A stretch of 64,000 nt of DNA, taken from contig JAQYEZ010000003.1 of NCBI GenBank assembly GCA_028723425.1, positions 1 to 64,000 of the forward strand, given 5' to 3'. The notes beneath the pieces are model-generated. The model was not told where the DNA came from, searched no databases, and saw only the letters and a program-made list of their open reading frames with translations. The first letter of the stretch is position 1, and each line of letters opens with the position of its first letter. The DNA comes from Peptoniphilaceae bacterium (GTDB lineage Bacteria; Bacillota; Clostridia; Tissierellales; Peptoniphilaceae). The position numbers and the translations under genes were made by a program. Positions 1-64,000 of this stretch are shown in pieces.

Positions 1-50
1 TGTAGAACGCAAGTGATATTGTCATAGTAGAAACACAAATAAATTTGTCA
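1..50 (+). repeat. Left copy of ~50-bp direct repeat flanking the transposase
   Basis: tgtagaacgcaagtgatattgtcatagtagaaacacaaataaatttgtca matches 1855-1905 tgtagaacgcaagtgataatgtcatagtagaaaggcaaattaatttgtagg. Confidence 0.85.
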
Positions 51-94
51 GTAATTCAATTAAAAATATTGTAAAATTATCTCTTAGGAGGTAA

Positions 95-1597
95 TTGAAA
101 ATGAAAAAGGTGGATTTGACTATGAATGAGTATTTTGAATATGAAACTGTTAAAAGTTTTGTTGATCATGAGGGCAGTAATTTCAAACATATGTGTGCTA
201 AATTAGGCTGTTGTGAACGTACTGGTTGGAGAAAGGTTAAGGGTTATAAAGAACATGGTAAAAGTTTTTTTATTCATGGTAATCGTAATAAGACTTCTCC
301 TAAAGCTATTGATAAGGCAGTTAAGGATAGGGTTATTGAGTTATATAATTCTTATGAGTTTTCTGGCGCTAATATTTCTCATTTTTATGAACTTTTGAAT
401 AGGTTTTATCCTGATGAGTTTACTTTTTCTTTGTCTTCTTTACGCAATATTTTGAGAGAGTATGATATTATTTCTCCTTTGGCTATTAAAAAGACTAAAA
501 GAGAATGGAATAAAAGGCAAAAAGAGAAGAAAAAGGTTAAAGATAAGGTTAAAGATGTAAATAATACGGTTATTGTTTCTTCTAATGAGTCTTATAGTGA
601 TTGCTTTGATCATGATCCTCATCCTACTAGGGTTAAATCTAAGTATGCAGGTGAACTTATTTTTCTTGATGCTTCTAATCATGATTGGTTTTCTAATGGA
701 AATCCCTGTTTTTTGCATGCTGCTATTGATGATGCTACTGGTATTGTTGTTGGAGCTTTCTTTGATGTTCAAGAAACTCTTTTTGGCTATTATAATGTTT
801 TAAATCAAATGCTTTCTAATTATGGGATTGCTGTTAATTTACAAACTGATGGTAGGAGTATTTTTGAATATGCTGCTTTTAAGAATAAGGGGATTGAAAA
901 TGATAGATTGACACAGTTTTCTTATGCTTGTAAGTATTTTGGTATGAAGCTTAATACTGTTAGTGTCGCTCAAAAACAGGGTAAAATTGAAAGATTGTGG
1001 AAAACTCTTCAGAGTAGATTGGTTACTGAATTTAGGGTATTAAAAATCGAGGATATTAAAAGAGCGAACGAATTTCTTGACGAATACTTAACTAAATTCA
1101 ATAGAAAATTTGCTCACTCTTATTTAGATGATACCCCATCTGCCTTTGAAGTTAAACCTTCTGAAGAAGAAATTAATTTACATTTAGCTAGGATTTTTGA
1201 AAGGACAGTTACTAATGGCAATGATATTCGTTTTAATAACAAGAGATATCGTATTGTAGACGAAAATTCTAATCCATTATATCCAAGACCTAAGACAAAG
1301 GTTGAGGTTATTGAGGCTTTTGATAAAAATTTATTTGTTAATGTTAATAATTCTATCTATGCTTTAGAGGAAATTCATCTGAATGAAGAATTCTCTAGTG
1401 AACTTGACTTTGTCTCTAAGAAAAAAGAGGCTAAAAAAAGATATATTCCTGATATGAATCACGCTTGGGTTAAGGGTAATATTTACAAACATCAACGAAA
1501 ACAAAAGACGTATAAGTTTGTTGATGAATATGGTAAAGAATATTCATATGAAGATATTTTGTATAGTGAGAAGCAATTATTTAATCAGATAAATTAA
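95..1597 (+). CDS. DDE/rve integrase-core transposase (ISNCY/IS1202-like)
   Basis: 500-aa ORF with N-terminal HTH-like region (CERTGWRKVKGYKEHG) and rve-like catalytic core (FLDASNHDWF...AAIDDATGIVVGAFF...KQGKIERLWKTLQSRLVTE); RBS aggagg upstream. Confidence 0.85.
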   Translation: MKMKKVDLTMNEYFEYETVKSFVDHEGSNFKHMCAKLGCCERTGWRKVKGYKEHGKSFFIHGNRNKTSPKAIDKAVKDRVIELYNSYEFSGANISHFYELLNRFYPDEFTFSLSSLRNILREYDIISPLAIKKTKREWNKRQKEKKKVKDKVKDVNNTVIVSSNESYSDCFDHDPHPTRVKSKYAGELIFLDASNHDWFSNGNPCFLHAAIDDATGIVVGAFFDVQETLFGYYNVLNQMLSNYGIAVNLQTDGRSIFEYAAFKNKGIENDRLTQFSYACKYFGMKLNTVSVAQKQGKIERLWKTLQSRLVTEFRVLKIEDIKRANEFLDEYLTKFNRKFAHSYLDDTPSAFEVKPSEEEINLHLARIFERTVTNGNDIRFNNKRYRIVDENSNPLYPRPKTKVEVIEAFDKNLFVNVNNSIYALEEIHLNEEFSSELDFVSKKKEAKKRYIPDMNHAWVKGNIYKHQRKQKTYKFVDEYGKEYSYEDILYSEKQLFNQIN

Positions 1598-1643
1598 AAC
1601 TATTTAATCAAATAAATCAAGTAAATGATTATTAGATTTATCC

Positions 1644-1769
1644 TTGTCAAGGCCGTGCGAAAGCACGTGCATTTTAGCCTTGACAAAGAGAAAAAAATAT
1701 CCTATTGTGTCCAGCCAATTTAATTGGCTGACGAATCCTTCGAGGATGGGGTTTGGGGCAAAGCCCCAA
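1644..1769 (+). other. Cluster of four consecutive hairpins at the 3' end of the IS (candidate structured RNA)
   Basis: ttgtcaaggc/gccttgacaa stem enclosing cgtgc-gaaa-gcacg; cagccaatt-t-aattggctg; atcct-tcg-aggat; ttggggc-aaa-gccccaa. Confidence 0.5.
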
Positions 1770-1854
1770 GGAAAAAACCGGGCTAATGTTTTGATATTTT
1801 TACTGACATTTTAATTTGCGCTTGACAATATTTTTTTATTTTTTTGTAGAACAC

Positions 1855-1905
1855 TGTAGAACGCAAGTGATAATGTCATAGTAGAAAGGCAAATTAATTT
1901 GTAGG
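1855..1905 (+). repeat. Right copy of ~50-bp direct repeat flanking the transposase
   Basis: See left copy; preceded by an extra 10-bp tandem tgtagaacac (1845-1854). Confidence 0.85.
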
Positions 1906-1935
1906 TTCAAAAAATTTTTATAAAGCTATAAAATT

Positions 1936-1963
1936 ATAGCCACCCAAAAACTCAGGCGGCTAT
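1936..1963 (-). terminator. Possible terminator after gpmA
   Basis: atagccacc...ggcggctat hairpin; weak T tract. Confidence 0.4.
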
Positions 1964-2016
1964 TGTTATTATTCTTTACCAAAATAATTTTTATTTTAAT
2001 CTCAAGAATTTTATTA

Positions 2017-2706
2017 TTATAGGTAGTATTTTTTGATTACATTTAATTTATCATCTAATTCGTAAACTAATGGTTTTCCTGTTGGAATTTCTAGATCCAT
2101 TATGTCATCGTCTGATATATTGTCTATGTGTTTACATAGGGCTCTGATTGAGTTTCCGTGTGCTGCTATTAGAACATTTTTGCCATCCAATAATTCTGGA
2201 GCTATATGATCAAAGTAGTAAGGAAGAGCTCTTTCTAGAGTTATTTTTAGGTTTTCTGATACTGGAATTAGCTCTTTTGGCATGCCTTTGAATCTTCTAT
2301 CGGCAAATTGTTCTTCTTGCGCTTGGCTTGTTAAATCTGGTGGGAGTGTATCATAGCTTCTTCTCCAGATATGAACTTGTTCTTCACCATATTTTTCTCT
2401 GGTTTCGTCTTTGTTTAATCCTTGTAATCCACCATAGTGTCTTTCGTTTAGTCTCCAAGACTTGGTTACTGGAACATATAATTGATCAGAATATTCTAGA
2501 GCATAGTTACAAGTTTTGATGGCTCTTTTTAGGATAGAAGTATGGGCAAAGTCAAATTTAATCCCTGCTTCTTTTATTTTCTTTCCAGCTTCTTTTGCTT
2601 CTTCTACACCTTTTTCACTTAAATCTACATCTACCCAGCCAGTAAATTTGTTTGCTAGGTTCCACTCACTTTGTCCATGTCTTAATAATACTAATTTTAC
2701 AGACAT
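2017..2706 (-). CDS. gpmA: 2,3-bisphosphoglycerate-dependent phosphoglycerate mutase
   Basis: [33 protein letters not shown]...[11 protein letters not shown]: classic histidine phosphatase dPGM. Confidence 0.95.
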
Positions 2707-3755
2707 TATCTCCTCCTCATACGTTCTTTTCTTTCTAGTTGTTTTTGCTTAGCTCTGATTGACTCGTTTTTTTCCTCATCAATCGTTTCAATCCAAGTAA
2801 GAGCCTTAGATGTGCCATCTATTACACAATGAGTCGCATCTTCTGCTATCCTTGCATTGATTTGAAGTTCTTCTGCCAATTTTTGACATAGACCTATTGT
2901 CAAGGATCCTCCCCCTGTTAGGATTATTCCTCTGTCATAAAGGTCTGCTGCAAGTTCTGGTGGAGTTGCTTCTAATATATATTTTACACCTTCAACAATT
3001 TGTTTAATTGCTGGAAGTAGAGCTTGATAAATTTCATTAACTGGAAGATAAATTTTTGATGGTAGACCATCTGCTATTCTTCTTCCTTTGACTTCTACAG
3101 AGTCTGTCATTTCTTTGCCTGAGGCAGCTATTTTGATTTCTTCGGCACTTGTTTCCCCTATTAACATTTGATATTTGTTTCTTATATGATCTTTTATGTA
3201 AGAATCAAATTTCTCTCCCCCAATATCTACCGAGTTAGATATTACTATCTGACCTAGAGATACAAGGGCAATGTCTGTTGTGCCTCCTCCTATATCTACG
3301 ACCAAGCTTCCACCTGCATCGCTTATGTCTACTCCTGCACCTAAAGCTGCGGACAGAGATGCTTCTATAAGATAGGCCCTACTTGCTCCTGCAGCTTCTG
3401 CTGCTTGGAATACAGCTCTTTTTTCTACTTGAGTTGCCTTTGAAGGTACGCTTATTAATACTTCAGGCTTAAATAGAGTTTTTTCCAAGGACTTTTTTAA
3501 AAAGTATTTTAGCATCTCTTCTGTAGATTTCATATCAGAAATTATGCCATCTTTGATAGGCTTTACTGCAACTATGTTTGCTGGAGTTCTGCCTAAAAGT
3601 TTTTTGGCTTCTTTTCCTACAGCAAGAATTTTTCCTGTCAAAATATCTTTGGCTATGACCGAAGGTTCTTCTAGCACTAATTTTTTATTATTTACATATA
3701 CTAAGACTGAGGATGATCCTAAGTCTATAGCTACACTTTTTCTAAACCTTGCCAT
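2706..3755 (-). CDS. mreB: MreB/Mbl-family rod-shape determining actin homolog
   Basis: [27 protein letters not shown]..., [27 protein letters not shown] motifs. Confidence 0.85.
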
Positions 3756-3764
3756 CTTTATTCC

Positions 3765-4934
3765 TTACTTGTTTTTTAATATTTCTACTTTGTCTAATTT
3801 TTCCCAAGTAAAATCTTTATCATTTCTTCCAAAGTGTCCATAGTTTGTTGTTTTTCTATAAATAGGTCTTAATAAGTCCAAATTATCTATGATAGCTTGT
3901 GGTCTAAAGTCAAATACTTCTTTTACTATTTGAGTAAGTTTTTCATCATCATATTTTCCAGTTCCAAAAGTGTCTACATAGATTGATAGAGGATGACTTA
4001 GACCTATTGCATAGGCAACTCCTATTTCACACTTATGGGCAAGCTTTGCTGCTACCAAATTTTTTGCCGCATATCTTGCCATGTAGGCTGCAGATCTATC
4101 AACTTTTGTTGGGTCTTTTCCAGAGAAGGCTCCTCCTCCATGTCTAGAGTAGCCACCATAGGAATCTACAATTATTTTTCTTCCAGTAAGTCCTGAATCT
4201 CCTTTTGGTCCACCAATTACAAATTTTCCTGTTGGATTTACAAATATTTTAGTATTTTCATCTATATATTTAGGGTCTATAACTGGCTTTATTACATATT
4301 CAATTACATCTTTTCTTATTTGTTCAAGACTTACACTAGCTAAGTGTTGAGTTGAAATAACTATAGCCTCTATTCTTGTAAGTACTTCGTCATTGTATTC
4401 TACAGTTACTTGAGTTTTGCCATCAGGTCTTAAGTAGGCAAGTGTCTTATTTTTTCTAACTTCTGTTAATTTTTGGGCAAGTTCTTGGGAATATACTACA
4501 GAAAGAGGTAGATATTTGTCTGTTTCATCATCTGCATAGCCAAAAATCATTCCTTGATCACCTGCACCAATTTTATCGTATTTATCTTCACTTATCTTAT
4601 GCTCTTGGGCGTTGTCTACACCTTGAGCTATATCTGCTGATTGTTCGATGATTGATGTAAGAACGGCTACATTTTGATAATCAAAGCCCAATTCTGGATC
4701 ATCATAGCCTATATCTTTTATTGTTTCTCTAGCTATTTTTTCAATAGGAGCATAGGCATTTGTGGTAATTTCTCCAACTACCAAAACGAGTCCTGTGGTT
4801 GTTACAGTTTCACAGGCTACTCTAGAGTTTTTATCTTGTTTTAGACATTCATCCAAAATAGCATCTGAAATTTGGTCACAAACTTTGTCTGGATGTCCTT
4901 CAGTCACTGATTCAGATGTAAAATATTTTTTCAT
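3765..4934 (-). CDS. metK: S-adenosylmethionine synthetase
   Basis: [54 protein letters not shown]. Confidence 0.97.
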
Positions 4935-4936
4935 AG

Positions 4937-5419
4937 TTACTCCTTGTTTATTTCTTCTAATAGTACAACAGCTCTAGCTTCTATCCCTTCCATTCTCCCA
5001 GCAAAGCCAAGTCCTTCACTAGTCGATGCTTTAATTGATACATTATCTACAGATGTTTTTAAGTGCTTTGCCAAAAGTTTTTTTATTTCTTCTGCCTTTG
5101 GGTTAATTTTTGGCATTTGGCAAATTACAACTGTGTCTACATTGCCTATTTTATACCCATTTTCTTCCATTAAGCCTACAACTTTATCCAAAAGATTTAT
5201 GGAATATATATCCTTATAGGAAGCATCAGTATCGGGAAAAAGTACCCCTATATCTCTTTTATTTATTGCCCCTAGGATAGCATCCATTATAGCATGGGTC
5301 AATACATCAGCATCGGAATGGCCCAAAAGGCCAAATTCATAGTCAAATTTTATTCCACCAAGAATTAAAGCTCTTCCTTTTTCAAACTTGTGGACATCAT
5401 AACCCAATCCAATTCTCAT
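4937..5419 (-). CDS. ispF: 2-C-methyl-D-erythritol 2,4-cyclodiphosphate synthase
   Basis: [41 protein letters not shown]. Confidence 0.96.
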
Positions 5420-6108
5420 AAATCCTCCATTATAGCCTTTGCAAAGATTAAATCTTCAGCTGTTGTGATTTTAATATTTGTGTATTCACCTTCGACAACC
5501 TTTACTTTTATATCTGAAAATAATTCAAAAAGTTGGCTATCATCTGTTATCTTATAGGCAGTATTTTGGTATTTTTTGTAAAGATCTATCAAAACTTTTC
5601 TATCATAAACTTGAGGTGTTTGAACTTGATATAGAAAATCTCTATTTGGTGTTTTAGAAACTGTCATATCACTATTTAAAACTTTTATAGTATCCTTGGC
5701 CTTGGTTGCAGAAATTACAGCCTTATATTTGAGCCCTTCTTCTATTATTTTCTTAAAAAGCTTTCTACTTGCAAAAGGTCTTACCCCATCATGGGTTAAG
5801 ACCAAATCACATGAATCAGAAAGGGCCAAAAGACCTTGGAGGGTTGATTCTTCCCTTGTCTGTCTACCATAGACAAACTTTATATCCGCCTTATATTTTT
5901 TTATTATTTCTTCTATTTCTTTCTGGTCTTCTTTTCTAATCACAAGTATTATTTTGTCAATTTCTTCTATAGAAGTTATGGTATCAAGGGTTATCTCTAA
6001 TATTTTTTTGCCCTTAATTTCAATATAGGGTTTGTTAACTCCCATATTCATCCTTTGACCAGAACCTGCAGCTACTATCACTGCTCCTAGCTTTTTATTG
6101 GCTATCAT
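5416..6108 (-). CDS. ispD: 2-C-methyl-D-erythritol 4-phosphate cytidylyltransferase
   Basis: GAVIVAAGSGQRMN, LTHDGVRPF, QTPQVYD. Confidence 0.95.
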   Translation of the reverse strand: MIANKKLGAVIVAAGSGQRMNMGVNKPYIEIKGKKILEITLDTITSIEEIDKIILVIRKEDQKEIEEIIKKYKADIKFVYGRQTREESTLQGLLALSDSCDLVLTHDGVRPFASRKLFKKIIEEGLKYKAVISATKAKDTIKVLNSDMTVSKTPNRDFLYQVQTPQVYDRKVLIDLYKKYQNTAYKITDDSQLFELFSDIKVKVVEGEYTNIKITTAEDLIFAKAIMEDL

Positions 6109-7210
6109 TTTCCATCCTTGCTCTTACAAAAATCATCTTGCCAGCTGAAGTTTGTAGGACACTGGTTACTGTTGCATCTATTTTCTTTCCTATATAGTCA
6201 ATCCCGTCTTCCACAACAACCATAGTTCCATCAGAAAGATAGCCAACTCCTTGTTCTCTACCTTTTCCTTCTTTTATAACTTCTACTTCCAAAAATTCTC
6301 CTGGTATTACTATAGGCTTTAGAGCATTTGTAAGATCATTTATATTTAAAACTGTAATGCCTTGTACATCTGCAACCTTATTTAAATTATAGTCATTGGT
6401 AAAAATTTTTGCATTTAAATCTGTTGCCATTCTCAATAGTTTAGAATCGACTTCTTTTATGTCTGGATAATCCTTATCTGTTATAGTCAAAAACGCCTTT
6501 GGACTTTGCTTGATTTCATTTATTATATCAAGTCCCCTGCGGCCTCTTTCCCTTTTTAAGTCATCAGGACTATCGGCTATGTGTTGAAGTTCTTCCAAAA
6601 CAAATTCTGGAACAATAAGCTCACCTTCCAAAAAGTCTATTTTAATTATATCCAAAATTCTTCCATCTATAATTACAGATGTATCCAAGATTTTTGGTAT
6701 AGCATTTTTGGGTTGATTTCTTTTTAAAATGCCCTTGCCTTCACCTTTTTCCTTTTTAGCTTTTTGGAAAAGTTCAAGAACTTCATCGGTATTTCTAGTT
6801 GCAACTCTCCAACCTAACAAAGCAAATCCCAAATAAATAAATAAAGATAATAGCACAAAAATAGAATTTCCTACCACAGGTAAAGATAGTTTTGTTAATG
6901 GTATAGAGATCAAATAGGCAATTATAAAGCCGATTATAACTCCTAAAGTTCCAAAAATAATTGTTGACAAGGGCATTTGTTCAAGTTTTTTCTCAAGACC
7001 AACAAAGTGCTTTTGAACCCTATCAAAAATTGAGTTTGATACAAAATAAAAAATCCCCGCTACTATTAGTCCTCCCAAAGCATTAACTACTACGAATAAT
7101 ACAGTAGGTGAAAGTGTGATATCTGTCACTGCTAGTATTATTCGTACAATAGATACACCAAGGATTGCTCCAATAATAGCTGACAGTATACGAAATATTC
7201 TTCCTGTCAT
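6095..7210 (-). CDS. PIN/TRAM domain membrane protein (YacL-like)
   Basis: N-terminal TM segments, PIN domain (ILDTSVIIDGRILDIIK), C-terminal TRAM-like domain. Confidence 0.88.
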   Translation of the reverse strand: MTGRIFRILSAIIGAILGVSIVRIILAVTDITLSPTVLFVVVNALGGLIVAGIFYFVSNSIFDRVQKHFVGLEKKLEQMPLSTIIFGTLGVIIGFIIAYLISIPLTKLSLPVVGNSIFVLLSLFIYLGFALLGWRVATRNTDEVLELFQKAKKEKGEGKGILKRNQPKNAIPKILDTSVIIDGRILDIIKIDFLEGELIVPEFVLEELQHIADSPDDLKRERGRRGLDIINEIKQSPKAFLTITDKDYPDIKEVDSKLLRMATDLNAKIFTNDYNLNKVADVQGITVLNINDLTNALKPIVIPGEFLEVEVIKEGKGREQGVGYLSDGTMVVVEDGIDYIGKKIDATVTSVLQTSAGKMIFVRARMENDSQ

Positions 7211-7237
7211 ATTAAGCTTCTCCTTAAAATAAAAAAT

Positions 7238-7717
7238 TTAAAGTCCTATAGATTCATCAATCATCTCTTCAGCTTGTTCTTTGTCAAGAGAGCCAGCCAT
7301 AACAAGCTCGCTAGCCATAATTCTTCTAGACCTATTCAAAAGTTTCTTCTCTGTTGTAGATAGGCCCTTCTTTTTATCAAGAACGCTAAGATTTCTAACC
7401 ATTTGAGCAATTTCGAAAATATTTCCCGTTTTCAAAATTTCTTGATTTGTTCTATACCTTATATTCCAATTGCTGCTCATTTTTGTTGGTTCTTGATCTA
7501 AAATCTTTAAGACTTCTTCCCCTTCTTCCTTAGATATAACATCTCTAATATTCATATCACCGATATTAGATGCAGGGACTGATATATCCATGTTGCCTAT
7601 TGGCATTTTTAAAATAAAATATTCCTTCTCTTGGCCCAAAAATTCTTTCGTTTCAATAGCATCTATTATCCCAGCACCATGCATAGGATATACAATTTTA
7701 TCACCGATTTTAAACAT
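7238..7717 (-). CDS. CarD family transcriptional regulator
   Basis: MFKIGDKIVYPMHGAGIIDAIETKEFLGQEKEYFILKMP. Confidence 0.9.
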   Translation of the reverse strand: MFKIGDKIVYPMHGAGIIDAIETKEFLGQEKEYFILKMPIGNMDISVPASNIGDMNIRDVISKEEGEEVLKILDQEPTKMSSNWNIRYRTNQEILKTGNIFEIAQMVRNLSVLDKKKGLSTTEKKLLNRSRRIMASELVMAGSLDKEQAEEMIDESIGL

Positions 7718-7809
7718 TTTGACCTCCTAAGGCTCTCTCTATTATTATAACCTTTTTGAGCAAAATATCAAAAAACATAATAATATACTATCTTTTAAAT
7801 TTTTGTCAA

Positions 7810-8709
7810 TTAACTTAAACCAGTTCTAATCTCCAATTTTTTATGAAGGACTTCAATCTCACATGTTCTAGTTTTTCCACCATATTCTCCATCCAAAGTC
7901 CAAAGTAGGTCCTCTTTTGTTTCAAATTTGAAAGTTTTCCCATTTTTAAAAGAAATAAATTCATTTTCCTTATGATTAGTAAGACCTGATATGATTTGAT
8001 TTAAATCCATAATATTTTTTGGATTTTTGACCAACATAACCTCAAAAATTCCATCATCAAGGCCTACATTTTCTCCAACTATTTTTGTAAAACCTCCAAC
8101 AGAAACGGAATTTGTCACCATGCCATGGATAAAATCATCTTCTATAACCTCATCATCTATAGTAATTTTTGCCCTGTATGACTTTAGGTTAGATATAGTC
8201 TTCATGCCCTCAAAGATATAGGCAGACCTACCAAAAATATTTTTCATAGTTTGATCTGTTTCATAGGAAACTTGGGCCAAAGACCCAAAGGCTGCAACAT
8301 AGGTAAAAAACTTATCTTCAAGTTTTCCTACATCAAGTTCTTTAGCTTTTCCTTTTAAGGCTATTTTTATAGCTCTATCAATATCAACAGGAATATTTAG
8401 ACTTTTGGCAAAGTCGTTGGTAGATCCTGTAGGAATATAGCCAATTACAGGTTTTATGTCAGCTTTTAGGGCTCCTGAAACAACCTCATCCAAAGTTCCA
8501 TCTCCACCGCTTACAATAATATTTTCAAAAACTTTACCATATTTTTCTACCTTTTTCCTGGCATCGCCTGCACTTTGGGTAGCATAAGCTGTTGTAAAGT
8601 AACCATTTTGACTAAAATAATTTATAATCTGGTCCATGTACTGGTTTATAATCATCTTCCCACTTTTTGGATTATATATAAAAAGTAGATTTTTCATCTT
8701 TTCCCCCAC
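7810..8709 (-). CDS. Diacylglycerol kinase-family lipid kinase (YegS/BmrU-like); start may be 8697
   Basis: FIYNPKSGK, IVSGGDGTLDEVVSG, GYIPTGSTNDFA. Confidence 0.9.
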   Translation of the reverse strand: MGEKMKNLLFIYNPKSGKMIINQYMDQIINYFSQNGYFTTAYATQSAGDARKKVEKYGKVFENIIVSGGDGTLDEVVSGALKADIKPVIGYIPTGSTNDFAKSLNIPVDIDRAIKIALKGKAKELDVGKLEDKFFTYVAAFGSLAQVSYETDQTMKNIFGRSAYIFEGMKTISNLKSYRAKITIDDEVIEDDFIHGMVTNSVSVGGFTKIVGENVGLDDGIFEVMLVKNPKNIMDLNQIISGLTNHKENEFISFKNGKTFKFETKEDLLWTLDGEYGGKTRTCEIEVLHKKLEIRTGLS

Positions 8710-8822
8710 AAATATATGTTTCTACCTATAAATTTTAAAGCAAATTTTATTTTTGTAAAGGCTTTAATAACTATAAATATACAATATAATAATATGTGAA
8801 ATTTGTTAAGAAAGGACTTATT

Positions 8823-9371
8823 ATGAACAATAAAAATACTAGGATGATTGTAGAAGCTGGTATTTGTATAGCACTTTCTACAATTTTAAGTTTTATCAAA
8901 TTATTTGAACTGCCTTTGGGTGGCTCTGTTACTCTTGCGGCAAGACTTCCTTTGGTTATCTTTGCTATAAGATGGGGTTTTAAGAAGGGGATAGTTGCTG
9001 GTGCAATCTTTGGCTTAGTGCAAATTGCCCTAGGTGGTTATGTAATTCATCCTGTTCAAGGATTTTTGGATTATGTAGTTTCTTATGGCTTTATGGGACT
9101 AAGTGGCATAAGATTTAGCAAGAATTTTTCCAAAACTACCTTCATACCATCAGTTATTCTTGCCTACCTATTTTCAGGTGCAGCTAATGTATTAAGTGGA
9201 ATGATTTATTTTTATGATATGACTACCGCTGTAAAATATGGCTTTCATTCTTTCTTAGTCTACAATCTAGCCTATAACTATTCATTTTTAGTTTTGGATT
9301 GTGCTATACTCTTGTTAATCCTTGTTTTAACCTTTGATAGGCTAAAAAATCTGTATAGCTTGCAAGCATAA
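8823..9371 (+). CDS. thiT: Energy-coupled thiamine transporter S component ThiT
   Basis: MNNKNTRMIVEAGICIALSTILSFIKLFELPLGGSVTLAARLP; ORF-track GTG start at 8796 replaced by ATG 8823, which has a good upstream RBS (agaaagga). Confidence 0.85.
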   Translation: MNNKNTRMIVEAGICIALSTILSFIKLFELPLGGSVTLAARLPLVIFAIRWGFKKGIVAGAIFGLVQIALGGYVIHPVQGFLDYVVSYGFMGLSGIRFSKNFSKTTFIPSVILAYLFSGAANVLSGMIYFYDMTTAVKYGFHSFLVYNLAYNYSFLVLDCAILLLILVLTFDRLKNLYSLQA

Positions 9372-9375
9372 AAAA

Positions 9376-9422
9376 TAAAAGCTGCTACAAAGATTTTTAT
9401 AATCCTGTAACAGCTTTTTTTT
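9376..9422. terminator. Bidirectional terminator between thiT and manA
   Basis: aaagctgctaca...tgtaacagctttttttt. Confidence 0.8.
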
Positions 9423-10356
9423 ACTTAGAATTTGATTCTACAAGGCTTACCTTTCCTTCTATTTCAAAATTGTCGACCAAATTAGTTAGGATAAAGAAAT
9501 CTCCTTTTTTTATAGGATATCTTTCTTCTCCAAGAATTAATTCACCTTTTCCTTCTGTCACAGCTTCCAAAAGATATGGTTTTTCTCTTTTAAAGGAGGT
9601 CTTATCCTTTATTTCAAATTTTCTAACTTCAAAATATTGGTTTGATAGAAGATCTGTTCTTATATAAGTTTCATATTCTTTTTTTTCTGGCTTATTTTCT
9701 ACAAGTTCTGTTTTTATAGACCTTTTGGACTCTTCCAGGTGCAAATCCCTTAAATTTCCCTGATCATCTTTTCTATCATAGTCATAAAGTCTATAGGTAA
9801 TATCTGAAGCTTGTTGAATTTCCAAAACCAAAGACCCTTTTTTTATAGCATGAACCGTACCTGCTGGCACATAGAAAAAATCATCTTTTTGAGAGTTGAC
9901 TTCCCTCAATAAATCATCCCATCTTTTTTCATCTATTAATTTTATAGCCTCATTTTTATCATTTACTTTTAAACCATAGATTATGGAGGAAGGCTCATCA
10001 TTTAGCATATACCAGCATTCGGTTTTACCCAAAGAATTTTCATATTTTTGTGCAAGCCTATCATCAGGATGAACTTGGATAGATAAGTCATCATTAGCAT
10101 CTATTAATTTTATTAAAAGAGGAAAAGAAGCTTTGTCTTCTTTACCAAAAAGTTCTTTATGGTCTTTGTAAATATCTTTTAAATTTTGACCTTTAAAAGA
10201 ACCATTTATTATCTCTGATTCTAAATCATCCATACCCGAAATAGCCCAATATTCTCCAACCTTATTTGAAGGCAAGTCATAGCCAAAATTCTTTAGTCTA
10301 TCTCCACCCCAAATTTTTTCTACAAATTTTCCCTTTAAAAATAAAACTTTTTCCAT
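9421..10356 (-). CDS. manA: Mannose-6-phosphate isomerase, class I
   Basis: KGKFVEKIWGGDRL, LIDANDDLSIQVHPDD, FFYVPAGTVHAI. Confidence 0.93.
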   Translation of the reverse strand: MEKVLFLKGKFVEKIWGGDRLKNFGYDLPSNKVGEYWAISGMDDLESEIINGSFKGQNLKDIYKDHKELFGKEDKASFPLLIKLIDANDDLSIQVHPDDRLAQKYENSLGKTECWYMLNDEPSSIIYGLKVNDKNEAIKLIDEKRWDDLLREVNSQKDDFFYVPAGTVHAIKKGSLVLEIQQASDITYRLYDYDRKDDQGNLRDLHLEESKRSIKTELVENKPEKKEYETYIRTDLLSNQYFEVRKFEIKDKTSFKREKPYLLEAVTEGKGELILGEERYPIKKGDFFILTNLVDNFEIEGKVSLVESNSK

Positions 10357-10500
10357 AAAACTCCTTTACCAAATCTAATCTTTTTTTCCTAGTAGGATAT
10401 AGGTTTTTCTATACAATAAGAACAAAACTTATATAAGAAAACCATATAATCATATCTAAACTATACCCTTATCGGGAAATTTTAAGAAAAAGCTTAAAAA

Positions 10501-10538
10501 AAGACTCTTAGAAGATATTAGTAACTTCTAAAAGTCTT
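10501..10538 (-). terminator. Terminator after the ABC-2 operon
   Basis: aagactcttagaag...cttctaaaagtctt hairpin. Confidence 0.75.
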
Positions 10539-10545
10539 ATAATTA

Positions 10546-11346
10546 TTAGCCAATTGATAATTTATTTTTTTGTAGGTAGATAGAAAAGATAGCATATATA
10601 GCTGCTATAAGAATATTAGCTCCTATTGTTACATAAAACATTGCTCTTTTAAGTTTTAATAATGGATTGCTAATTTCTAAAGAATTAACATTTAGCATTT
10701 CTTCTATATATTTACCTATATCAGGCATTATATATACAGTTAGGGCAAATAGTATTTGTAATATAATAGTCAACATTATAAACATAAGTATAGGACCAAA
10801 GACGCCCATAGATTTAAAGGCTTTTTGTGTGCCCAAGTTTATACAAAAGATTATTTTGTAGATAAAAGATATAAGAGCACTTAACAAGACAATTATAATT
10901 TTTATCCAATCAGATAAACTTATTTGGCTTAAAGATCTTGTTAATGCCTTAAATAAATCATCCAATTCATTGATTGAAATACTTCCTGAAGCAAGAAGAA
11001 TTATCCCAAAATCTAGAAACATTACCAAAAATATAATTAGGAAAGTTACAAGGTAGGAAAAAAACCTTGACCAAATATTAGCGGCTGGACCTATAGGCAA
11101 TGATTGGTAAAATATAGATTCTCTACCAAAAAATCTTTGATAATCAATATACATTACTATAAGGGCTGAAAGTCCAATTCCTAGAAAAAGTAGCAATAAT
11201 GATATGCCTGAACCTACTTCAGTTAGGGCATTGTCCACTCTTCTATTTAATAGAATAAAGCCTGCCGATAAAACCAGCGGTATTAGCAAAATCCATGATA
11301 AAGCTTTTAAATTTCCCTTAGTTTGCAATTTAAATAGTTTGCCCAT
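10546..11346 (-). CDS. ABC-2 type permease-like membrane protein
   Basis: Multi-TM protein directly downstream of an ABC ATPase. Confidence 0.7.
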   Translation of the reverse strand: MGKLFKLQTKGNLKALSWILLIPLVLSAGFILLNRRVDNALTEVGSGISLLLLFLGIGLSALIVMYIDYQRFFGRESIFYQSLPIGPAANIWSRFFSYLVTFLIIFLVMFLDFGIILLASGSISINELDDLFKALTRSLSQISLSDWIKIIIVLLSALISFIYKIIFCINLGTQKAFKSMGVFGPILMFIMLTIILQILFALTVYIMPDIGKYIEEMLNVNSLEISNPLLKLKRAMFYVTIGANILIAAIYAIFSIYLQKNKLSIG

Positions 11347-12029
11347 TAGAATACCTCCTCAAAATATTCTTCTATGCCCATATTGTTTTCTTTTCTTAAA
11401 TCATCGACTTTTTTGTTCAAAAATACTTTTCCATTGCTAATAAAAACTGCCCTATCAAGCATTGGCTCTATTTGATTAATCATATGAGTCGAAATTATCA
11501 TTAGTCCATTTTCATCATAATTATCCAGAATTACTTGAAGAATTTTCTTCCTAGCAGATGGATCTACTCCTGCCATAGGCTCATCCAAAAGATAAACTTT
11601 TGCCTCTCTTGAAAGTGTTAGGGCTATTTGTACCTTATCCTTCATACCCTTGGACATTTCTTTGAGTTTCATATCAAGATTTAGACCAAATTCTCTTATC
11701 ATTTTTATAAATTTTTCTTTTTTAAAATCTTGGAAAAACTCCTCATAAAGTCTTGATAAATCAATTAACTTGTACTTATCATTAAAAGGTATATGGTCGG
11801 GTTGGTAGGAAACAAAAAATTTGCTTTCCCAGGAAGGTTTAAGATGATTTATGCTAACCTCACCCTTATAGCTCATTTCAAGACCTGCCAATATTCTTAA
11901 TAGAGTTGTCTTTCCTGACCCGTTAGGTCCTACTAGACCAACTATTTGCCCATCATCAAGCTTTAAAGAAAAATCATTTAAAACTTTATTTGACTTATAA
12001 CTTATGTTTAAGTTTTCTATGTTAATCAT
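11346..12029 (-). CDS. ABC transporter ATP-binding protein
   Basis: GLVGPNGSGKTTLLRILAG, MSKGMKDKVQIALTLS, VYLLDEPMAGVD. Confidence 0.92.
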   Translation of the reverse strand: MINIENLNISYKSNKVLNDFSLKLDDGQIVGLVGPNGSGKTTLLRILAGLEMSYKGEVSINHLKPSWESKFFVSYQPDHIPFNDKYKLIDLSRLYEEFFQDFKKEKFIKMIREFGLNLDMKLKEMSKGMKDKVQIALTLSREAKVYLLDEPMAGVDPSARKKILQVILDNYDENGLMIISTHMINQIEPMLDRAVFISNGKVFLNKKVDDLRKENNMGIEEYFEEVF

Positions 12030-12387
12030 CTACTTCCTCCCAATATTTGCCTAGTTTTTCTAGGGCCTCATTTTTTCCTATTTCTAATGCTTGTGATTTT
12101 TCTATAAATTCGTCACATGCTTGATCAAAGGCCTTATCTTTTAACTTATTGATTAAATTCTTATCCTCTGTTACAAATCTGCCCATAGTTCTCATACTTT
12201 CACAAAGTCCTTCTCTTTCTAATTCTTGGAGGGCTCTTTGAACTGTATTAGGATTTACCTGATAGCTTTTTGCTAAGTTTCTTACAGAGTCAATCTTTTG
12301 ACCACTCTTCCATTTTCCACTTGATATTTTTACCTTAAAATCATCTAGTAATTGAAGATATATAGGTCTATCATCATCAAATTCCAC
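12022..12387 (-). CDS. GntR family (YtrA-like) transcriptional regulator
   Basis: DRPIYLQLLDDFKVKISSGKWKSGQKIDSVRNLAKSYQVNPNTVQRALQELEREGL. Confidence 0.9.
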   Translation of the reverse strand: MEFDDDRPIYLQLLDDFKVKISSGKWKSGQKIDSVRNLAKSYQVNPNTVQRALQELEREGLCESMRTMGRFVTEDKNLINKLKDKAFDQACDEFIEKSQALEIGKNEALEKLGKYWEEVDD

Positions 12388-12433
12388 ACTATCACCACCT
12401 TATGTATGATTGTATTATTGTACCGCTTCCTTA

Positions 12434-12450
12434 ATACAATAATATTGTAT
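12434..12450. promoter_or_regulatory. Candidate GntR/YtrA operator
   Basis: Palindrome atacaataatattgtat upstream of the gntR start, with related ttgtattattgtacc just beside it. Confidence 0.5.
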
Positions 12451-12488
12451 ACCAAGTTTTTAATTTTTGCAAATTTTTTTATAAAAAA

Positions 12489-12516
12489 ATCTCACTTGGA
12501 AACTTCCTTGTGAGAT
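12489..12516 (-). terminator. Terminator of the EpsG-like operon
   Basis: atctcac...gtgagat hairpin followed on the minus strand by tttttttat. Confidence 0.75.
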
Positions 12517-12854
12517 TAATCATCTTTCTTTATATTTTCAGTTTTTATATAGCCTCTGTTGCCATTATAATTTACAAATACATAGCCATCTTCTGCTTCC
12601 ATAACGATTTTTACATAGGAATCTTCTTCAAGCTTATCAAAACTTGTTGAATCATCTTTATCGCTATACATAAGTGTATCTTTTTTTACAGGATAGATGC
12701 CGTCAATTTGCAACTTTTCTTCTTTATCATTTTTTCTTTGTTCAAATGAAACTTGGCTTAGTTCTATATTCTTTTTTTGGTAAGGCTCACTTTTAGTCCT
12801 AGAACAAGAACTTAAAAGAAGGACTAAAGATAGGATAATTAACTTATCTATAAT
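12516..12854 (-). CDS. Putative SH3-domain lipoprotein with non-canonical start (ATT or ATA)
   Basis: Reading upstream of the 65-aa ORF gives (M)IDKLIILSLVLLLSSCSRTKSEPYQKKNIELSQVSFEQRKNDKEEKLQIDGIYPVKKDTLMYSDK...: signal peptide and lipobox LSSC; in-frame TGA at 12858-12860 bounds the ORF. Confidence 0.6.
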   Translation of the reverse strand: MIDKLIILSLVLLLSSCSRTKSEPYQKKNIELSQVSFEQRKNDKEEKLQIDGIYPVKKDTLMYSDKDDSTSFDKLEEDSYVKIVMEAEDGYVFVNYNGNRGYIKTENIKKDD

Positions 12855-13377
12855 AGATCACCCCTAAAAATTCAAAGCCCAATTTTTTTATTTCTTTTAC
12901 AGCAAGCTTTAGGTCTTTTTTATAAGTTTTACCTTCTTTTACTACAAGAATTTTCCCATCTTCTATATCCTTTGTAAAGTAGGCTTGTGAATAGTCCAAA
13001 GATTTTTCGTTTATTATTATTATGTCATAATCATCCCTTGCTTTATTTATAAGGTCTAAAAAGTCTTTGTTTTCCAAAAAAATATCTACATCATCAGACT
13101 TGGTAAAATTTAGCCTTGCTATATTTTCATCCATCAAAAATTTTCCGTCCTTATTTAAAAGATCATTTATATTTGCAAATTCCTTTTGATTTAAAGTATC
13201 ATTGTCCAAATCTATTAATAGTACTTTTTTGACTTTTGCCATAGTTTTGGCAAGCTCCATTGCAATTTGAGAAGTCTTGCAATTATTTACAGATGTTATT
13301 CCAATAACCCCTTTTGGAATTTGCGAAGATATTTTGGCAAATATTTTTCTATATTGGTCTATATTATTTTTCATCAA
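12844..13377 (-). CDS. CpsD/CapB-like (BY-kinase family) P-loop protein with degenerate Walker A
   Basis: GITSVNNCKTSQIAMELAKTMAKVKKVLLIDLDND; adjacent to a Wzz-domain protein. Confidence 0.65.
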   Translation of the reverse strand: MMKNNIDQYRKIFAKISSQIPKGVIGITSVNNCKTSQIAMELAKTMAKVKKVLLIDLDNDTLNQKEFANINDLLNKDGKFLMDENIARLNFTKSDDVDIFLENKDFLDLINKARDDYDIIIINEKSLDYSQAYFTKDIEDGKILVVKEGKTYKKDLKLAVKEIKKLGFEFLGVIYYR

Positions 13378-14017
13378 TAACTCCTAAAACTTCTATTCCC
13401 ATATCTCTTATATAGGCTTCATCTTTTATCTTTTGGCTAGTTACTTCTCTTAGGCATACAAAAAGTAATGATAGGAAAAATCCTAGAATAAGACCAAGGC
13501 TTGCAAACTTGATGGTGTCTTTTTTGCTATCATTTCTTACGCTAACATCTTGAAGATAGGCTAGATTGTCAGTTTTTAGATATTTGTTCACATAAAGCTT
13601 AAATTGCTCACAAATTTCCTTTAAACTATCTGAAGCCTTATCTTGGTTATCACTTGAAAGTTCAAAACTAATTATACCTGCTTGGGCAGTTACTTCACTT
13701 TTTAGGCTTGATTTTAACTGACTAGGGCTTGTATTTTTTAAATCAAGTTCTTTAATAGTGTTTTTATAAATATCTTCAGATGATAAAATTTGTGAATATA
13801 TATTGGCTAATTTTTCATTTAAGAGCAACTTGTTATAAGAGATTTTCTCATCATCGTTACCGACAATTATCATAACGGTTTGGGCAGTATACTCTTCAGT
13901 TTTAATATATTTACCATAAATTCCACCTAGTAGTCCTAATATTAGGGTAAGGGATATGATAAGGATAAGATTTCTTCTTATAGCTTTAAAAAGCTCATAT
14001 GTCGTGATTTTCTCCAT
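13364..14017 (-). CDS. Wzz/chain-length determinant family protein (CapA/CpsC-like)
   Basis: Two TM segments flanking an extracytoplasmic domain; EYTAQTVMIIVG. Confidence 0.8.
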   Translation of the reverse strand: MEKITTYELFKAIRRNLILIISLTLILGLLGGIYGKYIKTEEYTAQTVMIIVGNDDEKISYNKLLLNEKLANIYSQILSSEDIYKNTIKELDLKNTSPSQLKSSLKSEVTAQAGIISFELSSDNQDKASDSLKEICEQFKLYVNKYLKTDNLAYLQDVSVRNDSKKDTIKFASLGLILGFFLSLLFVCLREVTSQKIKDEAYIRDMGIEVLGVIDEK

Positions 14018-14027
14018 TTTTCCTCCT

Positions 14028-15149
14028 TTAATTTGTAAGTGATGTTATAGCATTTAGATTTGTAAAGAAAAAATCATAAGCTGGCGCTTCTATCAATAAG
14101 TATATAAAATATGGTATGACAAAAAGCAATATGGATAAGCCTATTAAAAAAGCACCCAGCCTATCTATTTTTCTAATATCCTTTATTACCATAGGTATAT
14201 AAAGCATTTGAAGGATTGAGAAAAATGTTGCAAATCTAAAGGCTATGGCTGTTGATGATCTAAATAGTAGATAGACTACTAGGCTAAACCAAATAGCTTT
14301 TATTGAAGTATCTTCTATGCTTAGCTTTTTTATATTTGTCTTATTATAGTACATAAGGCTAGTTAAAAAAAGCAAAAAAGCAAAGACTATCCTAGGATCC
14401 ATAAAAGACATGGATGAGGCAAATCTTCCTTCAAAAGTATAGCTTATAATTTTTAGTCCCATTCTACCAAGTCCCATAGCTGTAAGTAGTTTTGACAAAA
14501 TACTTAGCATAAGTTTTGAAAAAACAGATATAATAAAAGCTAGCCCCACAGTAAAGATCTTAAAAGCCCTACCTAAGTCAAAGTGCATAAGTAGCAAAAA
14601 TGGCCCTAGTATTACAGAAGAGCTATGGAATGATAGGGCAAGGATAAAAAATAGAAAACTTAAAAGGTAATTTCTTTTAGAGTTTTGATAAATTGCCATA
14701 AAACCAAGACCTATAGCTGTTGCACTCCTTGAAGTTTGCATATCAAATTGAATGAAAATTGGCAAAAATATAAGGACTGACAAGAAAGGATTTACACTTT
14801 CCTTGGCCGTTATATAAAAGGTTGGTAGGATTGAAAGTAAATTCATCAAAACTATAACCCACTGCCTAGAAATTCCCAAGCTATTGATAAAATATGAAAT
14901 AAGCCTAAAAGAAAATTCTACAGGATAGGAAAAATTAAAGACCTTTGACATATCGGTGCCTATATCTCTTGTAAACCAAAGGTAATTATAATAATCTCCA
15001 TCGCCAGACCCTCTTAGGGCTGCAAAGACAAACATTATTAAAAACATCAGTCCTAAACTTATTTTTTTTTGTTTTTCTTTTGAAAAGTCCAAGCAAGAAT
15101 TGATTATAAAAAGGATTATTTCAACACTTGCAAAAATAAAAAAACCCAT
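14028..15149 (-). CDS. EpsG family polysaccharide polymerase-like membrane protein
   Basis: Polytopic; FAALRGSGDGDYYNYLWF and FDMQTSRSATAIGLGFMAI resemble the EpsG family. Confidence 0.8.
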   Translation of the reverse strand: MGFFIFASVEIILFIINSCLDFSKEKQKKISLGLMFLIMFVFAALRGSGDGDYYNYLWFTRDIGTDMSKVFNFSYPVEFSFRLISYFINSLGISRQWVIVLMNLLSILPTFYITAKESVNPFLSVLIFLPIFIQFDMQTSRSATAIGLGFMAIYQNSKRNYLLSFLFFILALSFHSSSVILGPFLLLMHFDLGRAFKIFTVGLAFIISVFSKLMLSILSKLLTAMGLGRMGLKIISYTFEGRFASSMSFMDPRIVFAFLLFLTSLMYYNKTNIKKLSIEDTSIKAIWFSLVVYLLFRSSTAIAFRFATFFSILQMLYIPMVIKDIRKIDRLGAFLIGLSILLFVIPYFIYLLIEAPAYDFFFTNLNAITSLTN

Positions 15150-15265
15150 ATTTTCTCCTTTTGTATATTATAGCATAGGAGATTTAATTTTTGAAAAAAT
15201 GATTTTTTTACAAAACTTTTACAAAGCCTTTCTTTAACTTTTACTATAAACAGCTATTATATTTT

Positions 15266-15400
15266 TAGGCTAGATTAAGTGATATTTCTTAATAAGCCTA
15301 GCCCTTGTATTCATAGCCCTCTATTAATATCTTATAATTCAGATAGCTGAATTATAAATTCTATCTCTGGTCGTCTTTGGACGACTCTTTTCTTTTTAAG
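15266..15400 (+). ncRNA. Candidate small RNA or structured leader
   Basis: Three successive hairpins: taggct...agccta with inner ttaag/cttaa; perfect ttataattcag-atag-ctgaattataa; gtcgtc-tttg-gacgac followed by tcttttcttttt. Confidence 0.4.
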
Positions 15401-15503
15401 AAATTATAAATAAAGCAAACATTTGCTTTAAAAATCTTCTAATAGCTTAGCCTATATGTTATAATTAAGAATATGACATAAAGGAAGTGACTTAGTAAAT
15501 ATT

Positions 15504-16190
15504 ATGACAAATGTTAATTCAGAAATAGTCAAAGATAATAAAATAAAGAGAGTCTTCATAAAAGATGAAGCTTACGATAGATTAAATACACTTATAGTTA
15601 CAGGAGTCCTTGCTCCAATGACAAAGATTAGAGTATCCGATTTATCAGAACAACTTGGCATATCAAGGACACCCTTGAGAGAGGCGATATTGAGACTTGA
15701 AAATGACGGCTTGATAATTTCAAAAGCCAATAGATGGACCATGGTTGCTCCTATAAATATTAACGATGCCCTAAAGATTTATCCTATTATATCAGCCTTG
15801 GAATGCTTAGCTTTAAAAGAAGCTTTTGACAAACTTACAGATTCTGATATAAAAGAATTGGAAAAAATAAACGAAAATATTAATAGCATCAATGCAAAAA
15901 ATAATCTTTTGGAAAAGATACAAGCTGATAATGCTTTCCACAAAAAAATAATAGATAGTTCTGGCAATGATGAGATTTTCCCTATTATAAAAAATCTTAA
16001 AAGAAAAGTTCAAAGGATGGAAATTTTCTATTACGATGAGATTCAAGGCTACTCAAAGACCTATGATTCCCACAAAAATATAATAAAGTACATAAAAAAT
16101 GGAGATTTAGACAACAGTTTAAAGGCACTTAATAAAAATTGGGAGGATACTTTAGAAATCTTCCACAGGATAAGCCAAAACCAAGAGTAA
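15504..16190 (+). CDS. GntR family (FadR/FCD subfamily) transcriptional regulator
   Basis: KIRVSDLSEQLGISRTPLREAILRLENDGLI wHTH with FCD-like C-terminus. Confidence 0.9.
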   Translation: MTNVNSEIVKDNKIKRVFIKDEAYDRLNTLIVTGVLAPMTKIRVSDLSEQLGISRTPLREAILRLENDGLIISKANRWTMVAPININDALKIYPIISALECLALKEAFDKLTDSDIKELEKINENINSINAKNNLLEKIQADNAFHKKIIDSSGNDEIFPIIKNLKRKVQRMEIFYYDEIQGYSKTYDSHKNIIKYIKNGDLDNSLKALNKNWEDTLEIFHRISQNQE

Positions 16191-16196
16191 AGAAGA

Positions 16197-16234
16197 AAAA
16201 GACTTAAGCAAAAATTATGCAAAAGTCTTTTTTT
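16197..16234. terminator. Bidirectional terminator
   Basis: aaagactt...aagtcttttttt. Confidence 0.75.
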
Positions 16235-16236
16235 AT

Positions 16237-17406
16237 TTATAAATTTTGCCCCACAATAACGGAGTTTGCCAAAGTTTCTGCGGCAGTTTTTATACCTTTA
16301 TCAGATGCAAAAAAGTTTCTAGCATGAAGAGGATTTTTTTCTATTCCATCCTCTCCACTTCCAAACCGATACATAAAGGATGGAACTTTTTGCATATAAA
16401 ATGAAAAATCTTCACTTGCCATAGTTGGCTCGGTATTTTCTATATTTTCTTTTCCCACAACTCTAGTAGCTACTTTTTTTGCTAATTGGTACATAGAATC
16501 TGAGTTATAAACAAGAGGAATTTTATCTGTATATTCTATCTTGTACTTGCATTCATAGGCTTGTGAAATATCCCTTACCATAGCTTCCATTCTTTGTATA
16601 GCTCTTTGGAAAGATTTCTGATCTAGCGATCTAATAGTAGCAGTCATTTTCACCCTATCAACAACCAAATTATCAGAAGAGCCTCCATTTATAGAATTTA
16701 TGGACAAGATAGTTGAGGTTTGAGGGTCCATATTTCTACTAATTATACTTTGTAGGCTCATTACAATATTTGAGGCAGACACTATAGGATCTATATTTAA
16801 ATGTGGATTTGACCCATGACCGCCCTTGCCTATAATTTCTATGATGAAATTAGCCTTAGTCGCCATCAAAGCTCCCTTTTTTAGGATGACTTTGCCTGAA
16901 TTTATCATTGGCCAATTATGAAAGCCAAAAAACATTTGTATTTTTTCTTTATCAAACAAGCCCTTATCTATCAGTTCTTTGGCACCCTTGGTGGTTTCCT
17001 CTGAATTTTGGAAGACGAATACTACATCGGCTTTTAGTTTTTCCTTATTTTTTTGTAAAATTTTGAAAGCTCCCAAAAGAGATGCCATATGAAAATCATG
17101 GCCACAAGCATGCATGACTCCCATGTTTTTTGACTTATAGGAAAGATTATTTTCTTCACTTTGCAAGATAGCATCTATGTCCGATCTTAGGCCAATAATT
17201 TTCCCACTTTTTCCTGTCTTTATTTTAAAAACTAGGCCTGTTTTTAAGGAAAAATCTATTATTTCAACATCTGGGAAAGATTTTACAAAGTTTTTTAATA
17301 AGTTTGTTGTTTGATATTCCTCTCCAGATATTTCAGGATTTTCGTGCAATTTATGTCTTATCTTTATTATTTCATCTAAATCTTTATCTTCTATTCTTAA
17401 AATCAT
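16237..17406 (-). CDS. M20 family amidohydrolase/metallopeptidase (hippurate hydrolase-like)
   Basis: IRHKLHENPEISGEEYQTT, GVMHACGHDFHMASLLG, EDFSFYMQKVPSFMYRFG; ATG 17406 avoids overlap with the upstream gene. Confidence 0.9.
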   Translation of the reverse strand: MILRIEDKDLDEIIKIRHKLHENPEISGEEYQTTNLLKNFVKSFPDVEIIDFSLKTGLVFKIKTGKSGKIIGLRSDIDAILQSEENNLSYKSKNMGVMHACGHDFHMASLLGAFKILQKNKEKLKADVVFVFQNSEETTKGAKELIDKGLFDKEKIQMFFGFHNWPMINSGKVILKKGALMATKANFIIEIIGKGGHGSNPHLNIDPIVSASNIVMSLQSIISRNMDPQTSTILSINSINGGSSDNLVVDRVKMTATIRSLDQKSFQRAIQRMEAMVRDISQAYECKYKIEYTDKIPLVYNSDSMYQLAKKVATRVVGKENIENTEPTMASEDFSFYMQKVPSFMYRFGSGEDGIEKNPLHARNFFASDKGIKTAAETLANSVIVGQNL

Positions 17407-17413
17407 TTTTTTC

Positions 17414-18391
17414 TTACAATAAGCCGCCTTCGCCCATTTCTGTAAAGTCACTTTTTTTCAAATCAATGCCAGCAAATATTCTTGGTAGGAAGAAATCAAA
17501 GCTTGTTATTTCAGAATGAATTGAAGCTCCTGGTACTCCTACAAGATAGGTTTGTTTATTTTTTCCTACTGTTAGCATATTTCCCGGTTGCATAGGCAAA
17601 CCTTGGATAATAAATTTATCAGACATAGATCTTATTACTCTTGGTGTCAAATCATCTGGGTCTACACTCATTCCACCTGAAAATACTATAAGATCACATC
17701 CCTCATCCAAAAATTCTTGAGAGATTTCTTCTATCATTTCTAAATCATCTGGGCATTTTTTTATACCTTGAATTTTTCCATCAAAAAAGGCAATTTTTTT
17801 TCTAATAATTGGCTCAAACAAGTCTTTTATCCTACCATAATAGATTTCTGATCCTGTAATGATAACCCCAACTTTTAGCTTTTTAAATTCTCTAACTTCA
17901 AAGATTGGACCGTATTTTTTGCCTATTTCTTTTATAATTTCTACTTCTTTTCTGTCTGTATAAAGGGGAACTATTCTTGCCCCAACCAATTTATCTCCCT
18001 TTTTTACTGTAGAATAGGATTTTATTGTAGCAAAAGTATATATTCCTCTTTGGTTTAATTCTAAAAGAGCCTGTCTATTTATGGTAAATAGACCAAAAAC
18101 TTTGCTAGTAAAGGAAATTTTTCCCTCGCTTGGTTTAGATAGGCTAATATTATCTCCTATAAGCAAAGGCGCAACCTCAGAAATTGCATCTTCTTCATGG
18201 ACACAATCTTTGTCAAGTTCTCCAACATAGATATGATCTTTACCAATATCTCTTAATTTTTCCAAGTCTTCTTCTTGTACTATGTGATTTCTTTTAAAGA
18301 CAACTCCCTTAAAACCATCTGCCATTATTCCTGTCAAATCATGTAAGAGAGGTTGTCCTATAGCATCTTCTATTTTTACTTTTTTTATCAT
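17414..18391 (-). CDS. MoeA-like molybdopterin-binding domain protein
   Basis: VGVIITGSEIYYGRIKD, LIVFSGGMSVDPDDLTPRVI, MQPGNMLTVG. Confidence 0.85.
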   Translation of the reverse strand: MIKKVKIEDAIGQPLLHDLTGIMADGFKGVVFKRNHIVQEEDLEKLRDIGKDHIYVGELDKDCVHEEDAISEVAPLLIGDNISLSKPSEGKISFTSKVFGLFTINRQALLELNQRGIYTFATIKSYSTVKKGDKLVGARIVPLYTDRKEVEIIKEIGKKYGPIFEVREFKKLKVGVIITGSEIYYGRIKDLFEPIIRKKIAFFDGKIQGIKKCPDDLEMIEEISQEFLDEGCDLIVFSGGMSVDPDDLTPRVIRSMSDKFIIQGLPMQPGNMLTVGKNKQTYLVGVPGASIHSEITSFDFFLPRIFAGIDLKKSDFTEMGEGGLL

Positions 18392-19170
18392 ATAAATTCC
18401 TTGTACTTGTTATTTTTTACTGCTAGTATTTGAGAGATAATTGAGATTGCAATTTCTTCTACTTTTCCATTATCTATATCAAAACCAATAGGGGTATATA
18501 TTTGATCTAGATATTTTTGGTCTATGCCTCTTTCTTTTAAATCATCAAAGACAAGCTTAATTTTGTGTCTTGATCCAATCATACCTATATACTTATAATC
18601 CTTGCCCAAGACATTTGTTAGGACTTCTTTGTCAGAATTTGTAGTACATATTACAAGATAGGTATTGGAAGAAGAAAAATCTATATAAGCATTAGCTTCT
18701 TTAGAATCCATAGCCAAGAATTTTTTTATACCAATAAAATCTTCCTTATCCTTAAATTCTTCTCTTGGATCTACTACTGTTACATCAAATCCTGTCCTTA
18801 CAGCAACTCTGGCTAATTTTTGACCTACATGACCTGCGCCATAAATTATTAGTTGAGGTTGTGGCATAAAAACCTTTATATAGCCCTTATTTTCTCCACC
18901 ACAAATCATATTTAAATCAGAAGACTTATTTAGTCTAAGATCAAAGCTATCATCTTTTTCATTTTTTATAGCCTCTATAGCTTTTTTTGTAACTTCATAT
19001 TCCATAGGGCCTCCGCCTATAGTCCCAAAAGTTTGTCCATCTTCAAATACTGCCATCATAGAATCATTGGCACCTGGAACTGAACCTTTGACTTCTGTTA
19101 TAAAAACTAGGCATGCCTTTTTACCTTTACCAACCTCATCTACTACTTTTTTAAGAATTTCTACCTGCAT
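18388..19170 (-). CDS. XdhC/CoxI family molybdenum hydroxylase maturation protein
   Basis: VFITEVKGSVPGANDSMMAVFEDGQTFGTIGGGPMEYE; IYGAGHVGQKLA; YIGMIGSRHK. Confidence 0.9.
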   Translation of the reverse strand: MQVEILKKVVDEVGKGKKACLVFITEVKGSVPGANDSMMAVFEDGQTFGTIGGGPMEYEVTKKAIEAIKNEKDDSFDLRLNKSSDLNMICGGENKGYIKVFMPQPQLIIYGAGHVGQKLARVAVRTGFDVTVVDPREEFKDKEDFIGIKKFLAMDSKEANAYIDFSSSNTYLVICTTNSDKEVLTNVLGKDYKYIGMIGSRHKIKLVFDDLKERGIDQKYLDQIYTPIGFDIDNGKVEEIAISIISQILAVKNNKYKEFI

Positions 19171-19966
19171 TTTCTATTCTCCTTTTTAGAATTAGGATTG
19201 CTTCCAAAACTCCACCACCTATGGCCCTTGCCTTATCTGAAATGGTAATAGCATTTTCTTTTACTACTCTTGGGTCTACATCGCCAATTTTTAAGCCTAG
19301 GCTAACCTCTGAACCATCTTTTATCATGCCCCTAACCATACCATCAAGGCCTGCTTTTACAACTTTTCCCTCGACAAGTGCTAGAACTTGGTCTTTTTTT
19401 ACAACCGATCCTATATCTTCTATTACCTTAATCTTTCCACTAGCCGGAGCTCTTAGTATTCTTTGACTAGTAAAGCCTTGGATATTTCCTGGTATGCCCG
19501 TATTTTCTTCAGGCTTTCCTTCAAAAATCAATCTAGCTAAGTTGTGTCCTCTGTTAGTTTCTATTACAAGATCAACATCTTCTCCAGCCGTAAAGCCTGG
19601 TCCTAGACCAATAGTAATGGGAGCCATATCCTTAGTGGTGCCCAAATTTTTCTTTGCCAAAATCCCATCTACCACAACTAGAGGTTTTAATTTTTCTATA
19701 TAGACTCCTTTTTCATCAGCAATTATTGGGATAAAATCTTCTTTAAAGGCTTTTTCTATTCCTTCATAATCATAGACTCTTTTTACCTTAAAATCCTCTA
19801 TTTGAATTTCTCCTTCAAACATAGCAGATGCACACGCAACAGTTCTTCTAATGCAAAGGGGCTTTTCTTTTTCCAAAATCAAAACCTTGAAACCTGCTCT
19901 GTAAACTTTTTGGATTGAACCTGTTGCTACATCTCCACCACCCCTAAATATTACCAAATCATTCAT
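19151..19966 (-). CDS. yqeB: EF2563-family selenium-dependent molybdenum hydroxylase system protein YqeB
   Basis: VIFRGGGDVATGSIQKVYRAGFKVLILEKEKPLCIRRTVACASAMFEGE. Confidence 0.92.
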   Translation of the reverse strand: MNDLVIFRGGGDVATGSIQKVYRAGFKVLILEKEKPLCIRRTVACASAMFEGEIQIEDFKVKRVYDYEGIEKAFKEDFIPIIADEKGVYIEKLKPLVVVDGILAKKNLGTTKDMAPITIGLGPGFTAGEDVDLVIETNRGHNLARLIFEGKPEENTGIPGNIQGFTSQRILRAPASGKIKVIEDIGSVVKKDQVLALVEGKVVKAGLDGMVRGMIKDGSEVSLGLKIGDVDPRVVKENAITISDKARAIGGGVLEAILILKRRIENAGRNS

Positions 19967-20531
19967 AAATATCCTTGATTTGTTCTAGGTTAGTGTAGGT
20001 ATCTATGTCCCAAAGCTCTTTTATATCATCGATTAGAACTTCATTTTTATCATTATCCTTTACCAAAAGCATGCCACCTTGGTCATATTCTAATTCTAAA
20101 AGACCATCCCTAAAGCTTGGTGGAAAGATAACAGGAGCTCCCCTTCTTTTTTCAGTTCTAGGATAGGTAATTACTTCATTTTTCTTATAAGCAGCTATTA
20201 GCTTTTCTACAGTTTCTACTGTCAAAAGTGGTTGGTCAGCTACAAAAAAGATCATGGCATTTTCTTTTTTTGCCTTATTTACTCCAAGTTTTATAGAACT
20301 TGACTTGCCAACTATATTATTGTCATTATAGATGGCTACATAGCCTCTTTTTTTGGCTTCTTGCAAAAGTTTTTCATAAGAACTTACCAAAATAATTTCA
20401 TCAAAGTCTATTTGATCTACAAGATCATAGACATATTCATATATTTTTTTGCCCTTTAAATCTAAGAGCAACTTGTTTTTGCCCATTCTTTCAGATAGGC
20501 CTGAAGCCATAATTATGGCACTAATCTTCAT
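19959..20531 (-). CDS. mocA: Molybdenum cofactor nucleotidyltransferase (MocA/YgfJ-like)
   Basis: AIIMASGLSERMGKNKLLLDLKGK; FFVADQPLLT; YPRTEKRRGAPVIFPPSF. Confidence 0.85.
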   Translation of the reverse strand: MKISAIIMASGLSERMGKNKLLLDLKGKKIYEYVYDLVDQIDFDEIILVSSYEKLLQEAKKRGYVAIYNDNNIVGKSSSIKLGVNKAKKENAMIFFVADQPLLTVETVEKLIAAYKKNEVITYPRTEKRRGAPVIFPPSFRDGLLELEYDQGGMLLVKDNDKNEVLIDDIKELWDIDTYTNLEQIKDIYE

Positions 20532-21237
20532 AATATTCCTCCCTTAAAAGTGAACCATAAGCATAAGATATGTTCTTGGTGTTTTTTCTTAAAAATTTTA
20601 TTACTTCTAAAGTTTTTTCCTTTTCTTCTAAGCTTTCAACCTGGTTAAAAAAGATGAATTTAGGAGAAGAAAAATCTCCAAAAGGACCTGGTTTACTTTC
20701 TATTAGTTTCAAAAAGACTTCTTTGTTTACTATTTTTTCATCTATAAGCTTTATAAAATCATCATAATTATAGATGAAATCTTTATCTATTCTTCTTCCT
20801 ATAACTTTTGCAGAAAAAACACAAATTACCTTGCTACTAATATTATATATGACAGGTTCATAAGATTTCCACATCTTTAAAGCTAAATTTCTACAACCGT
20901 CTGCTTCAATTAGCATATAGTCAAAGTCTTTTGAGATTTTTGTTAAATTATCTTCTCCTATAGAAGAAAACTTGTTAGTCTTTGGGTCAAGTTTTCCCAT
21001 AGCTAGCAAAAACTTTTTTTCATCTATTTTTTTGTAAGAATTGAAACTATCGTATATATAGTCAATATCCTTATTTTTTGGTCGTCTTATTTTGGTTGAT
21101 GTGCTTATTAAAACCCTACCTTCTTTTTTTAAGCTAGATCCTAATTTTTCCATAAGGCTTGTTTTACCACCAGCTCCTGTGATAAAAATATTATCTCCTT
21201 TTTTTATTTGGAAGATATCTATTAGACTTTTTTTCAT
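20521..21237 (-). CDS. yqeC: Selenium-dependent hydroxylase accessory protein YqeC
   Basis: GDNIFITGAGGKTSLMEKLGSSLKKEGRVLISTSTKIRRP; LIEADGCRNLALKMWKSYEPVI. Confidence 0.88.
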   Translation of the reverse strand: MKKSLIDIFQIKKGDNIFITGAGGKTSLMEKLGSSLKKEGRVLISTSTKIRRPKNKDIDYIYDSFNSYKKIDEKKFLLAMGKLDPKTNKFSSIGEDNLTKISKDFDYMLIEADGCRNLALKMWKSYEPVIYNISSKVICVFSAKVIGRRIDKDFIYNYDDFIKLIDEKIVNKEVFLKLIESKPGPFGDFSSPKFIFFNQVESLEEKEKTLEVIKFLRKNTKNISYAYGSLLREEYYED

Positions 21238-21251
21238 CTTGCCCCCAAAAA

Positions 21252-21290
21252 ATAAGCTGTTGCAAAAAAAGTAAATTTGCAGCAGCTATT
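21252..21290 (-). terminator. Terminator after the Se-dependent XDH gene
   Basis: agctgttgca...tgcagcagct hairpin; minus-strand U tract. Confidence 0.7.
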
Positions 21291-21294
21291 TTAT

Positions 21295-23922
21295 CTATTG
21301 TTTTTTAAATTCTTTTTTTGGTTTGCTATAGGCCGTTTCTTTCATTGGAAATTCATCTCTTAAAACTCCATCCAAAGCATAATATGCCCCTTGGACCGCT
21401 GCTGCTATTGGTATAGTTGCTATTTCTCCTATACCCTTTGCTCCATAGGCTATATCCAAAAGCTTTTCTTTTTCAACTAAAATAGGATGAATTTTTGGAA
21501 TTTCTGGTGCTCTCCACAAGCCCAAGGTTCCATATTTTGCCTTAACTACAGAATTTACCACTTTCAAATCCTCTGTCAAAGCATAACCAAGGCCCATTAT
21601 TACCCCACCTTCTATTTGTCCTTCTATGGTGGTTGGATTTATTACCTTACCTGAATCATGAGCTGCATAAACTTCCTTAACCTTACCCTCATCATCTAAA
21701 ATTACAACATGAGTTGCAAAACCGTAGGCTAGGTGAGATTTTGGAAATTCTTTGTCAGAACCAAGTGGGTCTGTTGGATCAAAGTATTCATAGAAATACT
21801 CTTTGCCTTCAAGCTCTTCTAGGCTATGATTTTTCAAATCCTTTGCCAGCTCTTCTGCGGCTCTTCTTACTGCTTCTCCGGTTATTAGAGTATGTCTTGA
21901 ACCTGATGTTGTTCCAGAATCTGGTGAAGTTTCAGAGTTAGGTGTCATTATTTTGATCTTATCATATAAAAGACCAGTAGCCTCTCCTATAATTTGTAAC
22001 ATTACTGTTCCAACTCCTTGGCCTATACCACTGGCTGCACAATAAAGTTTGCAAATTCCATCTTCTATTTTTATTTTTGCCCTACCCTTATCAGGAAGTC
22101 CAACTCCTACACCAGCATTTTTCATGGCACAAGCTATACCAGCATGGTCCTTATTTTTTTCATAAACATCTTTTACCTTTTCCAAAGTCTCTACCAAGGC
22201 TGTAGAACAATCAGCTATTTGACCATTTGGTAGAACTTGACCTGGTTTGATTGCATTTCTATATCTGATTTCCCAAGGAGATATTCCAACCTTTTGAGCC
22301 AATAAGTTTATATTTGATTCCATAGCAAAGTTTGATTGGCAAACTCCAAAACCTCTAAAGGCTCCTGCAGGTGGATTGTTGGTGTAGTAGCCATAACCAT
22401 GAATTTCTGTATTTTGGTAATTGTATGGACCAACAGAGTGAGTACAGGCTCTTTCCAAAACAGGTCCACAAAGTGAAGCATAGGCTCCCGTATCAAAGTT
22501 TATTTCTACTTTCATAGCCTTAAAAATTCCATTTTCATCGCAGCCAAGTGTAAAACGTCCTTCCATAGGGTGACGTTTTGGATGCCATCTTAGGGATTCA
22601 TCCCTTGTCATCTTGTGTTTGACTGGTCTTTGATATAGATAAGCTGCAAGGGCTGCTGGAGGTTGAACAGACATATCTTCTTTTCCTCCAAAGCCTCCTC
22701 CAACATAGGGATTTTCGACCACAATCCTTTCTGGCTTATCTTGCCAACCAAACATAATGGATAATTCTTTTCTTGTATCATAAACGCTTTGGTCTGATGA
22801 ATAAACTTTTATACCATCCTTGTAAGGCATGGCAACACAACATTCTGGTTCCAAGAAGGCATGTTCTGTAAAAGGCGTTTTGTAATCATGGGTTACAACA
22901 TAGGCACACTCTTTTAGAGCTTCTTCTGCATTGCCACGACTTACATGTCTTTCTTGGCAAAGATTGCCATTAGGATGAATTTTTGGAGCATCTTTTGCCT
23001 TTGCTTCTGCTATAGATGAAACAGGCTTTAACTCTTCTAGGTCTACTTTTATTAATTTTTTAGCTTCTTCTACTATTTCTGGACTTTCTGCCACAACAAA
23101 ACATAGGGCATCTCCCAAAGATCTAGTTTCAGATCCTTTTTCTATAAATACATCCCAATCTTGTTGGATGTGACCTACCTTGTTATTTGGAACATCTTCT
23201 GCAGTTAAAACTCCTACAACCCCTTCAAGTTTTAAAGCCTCGCTATAGTCGATGTCAATAAATTTAGCCCTAGGATATTTGGTTCTTACACAAGAGCCAT
23301 AAAGCATGCCCTCTATTTCTATATCATCAGCATAGATACCTGTGCCGAGGATTTTTTCTTTGGCATCAATCCTATTAGTTCTTAGAGATATCTTGGCATC
23401 TTGTTCTTTTTCTTCTTCAATTGCCAGTTCTCCTCTTAGAATAGCTGCTGCCATTTGTATACCCTTGATGATTTTTACATAACCTGTACAACGGCATATA
23501 TTTCCCTTTATGGCTAATTTGATTTCTTCTTCTGTTGGATTTGGGTTTTTTTTGATAACACTCGCTCCACTCATGACCATACCTGGAATACAAAAACCAC
23601 ATTGAACAGCCCCTGCCTTTGTAAAGGCATAGGTGAAGGCATCTTTTTCTTCTTGGCTAAGTCCTTCATTGGTTAAAACTTCTGTATCCTTTAATTTTGA
23701 AAGTTTTACCACACAGGATCTTTTGTTTTCTTCTCCCACAAGTACCGTACATGTTCCACAAGCCCCTTGAGAACAACCGTCTTTAACTGATTTTATATGT
23801 AGATCATCTCTTAAAAATCTTAAAAGAGTTTTATCTTTGTAGGTTTCATAAGTTTGTCCATTTACTTTTACAATAAAAGGCGTCTGCTCTTCTATCTTTT
23901 CTCCAATTAATATCTTTTCCAT
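21295..23922 (-). CDS. xdh: Selenium-dependent xanthine dehydrogenase/molybdenum hydroxylase (fused 2Fe-2S and Mo-binding domains)
   Basis: VKDGCSQGACGTCTVLV, AVQCGFCIPGMVMS, NICRCTGYVKI, PYVGGGFGGKEDMSVQPPAALAAY, YGAKGIGEIATIPIAAA. Confidence 0.92.
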   Translation of the reverse strand: MEKILIGEKIEEQTPFIVKVNGQTYETYKDKTLLRFLRDDLHIKSVKDGCSQGACGTCTVLVGEENKRSCVVKLSKLKDTEVLTNEGLSQEEKDAFTYAFTKAGAVQCGFCIPGMVMSGASVIKKNPNPTEEEIKLAIKGNICRCTGYVKIIKGIQMAAAILRGELAIEEEKEQDAKISLRTNRIDAKEKILGTGIYADDIEIEGMLYGSCVRTKYPRAKFIDIDYSEALKLEGVVGVLTAEDVPNNKVGHIQQDWDVFIEKGSETRSLGDALCFVVAESPEIVEEAKKLIKVDLEELKPVSSIAEAKAKDAPKIHPNGNLCQERHVSRGNAEEALKECAYVVTHDYKTPFTEHAFLEPECCVAMPYKDGIKVYSSDQSVYDTRKELSIMFGWQDKPERIVVENPYVGGGFGGKEDMSVQPPAALAAYLYQRPVKHKMTRDESLRWHPKRHPMEGRFTLGCDENGIFKAMKVEINFDTGAYASLCGPVLERACTHSVGPYNYQNTEIHGYGYYTNNPPAGAFRGFGVCQSNFAMESNINLLAQKVGISPWEIRYRNAIKPGQVLPNGQIADCSTALVETLEKVKDVYEKNKDHAGIACAMKNAGVGVGLPDKGRAKIKIEDGICKLYCAASGIGQGVGTVMLQIIGEATGLLYDKIKIMTPNSETSPDSGTTSGSRHTLITGEAVRRAAEELAKDLKNHSLEELEGKEYFYEYFDPTDPLGSDKEFPKSHLAYGFATHVVILDDEGKVKEVYAAHDSGKVINPTTIEGQIEGGVIMGLGYALTEDLKVVNSVVKAKYGTLGLWRAPEIPKIHPILVEKEKLLDIAYGAKGIGEIATIPIAAAVQGAYYALDGVLRDEFPMKETAYSKPKKEFKKQ

Positions 23923-23936
23923 AATTTCTCGTCTTT

Positions 23937-25307
23937 CTAAAATTTTCTAGGTATAAACTTACCTTCTCCCTTCTTAGCAAAATATTTACCTTTATCCAAA
24001 ATTATCCTTCCTCTTAATATGACACTTTCCACCTTTACGCTTGTCTTGTATCCTTGGTAAGTAGTATAGTCACAATTTGAATGTCTATTTTCTTCTTTTA
24101 TTTCATAAGATGAATTATTCATTATCACAAGATCTGCATCTGATCCAACTTTAATTTCTCCCTTTTTTGGATATAGACCAAAAATCTTGCTTGGATTTGT
24201 TGCTAGTAAGTCTACAAGTCTTCCCAAGCTTATATTTCTCTTTAATCCTTCGCTTATTACAACTTCCATTCTTTCTTCTACTCCAGGGGCTCCACCAGGA
24301 CAATCTATAAAATTATCCTTATAAAGAAGCTTATCTCTTTCATAAAAGAATGGGCAATGATCAGTTGCTATTACATCGACATCTCCATTTTTAACGCCCT
24401 CCCAAAGGGCATCTATATCTTCTTTTTTTCTCAAAGGGGGTGCCATAATGTATTTAATGCCCTCTTTGTTTCCACCTTCTGTATATTTTGATTCATCCAA
24501 GGTCAAATATTGGGTGCAAGTTTCACAATAAAGATTTTTTACTCCACGCTTTCTAGCAGAAATTATCTCATCAAGTCCTTTTTTGCTTGAAGTGTGAACT
24601 ATATAAAGTTTTGGAAAATCGGCTATCTCACTTAGGTAGATAAGCCTATTTATAGCTTCTGCTTCTGTCTGATCGGGTCTAGTTTTTGCATGAAAGATTG
24701 GGCTTAGCTTCTTATTTGCAATAGCTTCATTTCTTAATTCTTCTATGGCCTTGTCATTTTCACAATGAACACAAACTACACTTCCTGTTTGTTTGGCCTT
24801 TTTTAAAACCTTGAGCATTTGCCCATCATCTAGCTTTCCACTATAAGTTGTGTATATTTTTATTGAAACAATTCCGTCATCATATAATTTTGAAATTTCA
24901 TCAAGTAGCTTATCATTTAACTCATACAAGGCTCCATGGAAAGAGTAATCTATAACTGCCTTATCATCTGCCAAGTCATGATAGTGATCTATCATACTTG
25001 TAAGACTTGCTCCTTTTTCCAAAGCCCCTATATGGTCTATTATAGTTGTTGTTCCACCATAAGAAGCTGCAACAGTTCCTGTATAAAAATCATCAACTGA
25101 AACATACTTGCCCAAATCTAGGTTCATATGGGTATGAACATCAACTCCACCTGGAAGAACCAATTTGTCTTTAGCATCTATTATCTTTTGGGCAGAAATA
25201 TCGATCTTATCTGAAATTTGTGAGATTTTTTCATCTTCTATCAAAATATCACATTTTTTTAATTTTCCGCCTACAAGAGCTTTTCCATTTTTAATCAAAC
25301 ACAACAT
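23937..25307 (-). CDS. hyuA: Dihydropyrimidinase-family cyclic amidohydrolase
   Basis: VLPGGVDVHTHMNLDLG, VYVVHTSSKKG-like, VIATDHCPFFYERDK, DADLVI. Confidence 0.9.
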   Translation of the reverse strand: MLCLIKNGKALVGGKLKKCDILIEDEKISQISDKIDISAQKIIDAKDKLVLPGGVDVHTHMNLDLGKYVSVDDFYTGTVAASYGGTTTIIDHIGALEKGASLTSMIDHYHDLADDKAVIDYSFHGALYELNDKLLDEISKLYDDGIVSIKIYTTYSGKLDDGQMLKVLKKAKQTGSVVCVHCENDKAIEELRNEAIANKKLSPIFHAKTRPDQTEAEAINRLIYLSEIADFPKLYIVHTSSKKGLDEIISARKRGVKNLYCETCTQYLTLDESKYTEGGNKEGIKYIMAPPLRKKEDIDALWEGVKNGDVDVIATDHCPFFYERDKLLYKDNFIDCPGGAPGVEERMEVVISEGLKRNISLGRLVDLLATNPSKIFGLYPKKGEIKVGSDADLVIMNNSSYEIKEENRHSNCDYTTYQGYKTSVKVESVILRGRIILDKGKYFAKKGEGKFIPRKF

Positions 25308-25316
25308 ATCATTTCC

Positions 25317-27029
25317 TCACGCTTCTATATCAATAAAGTCAAATTTATTTACATCAAAAAGCCCCTTATCAGTCAATTTTATTTCAGGAATCACAGGCAA
25401 GGTCATAAAGCCTAGGGTTAAAATAGGATCTAGATCATCCTTTCCATCCTTTAACTTGTATAAAATTTGATATAAAACTTCTTCAAGCTTTTTATTTGTA
25501 TCTTCTATAGATGTCCTAGACATAAGACCTGCAATCTCCAAAGGTAAACTTGCAAGGACTTTGCCATTTTGAACTACACTTATACCACCGTTGATTTTTT
25601 TAATTGTCTTCATTGCCAAAAACATATCCGGATCATTATCTCCAACTATTACTAAGTTGTGAGAATCATGGGCTATAGTAGAGGCAAAGGCTCCATTTCT
25701 TATGCCAAAACCTTTTATTATCCCCTTGCCCATACTTTTTAAGCCCTTATGTCTTTCTATTACTACTATTTTTTGGTAATCTTCACTTGCTACAAAGACT
25801 CCTCCTTCAAGCTTTACATCTTCGACAAGCTTTGTTGTAAGAAGATTATTTTTGTGGATGCCTATTATATTTGCCTTGGTGCTTTTCATTTTTATTTGAA
25901 AATCTTCCAATTTATAATCATATATATTCACATTATCTAATTTTTTTATATAAGCCTTATCTTCAATATCTATAAGCAATTTAGCATTTTGACTTACTTT
26001 CTTGCCCTTTACATATACCGAATCGATCACAAAATCTTCTAGACTATCAAGAACTATAAAGTTTGCCTCATATCCTGGCGCAAGAGCTCCCTTTTTTTTC
26101 AAATTATAACAAGTAGCAGGATTTATGCTTGCAATTTTTATAGCATCAATAGGATCTATTCCATTTTTAATAGCAATTTTTATATTTTCATTTACTGAAC
26201 CTTTTTCTAAGAGGTCTTTAGGATGCTTATCATCTGTGCAAAAAAGGCATCTGGATATGTTATCCTTGTTTATTGCCTTGGTCAAAGCATCCGCATTTTT
26301 TGCCGATGTTCCCTCTCTGATTTGGACATACATTCCTTTTGAAATCCTATCTTCCATCTCTTGGATGTTTGAACACTCATGATCTGTCTTTATGCCTGCT
26401 ATCGCATAAGCATTTAGATCATTTCCCATAAGTCCTGGAGCATGCCCGTCAATTATCTTATCTTTAAAGCCTTGTATTTTTTCTAAAACGCTATTATCTT
26501 CATTTAAAAGACCTACATAATTCATCAGCTCTCCAAGGCCTAAAACCTTATCACAATCTTTAAATTTTTCAAGCTCTTTATAATCAAGAAGGGCCCCTGA
26601 ATTTTCAAAAAAAGTCGCAGGTACACAAGATGGTAACATAATCCTTATATCAAGATCTAAATCTTTTGAAGCCTTGATTATATATTCTATGCCTTCAAGA
26701 CCAAGTACATTTGCAATCTCATGAGGATCTGCTATTATAGTCGTTACTCCATTTACTAATAATAATTTTGCCAATTGACAAGGACTTACCATAGATGATT
26801 CTATATGGACATGGGAATCTATAAGAGAGGGGCAAATATATTTGCCTTTCAAATCAACTTCTTCTTTTCCTTGATAAAGGCCTATCCCTATAATTTCACC
26901 ATTATCCACAGCCAAATCTTTTTTTATAATTTTATTTGAAAATACATCTACAATCTTTGCATTTTTAAAGACTAAGTCTGCTTTTTTTACTCCTCTTGCT
27001 ATGCTTATTTTATCTTTCAAGTCTTGCAT
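25317..27029 (-). CDS. ade: Adenine deaminase
   Basis: GKYICPSLIDSHVHIESSMVSPCQLAKLLLVNGVTTIIADPHEIANVLG; GIRNGAFASTIAHDSHN. ORF-track start 27074 replaced by ATG 27029 because the extra N-terminus is encoded by a terminator hairpin. Confidence 0.93.
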   Translation of the reverse strand: MQDLKDKISIARGVKKADLVFKNAKIVDVFSNKIIKKDLAVDNGEIIGIGLYQGKEEVDLKGKYICPSLIDSHVHIESSMVSPCQLAKLLLVNGVTTIIADPHEIANVLGLEGIEYIIKASKDLDLDIRIMLPSCVPATFFENSGALLDYKELEKFKDCDKVLGLGELMNYVGLLNEDNSVLEKIQGFKDKIIDGHAPGLMGNDLNAYAIAGIKTDHECSNIQEMEDRISKGMYVQIREGTSAKNADALTKAINKDNISRCLFCTDDKHPKDLLEKGSVNENIKIAIKNGIDPIDAIKIASINPATCYNLKKKGALAPGYEANFIVLDSLEDFVIDSVYVKGKKVSQNAKLLIDIEDKAYIKKLDNVNIYDYKLEDFQIKMKSTKANIIGIHKNNLLTTKLVEDVKLEGGVFVASEDYQKIVVIERHKGLKSMGKGIIKGFGIRNGAFASTIAHDSHNLVIVGDNDPDMFLAMKTIKKINGGISVVQNGKVLASLPLEIAGLMSRTSIEDTNKKLEEVLYQILYKLKDGKDDLDPILTLGFMTLPVIPEIKLTDKGLFDVNKFDFIDIEA

Positions 27030-27047
27030 AAGTCCCTCTTTTATAAA

Positions 27048-27071
27048 AGGCCTCGCTAAAATACGAGGCCT
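27048..27071 (-). terminator. Terminator/attenuator immediately upstream of ade
   Basis: aggcctcg-ctaaaata-cgaggcct, minus strand followed by ttttat. Confidence 0.7.
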
Positions 27072-27092
27072 CATTTTTAATAGTTTTTCAAA

Positions 27093-27722
27093 TTAGCCCA
27101 TATAATCTTTTTTATTTTCTTCGCTAATTCTATTAACCTTATGTTCTTCTTTTAATTCAAAGCCATTTTCTATATTGTTTGCTTTTTGAACTGCTATCAA
27201 TATATTTTCATAACCTGTACACCTACACATATTATTAGCTAATTCTTTTCTTAGCTCTTCAATTGTATAGTATTTGCCTCTAGAAATTACTTCTGTAGCA
27301 CGAACTATAAAACCAGGTGTACAAAAACCGCATTGAACTGCCGCTTCATCTACAAAGGCTTGTTGAACGATTGATAGAGATCCATCTTTTAAAGTTATTC
27401 CTTCTGTTGTCCAAATATCTTTGCCTTCTGCCCAAATTGCCAAGTAGATACAAGAGTTAAATGTTTCTCCATCAATAAGAACTGAACATGCCCCACATTC
27501 TCCAACTTCGCAGCCTTTTTTTACTGATGTTAAAGAAAACTCATTTCTTAAAAAATCTGTTAGTGATGCTCTCATGTCCACCATTTTGGCAACATTTACT
27601 CCGTTAATTCTACATTTAACTAGCTTATATTGAGGCTCAAAATGCAAGGCTTCTTCTTCTTTTTTTCCAAAAGGACCGTACTCACTGTTATGCATTAACT
27701 CCTCCTTTATGTTGTTTATCAA
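27093..27722 (-). CDS. xdhC: Xanthine dehydrogenase 2Fe-2S subunit (start may be 27695)
   Basis: VKKGCEVGECGACSVLIDG; AVQCGFCTPGFIV; NNMCRCTGYENI. Confidence 0.9.
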   Translation of the reverse strand: MINNIKEELMHNSEYGPFGKKEEEALHFEPQYKLVKCRINGVNVAKMVDMRASLTDFLRNEFSLTSVKKGCEVGECGACSVLIDGETFNSCIYLAIWAEGKDIWTTEGITLKDGSLSIVQQAFVDEAAVQCGFCTPGFIVRATEVISRGKYYTIEELRKELANNMCRCTGYENILIAVQKANNIENGFELKEEHKVNRISEENKKDYMG

Positions 27723-28572
27723 TATCTTTAAGACATCTTATGGCTATTTCATATAGAATTTGTGTTCTTAAAGCCTTGGAAGCTCTCCATGAATCACGAG
27801 GAGATAGTTCCTTTAGTGCCTCTTTGGCAAATTCTTTCATTGTTTCTTCTGTCAAAACTTTTCCTTTAAAAGCATTTTCTGCCTCAAAAACTCTTACAGG
27901 TGTTGGACCTGCAACTCCATAAGCTGCTCTAATACTTTCTATTACATTATCTTCTTTAAATTTTACGGATATTGAACATGAAGAAGTTGCTATATCCATG
28001 GCATTTCTCATAGCGTATTTGAAATAGTGACCGTAGTAATTCTCATAGGATTGTTTTTTTATAATTACAGCTGTCATTATTTCACTAGGTCTAAGGTATA
28101 CCTTACCAAAACCAAGATAAAAATCTGTTATGTCTACATATCTTTTGCCATTTTCTCCTTCAAGTTCGATTACGGCATCATAGGCAAAAAGTGTAGCAGA
28201 AGAATCTGCAGAAGGTACACCATTACAAACATTGCCCCCTATAGTTGCTATATTTCTAAGTTGTGGACCACCTGCTGTATCAACAGCTTCTCCTAATGTT
28301 GGACAGTATTTTTTTACCAAGTCATTGGCTGTTATATGAGAAAATGATGTAAGAGCTCCAATTCTTAAATCTCCATTTTCCATAAGACTAACTCCACGAA
28401 GCTTATCGCAAAGATATATAGAAATTAATTCCGCTCCTGCAAGTTTTCCTTCTCTAATCTTTATTAATACATCAGAACCACCGCCAATAAATACTGCTTG
28501 AGGGTGTTCTTTTTTTAATTCTATAGCTTCTTTTATGGTATTTGCTTCATAAATTGTTTTTACATCGTACAT
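27688..28572 (-). CDS. xdhB: Xanthine dehydrogenase FAD-binding subunit
   Basis: AVFIGGGSDVLIKIREG; GPQLRNIATIGGNVCNGVPSADS. Confidence 0.9.
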   Translation of the reverse strand: MYDVKTIYEANTIKEAIELKKEHPQAVFIGGGSDVLIKIREGKLAGAELISIYLCDKLRGVSLMENGDLRIGALTSFSHITANDLVKKYCPTLGEAVDTAGGPQLRNIATIGGNVCNGVPSADSSATLFAYDAVIELEGENGKRYVDITDFYLGFGKVYLRPSEIMTAVIIKKQSYENYYGHYFKYAMRNAMDIATSSCSISVKFKEDNVIESIRAAYGVAGPTPVRVFEAENAFKGKVLTEETMKEFAKEALKELSPRDSWRASKALRTQILYEIAIRCLKDIDKQHKGGVNA

Positions 28573-28586
28573 ATTATTCCACCTCT

Positions 28587-30878
28587 CTACAAATCATTAT
28601 CGATAAGTCCTGCTTCTTTGAATAATGGGAAGAGGACATGTGGTGTCATAGGTGCTTTATTTACAGATACACCAGTTGCATTTAGGATAGCATTTCTAAT
28701 AGCTGGTGCTGGTGAACAAGTTGGTGGTTCTCCCAAAGACTTGGTGTTAAATGGAGAAGTTGGCTCAGGATTTTCTATAAAGTAAACTTCAAAGTCTGGA
28801 TGATCCATAGTTGTAGATAACTTATAGTCTAGGAGGTTTCCATTTAAGATTCTTCCCTTATCATCATGTTTCATCTCTTCAGTTAGGGCAAAACCAACTG
28901 CCATTGACATACCGCCATGAACTTGGGCTTCGGCAAGTCTAGGATTAATTAGTTTACCACAGTCATGAACATTTACCAATCTTAAAACTTTAACCTTGCC
29001 AAGGTTTATATCAACTTCAACTTCAGCAAAAGAACAACCAAATGAATAAGCATTACTTCTAATAGTATAGGTTGATTCTGCACTTAAATGTTCACTATCT
29101 TTTGTATCATATAGGGAATTTGAAGCAACTTCTTCCAAAGTAGTTACAAGTTTTCCGTCAACTTTTCTTATTATTTCTCCATTGATTAAATCCAAGTTTT
29201 GTGGAGCCATTTCTTTTAGCTTTCCAGCCCTAGTAAGGATTTTTTCTTTTAGGATATTGGCTGTTTTTGTAATAGCAAAACTTGCCATATAAGTTTGTCT
29301 TGAAGCATAGGCACCAGTACCAAATGGAGTTACATCTGTATCTTGTTGGCTTACAATATGTACAGATTCAAAAGGAACTCCCAGAGCATCTGCGCTCATT
29401 TGTGCAAAGGCTGTATCTCCTCCTTGACCAATTTCAGTTTCACCAAGTTGAACTTGCAATGAACCATCTTGGTTTACAATCATTCTACAAGATGAACTTT
29501 CTAGAGAAATTGGATATACTCCTGTGTTATACCAGAAGGTTGCAGCTCCAATACCTCTTCTTATTTGACCTGTTTGGTTTTTATATTCTTCGCGTTTTTT
29601 ATAATAATCTGTAACATTTTTACCAACAGTTAAACATTCTCTAAAGGTATCGTAGTAGTTTTCATTGTGAGTAAAGCCGTCCACATAACCTTTTGGCATT
29701 ATATATTTCATCCTATATTCTAAAGGATCCATACCTAAAGCCTTGGCTACATCTTCTATATGACTTTCTCCTGCAAACATAGCTTGAGGTATACCATAAC
29801 CTCTCATAGCTCCTGAAACAGGTAGATTGGTATAAATACTGTAGGAATCAGCCTCTACATTATCGCAAGGATATTGTTGGTGGAAACAACCCATAGCCTT
29901 GGATGCTATAGAATGACCGTGAGAAGCATAACCACCATTTCCTGCAAATACTTCTATTTTTCTAGCAGCAAAGGATCCATCTTTTCTCACATATGAAATT
30001 ATATGTATCTTCATTGGGTGGCGGGTTCTAGTAGATGTAAATGTTTCTTCTCTTGAAGTATTTAAAACTACAGGATGACCTCCAACTTGAGTTGTAAGGT
30101 AAGCTGCCAATGGCTCATAAAGAGCATCTTGTTTGTTTCCGAAACCTCCGCCTATGTATGGTTTTATTACCCTGATTTTTCCCCAAGGTAGACCTAAAGC
30201 TTGACCGCAAACACGTCTTACTATGTGAGGCAATTGGGTTGAAGCTACAACGACAATTTTGCCTGCTTCTTCGTAAGCATATACTATTCCATTTTCTATA
30301 TGAGCATGTTGAACCATTGGTGTTTCATACCAACCTTCAACTTTTATTAGGCCTTCTTCTTTTATAGCCTCTTTATAATTTCCCCTATAATTTGTAGTAT
30401 GATCTATGATATTTTTTGGACTTTCTTCATGGATCAAAACTCCTTGAGTCTTCATAGACTCTAGTGGATCAAAAACAGCTTGGTATTGTTCATATTCAAC
30501 TTCAATAAGTTTTAGGGCCTTGCTACAAGTTACTTCATCTTGGGCTATAACAACTGCTATATCATCTCCATAATACCTAACGTGGGTATTTAAAAGATTT
30601 CTATCGGCCTTGTCTTGGTGATTTGGATCAAGTGACCAAGGGTGTCCTGCTGTTGGATAACACCATTCTGGCACATCAAAACATGTTATAACCTTTATCA
30701 CTCCTTCAAGTTCCATAGCCTTTGAATAATCAATGGACTTTACCCTACCATGGGCTATGGTTGAGTGTAGTATTTTTGCTACATAAGCATTTTTTGATAT
30801 CATATCCTCGGTATACTTTGCCCTGCCAGTTACCTTGTCATATGCATCAACTCTGTCAACGTTCTTACCAACGTACAT
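28587..30878 (-). CDS. xdhA: Xanthine dehydrogenase molybdenum-binding subunit
   Basis: VDRVDAYDKVTGRAKYTEDM; KPYIGGGFGNKQDALYEPLAAYL; GEPPTCSPAPAIRNAI. Confidence 0.92.
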   Translation of the reverse strand: MYVGKNVDRVDAYDKVTGRAKYTEDMISKNAYVAKILHSTIAHGRVKSIDYSKAMELEGVIKVITCFDVPEWCYPTAGHPWSLDPNHQDKADRNLLNTHVRYYGDDIAVVIAQDEVTCSKALKLIEVEYEQYQAVFDPLESMKTQGVLIHEESPKNIIDHTTNYRGNYKEAIKEEGLIKVEGWYETPMVQHAHIENGIVYAYEEAGKIVVVASTQLPHIVRRVCGQALGLPWGKIRVIKPYIGGGFGNKQDALYEPLAAYLTTQVGGHPVVLNTSREETFTSTRTRHPMKIHIISYVRKDGSFAARKIEVFAGNGGYASHGHSIASKAMGCFHQQYPCDNVEADSYSIYTNLPVSGAMRGYGIPQAMFAGESHIEDVAKALGMDPLEYRMKYIMPKGYVDGFTHNENYYDTFRECLTVGKNVTDYYKKREEYKNQTGQIRRGIGAATFWYNTGVYPISLESSSCRMIVNQDGSLQVQLGETEIGQGGDTAFAQMSADALGVPFESVHIVSQQDTDVTPFGTGAYASRQTYMASFAITKTANILKEKILTRAGKLKEMAPQNLDLINGEIIRKVDGKLVTTLEEVASNSLYDTKDSEHLSAESTYTIRSNAYSFGCSFAEVEVDINLGKVKVLRLVNVHDCGKLINPRLAEAQVHGGMSMAVGFALTEEMKHDDKGRILNGNLLDYKLSTTMDHPDFEVYFIENPEPTSPFNTKSLGEPPTCSPAPAIRNAILNATGVSVNKAPMTPHVLFPLFKEAGLIDNDL

Positions 30879-31056
30879 AGTTAACCTCCATTTTTTTATT
30901 AACCTATTATATTAAATAAGCCTTTATCAGTAGTTTGAAATATATGTACAAAATTCTTTATAGAGCCTAAAGCCCATATAATATTAAAAAAGTATACATT
31001 ACTTTGTTTTATCATAATAACATAAAAAAACAAAAATCAAAACGATATTTCATAAC

Positions 31057-31068
31057 TAATATGTTACA
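31057..31068 (-). promoter_or_regulatory. TGTAACATATTA motif upstream of xdhA
   Basis: Exact reverse complement of the two copies at 42450 and 42472. Confidence 0.45.
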
Positions 31069-31087
31069 TTCTTGATATATTTTTTAA

Positions 31088-31122
31088 GTCTGATTTTTTA
31101 TTTGATTTTTAAAAAACCAGAC
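31088..31122 (-). terminator. Terminator between the NCS2 permease and xdhA
   Basis: gtctgatttttt...aaaaaaccagac (12-bp stem with one G-U). Confidence 0.7.
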
Positions 31123-31139
31123 CTAATTTATTAAACTAC

Positions 31140-32543
31140 CTAGCCTTCTACTTTTTCATAAACTACTTCAAGCTCATTTTCGACAGCCTTATCTTCTTCT
31201 TTTTCAGGTATCAATTTATTCATCAATACTGCAGAAATTGTTGCCAAAACTACTGGAGAAGATCCTATGGCAACAGCCAATTCTTGTGGCATAAATACAA
31301 CGCCAGCATTTGCTGCAGCAGCTGTAACTGAAGTAAAACCAACACCTATTGCTACTGAAATTCCAACTATGGATGTATTTCTTGCAGTTAAAGGTTGAGA
31401 TGTTATCATTCTAATTCCATTCATTGTAATAGCCGCAAAAACAGAAAGTGTTGCCCCACCTAGGACTGGATAAGGAATTGTTGTTAATAATGATGATAGT
31501 TTTGGAACAAGTCCTGATATTAGAATAATAATAGATGCAATAGTAAAGACTATTCTATTTACAACTTTATTAATTGAAACAATACCGGCATTTTGTGAAA
31601 ATGTTGCTGTTGGCATACAGTTAATAAAGGCTCCAAAAATATTTGCAACTCCATAACCGATTATGCCTCCCCTTAACTCTCTATCAGTAGGAATCCTATC
31701 CATACCACCTACAGTTGTAGATGTCATATCACCAATTCCCTCGATTGCAGTTACTATAAATATGATTGATATTGAAACTATGGCTGATGGCTCAAAACTT
31801 ATACCAAAGTGTAAGGGTTTAATAAAAGAGAACCAACTTGCATCAGCTACACTTGATAAATCTACCATATTAAAGAAAAGTGCCAAGATATATCCGCAAA
31901 TCATAGAGAATAATACGCTAGCAAGGCTTAACATTTTTTTGCCAAAATTTGAAAAAATTATGCCAAGTATTAGGGTAACAGCTCCTACAAAGAAGTTTTG
32001 CCAAGATCCCCAACCTGCTATAGAAACATCTCCACCACCACCTATGTAATTCATAGCTACAGGATAAAGCGAAAGACCTATTACAAGTACTACTGTTCCT
32101 GAAACCAAAGGCGGAAATAAAGGTAATATGTATTTTAAACCTAGACCAAACAAAATAGAAAACATTGCTCCTACTATTTGAGCTCCAAAAATTATTGCTA
32201 TAATATCTCTTGGATTACCAGTTTGGAACTGACCTGCCAAGGCTATCATTGTTGGTACATAGGCAAAAGAAACCCCAAAAATCATAGGTAGTTTTGAGCC
32301 TATTAGCTTTATAGGATAAAGCATTATCAAGGTTGTAAGGGCTGAACCTATTAGGGACATTTGTACTAAAACTATCATATCTTCTGCTGATAGGCCTGCT
32401 GCAGCACCAACAAGTATTGGAGGCGTTATACAGCCTGCTATCATGGCAATTACGTGTTGAAAAGCAAGTGGTAAAGCATCTTTTACTGAGATTTTTGCGT
32501 AAAAATCAAATAGACCACTATACTTTGAGTCTTCTTTTTTCAT
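31140..32543 (-). CDS. NCS2 family nucleobase (xanthine/urate/uracil) permease
   Basis: QHVIAMIAGCITPPILVG; GVGFTSV; MPTATFSQNAGIVSINKVVNR. Confidence 0.9.
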   Translation of the reverse strand: MKKEDSKYSGLFDFYAKISVKDALPLAFQHVIAMIAGCITPPILVGAAAGLSAEDMIVLVQMSLIGSALTTLIMLYPIKLIGSKLPMIFGVSFAYVPTMIALAGQFQTGNPRDIIAIIFGAQIVGAMFSILFGLGLKYILPLFPPLVSGTVVLVIGLSLYPVAMNYIGGGGDVSIAGWGSWQNFFVGAVTLILGIIFSNFGKKMLSLASVLFSMICGYILALFFNMVDLSSVADASWFSFIKPLHFGISFEPSAIVSISIIFIVTAIEGIGDMTSTTVGGMDRIPTDRELRGGIIGYGVANIFGAFINCMPTATFSQNAGIVSINKVVNRIVFTIASIIILISGLVPKLSSLLTTIPYPVLGGATLSVFAAITMNGIRMITSQPLTARNTSIVGISVAIGVGFTSVTAAAANAGVVFMPQELAVAIGSSPVVLATISAVLMNKLIPEKEEDKAVENELEVVYEKVEG

Positions 32544-32566
32544 TTCTTCTCCTTTTTAAGTGTAAA

Positions 32567-32595
32567 AAGACTATCGACTTTTAGCCGATAATCTT
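32567..32595 (-). terminator. Terminator between the two NCS2 permease genes
   Basis: aagactatcg...cgataatctt hairpin. Confidence 0.65.
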
Positions 32596-32646
32596 TTTTC
32601 TTATAAGTTTTTTTCTAAACAATTATTAGTATTTTTCCTAATCTTT

Positions 32647-34023
32647 TTATTCCTTTTCCATCATTTCTCTTTCAGCTTCTTCTTCTGCTAGAGATTTCTT
32701 TGGAAGGATAATGTTTAGTATAAATACTACTACTGTTGCTAGAACTACTGGTGATGAGGTAAATACCATTTTAAACCATTCTGGGAATTGTCCCACTGCT
32801 TGATCTCCAAGTTGTACTATTCCCATACCTAAAGCTATACCAAGACCTACTATAGTTATATTTCTTGAGCTCATTTCATCAGAAGTAATTAGCTTCATAC
32901 CAGACATGGTTATTTGGGCAAATACTGTAATTGTAGCCCCTCCTATAACTGCTTGAGGTACTGAAAGCATCAAAGCTCCAAATTTAGGTAAAAATCCTGC
33001 TATTAATATAAGTATAGCTGTATACTTAAATACATGTTTTGATACTACCTTAGTTAAGGTAACAATTCCTACATTTTGGCTATATGTTGCTGTTGGAAGT
33101 CCACCAATTAGTGATCCAATAACAGATACAACCCCGTTTGCCTTTATACCACCAGATAATTCATCCTCACTTGGTGTTCTATTTAAACCACCTGCTGTTG
33201 TTGATGATAAATCTCCAACAGCCTGGATAGAATTTACTACAAACATGACAGACATGGTTATGACTGCATCTAGTGGAAATTCTAGCTTAAAAGGCATAAG
33301 TCTTGGTAGAGTTAACCAAGCCGCAGCTGCTATCCCCTTCAAATTTACTATATTTAGAAATAGAGAGGCTAGGTAACCCGCTAGAATACCAATAAGTATA
33401 GCTGCAAGTTTTACAATTCCTTTTCCAAACATGTTACAAACTAGAACTACTGCTAAAGTTAATAGGGCTACTGCCCAAAATCTTAGGTCACCTTGGTTTG
33501 GATTTCCATTGCCTCCTGCCATGTAATTTAAAGCCACAGGATATAGGGAAAGTCCTATGGTCAATACTACAGTTCCTGATACCATTGGAGGAAAATACTT
33601 ATAAATTCTTTTAATATTCATTCCAACTATAAAGGCGACTATACCCCCTACCAACTGTGACCCATAAACAGCACCAATTCCGTATTTTATGCCTATACTA
33701 GTAAGAACTGGTATATAGGCAAAAGATACTCCCATTATTACAGGAAGTTTAGCTCCAACTTTCATTACTGGATATATTTGTAAGAAAGTGGCTATAGCTG
33801 CAATAAACATACCTGCTTGAATCAAGTATAAAGATTCTTCTGCCGATATGGCATGGGGTGTATTGGCTAATTGTCCTGTCAGTACTATGGCTGGCAAGGT
33901 ATTGCCAACTATCATTGCCAACAAGTGTTGTAAGGATATAGGAAAGCTCTTTTTAAAATCTGGCTTTCCTTCAAAATCAAATAAAGACTTGCTTTGGTTT
34001 TTCTTTGCTACTTTTGTTTCCAT
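32647..34023 (-). CDS. NCS2 family nucleobase (xanthine/urate/uracil) permease
   Basis: QHLLAMIVGNTLPAIVLTG; LPTATYSQNVGIVTLTKVVSK. Confidence 0.9.
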   Translation of the reverse strand: METKVAKKNQSKSLFDFEGKPDFKKSFPISLQHLLAMIVGNTLPAIVLTGQLANTPHAISAEESLYLIQAGMFIAAIATFLQIYPVMKVGAKLPVIMGVSFAYIPVLTSIGIKYGIGAVYGSQLVGGIVAFIVGMNIKRIYKYFPPMVSGTVVLTIGLSLYPVALNYMAGGNGNPNQGDLRFWAVALLTLAVVLVCNMFGKGIVKLAAILIGILAGYLASLFLNIVNLKGIAAAAWLTLPRLMPFKLEFPLDAVITMSVMFVVNSIQAVGDLSSTTAGGLNRTPSEDELSGGIKANGVVSVIGSLIGGLPTATYSQNVGIVTLTKVVSKHVFKYTAILILIAGFLPKFGALMLSVPQAVIGGATITVFAQITMSGMKLITSDEMSSRNITIVGLGIALGMGIVQLGDQAVGQFPEWFKMVFTSSPVVLATVVVFILNIILPKKSLAEEEAEREMMEKE

Positions 34024-34047
34024 TTTTCCCTCATTACTTTATAAATT

Positions 34048-35373
34048 CTATACAAGCTTCCAAATTTCTTGGGCTCTTTCTTTAGATTTTGCGTGAATTT
34101 CTTCTTGATCAACCTTTAGGATTACCTTATCTTTCATGACAAAGTCGCCGTTTATGATAGTATCATTTACCAGTCTTCCTGTTAGACCAAAGATAGCATG
34201 GCCTCCCCAGTTATCTTTGTTAAATGGAGTATAAGGATTATATTCAAGGGTGATTATATCAGCATAGGCATCTTTTTCTAATACTCCTATTTTTCTCTTG
34301 AAATATTTGGAGAAAATTTCAGGATTGTTCTTAAATTGGATTTCTAAAGCCTCAGCAAAACCTTTTGTAGGATCGGTAGAATTATGAGCTAAAAGTATAT
34401 TTGCTACTTTTAATGAGTCAAACATATCGTTTGTGTAGGCATCTGTTCCCATACCAACCTTTATACCTTTTTCCATTATTCTTAAAATTGGAGGGCAGCC
34501 TACTGCATTGTTCATATTTGATTCTGGGTTAAAGATTAATGGAGTCTTGTGTTCTTTTAATATGTCCATTTCTCTTTCATTAATATGAACTCCATGTACT
34601 GCCAAGGTATTTTCTGTGATTATGCCAAAATCTTCTAATCTTTCTACAATTCTTTTGCTATGCTTTCTTTGGCAATCCCATTGATCCTCTATACCCTCTG
34701 CTATATGAACATGATAACCGTCATAGACTCCTTCCATGGCTTCTCTTGCCTTGTAAAGAGTCTCATCAGAAAGAGTAAAAGATGCATGAAGACCAAACAT
34801 AGCCTTTATCATATCTTCATTATCATCTTTTTGACATTTCTTGATAAAATCGATATTTTCTTTTATTTCCTTATCCCTAATCTCCCTTCCGTCCCTGTCT
34901 GATAACTCATAGCAAAGAGATGTTCTCATCCCTAAATCTTTTGCTGCTTGGGCAAGTATAGACAAAGACCCTGTTACAGAGTTTGGGCCAGAATGGTGGT
35001 CAAATAAAGTGGTAACACCATTTTGAATTGATTCCATGTAAGTTGTGTAGGCATTTAATTTTACATCTTCACTAGTTAAGGTCCTATCCAAAGCCCACCA
35101 TAAGTTTTCCAAAACATTATAGAAATTATCAGTTGGTTTGGATGTCGCCATACCTCTAGCATAGGCAGAATAGATATGTGAGTGACCACATATCATTCCT
35201 GGCATAATTAGTTTTTTCTCTACATCATAAACTTCTTCATCTGGATATTTCTTTTCTATTTCAGAAGCTTCTCCTATATCTGCTATATAATTGTCTTTGA
35301 TGTAAATTGCACCGTCTTCATAAAAATTATTATCAGCATCATTTGTTATAATGCAGCCGTTTGTTAGAATCAT
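34048..35373 (-). CDS. ssnA: Putative aminohydrolase SsnA
   Basis: LIMPGMICGHSHIYSAYARGMA; LFDHHSGPNSVTGSL; VGMGTDAYTNDMF. Confidence 0.92.
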   Translation of the reverse strand: MILTNGCIITNDADNNFYEDGAIYIKDNYIADIGEASEIEKKYPDEEVYDVEKKLIMPGMICGHSHIYSAYARGMATSKPTDNFYNVLENLWWALDRTLTSEDVKLNAYTTYMESIQNGVTTLFDHHSGPNSVTGSLSILAQAAKDLGMRTSLCYELSDRDGREIRDKEIKENIDFIKKCQKDDNEDMIKAMFGLHASFTLSDETLYKAREAMEGVYDGYHVHIAEGIEDQWDCQRKHSKRIVERLEDFGIITENTLAVHGVHINEREMDILKEHKTPLIFNPESNMNNAVGCPPILRIMEKGIKVGMGTDAYTNDMFDSLKVANILLAHNSTDPTKGFAEALEIQFKNNPEIFSKYFKRKIGVLEKDAYADIITLEYNPYTPFNKDNWGGHAIFGLTGRLVNDTIINGDFVMKDKVILKVDQEEIHAKSKERAQEIWKLV

Positions 35374-35397
35374 TTTTCTCTCCTTTGTCTTAAAGCC

Positions 35398-38300
35398 CTA
35401 CTTATATAGCTTTGCTGTTGGTTTTAGGTAATGTTGGTAATTTTCTTCTATAGCCTCAACTAATTTAACCATTTTTTCATCTAAATCTTTATTTATATCC
35501 TTTGTTTCTATGACATTGCCATTTTCAAGTCTTACTTTGTATTTCTTATCTGAAAGCTTTAAAAAGCCTACATTATTTGAGTCTACAAAGTCTTCTTCTG
35601 TCCAAAATACGGTAAATTTATCCTTGTATGGTTTACCAGCATGGGGACAAAATACTCCACAGTTACCACATTCGTTACACATGCCATCTATATGGATTAT
35701 TTGGTGTAAATTCTCAAATCCAGAAACTTCTATAGAAACATTTGCTCTATTTGGACAAACTTCTGTACAAATTTCACAGATTTGATCACATTTTAGGCAT
35801 CTATTAGCTTCTTTTGGGCCTTCTAGTTTTTCTTTTAAAATTCCTCTTTTAGCATAGATTGTTTCAACTTCTTCATCGACCTTATATTTTTTGAAGTCAT
35901 TTTCTAGATTTTCTTTTCTTAGAATATCTAAGGCTACAACTTTTGCTTGACCCATAGCCTTTACTATAGTTGAGGCTCCTGTCAAACAATCACCAATTAT
36001 ATAAACATTTTCTATGTTTGATTCATAAGTATCTAGAGTCTTTGGTTTTTTCCTATCATCAAGGTTAATGCCATTTTCTTCAAAACAACTTGTATCTACT
36101 TGGGCTCCTGTAGCTCCAATTACTGTATCAAATTCTAAGGATACTTCTTCCCCTGTAGCTACTACAGCTTTTCTACCTGACCCATCAAATTCACCTAGTT
36201 TCATCTTGTTGCATTTTAAAACTTTTCCATCATAAGATACTGGAGCAAGAAGTTCTAATATTTTGTGACCCTCTTCTTTTACATCGTTGACTTCTTCTTG
36301 GGTTGCTGGCATGTAGGCTTCTGTTCTTCTATAAATTAAGGTAACTTCTTCTACGCCTTCTTGTCTTGCTGCAGTTCTTGTACAGTCCATAGCAACATCT
36401 CCTGCACCAACTACGGCTACTTTCTTACCTAATTTAGCCCCACCTTCCATTCTTACATCCCAAAGGAAGTCTAGAGCATCTAGTATATTGTCTTTGCCTT
36501 CTTTAACTGGAGATTTTCCTTTTTTCCATGCTCCTGTAGCAACTATTATGTAATCATAGTCTTTTTTAAGGTCTTGGTATGACTCTGTTACTTCTGAATT
36601 AAAGGCAAATTTTACTCCTTGCTTTAGGGCAATCTTGTAATCTCTTTCAATGTCAGCATCAGAAATTCTAAATTCAGGAATAATGTGAGAAACTATACCA
36701 TAGGGTTTGGATAATTTTTCACGAACCAAAACATCCATACCATTTCTTCTTAAATAGCTTGCTGCAGCAATTCCACCAGGACCTGCACCAATTACTAGTA
36801 CCTTTTTATAAGACTTTAAGTCTGTTGGTTTTATATTTTCTACAAACTTATCTTGGGCCTTGTTTGCTGCTATAAGTTTGATATTTCTTATTTGCATGGT
36901 CTTTTCATAGTCAACTCTAGTACAATGGCTTTGGCAATAATGGGCACAAATTTGGCCAAGTATAGTTGGAGCTGTGTTATCATTGGCTATTACTTCCATT
37001 GCCTTATCATAGTTTCCCCTAGCTACAAGCTTTAAGTATTCAGGAACTTGTTGGTTGATCGGACAGCCTCCGTCTTTACAAGGAGCCTTGTAGCAATCTG
37101 TAAGAGGAAGAGTTGATTGTGTTTTTCTTGAGCCTACTTTTTCTCTATAAAGTTTATTGTTCTTCCAATCGCTTATTATCTGATCCCTAAGACTTACAAT
37201 TTTTTCTACATCCACACCAGCATATGGTTTTTCTAGTAGCTTTTCTGTTTTTTCTGCCAGTTGTTTAAGTCTTACATAGCCACCTGGTTTTAGTAAGGTT
37301 GTAGCAACTGTTATAGGTTGACCTATAGCTTCAAAAATTTCCCCTATATTTCTTGCATCTGCTCCCCCTGAATATGATATAGGAAGTTTGCCAGCAAATT
37401 CTTCGGCAAGCTTTGCTGCCATTGATAAGGTAAGGGGAAGTAGAGATCTACCTGACATATACATTTCTTCTGCTGGAAGCTCATTTCTTTTTACATCTAC
37501 TGGGAAAGTGTTAGATAGTTTAAGGCCAAAGACTAGACCTTTTTCCTTAGCAAGCTTTAAAAGTTTTTTAAACATAAGCACTGCATCATCATATTGAAGG
37601 TCATCTTTAAAATGGAAATCTGTAAAGGAAATATAGTCATAGCCCATATCATCTAGTGTTTTTCTAGCATATTCATAGCCAAGGATGGTAGGGTTACACT
37701 TGATAAAGGTATTGATTTTCTTTTCTGTTAAAAGATATTGGGCTATTTTTTCTATCTCATGAGCAGGACAACCGTGCAAGGTTGATAGGGTTATAGAATT
37801 GCAAATTTTTGGGCTAATATTGTTTAAATCTTCCAGACTAAAGTTTTCAAATTGATCTATGGTTTCTTTTAAATAGTTTTGACATTCTTTGAAAATTTCT
37901 GTAGCTTCAGCATTTTTTAAGCCTTCTATGTAAGAATCTATTTTAGGAGATTTTATTCCTTCTAGGTCGTAACCGCAGGACATGTTGAAAGCAAAATCTT
38001 TTTTATCTGAAAGCTTAAATTCTTTTGCAAATACTTGAATCAAAAAATATGCTTTGACATATTCTTCAAAAGCTTGGCTAACTGTTAATTCTGTTGACCA
38101 TTCGCAGTTGTAGCATTCATCTTCAGCCAAAATACAGGGTCTTCCTATAGCCTTTTGTATGTCTTCTCCGTCAAGAATTTGAACAGTTTTTAATTCTATA
38201 AATCTTGCTCCAGTCAAATAGGCTGTAAGTATATTTTGTGCCAATTGTGAATGAGGTCCTGCGGCAGGACCTAGGCAAGAAGAAATTTCATCTCCAAAAA

Positions 38301-38439
38301 CTGTTTTTAACTTTATATTTGCTTTGTTTTTATAGAAAGCCTCTTTTCTTATTCCAAAAACTTTCCCTTCATTTTTATATTCTTCCTTTATCCAATTGAT
38401 TAAATCTTCAAAAGACATGGGTCTCATATATTCACTCAT
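35398..38439 (-). CDS. ygfK: YgfK family Fe-S/FAD oxidoreductase (formerly putative selenate reductase subunit)
   Basis: MRPMSFEDLINWIKEEYKNEGKVFGI; VLVIGAGPGGIAAASYLRRNGMDV; CNECGNCGVFCPHAGKPYKDKFTVFWTEEDF. Confidence 0.93.
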   Translation of the reverse strand: MSEYMRPMSFEDLINWIKEEYKNEGKVFGIRKEAFYKNKANIKLKTVFGDEISSCLGPAAGPHSQLAQNILTAYLTGARFIELKTVQILDGEDIQKAIGRPCILAEDECYNCEWSTELTVSQAFEEYVKAYFLIQVFAKEFKLSDKKDFAFNMSCGYDLEGIKSPKIDSYIEGLKNAEATEIFKECQNYLKETIDQFENFSLEDLNNISPKICNSITLSTLHGCPAHEIEKIAQYLLTEKKINTFIKCNPTILGYEYARKTLDDMGYDYISFTDFHFKDDLQYDDAVLMFKKLLKLAKEKGLVFGLKLSNTFPVDVKRNELPAEEMYMSGRSLLPLTLSMAAKLAEEFAGKLPISYSGGADARNIGEIFEAIGQPITVATTLLKPGGYVRLKQLAEKTEKLLEKPYAGVDVEKIVSLRDQIISDWKNNKLYREKVGSRKTQSTLPLTDCYKAPCKDGGCPINQQVPEYLKLVARGNYDKAMEVIANDNTAPTILGQICAHYCQSHCTRVDYEKTMQIRNIKLIAANKAQDKFVENIKPTDLKSYKKVLVIGAGPGGIAAASYLRRNGMDVLVREKLSKPYGIVSHIIPEFRISDADIERDYKIALKQGVKFAFNSEVTESYQDLKKDYDYIIVATGAWKKGKSPVKEGKDNILDALDFLWDVRMEGGAKLGKKVAVVGAGDVAMDCTRTAARQEGVEEVTLIYRRTEAYMPATQEEVNDVKEEGHKILELLAPVSYDGKVLKCNKMKLGEFDGSGRKAVVATGEEVSLEFDTVIGATGAQVDTSCFEENGINLDDRKKPKTLDTYESNIENVYIIGDCLTGASTIVKAMGQAKVVALDILRKENLENDFKKYKVDEEVETIYAKRGILKEKLEGPKEANRCLKCDQICEICTEVCPNRANVSIEVSGFENLHQIIHIDGMCNECGNCGVFCPHAGKPYKDKFTVFWTEEDFVDSNNVGFLKLSDKKYKVRLENGNVIETKDINKDLDEKMVKLVEAIEENYQHYLKPTAKLYK

Positions 38440-38552
38440 ATTTACCTCACTTTAATCTTAAACAAATTATAAATTTTCTTTATTTGTAAAAGTATATTTA
38501 TATATATCGTTTTCATTTTTATGAATTTTAATTTTGTATCCAAAGATTTTTT

Positions 38553-38592
38553 AAAAAGGGAGCTGTTGCAGCATTTTTTTTGCAACAGCACC
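38553..38592 (-). terminator. Terminator after ygeY
   Basis: gctgttgca...tgcaacagc hairpin. Confidence 0.75.
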
Positions 38593-38601
38593 TTATTTAT
38601 C

Positions 38602-39921
38602 TTATTTTGTATATTCTAATGGTAAAACTGCATAAGTTGCTGCACAGGTTACTAAATCTTGTTTAAAGGTAATTTCATTTGGTGCGTGAGCTTGATCTTC
38701 TGCTCCAGGTCCAAAGCCAATTACAGGAATATTATGTCTACCCATAATAGCAACTCCATTTGTAGAGAAGGTCCATTTGTCTGTTAAAGGAAGTTTCTTT
38801 CTCTTTTTGATTTCTTTTTCTACATTTGGTGCTATTCTTTCTTGACCGTAAAGACCTGTATAGGCTCTTTGAAGTGCCTCTGTTACAGGATGGTCTTCTG
38901 GAATTACCCAAGTTGGGAAGTAAGCTTCTTGTTCATAGCTTAGACCTTTCCAAGATGGTCTTTCATAATTATACATAGTAACTTTTGCCCCGTATTTTTT
39001 AGCAGCTGGTAAATCTTCAATTTCTTTAATACAAGATTGCCATGTTTCTCCTGCTGTCATTCTTCTATCTAAAGATACAGCACAAGAATCTGCTACTGCA
39101 CATCTTGATGGTGATGTAAAGTAAATTTGTGAAGTTGTAACAGTTCCTCTTCCCAAGAAGTTTGCTTCCTTGTAGTCTGGATTGTATTTTTCATCTAGCA
39201 TTTTTACTAGACCCTTAATTTCTACTGAATCATCTGCTGGATTTTCATTTAATTGTTCAATTTCATTTAAGATTTTTGCCATCTTATAAATAGCATTATC
39301 TCCTCTTTCTGGGGCAGAACCATGAGCAGATACTCCTGTAACTTCTACTCTCATTTCCATACGGCCTCTTTGACCTCTATAAATTCCGCCATCAGTTGGT
39401 TCTGTTGAAACAACAAATTCTGGTTTTATTCCCTCTTGTTCAATCATATATAACCAGCAGTTTCCATCACAGTCTTCTTCTTGGACAGTTCCTGTAACCA
39501 AAACTCTAAATTTATCATTTAAGAAATCAAGGTCTTTCATGATTTTTGCTCCATATACAGCAGCTACGATTCCACCTAATTGGTCAGATCCACCACGACC
39601 GCCAATCAAATTTTCATCTTCAAAGCCCTTATAAGGATCAAAATCCCAGTTTTCTAAATTTCCAATACCTACAGTATCAATATGAGCATCAAAAGCTATT
39701 TGCTTTTCGCCTGTTCCCATTTCCCCAAGAACATTACCTTGCTTGTCGATCCAAGCCTTGTTAAATCCAACCTTTTCCATTTCTTCTTTTATTCTATTGG
39801 CCTTATCGCCTTCTTCGCAGGATTCTCCCTTTAGAAAAATTAAATCTCTAAGAAAGGCATTCATGTCTTTAGAATATTTTTGAGCAGTTTCTTTAACTAG
39901 ATCATAATTGATTTGTGTCAT
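38602..39921 (-). CDS. ygeY: YgeY family selenium metabolism-linked hydrolase (M20-like)
   Basis: [60 protein letters not shown]. Confidence 0.93.
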
Positions 39922-39954
39922 AATATCTCCTTAGCTTTTAAAATCTATAAGTTC

Positions 39955-41154
39955 TTATTTGTTGTTTACTCTTTTTTTATCATTCTTCCAAAGCTCTTCT
40001 AACTTAGCCTTTGGATTTTCTACTCTTTGTAAGAAGATCATAGCTGCAATTATATATGGTTTAAAGCTTGCTTCTTTGTATAAATCTTTTCTATATCTAT
40101 CAAATACACTTGCTTCAACTTCACCTTCCTTACAAGATACGCCTGATATATCTGCTGGAAGTGGATGGCAATATAAAGCCTTTCCATCTTTTGTTGTTGC
40201 CATTAATTCTTCTGTTACTGTCCAATCCTTATGTTGGGCATTTTGCTCTAATAATTCTTTTTCTAGTTGATCAATTCCATCAAAATCACCTTCTGAATAA
40301 AGTTTTGTTCTTTCTTCCATAGCTGCAAAGGGAGCCCAGGATTTTGGATAAACTATGTCAGCATCTTTGAAAGCTTCTTTCATATCATTAGTTACTGTAA
40401 ATGATCCGCCTGATTCTTCTGCTTGTTTTTTAGCAAGTTTAGTAATATCATCCATTACTTCATAGCCTTCTGGATAAGCTAGAACTACATCCATACCAAG
40501 TCTAGTCCATAAACCAATTCCACCTTGGGGACATGATAGTGGTTTACCATATGATGGTGAATAAGCCCATGTTAAGGCAACTTTTTTTCCTTTTAGGGAT
40601 TCTATTCCGTCAAAATAATGAGCAAAGTGGGCTGTATCTGCCATCATTTGTGTTGGGTGGTCTCTATCACATTGTAAAGATACTATAGTTGGTCTTTGTT
40701 CAAGAGTTCCTTCTTCATAACCTCTTTGAACTGATTTGGAAAATTCTTCTTGGTATTCGTGACCTTGGCCGATGTACATATCATCTCTAATTCCAACAAC
40801 ATCTGCCATAAAGGAAACCATATTTGCTGTTTCAAGTAAAGTTTCACCGTGAGCTATTTGGGATTTCTTTTCGTCCAAATCTTGCACTTCAAGGCCAAGT
40901 AGGTTACAAGCTGAAGCAAAGGAAAATCTTGTTCTTGTTGAATTATCTCTAAAGATAGAAATTCCTAAGCCTGAATCAAATATTTTTGCTGATTTGTTAT
41001 TTTCTCTTAACTCTCTTATAGCATCTGCCACAGCCCAAACTGCCTTCAATTCATCTTCGCTCTTATCCCATGTTAAGAGGAAGTCATCTTGGTATAAATT
41101 TTTAAAATCTAAATTGTCTAATTGGTCAATAATATTTTGAAATTTGTCTGTCAT
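39955..41154 (-). CDS. ygeW: Knotted carbamoyltransferase YgeW
   Basis: DFLLTWDKSEDELKAV; GLGISIFRDNSTRTRFSFASACNLLGLEVQDLDEKKSQIAHGET; start moved to ATG 41154 (MTDKFQNI) because the longer ORF overlaps ygeX. Confidence 0.93.
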   Translation of the reverse strand: MTDKFQNIIDQLDNLDFKNLYQDDFLLTWDKSEDELKAVWAVADAIRELRENNKSAKIFDSGLGISIFRDNSTRTRFSFASACNLLGLEVQDLDEKKSQIAHGETLLETANMVSFMADVVGIRDDMYIGQGHEYQEEFSKSVQRGYEEGTLEQRPTIVSLQCDRDHPTQMMADTAHFAHYFDGIESLKGKKVALTWAYSPSYGKPLSCPQGGIGLWTRLGMDVVLAYPEGYEVMDDITKLAKKQAEESGGSFTVTNDMKEAFKDADIVYPKSWAPFAAMEERTKLYSEGDFDGIDQLEKELLEQNAQHKDWTVTEELMATTKDGKALYCHPLPADISGVSCKEGEVEASVFDRYRKDLYKEASFKPYIIAAMIFLQRVENPKAKLEELWKNDKKRVNNK

Positions 41155-41164
41155 TTTTTTCTCC

Positions 41165-42409
41165 TTATCTTTGTATTTTATAATTGTAGTTTTCTTCGTT
41201 GGTATAATATCCATCCCAAACAACTTTCCTATAATGAGCAAAGTCTGTATCTCCTTCTGTTGAGAAGAGTAGAATTACAGAATTTTCATCCAATTTTAAA
41301 TCCTTTTTAATTTCTTCCAAATCTTTTCTTTGAAGAATTTCACTAAGAGCTCCCATAGTAGCTGCTCCCGATTCACCAGAAATAATTCTTTTATCATCTT
41401 TTAAAGGATTGCCTAGAATTCTCATTCCTCTTGCAGCCGCCTTATCTGGAATAGAAAGAAAAGCATCGGCATAGGATTTAAGTATTGGCCAACCTACAGT
41501 TACAGGTTCCCCACAAGCAAGTCCTGCCATTATAGTGTCCATCTTTCCTGTTACCATGTGGATCTTTCCATCATTAGCTTGGGCCGTAATGAAATTGCAA
41601 TTTGCTTTTTCAGGTTCTACTATGGTAATAAATGGCTTATCCTGGCCTTCAAATACAGAGCTAAAGTAGCCTGTTACCCCTGTTGCAAAAGATCCAACTC
41701 CTGCTTGGACAAAAATATGAGTAACTTTTTCTCCTCTCTCTTCTAATTGGTCCTTGGCCTCTTTTGCCATAGTTGAATAGCCTTGGATAATCCAAGTTGG
41801 AATTTTTTCATAGCCATCCCAAGCTGTATCTTGAACCATTATCCAACCGTTTTCTTGGGCATATTTGTTTGCAAGCCTTACACATTGGTCATAATTTAAC
41901 CCATCCATTATGTCGCATTTTGCTCCCAAGGCTCTTATATTATCTCTTCTTTCTATGGCTGATCCACTTGGCATAATTACTACGCATTTTTGATTAAGTT
42001 TATTGGCAGCCCAGGCAACTCCCCTTCCATGATTACCATCAGTTGCAGTAACAAAGGTCAAATCGCCAAGCTTTTCTTTTACTTCTTTTGAAGTTAACTT
42101 CTCAAAAGGTAAATCATCAATATCTACTCCTAGTCTTTCTGCTATGTATTTACCGATAGCAAAAGAGCCACCCAGTACTTTGAAAGCGTTTAATCCGAAC
42201 CTATATGATTCATCTTTTACAAAAATATTTTTTACACCGAATTGCTCCGAAAGATTCTTTAACTCTACTAAGGGAGTAATAGAGTATTGAGGAAAACTTG
42301 AATGAAATTTTTGGGCCTTGCCAGTAACTTCTTTATTAATAAAGCTTAAATCTGCTTTTTTTTCATCTGCTATTTTATTCAGTACAATTTTATAAGTTTC
42401 CTTCATCAA
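41165..42409 (-). CDS. ygeX: Diaminopropionate ammonia-lyase
   Basis: VKDESYRFGLNAFKVLGGSFAIGKY; TATDGNHGRGVAWAANKL; CGEPVTVGWPIL. Confidence 0.93.
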   Translation of the reverse strand: MMKETYKIVLNKIADEKKADLSFINKEVTGKAQKFHSSFPQYSITPLVELKNLSEQFGVKNIFVKDESYRFGLNAFKVLGGSFAIGKYIAERLGVDIDDLPFEKLTSKEVKEKLGDLTFVTATDGNHGRGVAWAANKLNQKCVVIMPSGSAIERRDNIRALGAKCDIMDGLNYDQCVRLANKYAQENGWIMVQDTAWDGYEKIPTWIIQGYSTMAKEAKDQLEERGEKVTHIFVQAGVGSFATGVTGYFSSVFEGQDKPFITIVEPEKANCNFITAQANDGKIHMVTGKMDTIMAGLACGEPVTVGWPILKSYADAFLSIPDKAAARGMRILGNPLKDDKRIISGESGAATMGALSEILQRKDLEEIKKDLKLDENSVILLFSTEGDTDFAHYRKVVWDGYYTNEENYNYKIQR

Positions 42410-42449
42410 AACTCCTTTCCAAAAATTATAGTACTATCTCAATGTTTTA

Positions 42450-42483
42450 TGTAACATATTACTAAAACAATTGTAACATATTA
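42450..42483 (+). promoter_or_regulatory. Direct repeat of TGTAACATATTA in the divergent ygeX/selD region
   Basis: Exact copies at 42450-42461 and 42472-42483, start-to-start 22 bp. Confidence 0.5.
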
Positions 42484-42632
42484 GCCAAATAATATAAAGG
42501 CTTTTTTTTAAATTTTTTTATTATTTTTTTGAGAGGATTTTTGCCTTTATTTTTGAAATAGATACTTAAGTTTATTCCTTTTCTTTTTAACTGTGATATA
42601 ATAAATATCAAATATTACAGCTAAGGAGGAGC

Positions 42633-43655
42633 TTGATGAAGGATATAAAATTAGATGTATGTGGCGGCTGCAATGCAAAAATTCCACCTGCATCTCTAGA
42701 TGAGATTTTAAATTCTATTGTCAATTATAAGAGAAAAGACATCCTTGTTGGATACGATTCCAAGGATGATTCTGCAGTAATTAATATAGATGATAAAACA
42801 GGAATAATTACAAGTTTAGACTTCTTTCCTCCAATGGTAAGTGATCCCTTTGTTTTTGGTCAGATAGCTGCTGCCAACGCCCTAAGTGATATATATGCCA
42901 TGGGAGCAGAAGCAATTTGTGCATTAAATATTGTAGCTTTTCCAGAGAATGGGGATATAGGAGCTCTCGAAAAAATTCTTCAGGGTGGAGCTTCAAAAGT
43001 GACCGAGGCTAAGGCTAGCCTTGTTGGAGGACATTCTATACACGATCCTAAGGTAAAATATGGACTAAGTGTTATAGGAAAATGTCCAATAGATAAAATA
43101 TGGAAAAATAATACTCCAAAAATTGGCCATAAGTTAATTTTAACCAAGCCTTTGGGAGTAACTCTTGTTGTTAATGCCCACTCTCTAGGTCTTGTAAGTG
43201 ATGAAGACTTTGATTTGGCTATAAATTCTATGACTACCTTAAATAAGTATGCTAAGGATATTTTGCAAAAATACAAGATATCTTCTGCAACAGATGTGAC
43301 TGGCTTTTCGCTTTTGGGTCATCTTGGAGAAATGGTCGATAAGAATTTCACCGCTATTTTAGATTCAAGCCAAATACCCCTACTTAAAGGAGCTAGAAAG
43401 GCTGCCAGTGAATTTGTCTTTACCAAGGGAGGCGAGCGCAACAGGTTGTTTATGGAAAAAAAGGTCGAGTTTCAAGTTGATGACTTTCCCTTAGAGGAAA
43501 TTTTGTATGATCCTCAAACCTCAGGCGGTCTATTGGTTGCCATAGATCCAAATGATGCCGATAAGGCTTTGGAAGAATTGAGGGTAAATAATATAGAAAG
43601 CAGTATAATTGGCGAAATTTACAAAAAATTTGATAAAAGTATTTTTATAGTATAG
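42633..43655 (+). CDS. selD: Selenide, water dikinase
   Basis: VCGGCNAKIPPASLDEIL (Cys form); GYDSKDDSAVI; TDVTGFSLLGHLGEMV; DPQTSGGLL. Confidence 0.95.
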   Translation: MMKDIKLDVCGGCNAKIPPASLDEILNSIVNYKRKDILVGYDSKDDSAVINIDDKTGIITSLDFFPPMVSDPFVFGQIAAANALSDIYAMGAEAICALNIVAFPENGDIGALEKILQGGASKVTEAKASLVGGHSIHDPKVKYGLSVIGKCPIDKIWKNNTPKIGHKLILTKPLGVTLVVNAHSLGLVSDEDFDLAINSMTTLNKYAKDILQKYKISSATDVTGFSLLGHLGEMVDKNFTAILDSSQIPLLKGARKAASEFVFTKGGERNRLFMEKKVEFQVDDFPLEEILYDPQTSGGLLVAIDPNDADKALEELRVNNIESSIIGEIYKKFDKSIFIV

Positions 43656-43668
43656 GAGGAAGACTTAA

Positions 43669-44253
43669 ATGAAAGAAGTAGATGCAAGAGGTATAGAATG
43701 CCCAATGCCAGTTATCATGGCAAAAAGACTGGTAAACGAGGGAGAAGAAGAATTTAAGGTTTTTGTAAACGAAAAAATTGCCGTAGAAAATTTAAATAAA
43801 ATGGCAAAACAAGTTAACTACAAAACCAGTGTAAGAGAAAAGGAAAATGGCGAATTTGAACTTTTGTTTGAAAAGTCAGAGTCAGTAGATAAAGATAATC
43901 CAAAAAAGCTTATGGAAAGTGAAGAATATATAGTAGTTTTTGATTCTGATAGTCTGGGAGAAGGCGACAAAGACTTTTCCAAAAAATTGATAGAATCTTT
44001 CCTCCTAGCTCTAACAGAACAAGATAAGTATCCAGAATACCTTATCTGCTACAATAGGGGAGTTTATTTAACAACTGAAAGAGAAAATGCCATAGAGGAT
44101 TTAAAAAAATTGGAAGATAGGGGTGTAAAAGTTCTCTCTTGCGGTCTTTGCCTTGACAATTACGGTCTAAAAGAAAAACCAAAAGTTGGAAAAGTAACAA
44201 ATATGTATGAAATAGTAGGACTTATGACTTCTAAAAGAGTTGTAAGACCCTAA
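43669..44253 (+). CDS. yedF: Sulfurtransferase-like selenium metabolism protein YedF
   Basis: VDARGIECPMPVIMAKRLV (TusA-like CPxP) and DsrE-like C-terminus with SCGLCLDNYGLKEK. Confidence 0.92.
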   Translation: MKEVDARGIECPMPVIMAKRLVNEGEEEFKVFVNEKIAVENLNKMAKQVNYKTSVREKENGEFELLFEKSESVDKDNPKKLMESEEYIVVFDSDSLGEGDKDFSKKLIESFLLALTEQDKYPEYLICYNRGVYLTTERENAIEDLKKLEDRGVKVLSCGLCLDNYGLKEKPKVGKVTNMYEIVGLMTSKRVVRP

Positions 44254-44522
44254 TGGAATATATACTTTACACCTTTGAGTCCACAACCGATGCTATGCTT
44301 GCTGAAATGACTGTAACAAATGAAAAAATTAGGGCTAGACTAGTTCCCCTTCTACCTGAAATTGATGCTGGTTGTGGGCTTGCACTTAGGTTTGAAAAAG
44401 ATTTTGATAAAGAAGTGAAAGAGATTTTTTCTAAAAATTCTCTATCATTTCAAAAAAGGTATCGCCTTATTTATGGGGAAAACGAAAGAAAACCAAAGGT
44501 TTTAGAATATGATTTACTTTGA
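44253..44522 (+). CDS. DUF3343 domain-containing protein
   Basis: YTFESTTDAMLAEMT...LPEIDAGCGLALRFE; overlaps yedF stop and the next gene start. Confidence 0.85.
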   Translation: MEYILYTFESTTDAMLAEMTVTNEKIRARLVPLLPEIDAGCGLALRFEKDFDKEVKEIFSKNSLSFQKRYRLIYGENERKPKVLEYDLL

Positions 44523-45642
44523 TAATGCAGCAACAACAATAGATAAGGATAAAAAAGTAATAGAGGCTATAACTTATGCTCTTATGAACAAAAATTTTGC
44601 CAATCCTTCTAGGGGATCCTATAAACTTAGTCAAAATGCCCTTAGAAAGCTTATCGAAATAAGGATGAGCCTTGCGAATTTTTTCGAGTCAAATGATCCC
44701 AAAAAAGTAATCCTTACCCCAAATATTACCTACAGTTTAAATATTATAATTAAAAGTCTATTTAAGAAAGGTGACCATGTGATAAGTAGCCTAGCAGAGC
44801 ATAATTCAGTCCTTAGACCTCTTTATGATTTTGAGACTAGGGGTGGAGAACTTTCTTTTATAGGAATTGATGATAAGTTCAATTTAGAACTTGACCAAAT
44901 CGAAAAACTCATAAAGGAAAATACCAAAGCCCTTGTAATTACTGCGGCATCAAATGTCTCTGGCAAGGTTACAGACTTAAAGAAAGTTTATTCTATTTGC
45001 AAAAAACATAAGCTAAAGTTAATAATTGATGGTGCTCAGCTTGCAGGAGCTTGTGATTTTTCTATGGAAGACTTTGATGATACTATATTTGCCTTTACAG
45101 GTCATAAGGCCCTCCACGGCCCCCAAGGAACGGGAGGCTTTATAATAAAGGGCGATTTTGATTTTGAGCAAGTTTTTTCGGGAGGATCGGGTTTTGATTC
45201 TTTTTCAAAAAAACAACCCCACTCTCTGCCAGACCTCTTTGAACCTGGCACTGCAAACTTGCCTTCTTTTATAGGGCTTGAGGCAGCAATAGAAGTTTTA
45301 AAGGAAAATAAGCCTTATGAGAAGTTAGACAAGCTTACAAGATACCTCTATGAGAATCTAAAAGAAAACAAAAATCTAGACTTTTATACCAGGCTTGAAA
45401 AAATAAACGCCCCAATAGTTTCTTTTAACATCAAAGGTTTTGATGCAAATACCATAAGCCATATTTTAGATTTAAAATATGACATTTGTACAAGGGCGGG
45501 CTCTCATTGTGCCCCACTTTTTCACAAAAGATTTGGCACAAAAAAAAGATCTATTGTTAGATTAAGTCTTTCCCCTTACAACACTAAGGAGGAAATAGAC
45601 TATGTAGTAAAAGCAATAAATGAAATTTCTATACAAAAATAG
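44509..45642 (+). CDS. Class V aminotransferase, cysteine desulfurase/selenocysteine lyase-like (CsdB type)
   Basis: MIYFDNAATTIDKDKKV; GDHVISSLAEHNSVLRPL; FAFTGHKALHGPQGTGGF; TRAGSHCAPLFHKRFGT. Confidence 0.92.
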   Translation: MIYFDNAATTIDKDKKVIEAITYALMNKNFANPSRGSYKLSQNALRKLIEIRMSLANFFESNDPKKVILTPNITYSLNIIIKSLFKKGDHVISSLAEHNSVLRPLYDFETRGGELSFIGIDDKFNLELDQIEKLIKENTKALVITAASNVSGKVTDLKKVYSICKKHKLKLIIDGAQLAGACDFSMEDFDDTIFAFTGHKALHGPQGTGGFIIKGDFDFEQVFSGGSGFDSFSKKQPHSLPDLFEPGTANLPSFIGLEAAIEVLKENKPYEKLDKLTRYLYENLKENKNLDFYTRLEKINAPIVSFNIKGFDANTISHILDLKYDICTRAGSHCAPLFHKRFGTKKRSIVRLSLSPYNTKEEIDYVVKAINEISIQK

Positions 45643-45666
45643 CCGCCACAAGGACGGTTATTTTTG
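45636..45666. terminator. Bidirectional terminator between csdB-like gene and modC
   Basis: aatagccgccacaaggacggttattttt. Confidence 0.6.
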
Positions 45667-46701
45667 TAGAAACAATAATTTATTTTTATCAATTTGAAAA
45701 TATAAGTCTTCCTTATTTTTTAAGCTAGTCCACTTTTCTTTATCTATCTCAATCCTTAAAAATCCACCTTTTTTAGAAGCTGCTTTTCTAGCAATTATAG
45801 TATAGCCAAAAAGCTCCTCAATTTCTTCTATAACTTCAAGTTGGTAAGAGTTTATGCCAAGATCTTTATCGCCAAGCTTTATATAAGGACTTCTAATTCC
45901 TATAAAGTCGCTTTTTATACAAGAATCAAGTCTTAATTCAAGATCCCAAGCCTCGGCATAATATAAATCTTTACTTAGATGTTTTAAGCTTGTAAAGTTT
46001 TTACAGCCTGAAAGTTCAGCAGCAGAAAGAGTTTCTGGATTTTTGAAAAGCTCTTCTGTCTTTTTCATTTTTTCAGCTTTGCCCTTATTCATCACAACTA
46101 TAGAATCGCACATTCTATAGGCTTCATCCATATCGTGTGAAACAAATAGGGTTTGTATTTTATATTTTTCTATGGTCTTTTTTATATCTAACTCAATAGT
46201 CCACCTTAGGTATTGATCTATAGCAGAATAAGGTTCATCGAGTATCAAAAGTTCGGCATCATTTACCAAGATTCTTGCAAGGGCTGCCCTTTGCTTTTCT
46301 CCTCCAGAAATTTGTGTCGGATACTTATCTTTTACTGCTAAAAGATTTAATTCTTGTAATTTTTGCCCAACAATAGCATTAAAATCGCAATCCTTATTTC
46401 TAATTCCTGCAGCTATATTTTCATAGACAGTCATATTGGGAAAGAGAGCATAGTCTTGGAAGAGATAACCTATTAATCTATCTTGAACTTTTAAGTTTAT
46501 CTTTTTTTCAGAGTCAAACAAAACCCTATCGTTTAATACAATTCTTCCCCTATCAGGCCTTACTATACCCGATATGCATTTGAGACTTAAGCTTTTTCCA
46601 GATCCCGAAGCTCCTAAAATTCCTAGAACCCCTTCTTTACTTTTAAAATCTACATCCAAAACAAAACTTCCAAAGTCTTTATATATATTTACTTCTAACA
46701 T
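45658..46701 (-). CDS. modC: Molybdate ABC transporter ATP-binding protein
   Basis: GASGSGKSLSLKCISG; ISGGEKQRAALARILVNDAELLILDEPYSAID. Confidence 0.88.
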   Translation of the reverse strand: MLEVNIYKDFGSFVLDVDFKSKEGVLGILGASGSGKSLSLKCISGIVRPDRGRIVLNDRVLFDSEKKINLKVQDRLIGYLFQDYALFPNMTVYENIAAGIRNKDCDFNAIVGQKLQELNLLAVKDKYPTQISGGEKQRAALARILVNDAELLILDEPYSAIDQYLRWTIELDIKKTIEKYKIQTLFVSHDMDEAYRMCDSIVVMNKGKAEKMKKTEELFKNPETLSAAELSGCKNFTSLKHLSKDLYYAEAWDLELRLDSCIKSDFIGIRSPYIKLGDKDLGINSYQLEVIEEIEELFGYTIIARKAASKKGGFLRIEIDKEKWTSLKNKEDLYFQIDKNKLLFLQK

Positions 46702-46702
46702 C

Positions 46703-47374
46703 CTAGGCTCTTTTCTTTCCGTAATTGTTGGCTTCTAGTAAGTTTATTATTAAAAGGATAAAAAGTGATATTAAAATATTTATAAACACCCATTTGTAGG
46801 CAAGATCATCTTGACCTACTCTCCAAAATTGATAAACACTTGTCGAAATTGTAGCGGTTTTTCCTGGTATGAATCCACTTACCATGCTGGTTGCTCCATA
46901 TTCTCCAAGGGCTCTTGCAAAAGAGAGTACAAGTCCTGCCAAGACTCCTTTTTTTGAACAAGGCATCATCACTTTCCAAAAAATCCAAGTATTGCTTTTA
47001 CCTAGAGTTTGGGCTGCATATTTTAAATTTATGTCAAAAGATTCAAAAGCTCCTCTGGCAGTCCTGTACATAAGGGGAAATGTTACTATAACTGTTGCAA
47101 TTATTGCAGAATACCACTTCATTATCAAATTTAAGTCAAATAAGTCTTTTAGTGCCCCTCCAAAAAAACTATTTGGTCCTAAAGCTTTTATTATAAAGAA
47201 TCCTATAACAGTTGGTGGAAGAACTAGGGGCAAGGTAAAAATCACATCGCAAATTCCCTTTAAAGTAGGCTTTAATTTTTTTACATAATAGGCAAAAAAT
47301 ATGCCCAAGAAAAAGGTAATAATTGATGATATTATAGCAATTCTTATAGAATTATATAGTGGAAAATAGTCCAT
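46703..47374 (-). CDS. modB: Molybdate ABC transporter permease
   Basis: VLPPTVIGFFII; RALGEYGATSMVSGFIPGKTATIS. Confidence 0.92.
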   Translation of the reverse strand: MDYFPLYNSIRIAIISSIITFFLGIFFAYYVKKLKPTLKGICDVIFTLPLVLPPTVIGFFIIKALGPNSFFGGALKDLFDLNLIMKWYSAIIATVIVTFPLMYRTARGAFESFDINLKYAAQTLGKSNTWIFWKVMMPCSKKGVLAGLVLSFARALGEYGATSMVSGFIPGKTATISTSVYQFWRVGQDDLAYKWVFINILISLFILLIINLLEANNYGKKRA

Positions 47375-47382
47375 AGCTAAAA

Positions 47383-48267
47383 CTATTTAATTGGGGTAAA
47401 TCCAGCTTTCTCAAAAATTTCACTAGCCTTATCTGTTTTTAAGAAGTCTAAGAATTTTTGAGCATCTTCTTTGTTCTTGCTATTTTCTAAAACAGCTGCA
47501 GGATAGATAACCTTGTTATCAAGCATAGAATCATCAGCTTCTGCAACTACTTGTAGGTTAAATGCTTTAGCATCTGTTGCATATATAATTCCTGCGTCAA
47601 CTGTATTTTCACTTACCCAAGAAGCAACTTCTCTTACATTTGAGCCAAGAGTTACTTTTGGTTTTACTGCGTCAAATATTCCTAAATTTTTAAGAATTTC
47701 TTCTGAATATTGACCTACAGGTACATCTTCATTACCAAGAGCTATAGTTTTTACCTTATCTGTGTTCAAATCTTCAAACTTTTCTATATTATTTTTATTA
47801 CCTTCACTAACTACTAAGCAAACCTTATTTTCTAATAAGTCTACTCTAGAATTTGAGTCGATGCCTACTTTTCCACCGTATTCTTCATTTTTTGGATCAA
47901 GTTCATTCATTTGTTTTTGGGCAGCAGAAATAAATAAATCAACATCTGCTCCTTCTTCTATTTGAGTTTTTAAAGTTCCAGACGAATCAAAGTTAAAGGT
48001 TAAATTTACACCGTAATTTTCTTTTTCATATGCAGTTTTTAATTCATCCAACACATCAGTTAGAGATGCTGCTGCAAATACAACTATGTCTTTTTTCTCT
48101 TTGCTTGTTGTATTTGTGCTTTCTTGGCTTGTAGAAGAAACTGGTGTAATTTTTTCTGTACTGCTATTATCTTTCTCCTTTGATCCACATCCTGCAAAAT
48201 TTAATACCATTGCAAGAGTAAATAAACCAATTGTTGTCTTTTTTAAATTCATAATTTTCTCCTTCAT
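47383..48267 (-). CDS. modA: Molybdate ABC transporter substrate-binding lipoprotein
   Basis: Lipobox LNFAGC; IVVFAAASLTDVLDELKTAYE; NFDSSGTLKTQIEEGADVDLFISAA. Confidence 0.93.
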   Translation of the reverse strand: MKEKIMNLKKTTIGLFTLAMVLNFAGCGSKEKDNSSTEKITPVSSTSQESTNTTSKEKKDIVVFAAASLTDVLDELKTAYEKENYGVNLTFNFDSSGTLKTQIEEGADVDLFISAAQKQMNELDPKNEEYGGKVGIDSNSRVDLLENKVCLVVSEGNKNNIEKFEDLNTDKVKTIALGNEDVPVGQYSEEILKNLGIFDAVKPKVTLGSNVREVASWVSENTVDAGIIYATDAKAFNLQVVAEADDSMLDNKVIYPAAVLENSKNKEDAQKFLDFLKTDKASEIFEKAGFTPIK

Positions 48268-48296
48268 ATAACTATTTTTTACTTTTTAAACACTTT

Positions 48297-48728
48297 CTAA
48301 CCAATAATTTCTATTTGGTCCCCTACTTTTATTTTTCCACCTTTTTTTACTATAGTAAAGATCCCTTCACTAGGCATAATGCACTCTCCCACCTTTTGTT
48401 TAATAGCACAGCCCTTGTGACATTCTTTACCAATTTGACTTACTTCTTGTATTGTTTCTCCAATTTTTATTTTAGTTCCTACTGCAAGCTTGTGTAGGAT
48501 GATGCCCTCGGTTGTAATATTTTCGGCGAAATCTCCATTTTTTAAAACAGGGATTTCTTTTTTCATCTTATCTATAGATTCCTTAGCCAAGAGGGAAACT
48601 TGCCTATGCCATTTACCAGCATGAGCATCCCCCTCCAAGCCGTAATCTTCTATAAAAATACCTTCTTCTTGCGGTATTTTAATTACGCCTTTTTTTTCTG
48701 ATTTATTAATTGAAATAACTCTTGCCAT
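48297..48728 (-). CDS. MOSC domain-containing protein
   Basis: ISINKSEKKGVIK...GLEGDAHAGKWHRQVSLLA; ECHKGCAI. Confidence 0.9.
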   Translation of the reverse strand: MARVISINKSEKKGVIKIPQEEGIFIEDYGLEGDAHAGKWHRQVSLLAKESIDKMKKEIPVLKNGDFAENITTEGIILHKLAVGTKIKIGETIQEVSQIGKECHKGCAIKQKVGECIMPSEGIFTIVKKGGKIKVGDQIEIIG

Positions 48729-48734
48729 ATAACC

Positions 48735-49691
48735 TCAATGTTGTTTTATATCTCCACTTAATATATCAAGCCCATGACCAAGGCTAGGAAGGATTGCATA
48801 TATACTTTCCTTAACCGCTCTTGGAGACCCGGGTAAATTTATTATCAAAGAATTTTTTCTTATCCCACTTGTCGCTCTGGAAAGCATCCAGTTGTTTGTT
48901 TTTTCTTTAGAGTAAAGTCTTATTGCATCAGAGATTGAAGAAGCAGACCTTTCTATTACTGCTTCTGTTGCCTCTGGAGTAACATCTCTTTTACTAAAGC
49001 CTGTTCCCCCTGAGGTAAAAATTAAAGCCATATTTTTCTCATCTGCCAAATATATTAGCTCATTTTTGATATCTTCTATATTATCAGGGACTATCTTTGA
49101 ATAAGTTAGCCTATAATTATCAGGCATGGCTTCTTTGAAAGAATCTATCACTAAGTCCTTATTTTCTCCGCTTGCCCTAGTATCGCTAGCCACTATTACT
49201 CCATATTCATATATCTTTTCATTTAAAGATTCATGTTTAAAATGACCAGACTTGCCCCCAGTTTTTTCTACCAAATAAATCTTTTCTATAGACATAGATT
49301 TATCCATAGACTTGCACATATCATAAACAGTAAGTAGACCACAAGAAACTCCTGTCAAAGCTTCCATCTCTACCCCAGTTTTCCCTTCGCATTTAACCCT
49401 AACATCGCAATATAAAAATGTATCTTCAAAATAAAAATCTACCTTTACTGAATTTAAAAGTAAGCTATGGGTCATAGGTATTATAGTCGGAGTATTTTTT
49501 ACCCCTTGAATAGCTGCAACTTGTGCTATAGCAAGGACATCTCCCTTTTTTATTTTTTCATTTTTTATAGCTTCTATAGTCTCTTTTTTTAACTTTATGT
49601 ATCCTCTGGCAAAAGCCTCTCTAATAGTCTTACTCTTGTCAGAAATATCAACCATTTGACCCCTGCCATTTTCATCAAGATGAGTAAACAT
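48735..49691 (-). CDS. Bifunctional MoaC/MogA(MoaB) molybdopterin biosynthesis protein
   Basis: MFTHLDENGRGQMVDISDKSKTIREA (MoaC) fused to VIVASDTRASGENKD...IFTSGGTGFSKRDVTPEAT (MogA/MoaB). Confidence 0.92.
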   Translation of the reverse strand: MFTHLDENGRGQMVDISDKSKTIREAFARGYIKLKKETIEAIKNEKIKKGDVLAIAQVAAIQGVKNTPTIIPMTHSLLLNSVKVDFYFEDTFLYCDVRVKCEGKTGVEMEALTGVSCGLLTVYDMCKSMDKSMSIEKIYLVEKTGGKSGHFKHESLNEKIYEYGVIVASDTRASGENKDLVIDSFKEAMPDNYRLTYSKIVPDNIEDIKNELIYLADEKNMALIFTSGGTGFSKRDVTPEATEAVIERSASSISDAIRLYSKEKTNNWMLSRATSGIRKNSLIINLPGSPRAVKESIYAILPSLGHGLDILSGDIKQH

Positions 49692-50639
49692 TTATCCTCC
49701 AATCCTGTTCATACTTTCTACAATACTTCTTCCATCTTCAAGCCTATGTTTTAAAGGTTTTATCTTTAAAGCTTCTTCTATAAAAGGCCTAATATCTTCC
49801 CCTTTCCTTAAAGGAGTTTTTAAATCAATAAGCCTATCGCTATGAAGACAAGCCTTTAGGTAACCATCACTTGTAAGTCTAAGCCTATTACAAGACTTGC
49901 AAAATTTATGGGATATCGGCTCTATAAAACCAACCCTTCCCTTTGCTCCTTCAAGTTTATATAAACTTGCTGGAGAGGAAGGGTCTTTGTTATCTATTTT
50001 CCTTAAATTTGTATTTTCTATAATATCATCGCAAGATAAAAATTTATCCTTGGCATATGATGCTGTAGGACCTATTGGCATAACTTCAATAAATCTTACA
50101 TCTATATCATACTGGTAAGTTAAATTTAAAAAATCATTTATTTCCTTTTCATTAATTCCCTTTAGTAGAACAGTGTTAAGCTTTATACCAAGACCCACAT
50201 CTGCTGCAGCTTTTATGCCATCAAGCACATCTTTCAAATCGCCACCTGTTAGGTCTTTAAAAGTTTTTGGATTTAGGGTATCTAGGGATACATTTACCCT
50301 ATCAAGACCTGCTTTTTTTAAGCTATAGGCCTTATCTTTTAACAAGGAGGCGTTGGTAGTCATTGCCAAATCCTTTATCTTTTCCAAAGATCCCAAAGAT
50401 TCAACAAAATTTACTACACCCTTTCTAATAAGAGGCTCCCCACCAGTTATTCTTATCTTATCTATTCCATTTTCGACAAAAAGATGGGCTATATAATAAA
50501 TCTCTTCAAAAGTTAATATTTCTGACCTAGGTTTTTTGTAAATTCCATCCTTAGGCATACAGTACTTACACCTAAAATTGCACAAATCTGTAAGTGAAAT
50601 TCTAAGATAATTAATATTTCTATTAAAATTATCTAACAT
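49692..50639 (-). CDS. moaA: GTP 3',8-cyclase (radical SAM)
   Basis: YLRISLTDLCNFRCKYCMP; KIRITGGEPLIRKG; CKSCNRLRLTSDGYLKACL. Confidence 0.95.
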   Translation of the reverse strand: MLDNFNRNINYLRISLTDLCNFRCKYCMPKDGIYKKPRSEILTFEEIYYIAHLFVENGIDKIRITGGEPLIRKGVVNFVESLGSLEKIKDLAMTTNASLLKDKAYSLKKAGLDRVNVSLDTLNPKTFKDLTGGDLKDVLDGIKAAADVGLGIKLNTVLLKGINEKEINDFLNLTYQYDIDVRFIEVMPIGPTASYAKDKFLSCDDIIENTNLRKIDNKDPSSPASLYKLEGAKGRVGFIEPISHKFCKSCNRLRLTSDGYLKACLHSDRLIDLKTPLRKGEDIRPFIEEALKIKPLKHRLEDGRSIVESMNRIGG

Positions 50640-50826
50640 GTTACAGCCCCTTTCTGTTTAATTGTAATAATGATAACATAAGCTTTAACTTTTTACAATG
50701 ATTTTTGTTATCAATAAATCTATAAAAAATTTTTATAAATCTATAGGTTCTTATTTATCTATAATTTTTCCCCTTATCTACTTGTAACTTTTATTTAAAT
50801 TTAAAAAACTAATACAACTTTCTAAA

Positions 50827-50848
50827 AAAGCCCCCAAAAGGGAGCTTT
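50827..50848 (-). terminator. Terminator after the DUF4097 gene
   Basis: aaagcccccaaaagggagcttt. Confidence 0.65.
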
Positions 50849-50858
50849 AAAAACTTTA

Positions 50859-51923
50859 TTATTTAACTATTATCTTACCAAAACCAGATTTTAGGTCCAT
50901 ACTTAGGTCTGTTTTTTCTGGATTTGTTGAAACTTGATAACCTTCTTTTCTTTGGATTTTGTTTTTAAACTTATCAGAAATTGAATGATTGGTTGATTTT
51001 ACTAGAGCAGAAACATCTCCTTCAAAGCCTTCTGTATCAACTATCAAAGTTCCAAAACCAGAGTTTAAAGAAATTTCAGATATTTTTAAAAGTTTTGCAA
51101 GTCTTATAGAACCAGATTGGGAATTTACTGCAAGTTTTTCTGAATTTATACCATCAACCCTTACAGAACCATTTACAGCCGATACGTTAACCTCATTTCC
51201 TGAAATATTTGTTAAATTTACAGATCCATTAATATTATCAACATCTAGGCTACCATTGGTATTTTTAATTTCGATCTTTCCATTTACATTCTTAATAGAA
51301 ACTGATCCTGCAGAATTTTCTAGAGAAATTCTTCCGTTAACACTTTCCAGGATAGTATTTGAAAAATCTACTCCTTTAATATCTACTTCTCCATTTACAG
51401 TATTTATAGCAAGCTCATCGTAAATATTTGATCCAAGAAGCAGTTTAATATTTGCTGATGCGTTGTAATTTTTGTATTCTGGATTAACTCTTATAGAAAG
51501 TTGGCCATCTTCTACATTTAGCAAAAGATAATCAGAAACTTCTTCGACCTTGTCTTTAAAATATATTTTTTCTTTGACCAAAATAAAATTATCTTGGGCT
51601 CTTTGAATTTCTATATCTCCATTAATAAGATTTACCGAAATTTCTTTGACTTCATCTTCAATTTTTGTTTCATTTTCCATAGAAACTGAATTGATGTGAT
51701 AAATATTGTTGGGATTTGTCATAGAATCAAAATCTATATTAGAAATAGTTTGACTAGTTTTTTTGATCACTTTTTCCAAAGAAGAGCTAATTTTATTTAT
51801 CAAGCTATCTTCGTCTTTGTCCTTTTTGTTATTTCCTACAGCTTCTAAAAGTTCGCTTGCTTCATCAACGTTTATCTTGCCTTCTTTTAGCATTTCCAAA
51901 ATCATTTGTCTTTCTTCACTCAT
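50859..51923 (-). CDS. DUF4097 family beta-strand repeat protein with N-terminal short helical domain
   Basis: MILEMLKEGKINVDEASELLEAV; repeated SVNGRI/NVNGKIEIKNTNGSLDVDNINGSVNL strands. Confidence 0.88.
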   Translation of the reverse strand: MSEERQMILEMLKEGKINVDEASELLEAVGNNKKDKDEDSLINKISSSLEKVIKKTSQTISNIDFDSMTNPNNIYHINSVSMENETKIEDEVKEISVNLINGDIEIQRAQDNFILVKEKIYFKDKVEEVSDYLLLNVEDGQLSIRVNPEYKNYNASANIKLLLGSNIYDELAINTVNGEVDIKGVDFSNTILESVNGRISLENSAGSVSIKNVNGKIEIKNTNGSLDVDNINGSVNLTNISGNEVNVSAVNGSVRVDGINSEKLAVNSQSGSIRLAKLLKISEISLNSGFGTLIVDTEGFEGDVSALVKSTNHSISDKFKNKIQRKEGYQVSTNPEKTDLSMDLKSGFGKIIVK

Positions 51924-52272
51924 TTTTAATCTCCTTTAACAATTCTGTTGCCATTTGGGCTGTTATTTCACCCTTGTCAAGCATATCCAATATATCTATC
52001 CTTGACTCTTCTATATCCACTTTTCTGCCTAATTTTTTTACAATTTTATCTATTCTATTTCTTACTGTTGGATATGATATGTTAAGTTCTTCTCCAACAT
52101 CTTTGATTGAACCTCTTTTTATTAAAAAAAGTTCTATAAATTCTTTGTCTTCTTGGTCTAGCCTTTGAAACTTATCCATTTCAAATTCGCCTGATATTTC
52201 TGTACCACATGTATTGCATCTGTATGATGTTATAACAAGGTCACCACCACAATTTGGACATTTATTAATCAT
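51916..52272 (-). CDS. DUF2089 family zinc-ribbon/HTH protein
   Basis: CPNCGGDLVITSYRCNTCGTEISGEF; LNISYPTVRNRIDKIVKKLG. Confidence 0.88.
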   Translation of the reverse strand: MINKCPNCGGDLVITSYRCNTCGTEISGEFEMDKFQRLDQEDKEFIELFLIKRGSIKDVGEELNISYPTVRNRIDKIVKKLGRKVDIEESRIDILDMLDKGEITAQMATELLKEIKNE

Positions 52273-52431
52273 AAGACCTCCTCTTGATTTAAGTATACCA
52301 TGATTTTTAATTTTGTAAAGTTCTACCTAAAGATTTTTTATATTTTTGCTTGTATTATTTAAATATTTTAATTTTTGCTTTTAATTATTGCTTTCTTCCA
52401 AAAAAAGGACCTAGGCCCAATTTTTAAATTT

Positions 52432-53121
52432 TTATATATAATCCTTAATCCAAAAGGCCTTCAAGGCTCTTACTATCCATATTATGGTATTTACAGCTAA
52501 AAATCCACATATTAAAAATAGAAGCATAGAAATAGCATAGGCCCAGTAGGGATTCACAAATTTATAATAAATTTTGGAAATTGCAAGCATAGAAAATATG
52601 GCAAATACTACCGTCCACTTTATAGCTGTAAGTAGTACTTCCCTAAAATCTATGTAAACTTTGTATTTATTCTTATATCTTTTGTTGAAATTATCTCTTT
52701 TTATCTTGTTTTCTTCTCTATTTGCCCTATCTTCTTTAATTAGTCTGGCATAATAAAAATCCATGTCTTCTTTGGAATAACCATATTTTTTTAATAACTT
52801 TAGTTCTTCTTCTGAGTATTCTATATTTAGGATTTTTTTAGTTATTTCAGCCTTGGACCTATATGAAATTCTTTTATCCCTAAGTTCTCTTAGTTTTTCT
52901 ATATCATTTGCTAAACTTATCTTCTCAAGTGTATTTTTCTCATATTCTTTTTCCTTTTTTAAGTATAAAAGGAAAAATCCTGTAAGCGATAAAATCACAA
53001 GTATTTGACCCAAGATAAGAAGAGCTGTACTCGCCCCAAAATAACTTATGATTAGCATGATAAGACTTGGGAAAAATACTATTACAAAAGTAAAGAGAAA
53101 AAATTTTACTACAGATCTCAA
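52432..53121 (-). CDS. Hypothetical membrane protein
   Basis: Four predicted TM segments; next to a glycosyltransferase. Confidence 0.6.
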   Translation of the reverse strand: MRSVVKFFLFTFVIVFFPSLIMLIISYFGASTALLILGQILVILSLTGFFLLYLKKEKEYEKNTLEKISLANDIEKLRELRDKRISYRSKAEITKKILNIEYSEEELKLLKKYGYSKEDMDFYYARLIKEDRANREENKIKRDNFNKRYKNKYKVYIDFREVLLTAIKWTVVFAIFSMLAISKIYYKFVNPYWAYAISMLLFLICGFLAVNTIIWIVRALKAFWIKDYI

Positions 53122-53122
53122 T

Positions 53123-54259
53123 TTACCCTCCTTGTTTTTTTAATACTTTTAAGTATTCTTTTTCACACTTTTTGCCAAAGGATTCTATAGAAAAATTCTC
53201 CAAAGCATATCTTCTGGCGTTTTCTTCCATCAAAGCTTTATTATCTTGATCTTTGAAAATTATTGTTAAAAATTCTATAAAATCATCCAAATCCCTATAT
53301 TGATATCCATTAAAATTATTTATTATAACTCCCTCAAGGCAAGAATCTTTCCTACAAAGAGCAAGCCTACCATTGGAAAGAGCCTCATAATAAGTAAGGC
53401 CTTGGGTTTCGCTTTTACTAGCAGAAACGAAAACATCCGCCAATTGGTAGTAATCTTTTACAATAGCTGGATCTACCTGACCTATAAAATCTATTTTTTT
53501 ATCTATTTTTTTTGCATACTTTTTAAGTTTATCTAGATAGGGTCCTCCACCAACTATCAAAAACCTGGAATCTTTTAGGGATATTTTTTGATAAAAATCC
53601 ATGAGCTCTTCTATATTTTTCTCTTCGGCTAATCTTCCCAAATAAAGAAGTATCTTTTCGCAATCTTTGTAACCATATTTTTCTCTCAAAGTTTTTTTAT
53701 CAGAAAGTTTACTTATTTCTATTCCAGTTGGAATTACACTTATCTTAGCCTCATCAATATCATAAGATAAGAGGATATTTTTTGTCTTTATTGAAGGCAC
53801 TATCATTTTATCAACCTTCTTAGCTACAGCCCTTGATAGGGTAGCTATAAGTTTTTTTCCTACTTTTTTTGAAGGAGAAAAGTAGTGAGTATAGTCTTCA
53901 TAGACAGTGTGGTAGGTATGGACTATAGGAGCCTTGGTTTTTTTGGAAATTTTTTTGGCCATAATAAATGTTGAAAACTCACACTGACTATGGATTATAT
54001 CAGGTTTCCAGTCAATAAGCTCTAGGATCTCTTTGCTTCTAAGTATCCCACTCATTCTAGCATCTGGATAAACCTTTCCTGCCCCTAAGCTTCTTATATA
54101 ATAAACTCCGTCTTCTTTATAGGATTTGATAGAATGTGAAAGTGTAAGCACTCTTACGTCATGACCTTGGTCTATTAAGTACTGTTTTAAATTTAAAATT
54201 GAACGGACCACTCCATTTACAATTGGATAATACCAGTCGCTCGTGATTAGTATTTTCAT
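53123..54259 (-). CDS. Glycosyltransferase family 4 protein
   Basis: DWYYPIVNGVVRSILNLKQYLIDQGHDVRVLT; YLGRLAEEKNIEELM; SASKSETQGLTYYEAL. Confidence 0.9.
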   Translation of the reverse strand: MKILITSDWYYPIVNGVVRSILNLKQYLIDQGHDVRVLTLSHSIKSYKEDGVYYIRSLGAGKVYPDARMSGILRSKEILELIDWKPDIIHSQCEFSTFIMAKKISKKTKAPIVHTYHTVYEDYTHYFSPSKKVGKKLIATLSRAVAKKVDKMIVPSIKTKNILLSYDIDEAKISVIPTGIEISKLSDKKTLREKYGYKDCEKILLYLGRLAEEKNIEELMDFYQKISLKDSRFLIVGGGPYLDKLKKYAKKIDKKIDFIGQVDPAIVKDYYQLADVFVSASKSETQGLTYYEALSNGRLALCRKDSCLEGVIINNFNGYQYRDLDDFIEFLTIIFKDQDNKALMEENARRYALENFSIESFGKKCEKEYLKVLKKQGG

Positions 54260-54360
54260 AAATATCTCCTTGGTGATATTCTAAATTAGTTTTATTAAAG
54301 CTATTTCCATATTACAATATTTTTATATTTAATACAAATTGATAAATTTATGATATAATC

Positions 54361-54408
54361 ATTTGGTATAGAAATGAGGTATATATTTGGTATAGAAATG
54401 AGGTATAT
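54361..54408 (+). repeat. Perfect 24-bp tandem duplication carrying a Shine-Dalgarno-like GAGGT
   Basis: (atttggtatagaaatgaggtatat)x2 immediately before ATG 54409. Confidence 0.95.
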
Positions 54409-54753
54409 ATGGAATCTTTAATAGTTGGCGATTTAATGCTTTTATTTTTTTCGATATACGTAGGTATATTTTTTAGGTTTTTCCACAGCTCTTATCCAGA
54501 TATGTCTGTAGGATTTCACCTTTGGGAAGTGTGTTATAGCAAAGAAACCTGGGAGTACGGTAATAGGCTTGCATCAAAGATTGCAATCATCCTAGGAATT
54601 TTATTTTTTGCCATAATTTATCCCCTACTTTTGTATATAAGGTTTAAAAGATCTTATTTAATTGTAGTATTAATCTGTATATTCATACTTTATTTTATAA
54701 GCTTGTTTATTCTAGTAAAGATAATAATGAGAAAAAAATTTAATTTGAAATGA
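54409..54753 (+). CDS. Hypothetical small membrane protein
   Basis: 114 aa with about three TM segments and a GAGGT RBS. Confidence 0.6.
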   Translation: MESLIVGDLMLLFFSIYVGIFFRFFHSSYPDMSVGFHLWEVCYSKETWEYGNRLASKIAIILGILFFAIIYPLLLYIRFKRSYLIVVLICIFILYFISLFILVKIIMRKKFNLK

Positions 54754-54763
54754 TAAGTTAAGA

Positions 54764-54804
54764 GGGACCCTTACAAATAAAAGTTTATTATTTGTAAGAG
54801 TCCC
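54764..54804. terminator. Bidirectional terminator
   Basis: gggacccttacaaata...tatttgtaagagtccc. Confidence 0.8.
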
Positions 54805-54813
54805 CATTTTTTA

Positions 54814-55914
54814 TTAGAATAATATGTTTTCTGTTGTTTCTTTATCAAAGAAGTGCATCTTGTCTGGATCTATATAAAAGTTTAATTTATCGCCCCTAGC
54901 TGCAAAATTACCATTGGTAACCCTGGATAGAAGTTCTTTTTTGTCAAAATCAAAATATATATATTGTTCAGATCCCAAGGTTTCTGTAAAACTTACAACC
55001 CCTTCGATTTTTATTGGTGTTTGTCTTGTTTGATCGTAGATATGCTCAGGTCTTATACCCAAAACTATATCCTTATTTAAATATCCCTTCTCTTCTAGCA
55101 CTTTTGCTTGTTTTTCTACAATTGGGATTTTGTCAGCCTCAATAAGACCAAAGTAATTATCATTTTCCTTTATAAATTTTACATCTATGAAGTTAATTTG
55201 AGGAGATCCTATAAAGCCAGCAACAAAAATATTCTTTGGGTGGAAATATACATTTTGTGGTGTATCTATTTGTTGAATTTCTCCTCCATCCATTATTACT
55301 ATTTTATCAGCCATTGTCATAGCTTCTATTTGATCGTGAGTTACATAGATAAAAGTGGTCTCTAGTCTTTCATGAAGCTTGGTAATTTCTGATCTTGTTT
55401 GAACTCTTAGTTTAGCATCAAGGTTACTTAAAGGTTCATCCATTAGAAATACCTTTGGTTTTCTAACTATACAACGACCAAGAGCAACCCTTTGTCTTTG
55501 GCCACCAGAAAGAGCCTTAGGTTTTCTTTCTAGTAAATCTTTAATTCCAAGTATTTCTGCCGCTTCTTCTACTTTTCTATCAATTTCATCTTTTGGAGTT
55601 TTTGCAATTTTTAAAGCGTAGGACATGTTTTCCCTAACAGTCATTTGTGGATAAAGAGCATAGTTTTGGAATACCATAGCTATATCTCTATCCTTAGGTT
55701 CTACATTGTTTACCAATTTATCCCCTATATAAAGTTCACCCTTAGAAATTTCTTCAAGTCCTGCAACCATCCTCAAGGTTGTGGATTTACCACAACCAGA
55801 AGGTCCTACAAATACAACAAACTCTTTGTCTTCTATCTCAAGGTTAAAGTCTTTGACAGCAGTAACCTTGCCATCATAAATTTTATATATATGTCTAAAG
55901 CTTAAATTTGCCAT
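54814..55914 (-). CDS. Carbohydrate ABC transporter ATP-binding protein (UgpC/MsmK-like)
   Basis: FVGPSGCGKSTTLRMVAGLEEISKGELYIG; LSGGQRQRVALGRCIVRKPKVFLMDEPLSNLDAKLR. Confidence 0.93.
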   Translation of the reverse strand: MANLSFRHIYKIYDGKVTAVKDFNLEIEDKEFVVFVGPSGCGKSTTLRMVAGLEEISKGELYIGDKLVNNVEPKDRDIAMVFQNYALYPQMTVRENMSYALKIAKTPKDEIDRKVEEAAEILGIKDLLERKPKALSGGQRQRVALGRCIVRKPKVFLMDEPLSNLDAKLRVQTRSEITKLHERLETTFIYVTHDQIEAMTMADKIVIMDGGEIQQIDTPQNVYFHPKNIFVAGFIGSPQINFIDVKFIKENDNYFGLIEADKIPIVEKQAKVLEEKGYLNKDIVLGIRPEHIYDQTRQTPIKIEGVVSFTETLGSEQYIYFDFDKKELLSRVTNGNFAARGDKLNFYIDPDKMHFFDKETTENILF

Positions 55915-55929
55915 TATTTACCTATCTTC

Positions 55930-56127
55930 CTATGAAAATCTTCTATTATAAATGTATAAAACAACTAACAATATAGCTAAAGATACAAATTGTATGGCCA
56001 AATATTTATAGCCTGTTTTATAATGACCTACAAATTGTAAAATCACGCCAATAATAAAGAGTATAAACAAAATTAAATTGGATAATTTTCTTTTTTTGTA
56101 ATAATCCATATCTACTCCTCTAACCAA
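55930..56127 (-). CDS. Small two-TM protein downstream of GH112 phosphorylase
   Basis: 65 aa, overlaps the GH112 gene end; likely start MDYYKKRK. Confidence 0.55.
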   Translation of the reverse strand: MVRGVDMDYYKKRKLSNLILFILFIIGVILQFVGHYKTGYKYLAIQFVSLAILLVVLYIYNRRFS

Positions 56128-58286
56128 ATCAATTCAGATCCTTCTATAGTAATCTCTTTTGCATTTCCTTCTCCGTCATAAATCATGCTGGTAACTTCTT
56201 CAGCAGAGTTATTTACTAGGCAATATTTACCAAGATCTGGATAAGCTGCGACTTCAAGCCTGATATCATCTGCATAGTATTTTTTCAAATCATCTTCTTT
56301 ATGACTTACATAGGCAATGGCTCTTTTTAATATTCTTGTATTTTGGAAAGAATATGGCATTCCTGTCATATAGAAAGACCTACCCTTACCAAAATCATTT
56401 GCAGCCATGTGTACTTCATTATCAGAGTACTCAATTATTTGAGTATCTTTGGAAATAGCATAGACATTTGATTTACTTTCACCAAAATCCAAGGCTTCTA
56501 TCAAATCTTCTATAATAAAATGCTTACCAACTTGGGTAGTAAAGTACTTATCGTTTGATTGGGAGTATCCCTTTTCTATATCAAGACCCAAGATGTCAGC
56601 AAGTTGGAAATATCTTCCATTAGCTTGATAAGCTGAAGGCTCTCCTATGCCTATAAAGCCACCACCTTCATAGACAAATTTTCTTATATTTTCTACAACT
56701 TTAGGATCTAGGAAATTATCTGCCCCTGAAAATGCCGTATAAGCATCTCCAGCATTGATAATTACATCTATATCAGGATCTATTCCATTTTTGATATCAT
56801 CAAAATTTATAAACTCAACGTCAACATCCATTCCAGCTAGGGCTTCCATCATGCCCATGTATGAATAAGAAAGCTTGTACCATTTGCCGTGAGCTACTAT
56901 AAATGGTGCCCAAGTTCTAAGCTTGCCCCAACAATTTAAGATAGCAACTTTGGCAGCGGTGTAAGGCTTCTTTGATTTTGACATAGTATCATAAATTTGC
57001 CTATATTCATCCGCAAGTTTTGTCATATAGTTTACAAAATCTGGGAAAGCATAAGCTAGGGATAAGTATCCACCATAACCTATCCTATCAAGTGGATTTC
57101 TCAAAAGAGCTCTTCTTGCCTTTACCCAATTATCTTTTGCTTCTATAGTTGGATCATTTCCTTCATGGAAGGTATCTGGGAAGAAATATGGGAGCAATCT
57201 ACCTTCTGTAAAGCCTACATCAATATCTGAAATAAGTCTTAAAGTAACTCCATCTCCAACGCTTCCTACCACTCCATCAAGACCAATATCCTTGAAATAT
57301 TTTCCATAAGGCTCAGTTCCAATCCAATGATCCCCAAGAAACATTATGGCTTTTTTGCCGGCTTTGTGAACAATATCAACCAATTTTTTAGCTTCTTGAG
57401 AAACAAATCTAGATTGAAAATCTATATAGTCCATAAATACTTTTGAAGGCACCTTAAATGTTGAATTGTAATAACCTTGGTCTACTATATCTTCTGGTCT
57501 TAATTTGTAACCATATTCTTTTTCAAAAGCAATCATTGCTTCAGGTGATATGGTATTTGTATATCCAAACCAATCAACGTGTTTTTCAAGTCCTTCTTTG
57601 TTAAAGACCAAAGAGAATTGATAAAAGAAAGTTGTAAATCTAACAACATCTGTCTTAGGATTTTCTTTTAACCACTTGCTTAGAGAATCTTCTACTTGTT
57701 TTAGAGATTTTGGATACCTAATATCTACCGGTATATCTTTCTCAACATCTTCCCAGCCATTGGTAATATAATTATACATTTGAACTGGATCCCAGATTCC
57801 ATAAGCCAAGAAAGTAACTGTATATACATGGAAAGGTATAGACTTAATTACAACTTGATCTTTTTCTTTATCTACTTGCCAATCTTTGGGATCTACAACT
57901 TCTCCTGTAGTCCTATCGTAGACTTCCCACCACTTTTTTGGGTCATAATCATAATCAGCTTTAATTTGTTCCTTGTAGTAGTCTTCTAAAAAATCTATTG
58001 GGGTGCTCTCGCTAGTTGCTGTTACAAAATTGCTCATAAGATAATATCTAGAACATTCAACCATATTTACTTGTGCAAAATCATTCATAGATCTTGCTGT
58101 AAAATATGTGGTATAGATATCTACATCATTCAAATCTTTTAAATTTTCTGGAAGTTTTGTACCATCACTATCTCTAAGAGCATCTGCTCCAGTTCTTTCT
58201 ATCATTTCAATTGTTTGTTCATAGAAATCTTCTTGACTTGGTAGGGTAAGTCTACCCTTTGTATTGCTATATCTTTTTTCCATCAT
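56112..58286 (-). CDS. 1,3-beta-galactosyl-N-acetylhexosamine phosphorylase (GH112, GNB/LNB phosphorylase)
   Basis: KGRLTLPSQEDFYEQTIEMIERTGADALRDSDGTKLP; TPIDFLEDYYKEQIKAD; FLGDHWIGTEPYGKYF. Confidence 0.93.
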   Translation of the reverse strand: MMEKRYSNTKGRLTLPSQEDFYEQTIEMIERTGADALRDSDGTKLPENLKDLNDVDIYTTYFTARSMNDFAQVNMVECSRYYLMSNFVTATSESTPIDFLEDYYKEQIKADYDYDPKKWWEVYDRTTGEVVDPKDWQVDKEKDQVVIKSIPFHVYTVTFLAYGIWDPVQMYNYITNGWEDVEKDIPVDIRYPKSLKQVEDSLSKWLKENPKTDVVRFTTFFYQFSLVFNKEGLEKHVDWFGYTNTISPEAMIAFEKEYGYKLRPEDIVDQGYYNSTFKVPSKVFMDYIDFQSRFVSQEAKKLVDIVHKAGKKAIMFLGDHWIGTEPYGKYFKDIGLDGVVGSVGDGVTLRLISDIDVGFTEGRLLPYFFPDTFHEGNDPTIEAKDNWVKARRALLRNPLDRIGYGGYLSLAYAFPDFVNYMTKLADEYRQIYDTMSKSKKPYTAAKVAILNCWGKLRTWAPFIVAHGKWYKLSYSYMGMMEALAGMDVDVEFINFDDIKNGIDPDIDVIINAGDAYTAFSGADNFLDPKVVENIRKFVYEGGGFIGIGEPSAYQANGRYFQLADILGLDIEKGYSQSNDKYFTTQVGKHFIIEDLIEALDFGESKSNVYAISKDTQIIEYSDNEVHMAANDFGKGRSFYMTGMPYSFQNTRILKRAIAYVSHKEDDLKKYYADDIRLEVAAYPDLGKYCLVNNSAEEVTSMIYDGEGNAKEITIEGSELIWLEE

Positions 58287-59167
58287 CCTTTGTCTCCTCC
58301 AACCATCATTCCTTCAGTTAATTGCTTTTGTACCAATATATAAATCAATAAAGTAGGTATCATTACTATTACAAGACCAGCATATAACCTACCGTAGTTT
58401 GCAGCTCCTCTGGCTGCTTGTTGAAGGTTAATAAGGCCAACTGGCAAAGTCTTTTTTAGTGGATCTGTCATTATGGTTAAAGCCAAGATATACTCATTCC
58501 AGAATGACAAGAAATTAAATAATATTACAGTAATTACAGCAGGTTTTGCCATAGGCACTATAACATCTATCATAGTTCTAAAATAACCTGCTCCATCTAT
58601 ATAGGCAGCCTCTTCATATGATTTTGAAATTGATGAGAAGAAGTTTGACAAAAGATACACTGTAAATGGAAGGGATGTTGAGGCATAAATCAATGCCAAA
58701 ATAAATCTGTTATTCATCAAAAATCCATTACCAAAAATAGATGCCAAAAATCCATCACTTAGGGCTATATTCCAATCTCTAAGTATCAAAAATATAGGAA
58801 TAACTATATATGATAAGTTGATAAACAAACCTGCCTTTAAAATAGTTGACAAAACTTTTCTAGCTTTAAATTCCATTCTAGCCAAAACATATGAACAAGG
58901 CAAAGCTATTACCAAGAGTAATACTAAAGCCATGGCAGTAACCAAAACTGAATTTAAGAAATAATCTCCCATTTTAGCTGCATTCCACGCATCAACGAAA
59001 TTAGCAAAGTTGAAAGATTTTGGAAGAGCCCATGGATTCCCATAAAACTCTGGATTGGTTTTTATACTAGCCATAAATACCCATCCTACTGGTACTATTA
59101 TAGAAAAAGCTAGAAGAATTAAGCAAATAGATATAAATATTTTAAATAATTTTGATTGTTCCTTCAT
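58283..59167 (-). CDS. Carbohydrate ABC transporter permease (MalG-like)
   Basis: Multi-TM; EEAAYIDGAGYFRTMIDVIVPMAKPA EAA loop. Confidence 0.9.
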   Translation of the reverse strand: MKEQSKLFKIFISICLILLAFSIIVPVGWVFMASIKTNPEFYGNPWALPKSFNFANFVDAWNAAKMGDYFLNSVLVTAMALVLLLVIALPCSYVLARMEFKARKVLSTILKAGLFINLSYIVIPIFLILRDWNIALSDGFLASIFGNGFLMNNRFILALIYASTSLPFTVYLLSNFFSSISKSYEEAAYIDGAGYFRTMIDVIVPMAKPAVITVILFNFLSFWNEYILALTIMTDPLKKTLPVGLINLQQAARGAANYGRLYAGLVIVMIPTLLIYILVQKQLTEGMMVGGDKG

Positions 59168-59176
59168 TCTTCTCTC

Positions 59177-60070
59177 CTAGTATTGTGTTATCTCTCTGTT
59201 AGTTATTTTATGAACAATTGCAGATAAGATAAATGAAAATAAAAATACAATAACACCAATGGCTAGTCCATAACCAAAGGCTGAGTTTGTATAAGCTTGT
59301 TCATATTGATAGTTCAATAAGGTCAAGCTTGCACCATCTGGTCCCCCACCTGTCAAAGCCTTGATAATTTGGAAGGCTATATTTATATTAGAAATAATAT
59401 AAAAGGTTAGGGTTGTTCTTACGGTTTGCCATGATAAAGGCAAGGTAATATCAAAAAATTGTTTTACCCTACTTGCACCATCAAGTTTTGCAGCCTCATA
59501 AAGTTGTTCTGGTATTTGGGACATCGTTGACATATACATTACCATATAATAACCAATAGCCTGCCAAATCATTGCAAAAGCTATAGAATAGATAACATAT
59601 TTTCTATCACCAAGAAACGGAAAGTTTGTATAGGTATCAGGATTAAACAATCTGAAGAAACCATTTAACAAGCCTTGATCCATACCATAAATAGCCGCAA
59701 AAATAGAAGCGATTACAGCAATTGACAAAATATTTGGTATATAGAATATTATCCTAAAGAAATTTTGACCCTTGAATTTTTCCCTAGTCAAAATCGAAGC
59801 AAAAATAATAGCCATAAACATAGTTACTATGGTAACTACAACTATCAAAAATACTGTATTTTGAAAGGCTCTTACAAACTTATCATCTGCAAAAAGCAAC
59901 TTGTAGTTTCCCAATCCTACAAATGTCTTGTTACCTGATAGACCTCCAGTTTTATACAAGCTTTCTTTAAAAACGTTTATCGTTGGATAAATTATAAAGA
60001 TTGCATATAATAGGAAGGCTGGCAACAAACCTAGAATAATAAATCTCTTTTTTTCCCCACTGTTCTTCAT
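59177..60070 (-). CDS. Carbohydrate ABC transporter permease (MalF-like)
   Basis: YEAAKLDGASRVKQFFDITLPL EAA loop. Confidence 0.9.
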   Translation of the reverse strand: MKNSGEKKRFIILGLLPAFLLYAIFIIYPTINVFKESLYKTGGLSGNKTFVGLGNYKLLFADDKFVRAFQNTVFLIVVVTIVTMFMAIIFASILTREKFKGQNFFRIIFYIPNILSIAVIASIFAAIYGMDQGLLNGFFRLFNPDTYTNFPFLGDRKYVIYSIAFAMIWQAIGYYMVMYMSTMSQIPEQLYEAAKLDGASRVKQFFDITLPLSWQTVRTTLTFYIISNINIAFQIIKALTGGGPDGASLTLLNYQYEQAYTNSAFGYGLAIGVIVFLFSFILSAIVHKITNREITQY

Positions 60071-60188
60071 ACTTTCTCCTTACTTTTACATAGATTATCA
60101 TCTTTGTACCAATTATACCACAGGAAACGTTTATGTTAAAGTCATTATTTTAGTAATTATTGATTTTTCGATGGCACAATTGTTACTA

Positions 60189-60265
60189 TTGGTATCTATA
60201 TGGTAATGATGTTTTAATACTATTTTTTTAAGCATACAAATTAAGTACCAAATTAGATACCATTA
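60189..60265. promoter_or_regulatory. Inverted pair of TGGTATCTA-(A)TNTGGTA elements upstream of the GNB/LNB operon
   Basis: + strand ttggtatctatatggtaatg (60189-60208); minus strand taatggtatctaatttggtactt (60265-60243). Confidence 0.5.
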
Positions 60266-60363
60266 TTTATAAAATAGTTACCTTATTTTTTTCTGGACCA
60301 AAGACAAATTGAAAGTACTTTTTGCTATTAGAACTATTAGCAAAGATAAACTTATCTACTAAA

Positions 60364-60390
60364 AAAAGCAGGCTTTATTTCTCCCGCTTT
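60364..60390 (-). terminator. Terminator after the EIIB gene
   Basis: aaagcagg...cccgcttt, U tract on minus strand. Confidence 0.6.
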
Positions 60391-60416
60391 TATTATGATA
60401 TTTAAATTTTTTTCTT

Positions 60417-60896
60417 TTATGCTTCTATAAAAAAGTCACTTAAATCTCTCTTGCAGGCAAAAGGACTTAGTTGGATAAAGACTTCTATATCATTTGATAT
60501 TAAGTTTGCAAATATCTCAAGGTCTTTTTCATCCACAGCAACTTCTTCTGTTAGAAGTTTTTTTCCTTGGCTTAGATGAATTATTCCTATATTTACTCTA
60601 TCTATAAAATAATCTTTTTCTAATATCTTTTCCAAATCTCTTGGACTTTCTACAATCAAGAAAATATCCTCGTTTTGATTGTTTTCAACATAATTTTTTA
60701 CTTGATCAAGTCTAAGATAATGGGCAGCAATCCCCTCTGGCATGGTCAAATTCATTACAGCTTGTTCGAAATCATCTTGGTAGACCCTATCGTTAGCTAT
60801 AATTACTGTATCCAAATTTAAATACTCAGTCCAATAAGAAACAACTTTTCCATGACTTAATCTTGAATCAATTCTTGCAAGTTTTATATTTTTCAC
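60417..60896 (-). CDS. PTS mannose/fructose/sorbose-family EIIB subunit
   Basis: (V)KNIKLARIDSRLSHGKVVSYWTEYLNLDTVIIANDRVYQDDFEQAVMNLTMPEGI; GTG 60896 preferred because the longer ORF begins inside a terminator hairpin. Confidence 0.85.
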   Translation of the reverse strand: MKNIKLARIDSRLSHGKVVSYWTEYLNLDTVIIANDRVYQDDFEQAVMNLTMPEGIAAHYLRLDQVKNYVENNQNEDIFLIVESPRDLEKILEKDYFIDRVNIGIIHLSQGKKLLTEEVAVDEKDLEIFANLISNDIEVFIQLSPFACKRDLSDFFIEA

Positions 60897-60958
60897 ACTA
60901 TCCCCTTCTTTTCTAACTAGCCTTAGCATACCATGTAAAGGGATAAAAATCAAATAAA

Positions 60959-61000
60959 ATTGCCCTAGCAATATTGAAATTCCAATATTATTAGGGCAAG
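60959..61000 (-). terminator. Terminator after sdaAA
   Basis: ttgccctagcaatattg...caatattattagggcaa. Confidence 0.75.
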
Positions 61001-61007
61001 TGTTTTC

Positions 61008-61889
61008 TTATTCTTCTACCTTATCTATATATTTCGCCTTAAGTCTTAGGGCTGATTCACAAACTGCTATTCCACCTTCACCAGTTTCTCTTAGACTTTG
61101 TGGCAAGCTATCTCCAACTCTTTTTAGGGTTTCTACACATTCATCAAAGCTTACAAACATGGTAACTCCAGCCATAGCCATATCTGCTGCCGCCATAGCA
61201 TTTATTACCCCTGATGCATTTCTCAAATTACATGGAAACTCTACCATGCCTCCTATAGGATCACAAACAAGGCCCAAAACTATAAGTAAAGCTATTGATG
61301 CAGCGTTTTCTTGAGTTTCTATATCTCTACCTCTTAAATAGCAAATTGCTGCTGCTGCCATAGCTGATGCTGCTCCACATTCTGCTTGGCAGCCACCTTC
61401 TGCTCCAGCAAAGGTTGCAGAATCCGCTATTACTTGTCCAATTTCACTTGCAACTAAGATAGCCTTACTTAATTCTTGGTCAGAATACTTGTATTTGTTA
61501 TACATAGCCATCAAGGTTGCAGGAAGTATACCAGCAGATCCAGCTGTTGGGGCTGCGACAATTTTTCCCATAGAGGCATTTACTTCAGAAGTTGAAAAAG
61601 CCATAGCCATAGCATTTGTTGCTATATCTCCCAAAACTGTATCATTTGATAAAAAATAATCATTCATAACTTTGGCATTGCCACCAGACATACCAGTCAT
61701 TGATCTTACATCTTTATTAATGGCTGTTGTTGCTGATGATTTCATTATATCTAAAGCTCTTTGAAGTCTATCAAAGACTTCTTCTTTAGACTTCTTTGAT
61801 AGTTCCATTTCATCTTCTAGAGCTATCTCCCAAATTTCCTTATTTTCATTTTTACATCTTTCTTTGATGGATTTCATTGTTGTTTTCAT
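61008..61889 (-). CDS. sdaAA: L-serine dehydratase, iron-sulfur-dependent, alpha subunit
   Basis: MTGMSGGNAKVMNDY; APTAGSAGILPATL; EGGCQAECGAASAMAAAAI; CDPIGGMVEFPC. Confidence 0.94.
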   Translation of the reverse strand: MKTTMKSIKERCKNENKEIWEIALEDEMELSKKSKEEVFDRLQRALDIMKSSATTAINKDVRSMTGMSGGNAKVMNDYFLSNDTVLGDIATNAMAMAFSTSEVNASMGKIVAAPTAGSAGILPATLMAMYNKYKYSDQELSKAILVASEIGQVIADSATFAGAEGGCQAECGAASAMAAAAICYLRGRDIETQENAASIALLIVLGLVCDPIGGMVEFPCNLRNASGVINAMAAADMAMAGVTMFVSFDECVETLKRVGDSLPQSLRETGEGGIAVCESALRLKAKYIDKVEE

Positions 61890-61893
61890 TTAT

Positions 61894-62550
61894 CTACCCC
61901 AAATATTTTATAAAGATAAATTCTTTACCATTTTTTATTTCTTCATATATATCTTGTCTCAAACCTTGATCAAGCTCTGTTACCAACATAACTTTTTCTC
62001 CATCCTTAATGGTTCTCATATTAAAGATATTGTAGCCTTGGTCATAAAGTATTGAAGAAACAAAAGCTATCATACCTTTTTGTTCCTTATAAGTTGCTAT
62101 AAGAGTAGGATTTTTACCTGAATATTCTACATCATTTCCATAGATTTTATTTATTTTAATATTACCACCACCTATAGATGAGCCTTGAACATCAAAAGTA
62201 CTTCCGTCTGGATAGGTCATTACAATTTTTACTGTATTTGGATGAACATTTCCAAGATCTGTTTCTATAAAATTAAATTCTATAGCTTTTTCCTTTGCAA
62301 TTTCAAAAGAATTTCTAAGTCTTTCATCATCTGGACCAAAGCCCAAAATTCCACCAACCAAGGCCCTGTCAGTTCCGTGGCCCCTGTAAGTTTTTGCAAA
62401 AGATCCATGTAGGTAAAAATCAACCTTGTTAAAACCAACTCCAGCAATATTTCTTGCAATATTAGCTATCCTATTAGCACCGGCGGTGTGCGAGCTAGAA
62501 GGGCCAATCATAATTGGACCTACTATATCAAAAACTGATAAATTTGGCAT
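61894..62550 (-). CDS. sdaAB: L-serine dehydratase, iron-sulfur-dependent, beta subunit
   Basis: SVFDIVGPIMIGPSSSHTAGANRIA; LHGSFAKTYRGHGTDRALVGG; GSSIGGGNIKI. Confidence 0.94.
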   Translation of the reverse strand: MPNLSVFDIVGPIMIGPSSSHTAGANRIANIARNIAGVGFNKVDFYLHGSFAKTYRGHGTDRALVGGILGFGPDDERLRNSFEIAKEKAIEFNFIETDLGNVHPNTVKIVMTYPDGSTFDVQGSSIGGGNIKINKIYGNDVEYSGKNPTLIATYKEQKGMIAFVSSILYDQGYNIFNMRTIKDGEKVMLVTELDQGLRQDIYEEIKNGKEFIFIKYLG

Positions 62551-63197
62551 TATACTCTCCTTATAGTATTAATTAAGTCTGGACTATCTATAATAGCATC
62601 AGGATTTTGTTGAATAAGGAAATCCTTGTCCCTAAAGCCCCATGCACAAGCTACCGTAAACACTCCAGCATTCCTACCACATTTGATATCAACTTCACTA
62701 TCACCAAAATATATGATATCGGTCATTTTTTCACCGAATCTTTGGCCAATTATATACAAGCCTTCAGGACTTGGCTTTCTTTCAATTTCTTCCTTAAAAC
62801 CAAGAATCATATCAAAATAATCCCTGCCCCAAATGTCTACAAGAACTTTCTTGCAAGTAGAATCTGGTTTGTTAGAAAAAGCAACCAAAAGCTCTCCTCT
62901 TTGTTTAATTTTTTCAAGTTCTTCCTTTATACCAGGATAAGGTTTGGTCAAATATGAAGGATTATCATCATAAATCTTATTATAGTAAGCTAGAACTTTT
63001 TCTAGACTTTGCTTATCCTCTATGCCAAGATATGATAAACATTTTTTTACCAAAACGACAGGTCCATTGCCAACATTTTTTCTAACCTCCTCTTTAGGAA
63101 GGTTTCCTAGGCCAAAATCAGCCAAAGCCTTGTTAATATAATATGAAATAGTGTCAATCGTATATAGCAAAGTTCCGTCAATATCAAAAATATACAT
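62550..63197 (-). CDS. HAD family hydrolase (phosphoglycolate phosphatase-like)
   Basis: MYIFDIDGTLLYTIDTISYYINKAL; VAFSNKPD; YFGDSEVDIKCGRNAG. Confidence 0.9.
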   Translation of the reverse strand: MYIFDIDGTLLYTIDTISYYINKALADFGLGNLPKEEVRKNVGNGPVVLVKKCLSYLGIEDKQSLEKVLAYYNKIYDDNPSYLTKPYPGIKEELEKIKQRGELLVAFSNKPDSTCKKVLVDIWGRDYFDMILGFKEEIERKPSPEGLYIIGQRFGEKMTDIIYFGDSEVDIKCGRNAGVFTVACAWGFRDKDFLIQQNPDAIIDSPDLINTIRRV

Positions 63198-63360
63198 AAT
63201 TTCTCCTTTACTTATGTACTTTCTTATATTATATCAAAAACGCAAACAATTGTACAAAATATATAAATCTTTGATAAAATATTAACATTAAAAAGTCGTG
63301 AATAATATAAGTCCTGCGGTATAATATTGAAAATATGAAGAATTTTTAAGGAAGGAAAAT

Positions 63361-64000
63361 ATGACAGAAGAAAGAAACTTATCCATGCTCTCAGATTTTT
63401 ACGAATTTACCATGGGCAATGGATATTTTAATCAAGGTATGAAAAATACTACAGCAATTTTTGATGCTTTCTATAGGTCAAATCCAGATAATGGTGGTTT
63501 TGCTATCTTTTCAGGACTTGAAGATATCATGGACTATGTAGAAAATATCAAGTTTACAGAAGAAGATATTGAATTTTTCAGAAAAAATTCTAACTTCTCA
63601 GAAGGATTTCTAGAATATTTAAAAAACTTCAAATTTACAGGCGATATTTGGTCTTTTAAGGAAGGATCAGCAATGTTTCCAGGAGAGCCTATACTTACTG
63701 TAAGGGCTCCAATTATAGAAGCACAGATTATAGAAACTTATTTACTACTTTCTATGAACTATAACTCCCTTATAACTACCAAGGCCAACAGAATCGTTAG
63801 AGCAGCCGATGGAAGATTGGTTATGGAATTTGGCGCAAGGCGTGCCCAAGGACCTGATGCTTCAATTAAAGGAGCAAGGGCTGCCTTTATAGGAGGGGCT
63901 CCGCTTACTTCAAATACCTTAAGCGGAAAAAAATATAGCATTCCTGTAGGTGGAACCATGGCTCATTCATGGATCCAATCATTTGATTCAGAATATCTAG
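63361..64000 (+). CDS. pncB: Nicotinate phosphoribosyltransferase, 5' part (runs off window end)
   Basis: Open frame from ATG 63361 to window end, absent from the ORF track: MTEERNLSMLSDFYEFTMGNGYFNQGMKNTTAIFDAFYRSNPDNGGFAIFSGLEDIMDYV...FGARRAQGPDASIKGARAAFIGGAPLTSN. Confidence 0.92.
   Translation, partial: MTEERNLSMLSDFYEFTMGNGYFNQGMKNTTAIFDAFYRSNPDNGGFAIFSGLEDIMDYVENIKFTEEDIEFFRKNSNFSEGFLEYLKNFKFTGDIWSFKEGSAMFPGEPILTVRAPIIEAQIIETYLLLSMNYNSLITTKANRIVRAADGRLVMEFGARRAQGPDASIKGARAAFIGGAPLTSNTLSGKKYSIPVGGTMAHSWIQSFDSEYL

Follow-up and report, generated by a model that had tools for sequence, protein, structure and literature searches.

Organization of the selD Operon

The window, i.e., the whole stretch of 64,000 nucleotides of Peptoniphilaceae bacterium DNA that was analyzed, carries on its plus strand a compact operon of overlapping genes in the order selD, yedF, DUF3343, and a class-V PLP lyase, with the following features:

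42597–42602, plus strand: TATAAT, probable −10 promoter element of the selD operon (from the sequence and from relatives)
42623–42629, plus strand: AAGGAGG, ribosome-binding site of selD (from the sequence)
42636–43655, plus strand: selD, selenophosphate synthetase (TIGR00476, 342.5 bits, cut-off 125)
43669–44253, plus strand: yedF, fusion of TusA-like and DsrE-like parts (TIGR03527, 201.9 bits, cut-off 110)
44253–44522, plus strand: DUF3343 (Se_S_carrier), 89 aa (PF11823, 62.6 bits, cut-off 25)
44509–45642, plus strand: class-V PLP cysteine desulfurase/selenocysteine lyase-like protein of the EF2568 type (TIGR01977, 358.8 bits)

The coordinates, strand, and junctions confirmed the initial annotation, in which four tightly packed plus-strand genes with overlaps of 1 nt and 14 nt had been described. 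The TAA codon of yedF (44251–44253) shares one nucleotide with the ATG of DUF3343 at 44253 (TAATG), and DUF3343 ends at 44522, 14 nt into the lyase gene that starts with the ATG at 44509. The selD gene itself stood, but its start was moved from the TTG at 42633 to the more likely ATG at 42636, which was favored because of the AAGGAGG motif at 42623–42629. In the region upstream of selD, TATAAT was the sole element common to the close relatives, being found at the same position in the Anaerococcus-type loci L037, L097, and L098. No Rfam elements were found across the window; its left end (95–1597) is occupied by a transposase-like ORF of 500 aa. Genes in this same arrangement are found again in Anaerococcus, Peptoniphilus, Neofamilia, Urinicoccus, Khoudiadiopia, and Trichococcus, hence the arrangement of the operon is not a matter of chance.

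Families, Motifs, and Folds of the Encoded Proteins

SelD, YedF, and DUF3343 were confirmed as members of the families to which they had been assigned. The N-terminus of SelD reads VCGGCNAK, and its alignment placed Cys12 and Lys15 at Cys17 and Lys20 of the E. coli protein, with C-N-A-K opposite the C-G-C-K of the E. coli-type SelD; the enzyme is of the Cys form, not the Sec form. Both Pfam domains of YedF, TusA and DsrE, were matched. Its TusA-like part carries a CPMP motif (Cys11) and its DsrE-like part a CGLC motif (Cys158/Cys161), and all three cysteines were invariant in 17 relatives.

DUF3343 has a single cysteine, the invariant Cys41, and no CXXC. The motif DAGCG had been described as conserved in this protein; the alignment reduced it to Cys41-Gly42, present in 72/72 relatives, with Asp38 retained in just 10 of the 72. 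A ferredoxin-like β-α-β-β-α-β fold was predicted (AlphaFold pLDDT 88), in which Cys41 would lie where the least certain loop ends, directly before strand 3. The search of this fold against solved structures gave no sulfur or selenium carrier, only weak ferredoxin/PII-like matches (best E 4.8e-3, PII-like). A sequence search of the PDB had no hit for DUF3343; for YedF, its sole hit was a TusA-like protein. Our literature search turned up no biochemical work on either DUF3343 or this YedF.

The lyase carries the PLP-binding Lys200 and the catalytic Cys334 within RAGSHCAP, a cysteine conserved in the aligned operon-linked relatives. Its earlier designation as CsdB-type was refined, since TIGR01977, the E. 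faecalis EF2568 family, was the best model by 80 bits, and the CsdA/SufS-type models scored lower. With 358.8 bits against a cut-off of 377, the protein is, by its profile scores, a close relative of the EF2568-type lyases, not a formal TIGR01977 member. Nor does it belong to SclA (NF040779), for which it scored 277 bits with a cut-off of 525.

selD of the Host Is an Orphan Accompanied by Labile-Selenium Genes

The presence or absence of genes in the host genome (1.9 Mb, 99.1% complete) was judged by profile searches. These did not find selA, and no mnmH scored over the cut-off. A 21.8-bit mnmH candidate was rejected because the match covered 28 residues, and a 47.3-bit tRNA-Sec candidate was rejected as ARAGORN identified it as tRNA-Ser with the anticodon tga. 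The initial annotation had called selD an orphan; the check for Sec machinery that bears on this claim, run for selA, mnmH, and tRNA-Sec, found none of them in the genome, and judged from these three, selD is an orphan. The window holds, on the minus strand, the genes that may use its product:

19151–19966, minus strand: yqeB, selenium-dependent Mo cofactor protein (TIGR03309, 350 bits, cut-off 220)
19959–20531, minus strand: YgfJ/MocA-like nucleotidyltransferase (TIGR03310, 142 bits, below the cut-off of 186)
20521–21237, minus strand: yqeC (TIGR03172, 146 bits, cut-off 73)
21295–23922, minus strand: fused Se-dependent xanthine dehydrogenase, likely selenium recipient (TIGR03311, 1228.7 bits, cut-off 830)
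27093–30878, minus strand: three-subunit XDH with FeS, FAD, and Mo subunits (NF043084, 236 bits, cut-off 217; NF043082, 1198 bits, cut-off 780; FAD subunit assigned by position)
35398–38439, minus strand: ygfK, annotated as putative selenate reductase subunit (TIGR03315, 1324 bits, cut-off 835)

The genes selD, yqeB, and yqeC, which together mark the labile-selenium (SDMH) trait, are all present, and no Sec or selenouridine explanation was found for selD. The combination of an orphan selD with YqeB, YqeC, and the Se-dependent XDH in one window points to Mo hydroxylases as the most likely destination of the host selenophosphate, i.e., to a predicted labile selenium of purine enzymes. The three-subunit XDH is a second candidate recipient. 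In C. difficile, mutants in selD or yqeB no longer grow on uric acid, and growth on xanthine likewise depends largely on SelD and YqeB (PMC11448449); this supports the use of selenophosphate by YqeB.

YedF Accompanies Every Use of Selenophosphate in the Family

In a class-wide sample of 243 genomes, we counted selD in 59, yedF in 59, selA in 42, mnmH in 31, yqeB in 33, and DUF3343 in 168. selD and yedF occurred together in 55 genomes with four exceptions each way (Fisher 1e-44), and no yqeB was found without selD. Thirteen of the genomes, the host included, had selD without selA or mnmH, and all 13 carried yqeB, yedF, and DUF3343. The claim that an orphan SelD together with YedF and YqeB marks the labile-selenium pathway was thereby borne out, and the result lends support to the known rule by which orphan selD genes serve labile-selenium enzymes.

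A family-wide search with a chimeric YedF+YqeB+MnmH+SelA query against 61 genomes of the same family detected YedF in 43/43 genomes with SelA, MnmH, or YqeB and in 0/18 without any of them; the Fisher value of 7.6e-16 overstates the independence of these genomes, which share ancestry, but the range of trait combinations is unaffected by it. All seven combinations of use were seen among the 43 genomes (MnmH only in 7, SelA only in 7, YqeB only in 4, mixed in 25), and YedF was present in each of the 24 selenium users without YqeB. As YedF spans the SelA, MnmH, and YqeB uses, it is best taken as part of a shared front end and not of a relay specific for Mo enzymes.

The gene neighborhoods showed the same variety of end uses. 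The genus-mate of the host (G102) has the same layout of the operon, and the closest named loci are those of Anaerococcus vaginalis and A. ihuae, so that the host probably belongs to Anaerococcus or a close relative of it. An identical selD-yedF-DUF3343-lyase block was found in G177, a genome with mnmH and without selA or yqeB (selenouridine only). The operon adjoins mnmH in L039, L103, L104, and Trichococcus ilyis (L151), includes selB/selA in the Sec-type loci L115, L127, and L140 (Listeria costaricensis), and adjoins yqeB, yqeC, and xdh in Khoudiadiopia (L106); yqeB lies within the same cluster in L045, L049, L055, L126, and L141. Directly upstream of the selD operon, Neofamilia (L099) has DUF3343, an activase, and a double-cubane gene. 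Among the 80 closest YedF loci, not an unbiased sample because they were chosen for similarity to the host YedF, SelD was found within 5 kb of YedF in 42 and a lyase in 46; DUF3343 lay immediately next to YedF in 27, and in 18 it adjoined or overlapped a lyase. A yedF-DUF3343-lyase cluster was also noted in Treponema putidum (L107, 10001–10954), its YedF being 49% identical to that of the host; horizontal transfer from a Peptoniphilaceae-like donor is possible.

Genomes With selD and Without YedF Suggest Two Kinds of SelD

Three of the four genomes with selD and without yedF (G083, G101, and G193) lacked both YedF and DUF3343, even at permissive DUF3343 thresholds. Their SelD proteins are of the E. 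coli type (GAGCGCK) and paired with mnmH (loci L058, L060, and L061), whereas the SelD proteins beside YedF that we read have GGCxAK or nearby variants. In G193, xdh, yqeC, ygfJ, and yqeB occur together without YedF and DUF3343, hence the Mo-hydroxylase genes can exist without these two proteins. The fourth exception, G048, has selD without YedF and retains DUF3343. Since the E. coli-type SelD comes without YedF/DUF3343 both in the presence and in the absence of YqeB, the presence of the two proteins appears to depend on which kind of SelD a genome has rather than on what the selenium is used for; this covariation concerns three genomes and two or three evolutionary events and is not a proof.

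DUF3343 Is Not Confined to Selenium Metabolism

DUF3343 is not a selenium-only protein. In genomes without selD, its gene often adjoins that of an EF2568-type lyase. In four genomes, DUF3343 is fused to the N-terminus of HydE (L178, 5061–6410; L179, 5751–7067; L180, 5903–7270; L181, 5214–6545), with its Cys kept and the following Gly not; an EF2568-type lyase is encoded nearby in three of them, and at least one of the fusions, that in L179, stands beside HydG as identified by a profile model. Frames of about 450 aa had been considered DUF3343–lyase fusions; this was rejected, the partner being the [FeFe]-hydrogenase maturase HydE. Judging from the fusions, a role of DUF3343–HydE as a chalcogen carrier for H-cluster assembly is possible.

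The host genome has a second, selenium-like DUF3343 locus (G000:C6, L077, 7773–11820), containing an activase, a 252-aa protein, a double-cubane reductase (NF040772, 486 bits, cut-off 350), a DUF3343 paralogue (HACGVC), and a "selenium metabolism-associated" LysR regulator (LysR_Sec_metab, 287 bits, cut-off 250). It sits in a genome without selA or tRNA-Sec according to profile searches and ARAGORN. A selenium link of double-cubane proteins was noted earlier (PMC10418091). In E. coli K-12 (L177, 8669–10851), YtiA (DUF3343) is encoded in a row with yjiL (an activase) and yjiM (of the double-cubane type), and our literature search found no paper treating YtiA, YjiL, and YjiM together.

These contexts and the exceptions described above raise a wider, tentative hypothesis, to which we give somewhat less than even weight. 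DUF3343 may be a small, general chalcogen carrier that works with EF2568-type lyases in several unrelated maturation systems (GGC-type SelD with YedF, double-cubane reductases, and HydE-fused [FeFe]-hydrogenase assembly), and SelD may exist in two kinds, only one of which, not the GAGCGCK kind of E. coli, depends on YedF and DUF3343 as carriers.

A Probable Selenium-Supply Module at SelD

We consider it probable that the operon is a generic selenium-supply module that acts at SelD, upstream of any end use. This reading starts from what was observed here: the gene order, the families, the orphan status of selD, the co-occurrence with selenium use, and the invariant cysteines. Acting on selenocysteine (or cysteine), the PLP lyase would release selenium (or sulfur), which would sit on Cys334 as a perselenide (or persulfide). 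DUF3343 (Cys41) and YedF (Cys11 and Cys158/Cys161) would then, as putative carriers acting in this presumed order, shield the reactive chalcogen on its way to the active site of SelD, where Cys12/Lys15 would receive selenium for the formation of selenophosphate. The use of selenophosphate would be decided by other genes; the sole known consumers found in the host were YqeB, YqeC, and the XDHs. We infer the steps up to SelD from the translational coupling, the cross-trait distribution, and the invariant cysteines. Several points count against the supply model. No biochemical work on DUF3343 or this YedF was found, the fold search brought up no sulfur or selenium carrier, and the covariation with the type of SelD concerns three genomes. 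Among the genes listed as important in a Tn-seq study of E. faecalis is YqeB, but not yedF, selD, or the lyase (PMC7701990). Finally, the occurrence of DUF3343 with the same type of lyase in selD-less genomes means that the pair may move sulfur.

This last point also speaks for the strongest of the alternatives, in which the lyase and DUF3343 would be sulfur donors (to the Mo=S ligand, to Fe-S clusters, or to further cofactors), SelD and YedF alone would form the selenium path, and the operon would simply co-regulate both. It draws on the 112 genomes without selD among the 168 with DUF3343 (of 243 sampled), on the lyase and DUF3343 being neighbors at roughly half the loci that we read in genomes without selD, and on the HydE fusions. 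We regard it as unlikely: in this operon, translational coupling ties the lyase and DUF3343 to yedF, downstream of selD, and several genera have kept the block of four genes. Haft and Self, in addition, based their ranking of the EF2568 lyase on how its profile matched selD (PMC2276186).

The initial annotation had read the genes as a trait-specific relay dedicated to Mo hydroxylases, with selenium passing from the lyase to DUF3343/YedF, SelD, YqeB/YqeC, and finally the Mo site. The part concerning the orphan selD and its SDMH context held; the exclusivity for Mo hydroxylases did not. The location of both gene sets in one window and the clusters with an internal yqeB agree with such a relay, but YedF follows any use of selenophosphate, the YqeB-free users included, the selenouridine-only G177 has the identical operon, G193 has the YqeB, YqeC, and XDH genes without YedF and DUF3343, and yqeC is dispensable in C. 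difficile (PMC11448449). A dedicated relay is therefore very improbable. Least credible is a protective or redox role, in which YedF and DUF3343 would limit toxic free selenide or keep the SelD cysteines reduced without carrying selenium to SelD: the CPMP and CGLC motifs are redox motifs and a redox or detoxification role of YedF was raised by Lin et al. in 2015 (PMC5322559), but the 43/43 versus 0/18 distribution fits supply at least as well, and DUF3343 has here one Cys and no CXXC.

The supply model bears on how selenium reaches SelD without a spill of toxic selenide and becomes a labile ligand of Mo hydroxylases. Given the distribution data, YedF and DUF3343 likely act on the supply side of SelD, and the place to look is the yield of selenophosphate rather than the insertion at the Mo site. 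With one known use of selenium and a compact four-gene supply operon, the host offers a clean setting for such tests.

Comparison With Known Systems

The core associations have already been published (PMC2276186, PMC5322559), and the labile-selenium trait is established; new here are the cross-trait test, the set of exceptions, and the wider contexts of DUF3343. Haft and Self described in 2008 an orphan selD of E. faecalis with YedF (EF2566) and a lyase (EF2568) (PMC2276186). Like the host, the EF2563–EF2572 region combines an orphan selD, yedF, and a TIGR01977 lyase near yqeB, yqeC, ygfJ, and xdh (PMC2276186), and the linked ygeW/ygeX/ygeY/ygfK/ssnA genes are found in both. Unlike the E. faecalis locus, the host has a DUF3343 gene separating yedF from the lyase; its four genes are joined in a single compact operon, which lies 19–24 kb from the yqeB-xdh cluster and on the opposite strand.

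DUF3343 was proposed by Lin et al. in 2015 to be a selenium/sulfur trafficking chaperone (PMC5322559), and the Pfam name of PF11823 is now Se_S_carrier. The YedF/DUF3343/Sec lyase clusters of Slackia and other bacteria (PMC5322559) have the same families adjacent as in the host, but they sit with Sec genes, whereas the host genome lacks selA, tRNA-Sec, and selenouridine synthase. The E. coli YtiA–YjiL–YjiM set resembles the second DUF3343 locus of the host in joining DUF3343 with an activase and a double-cubane protein, and differs from the selD operon in having no YedF fusion protein, selD, or lyase alongside.
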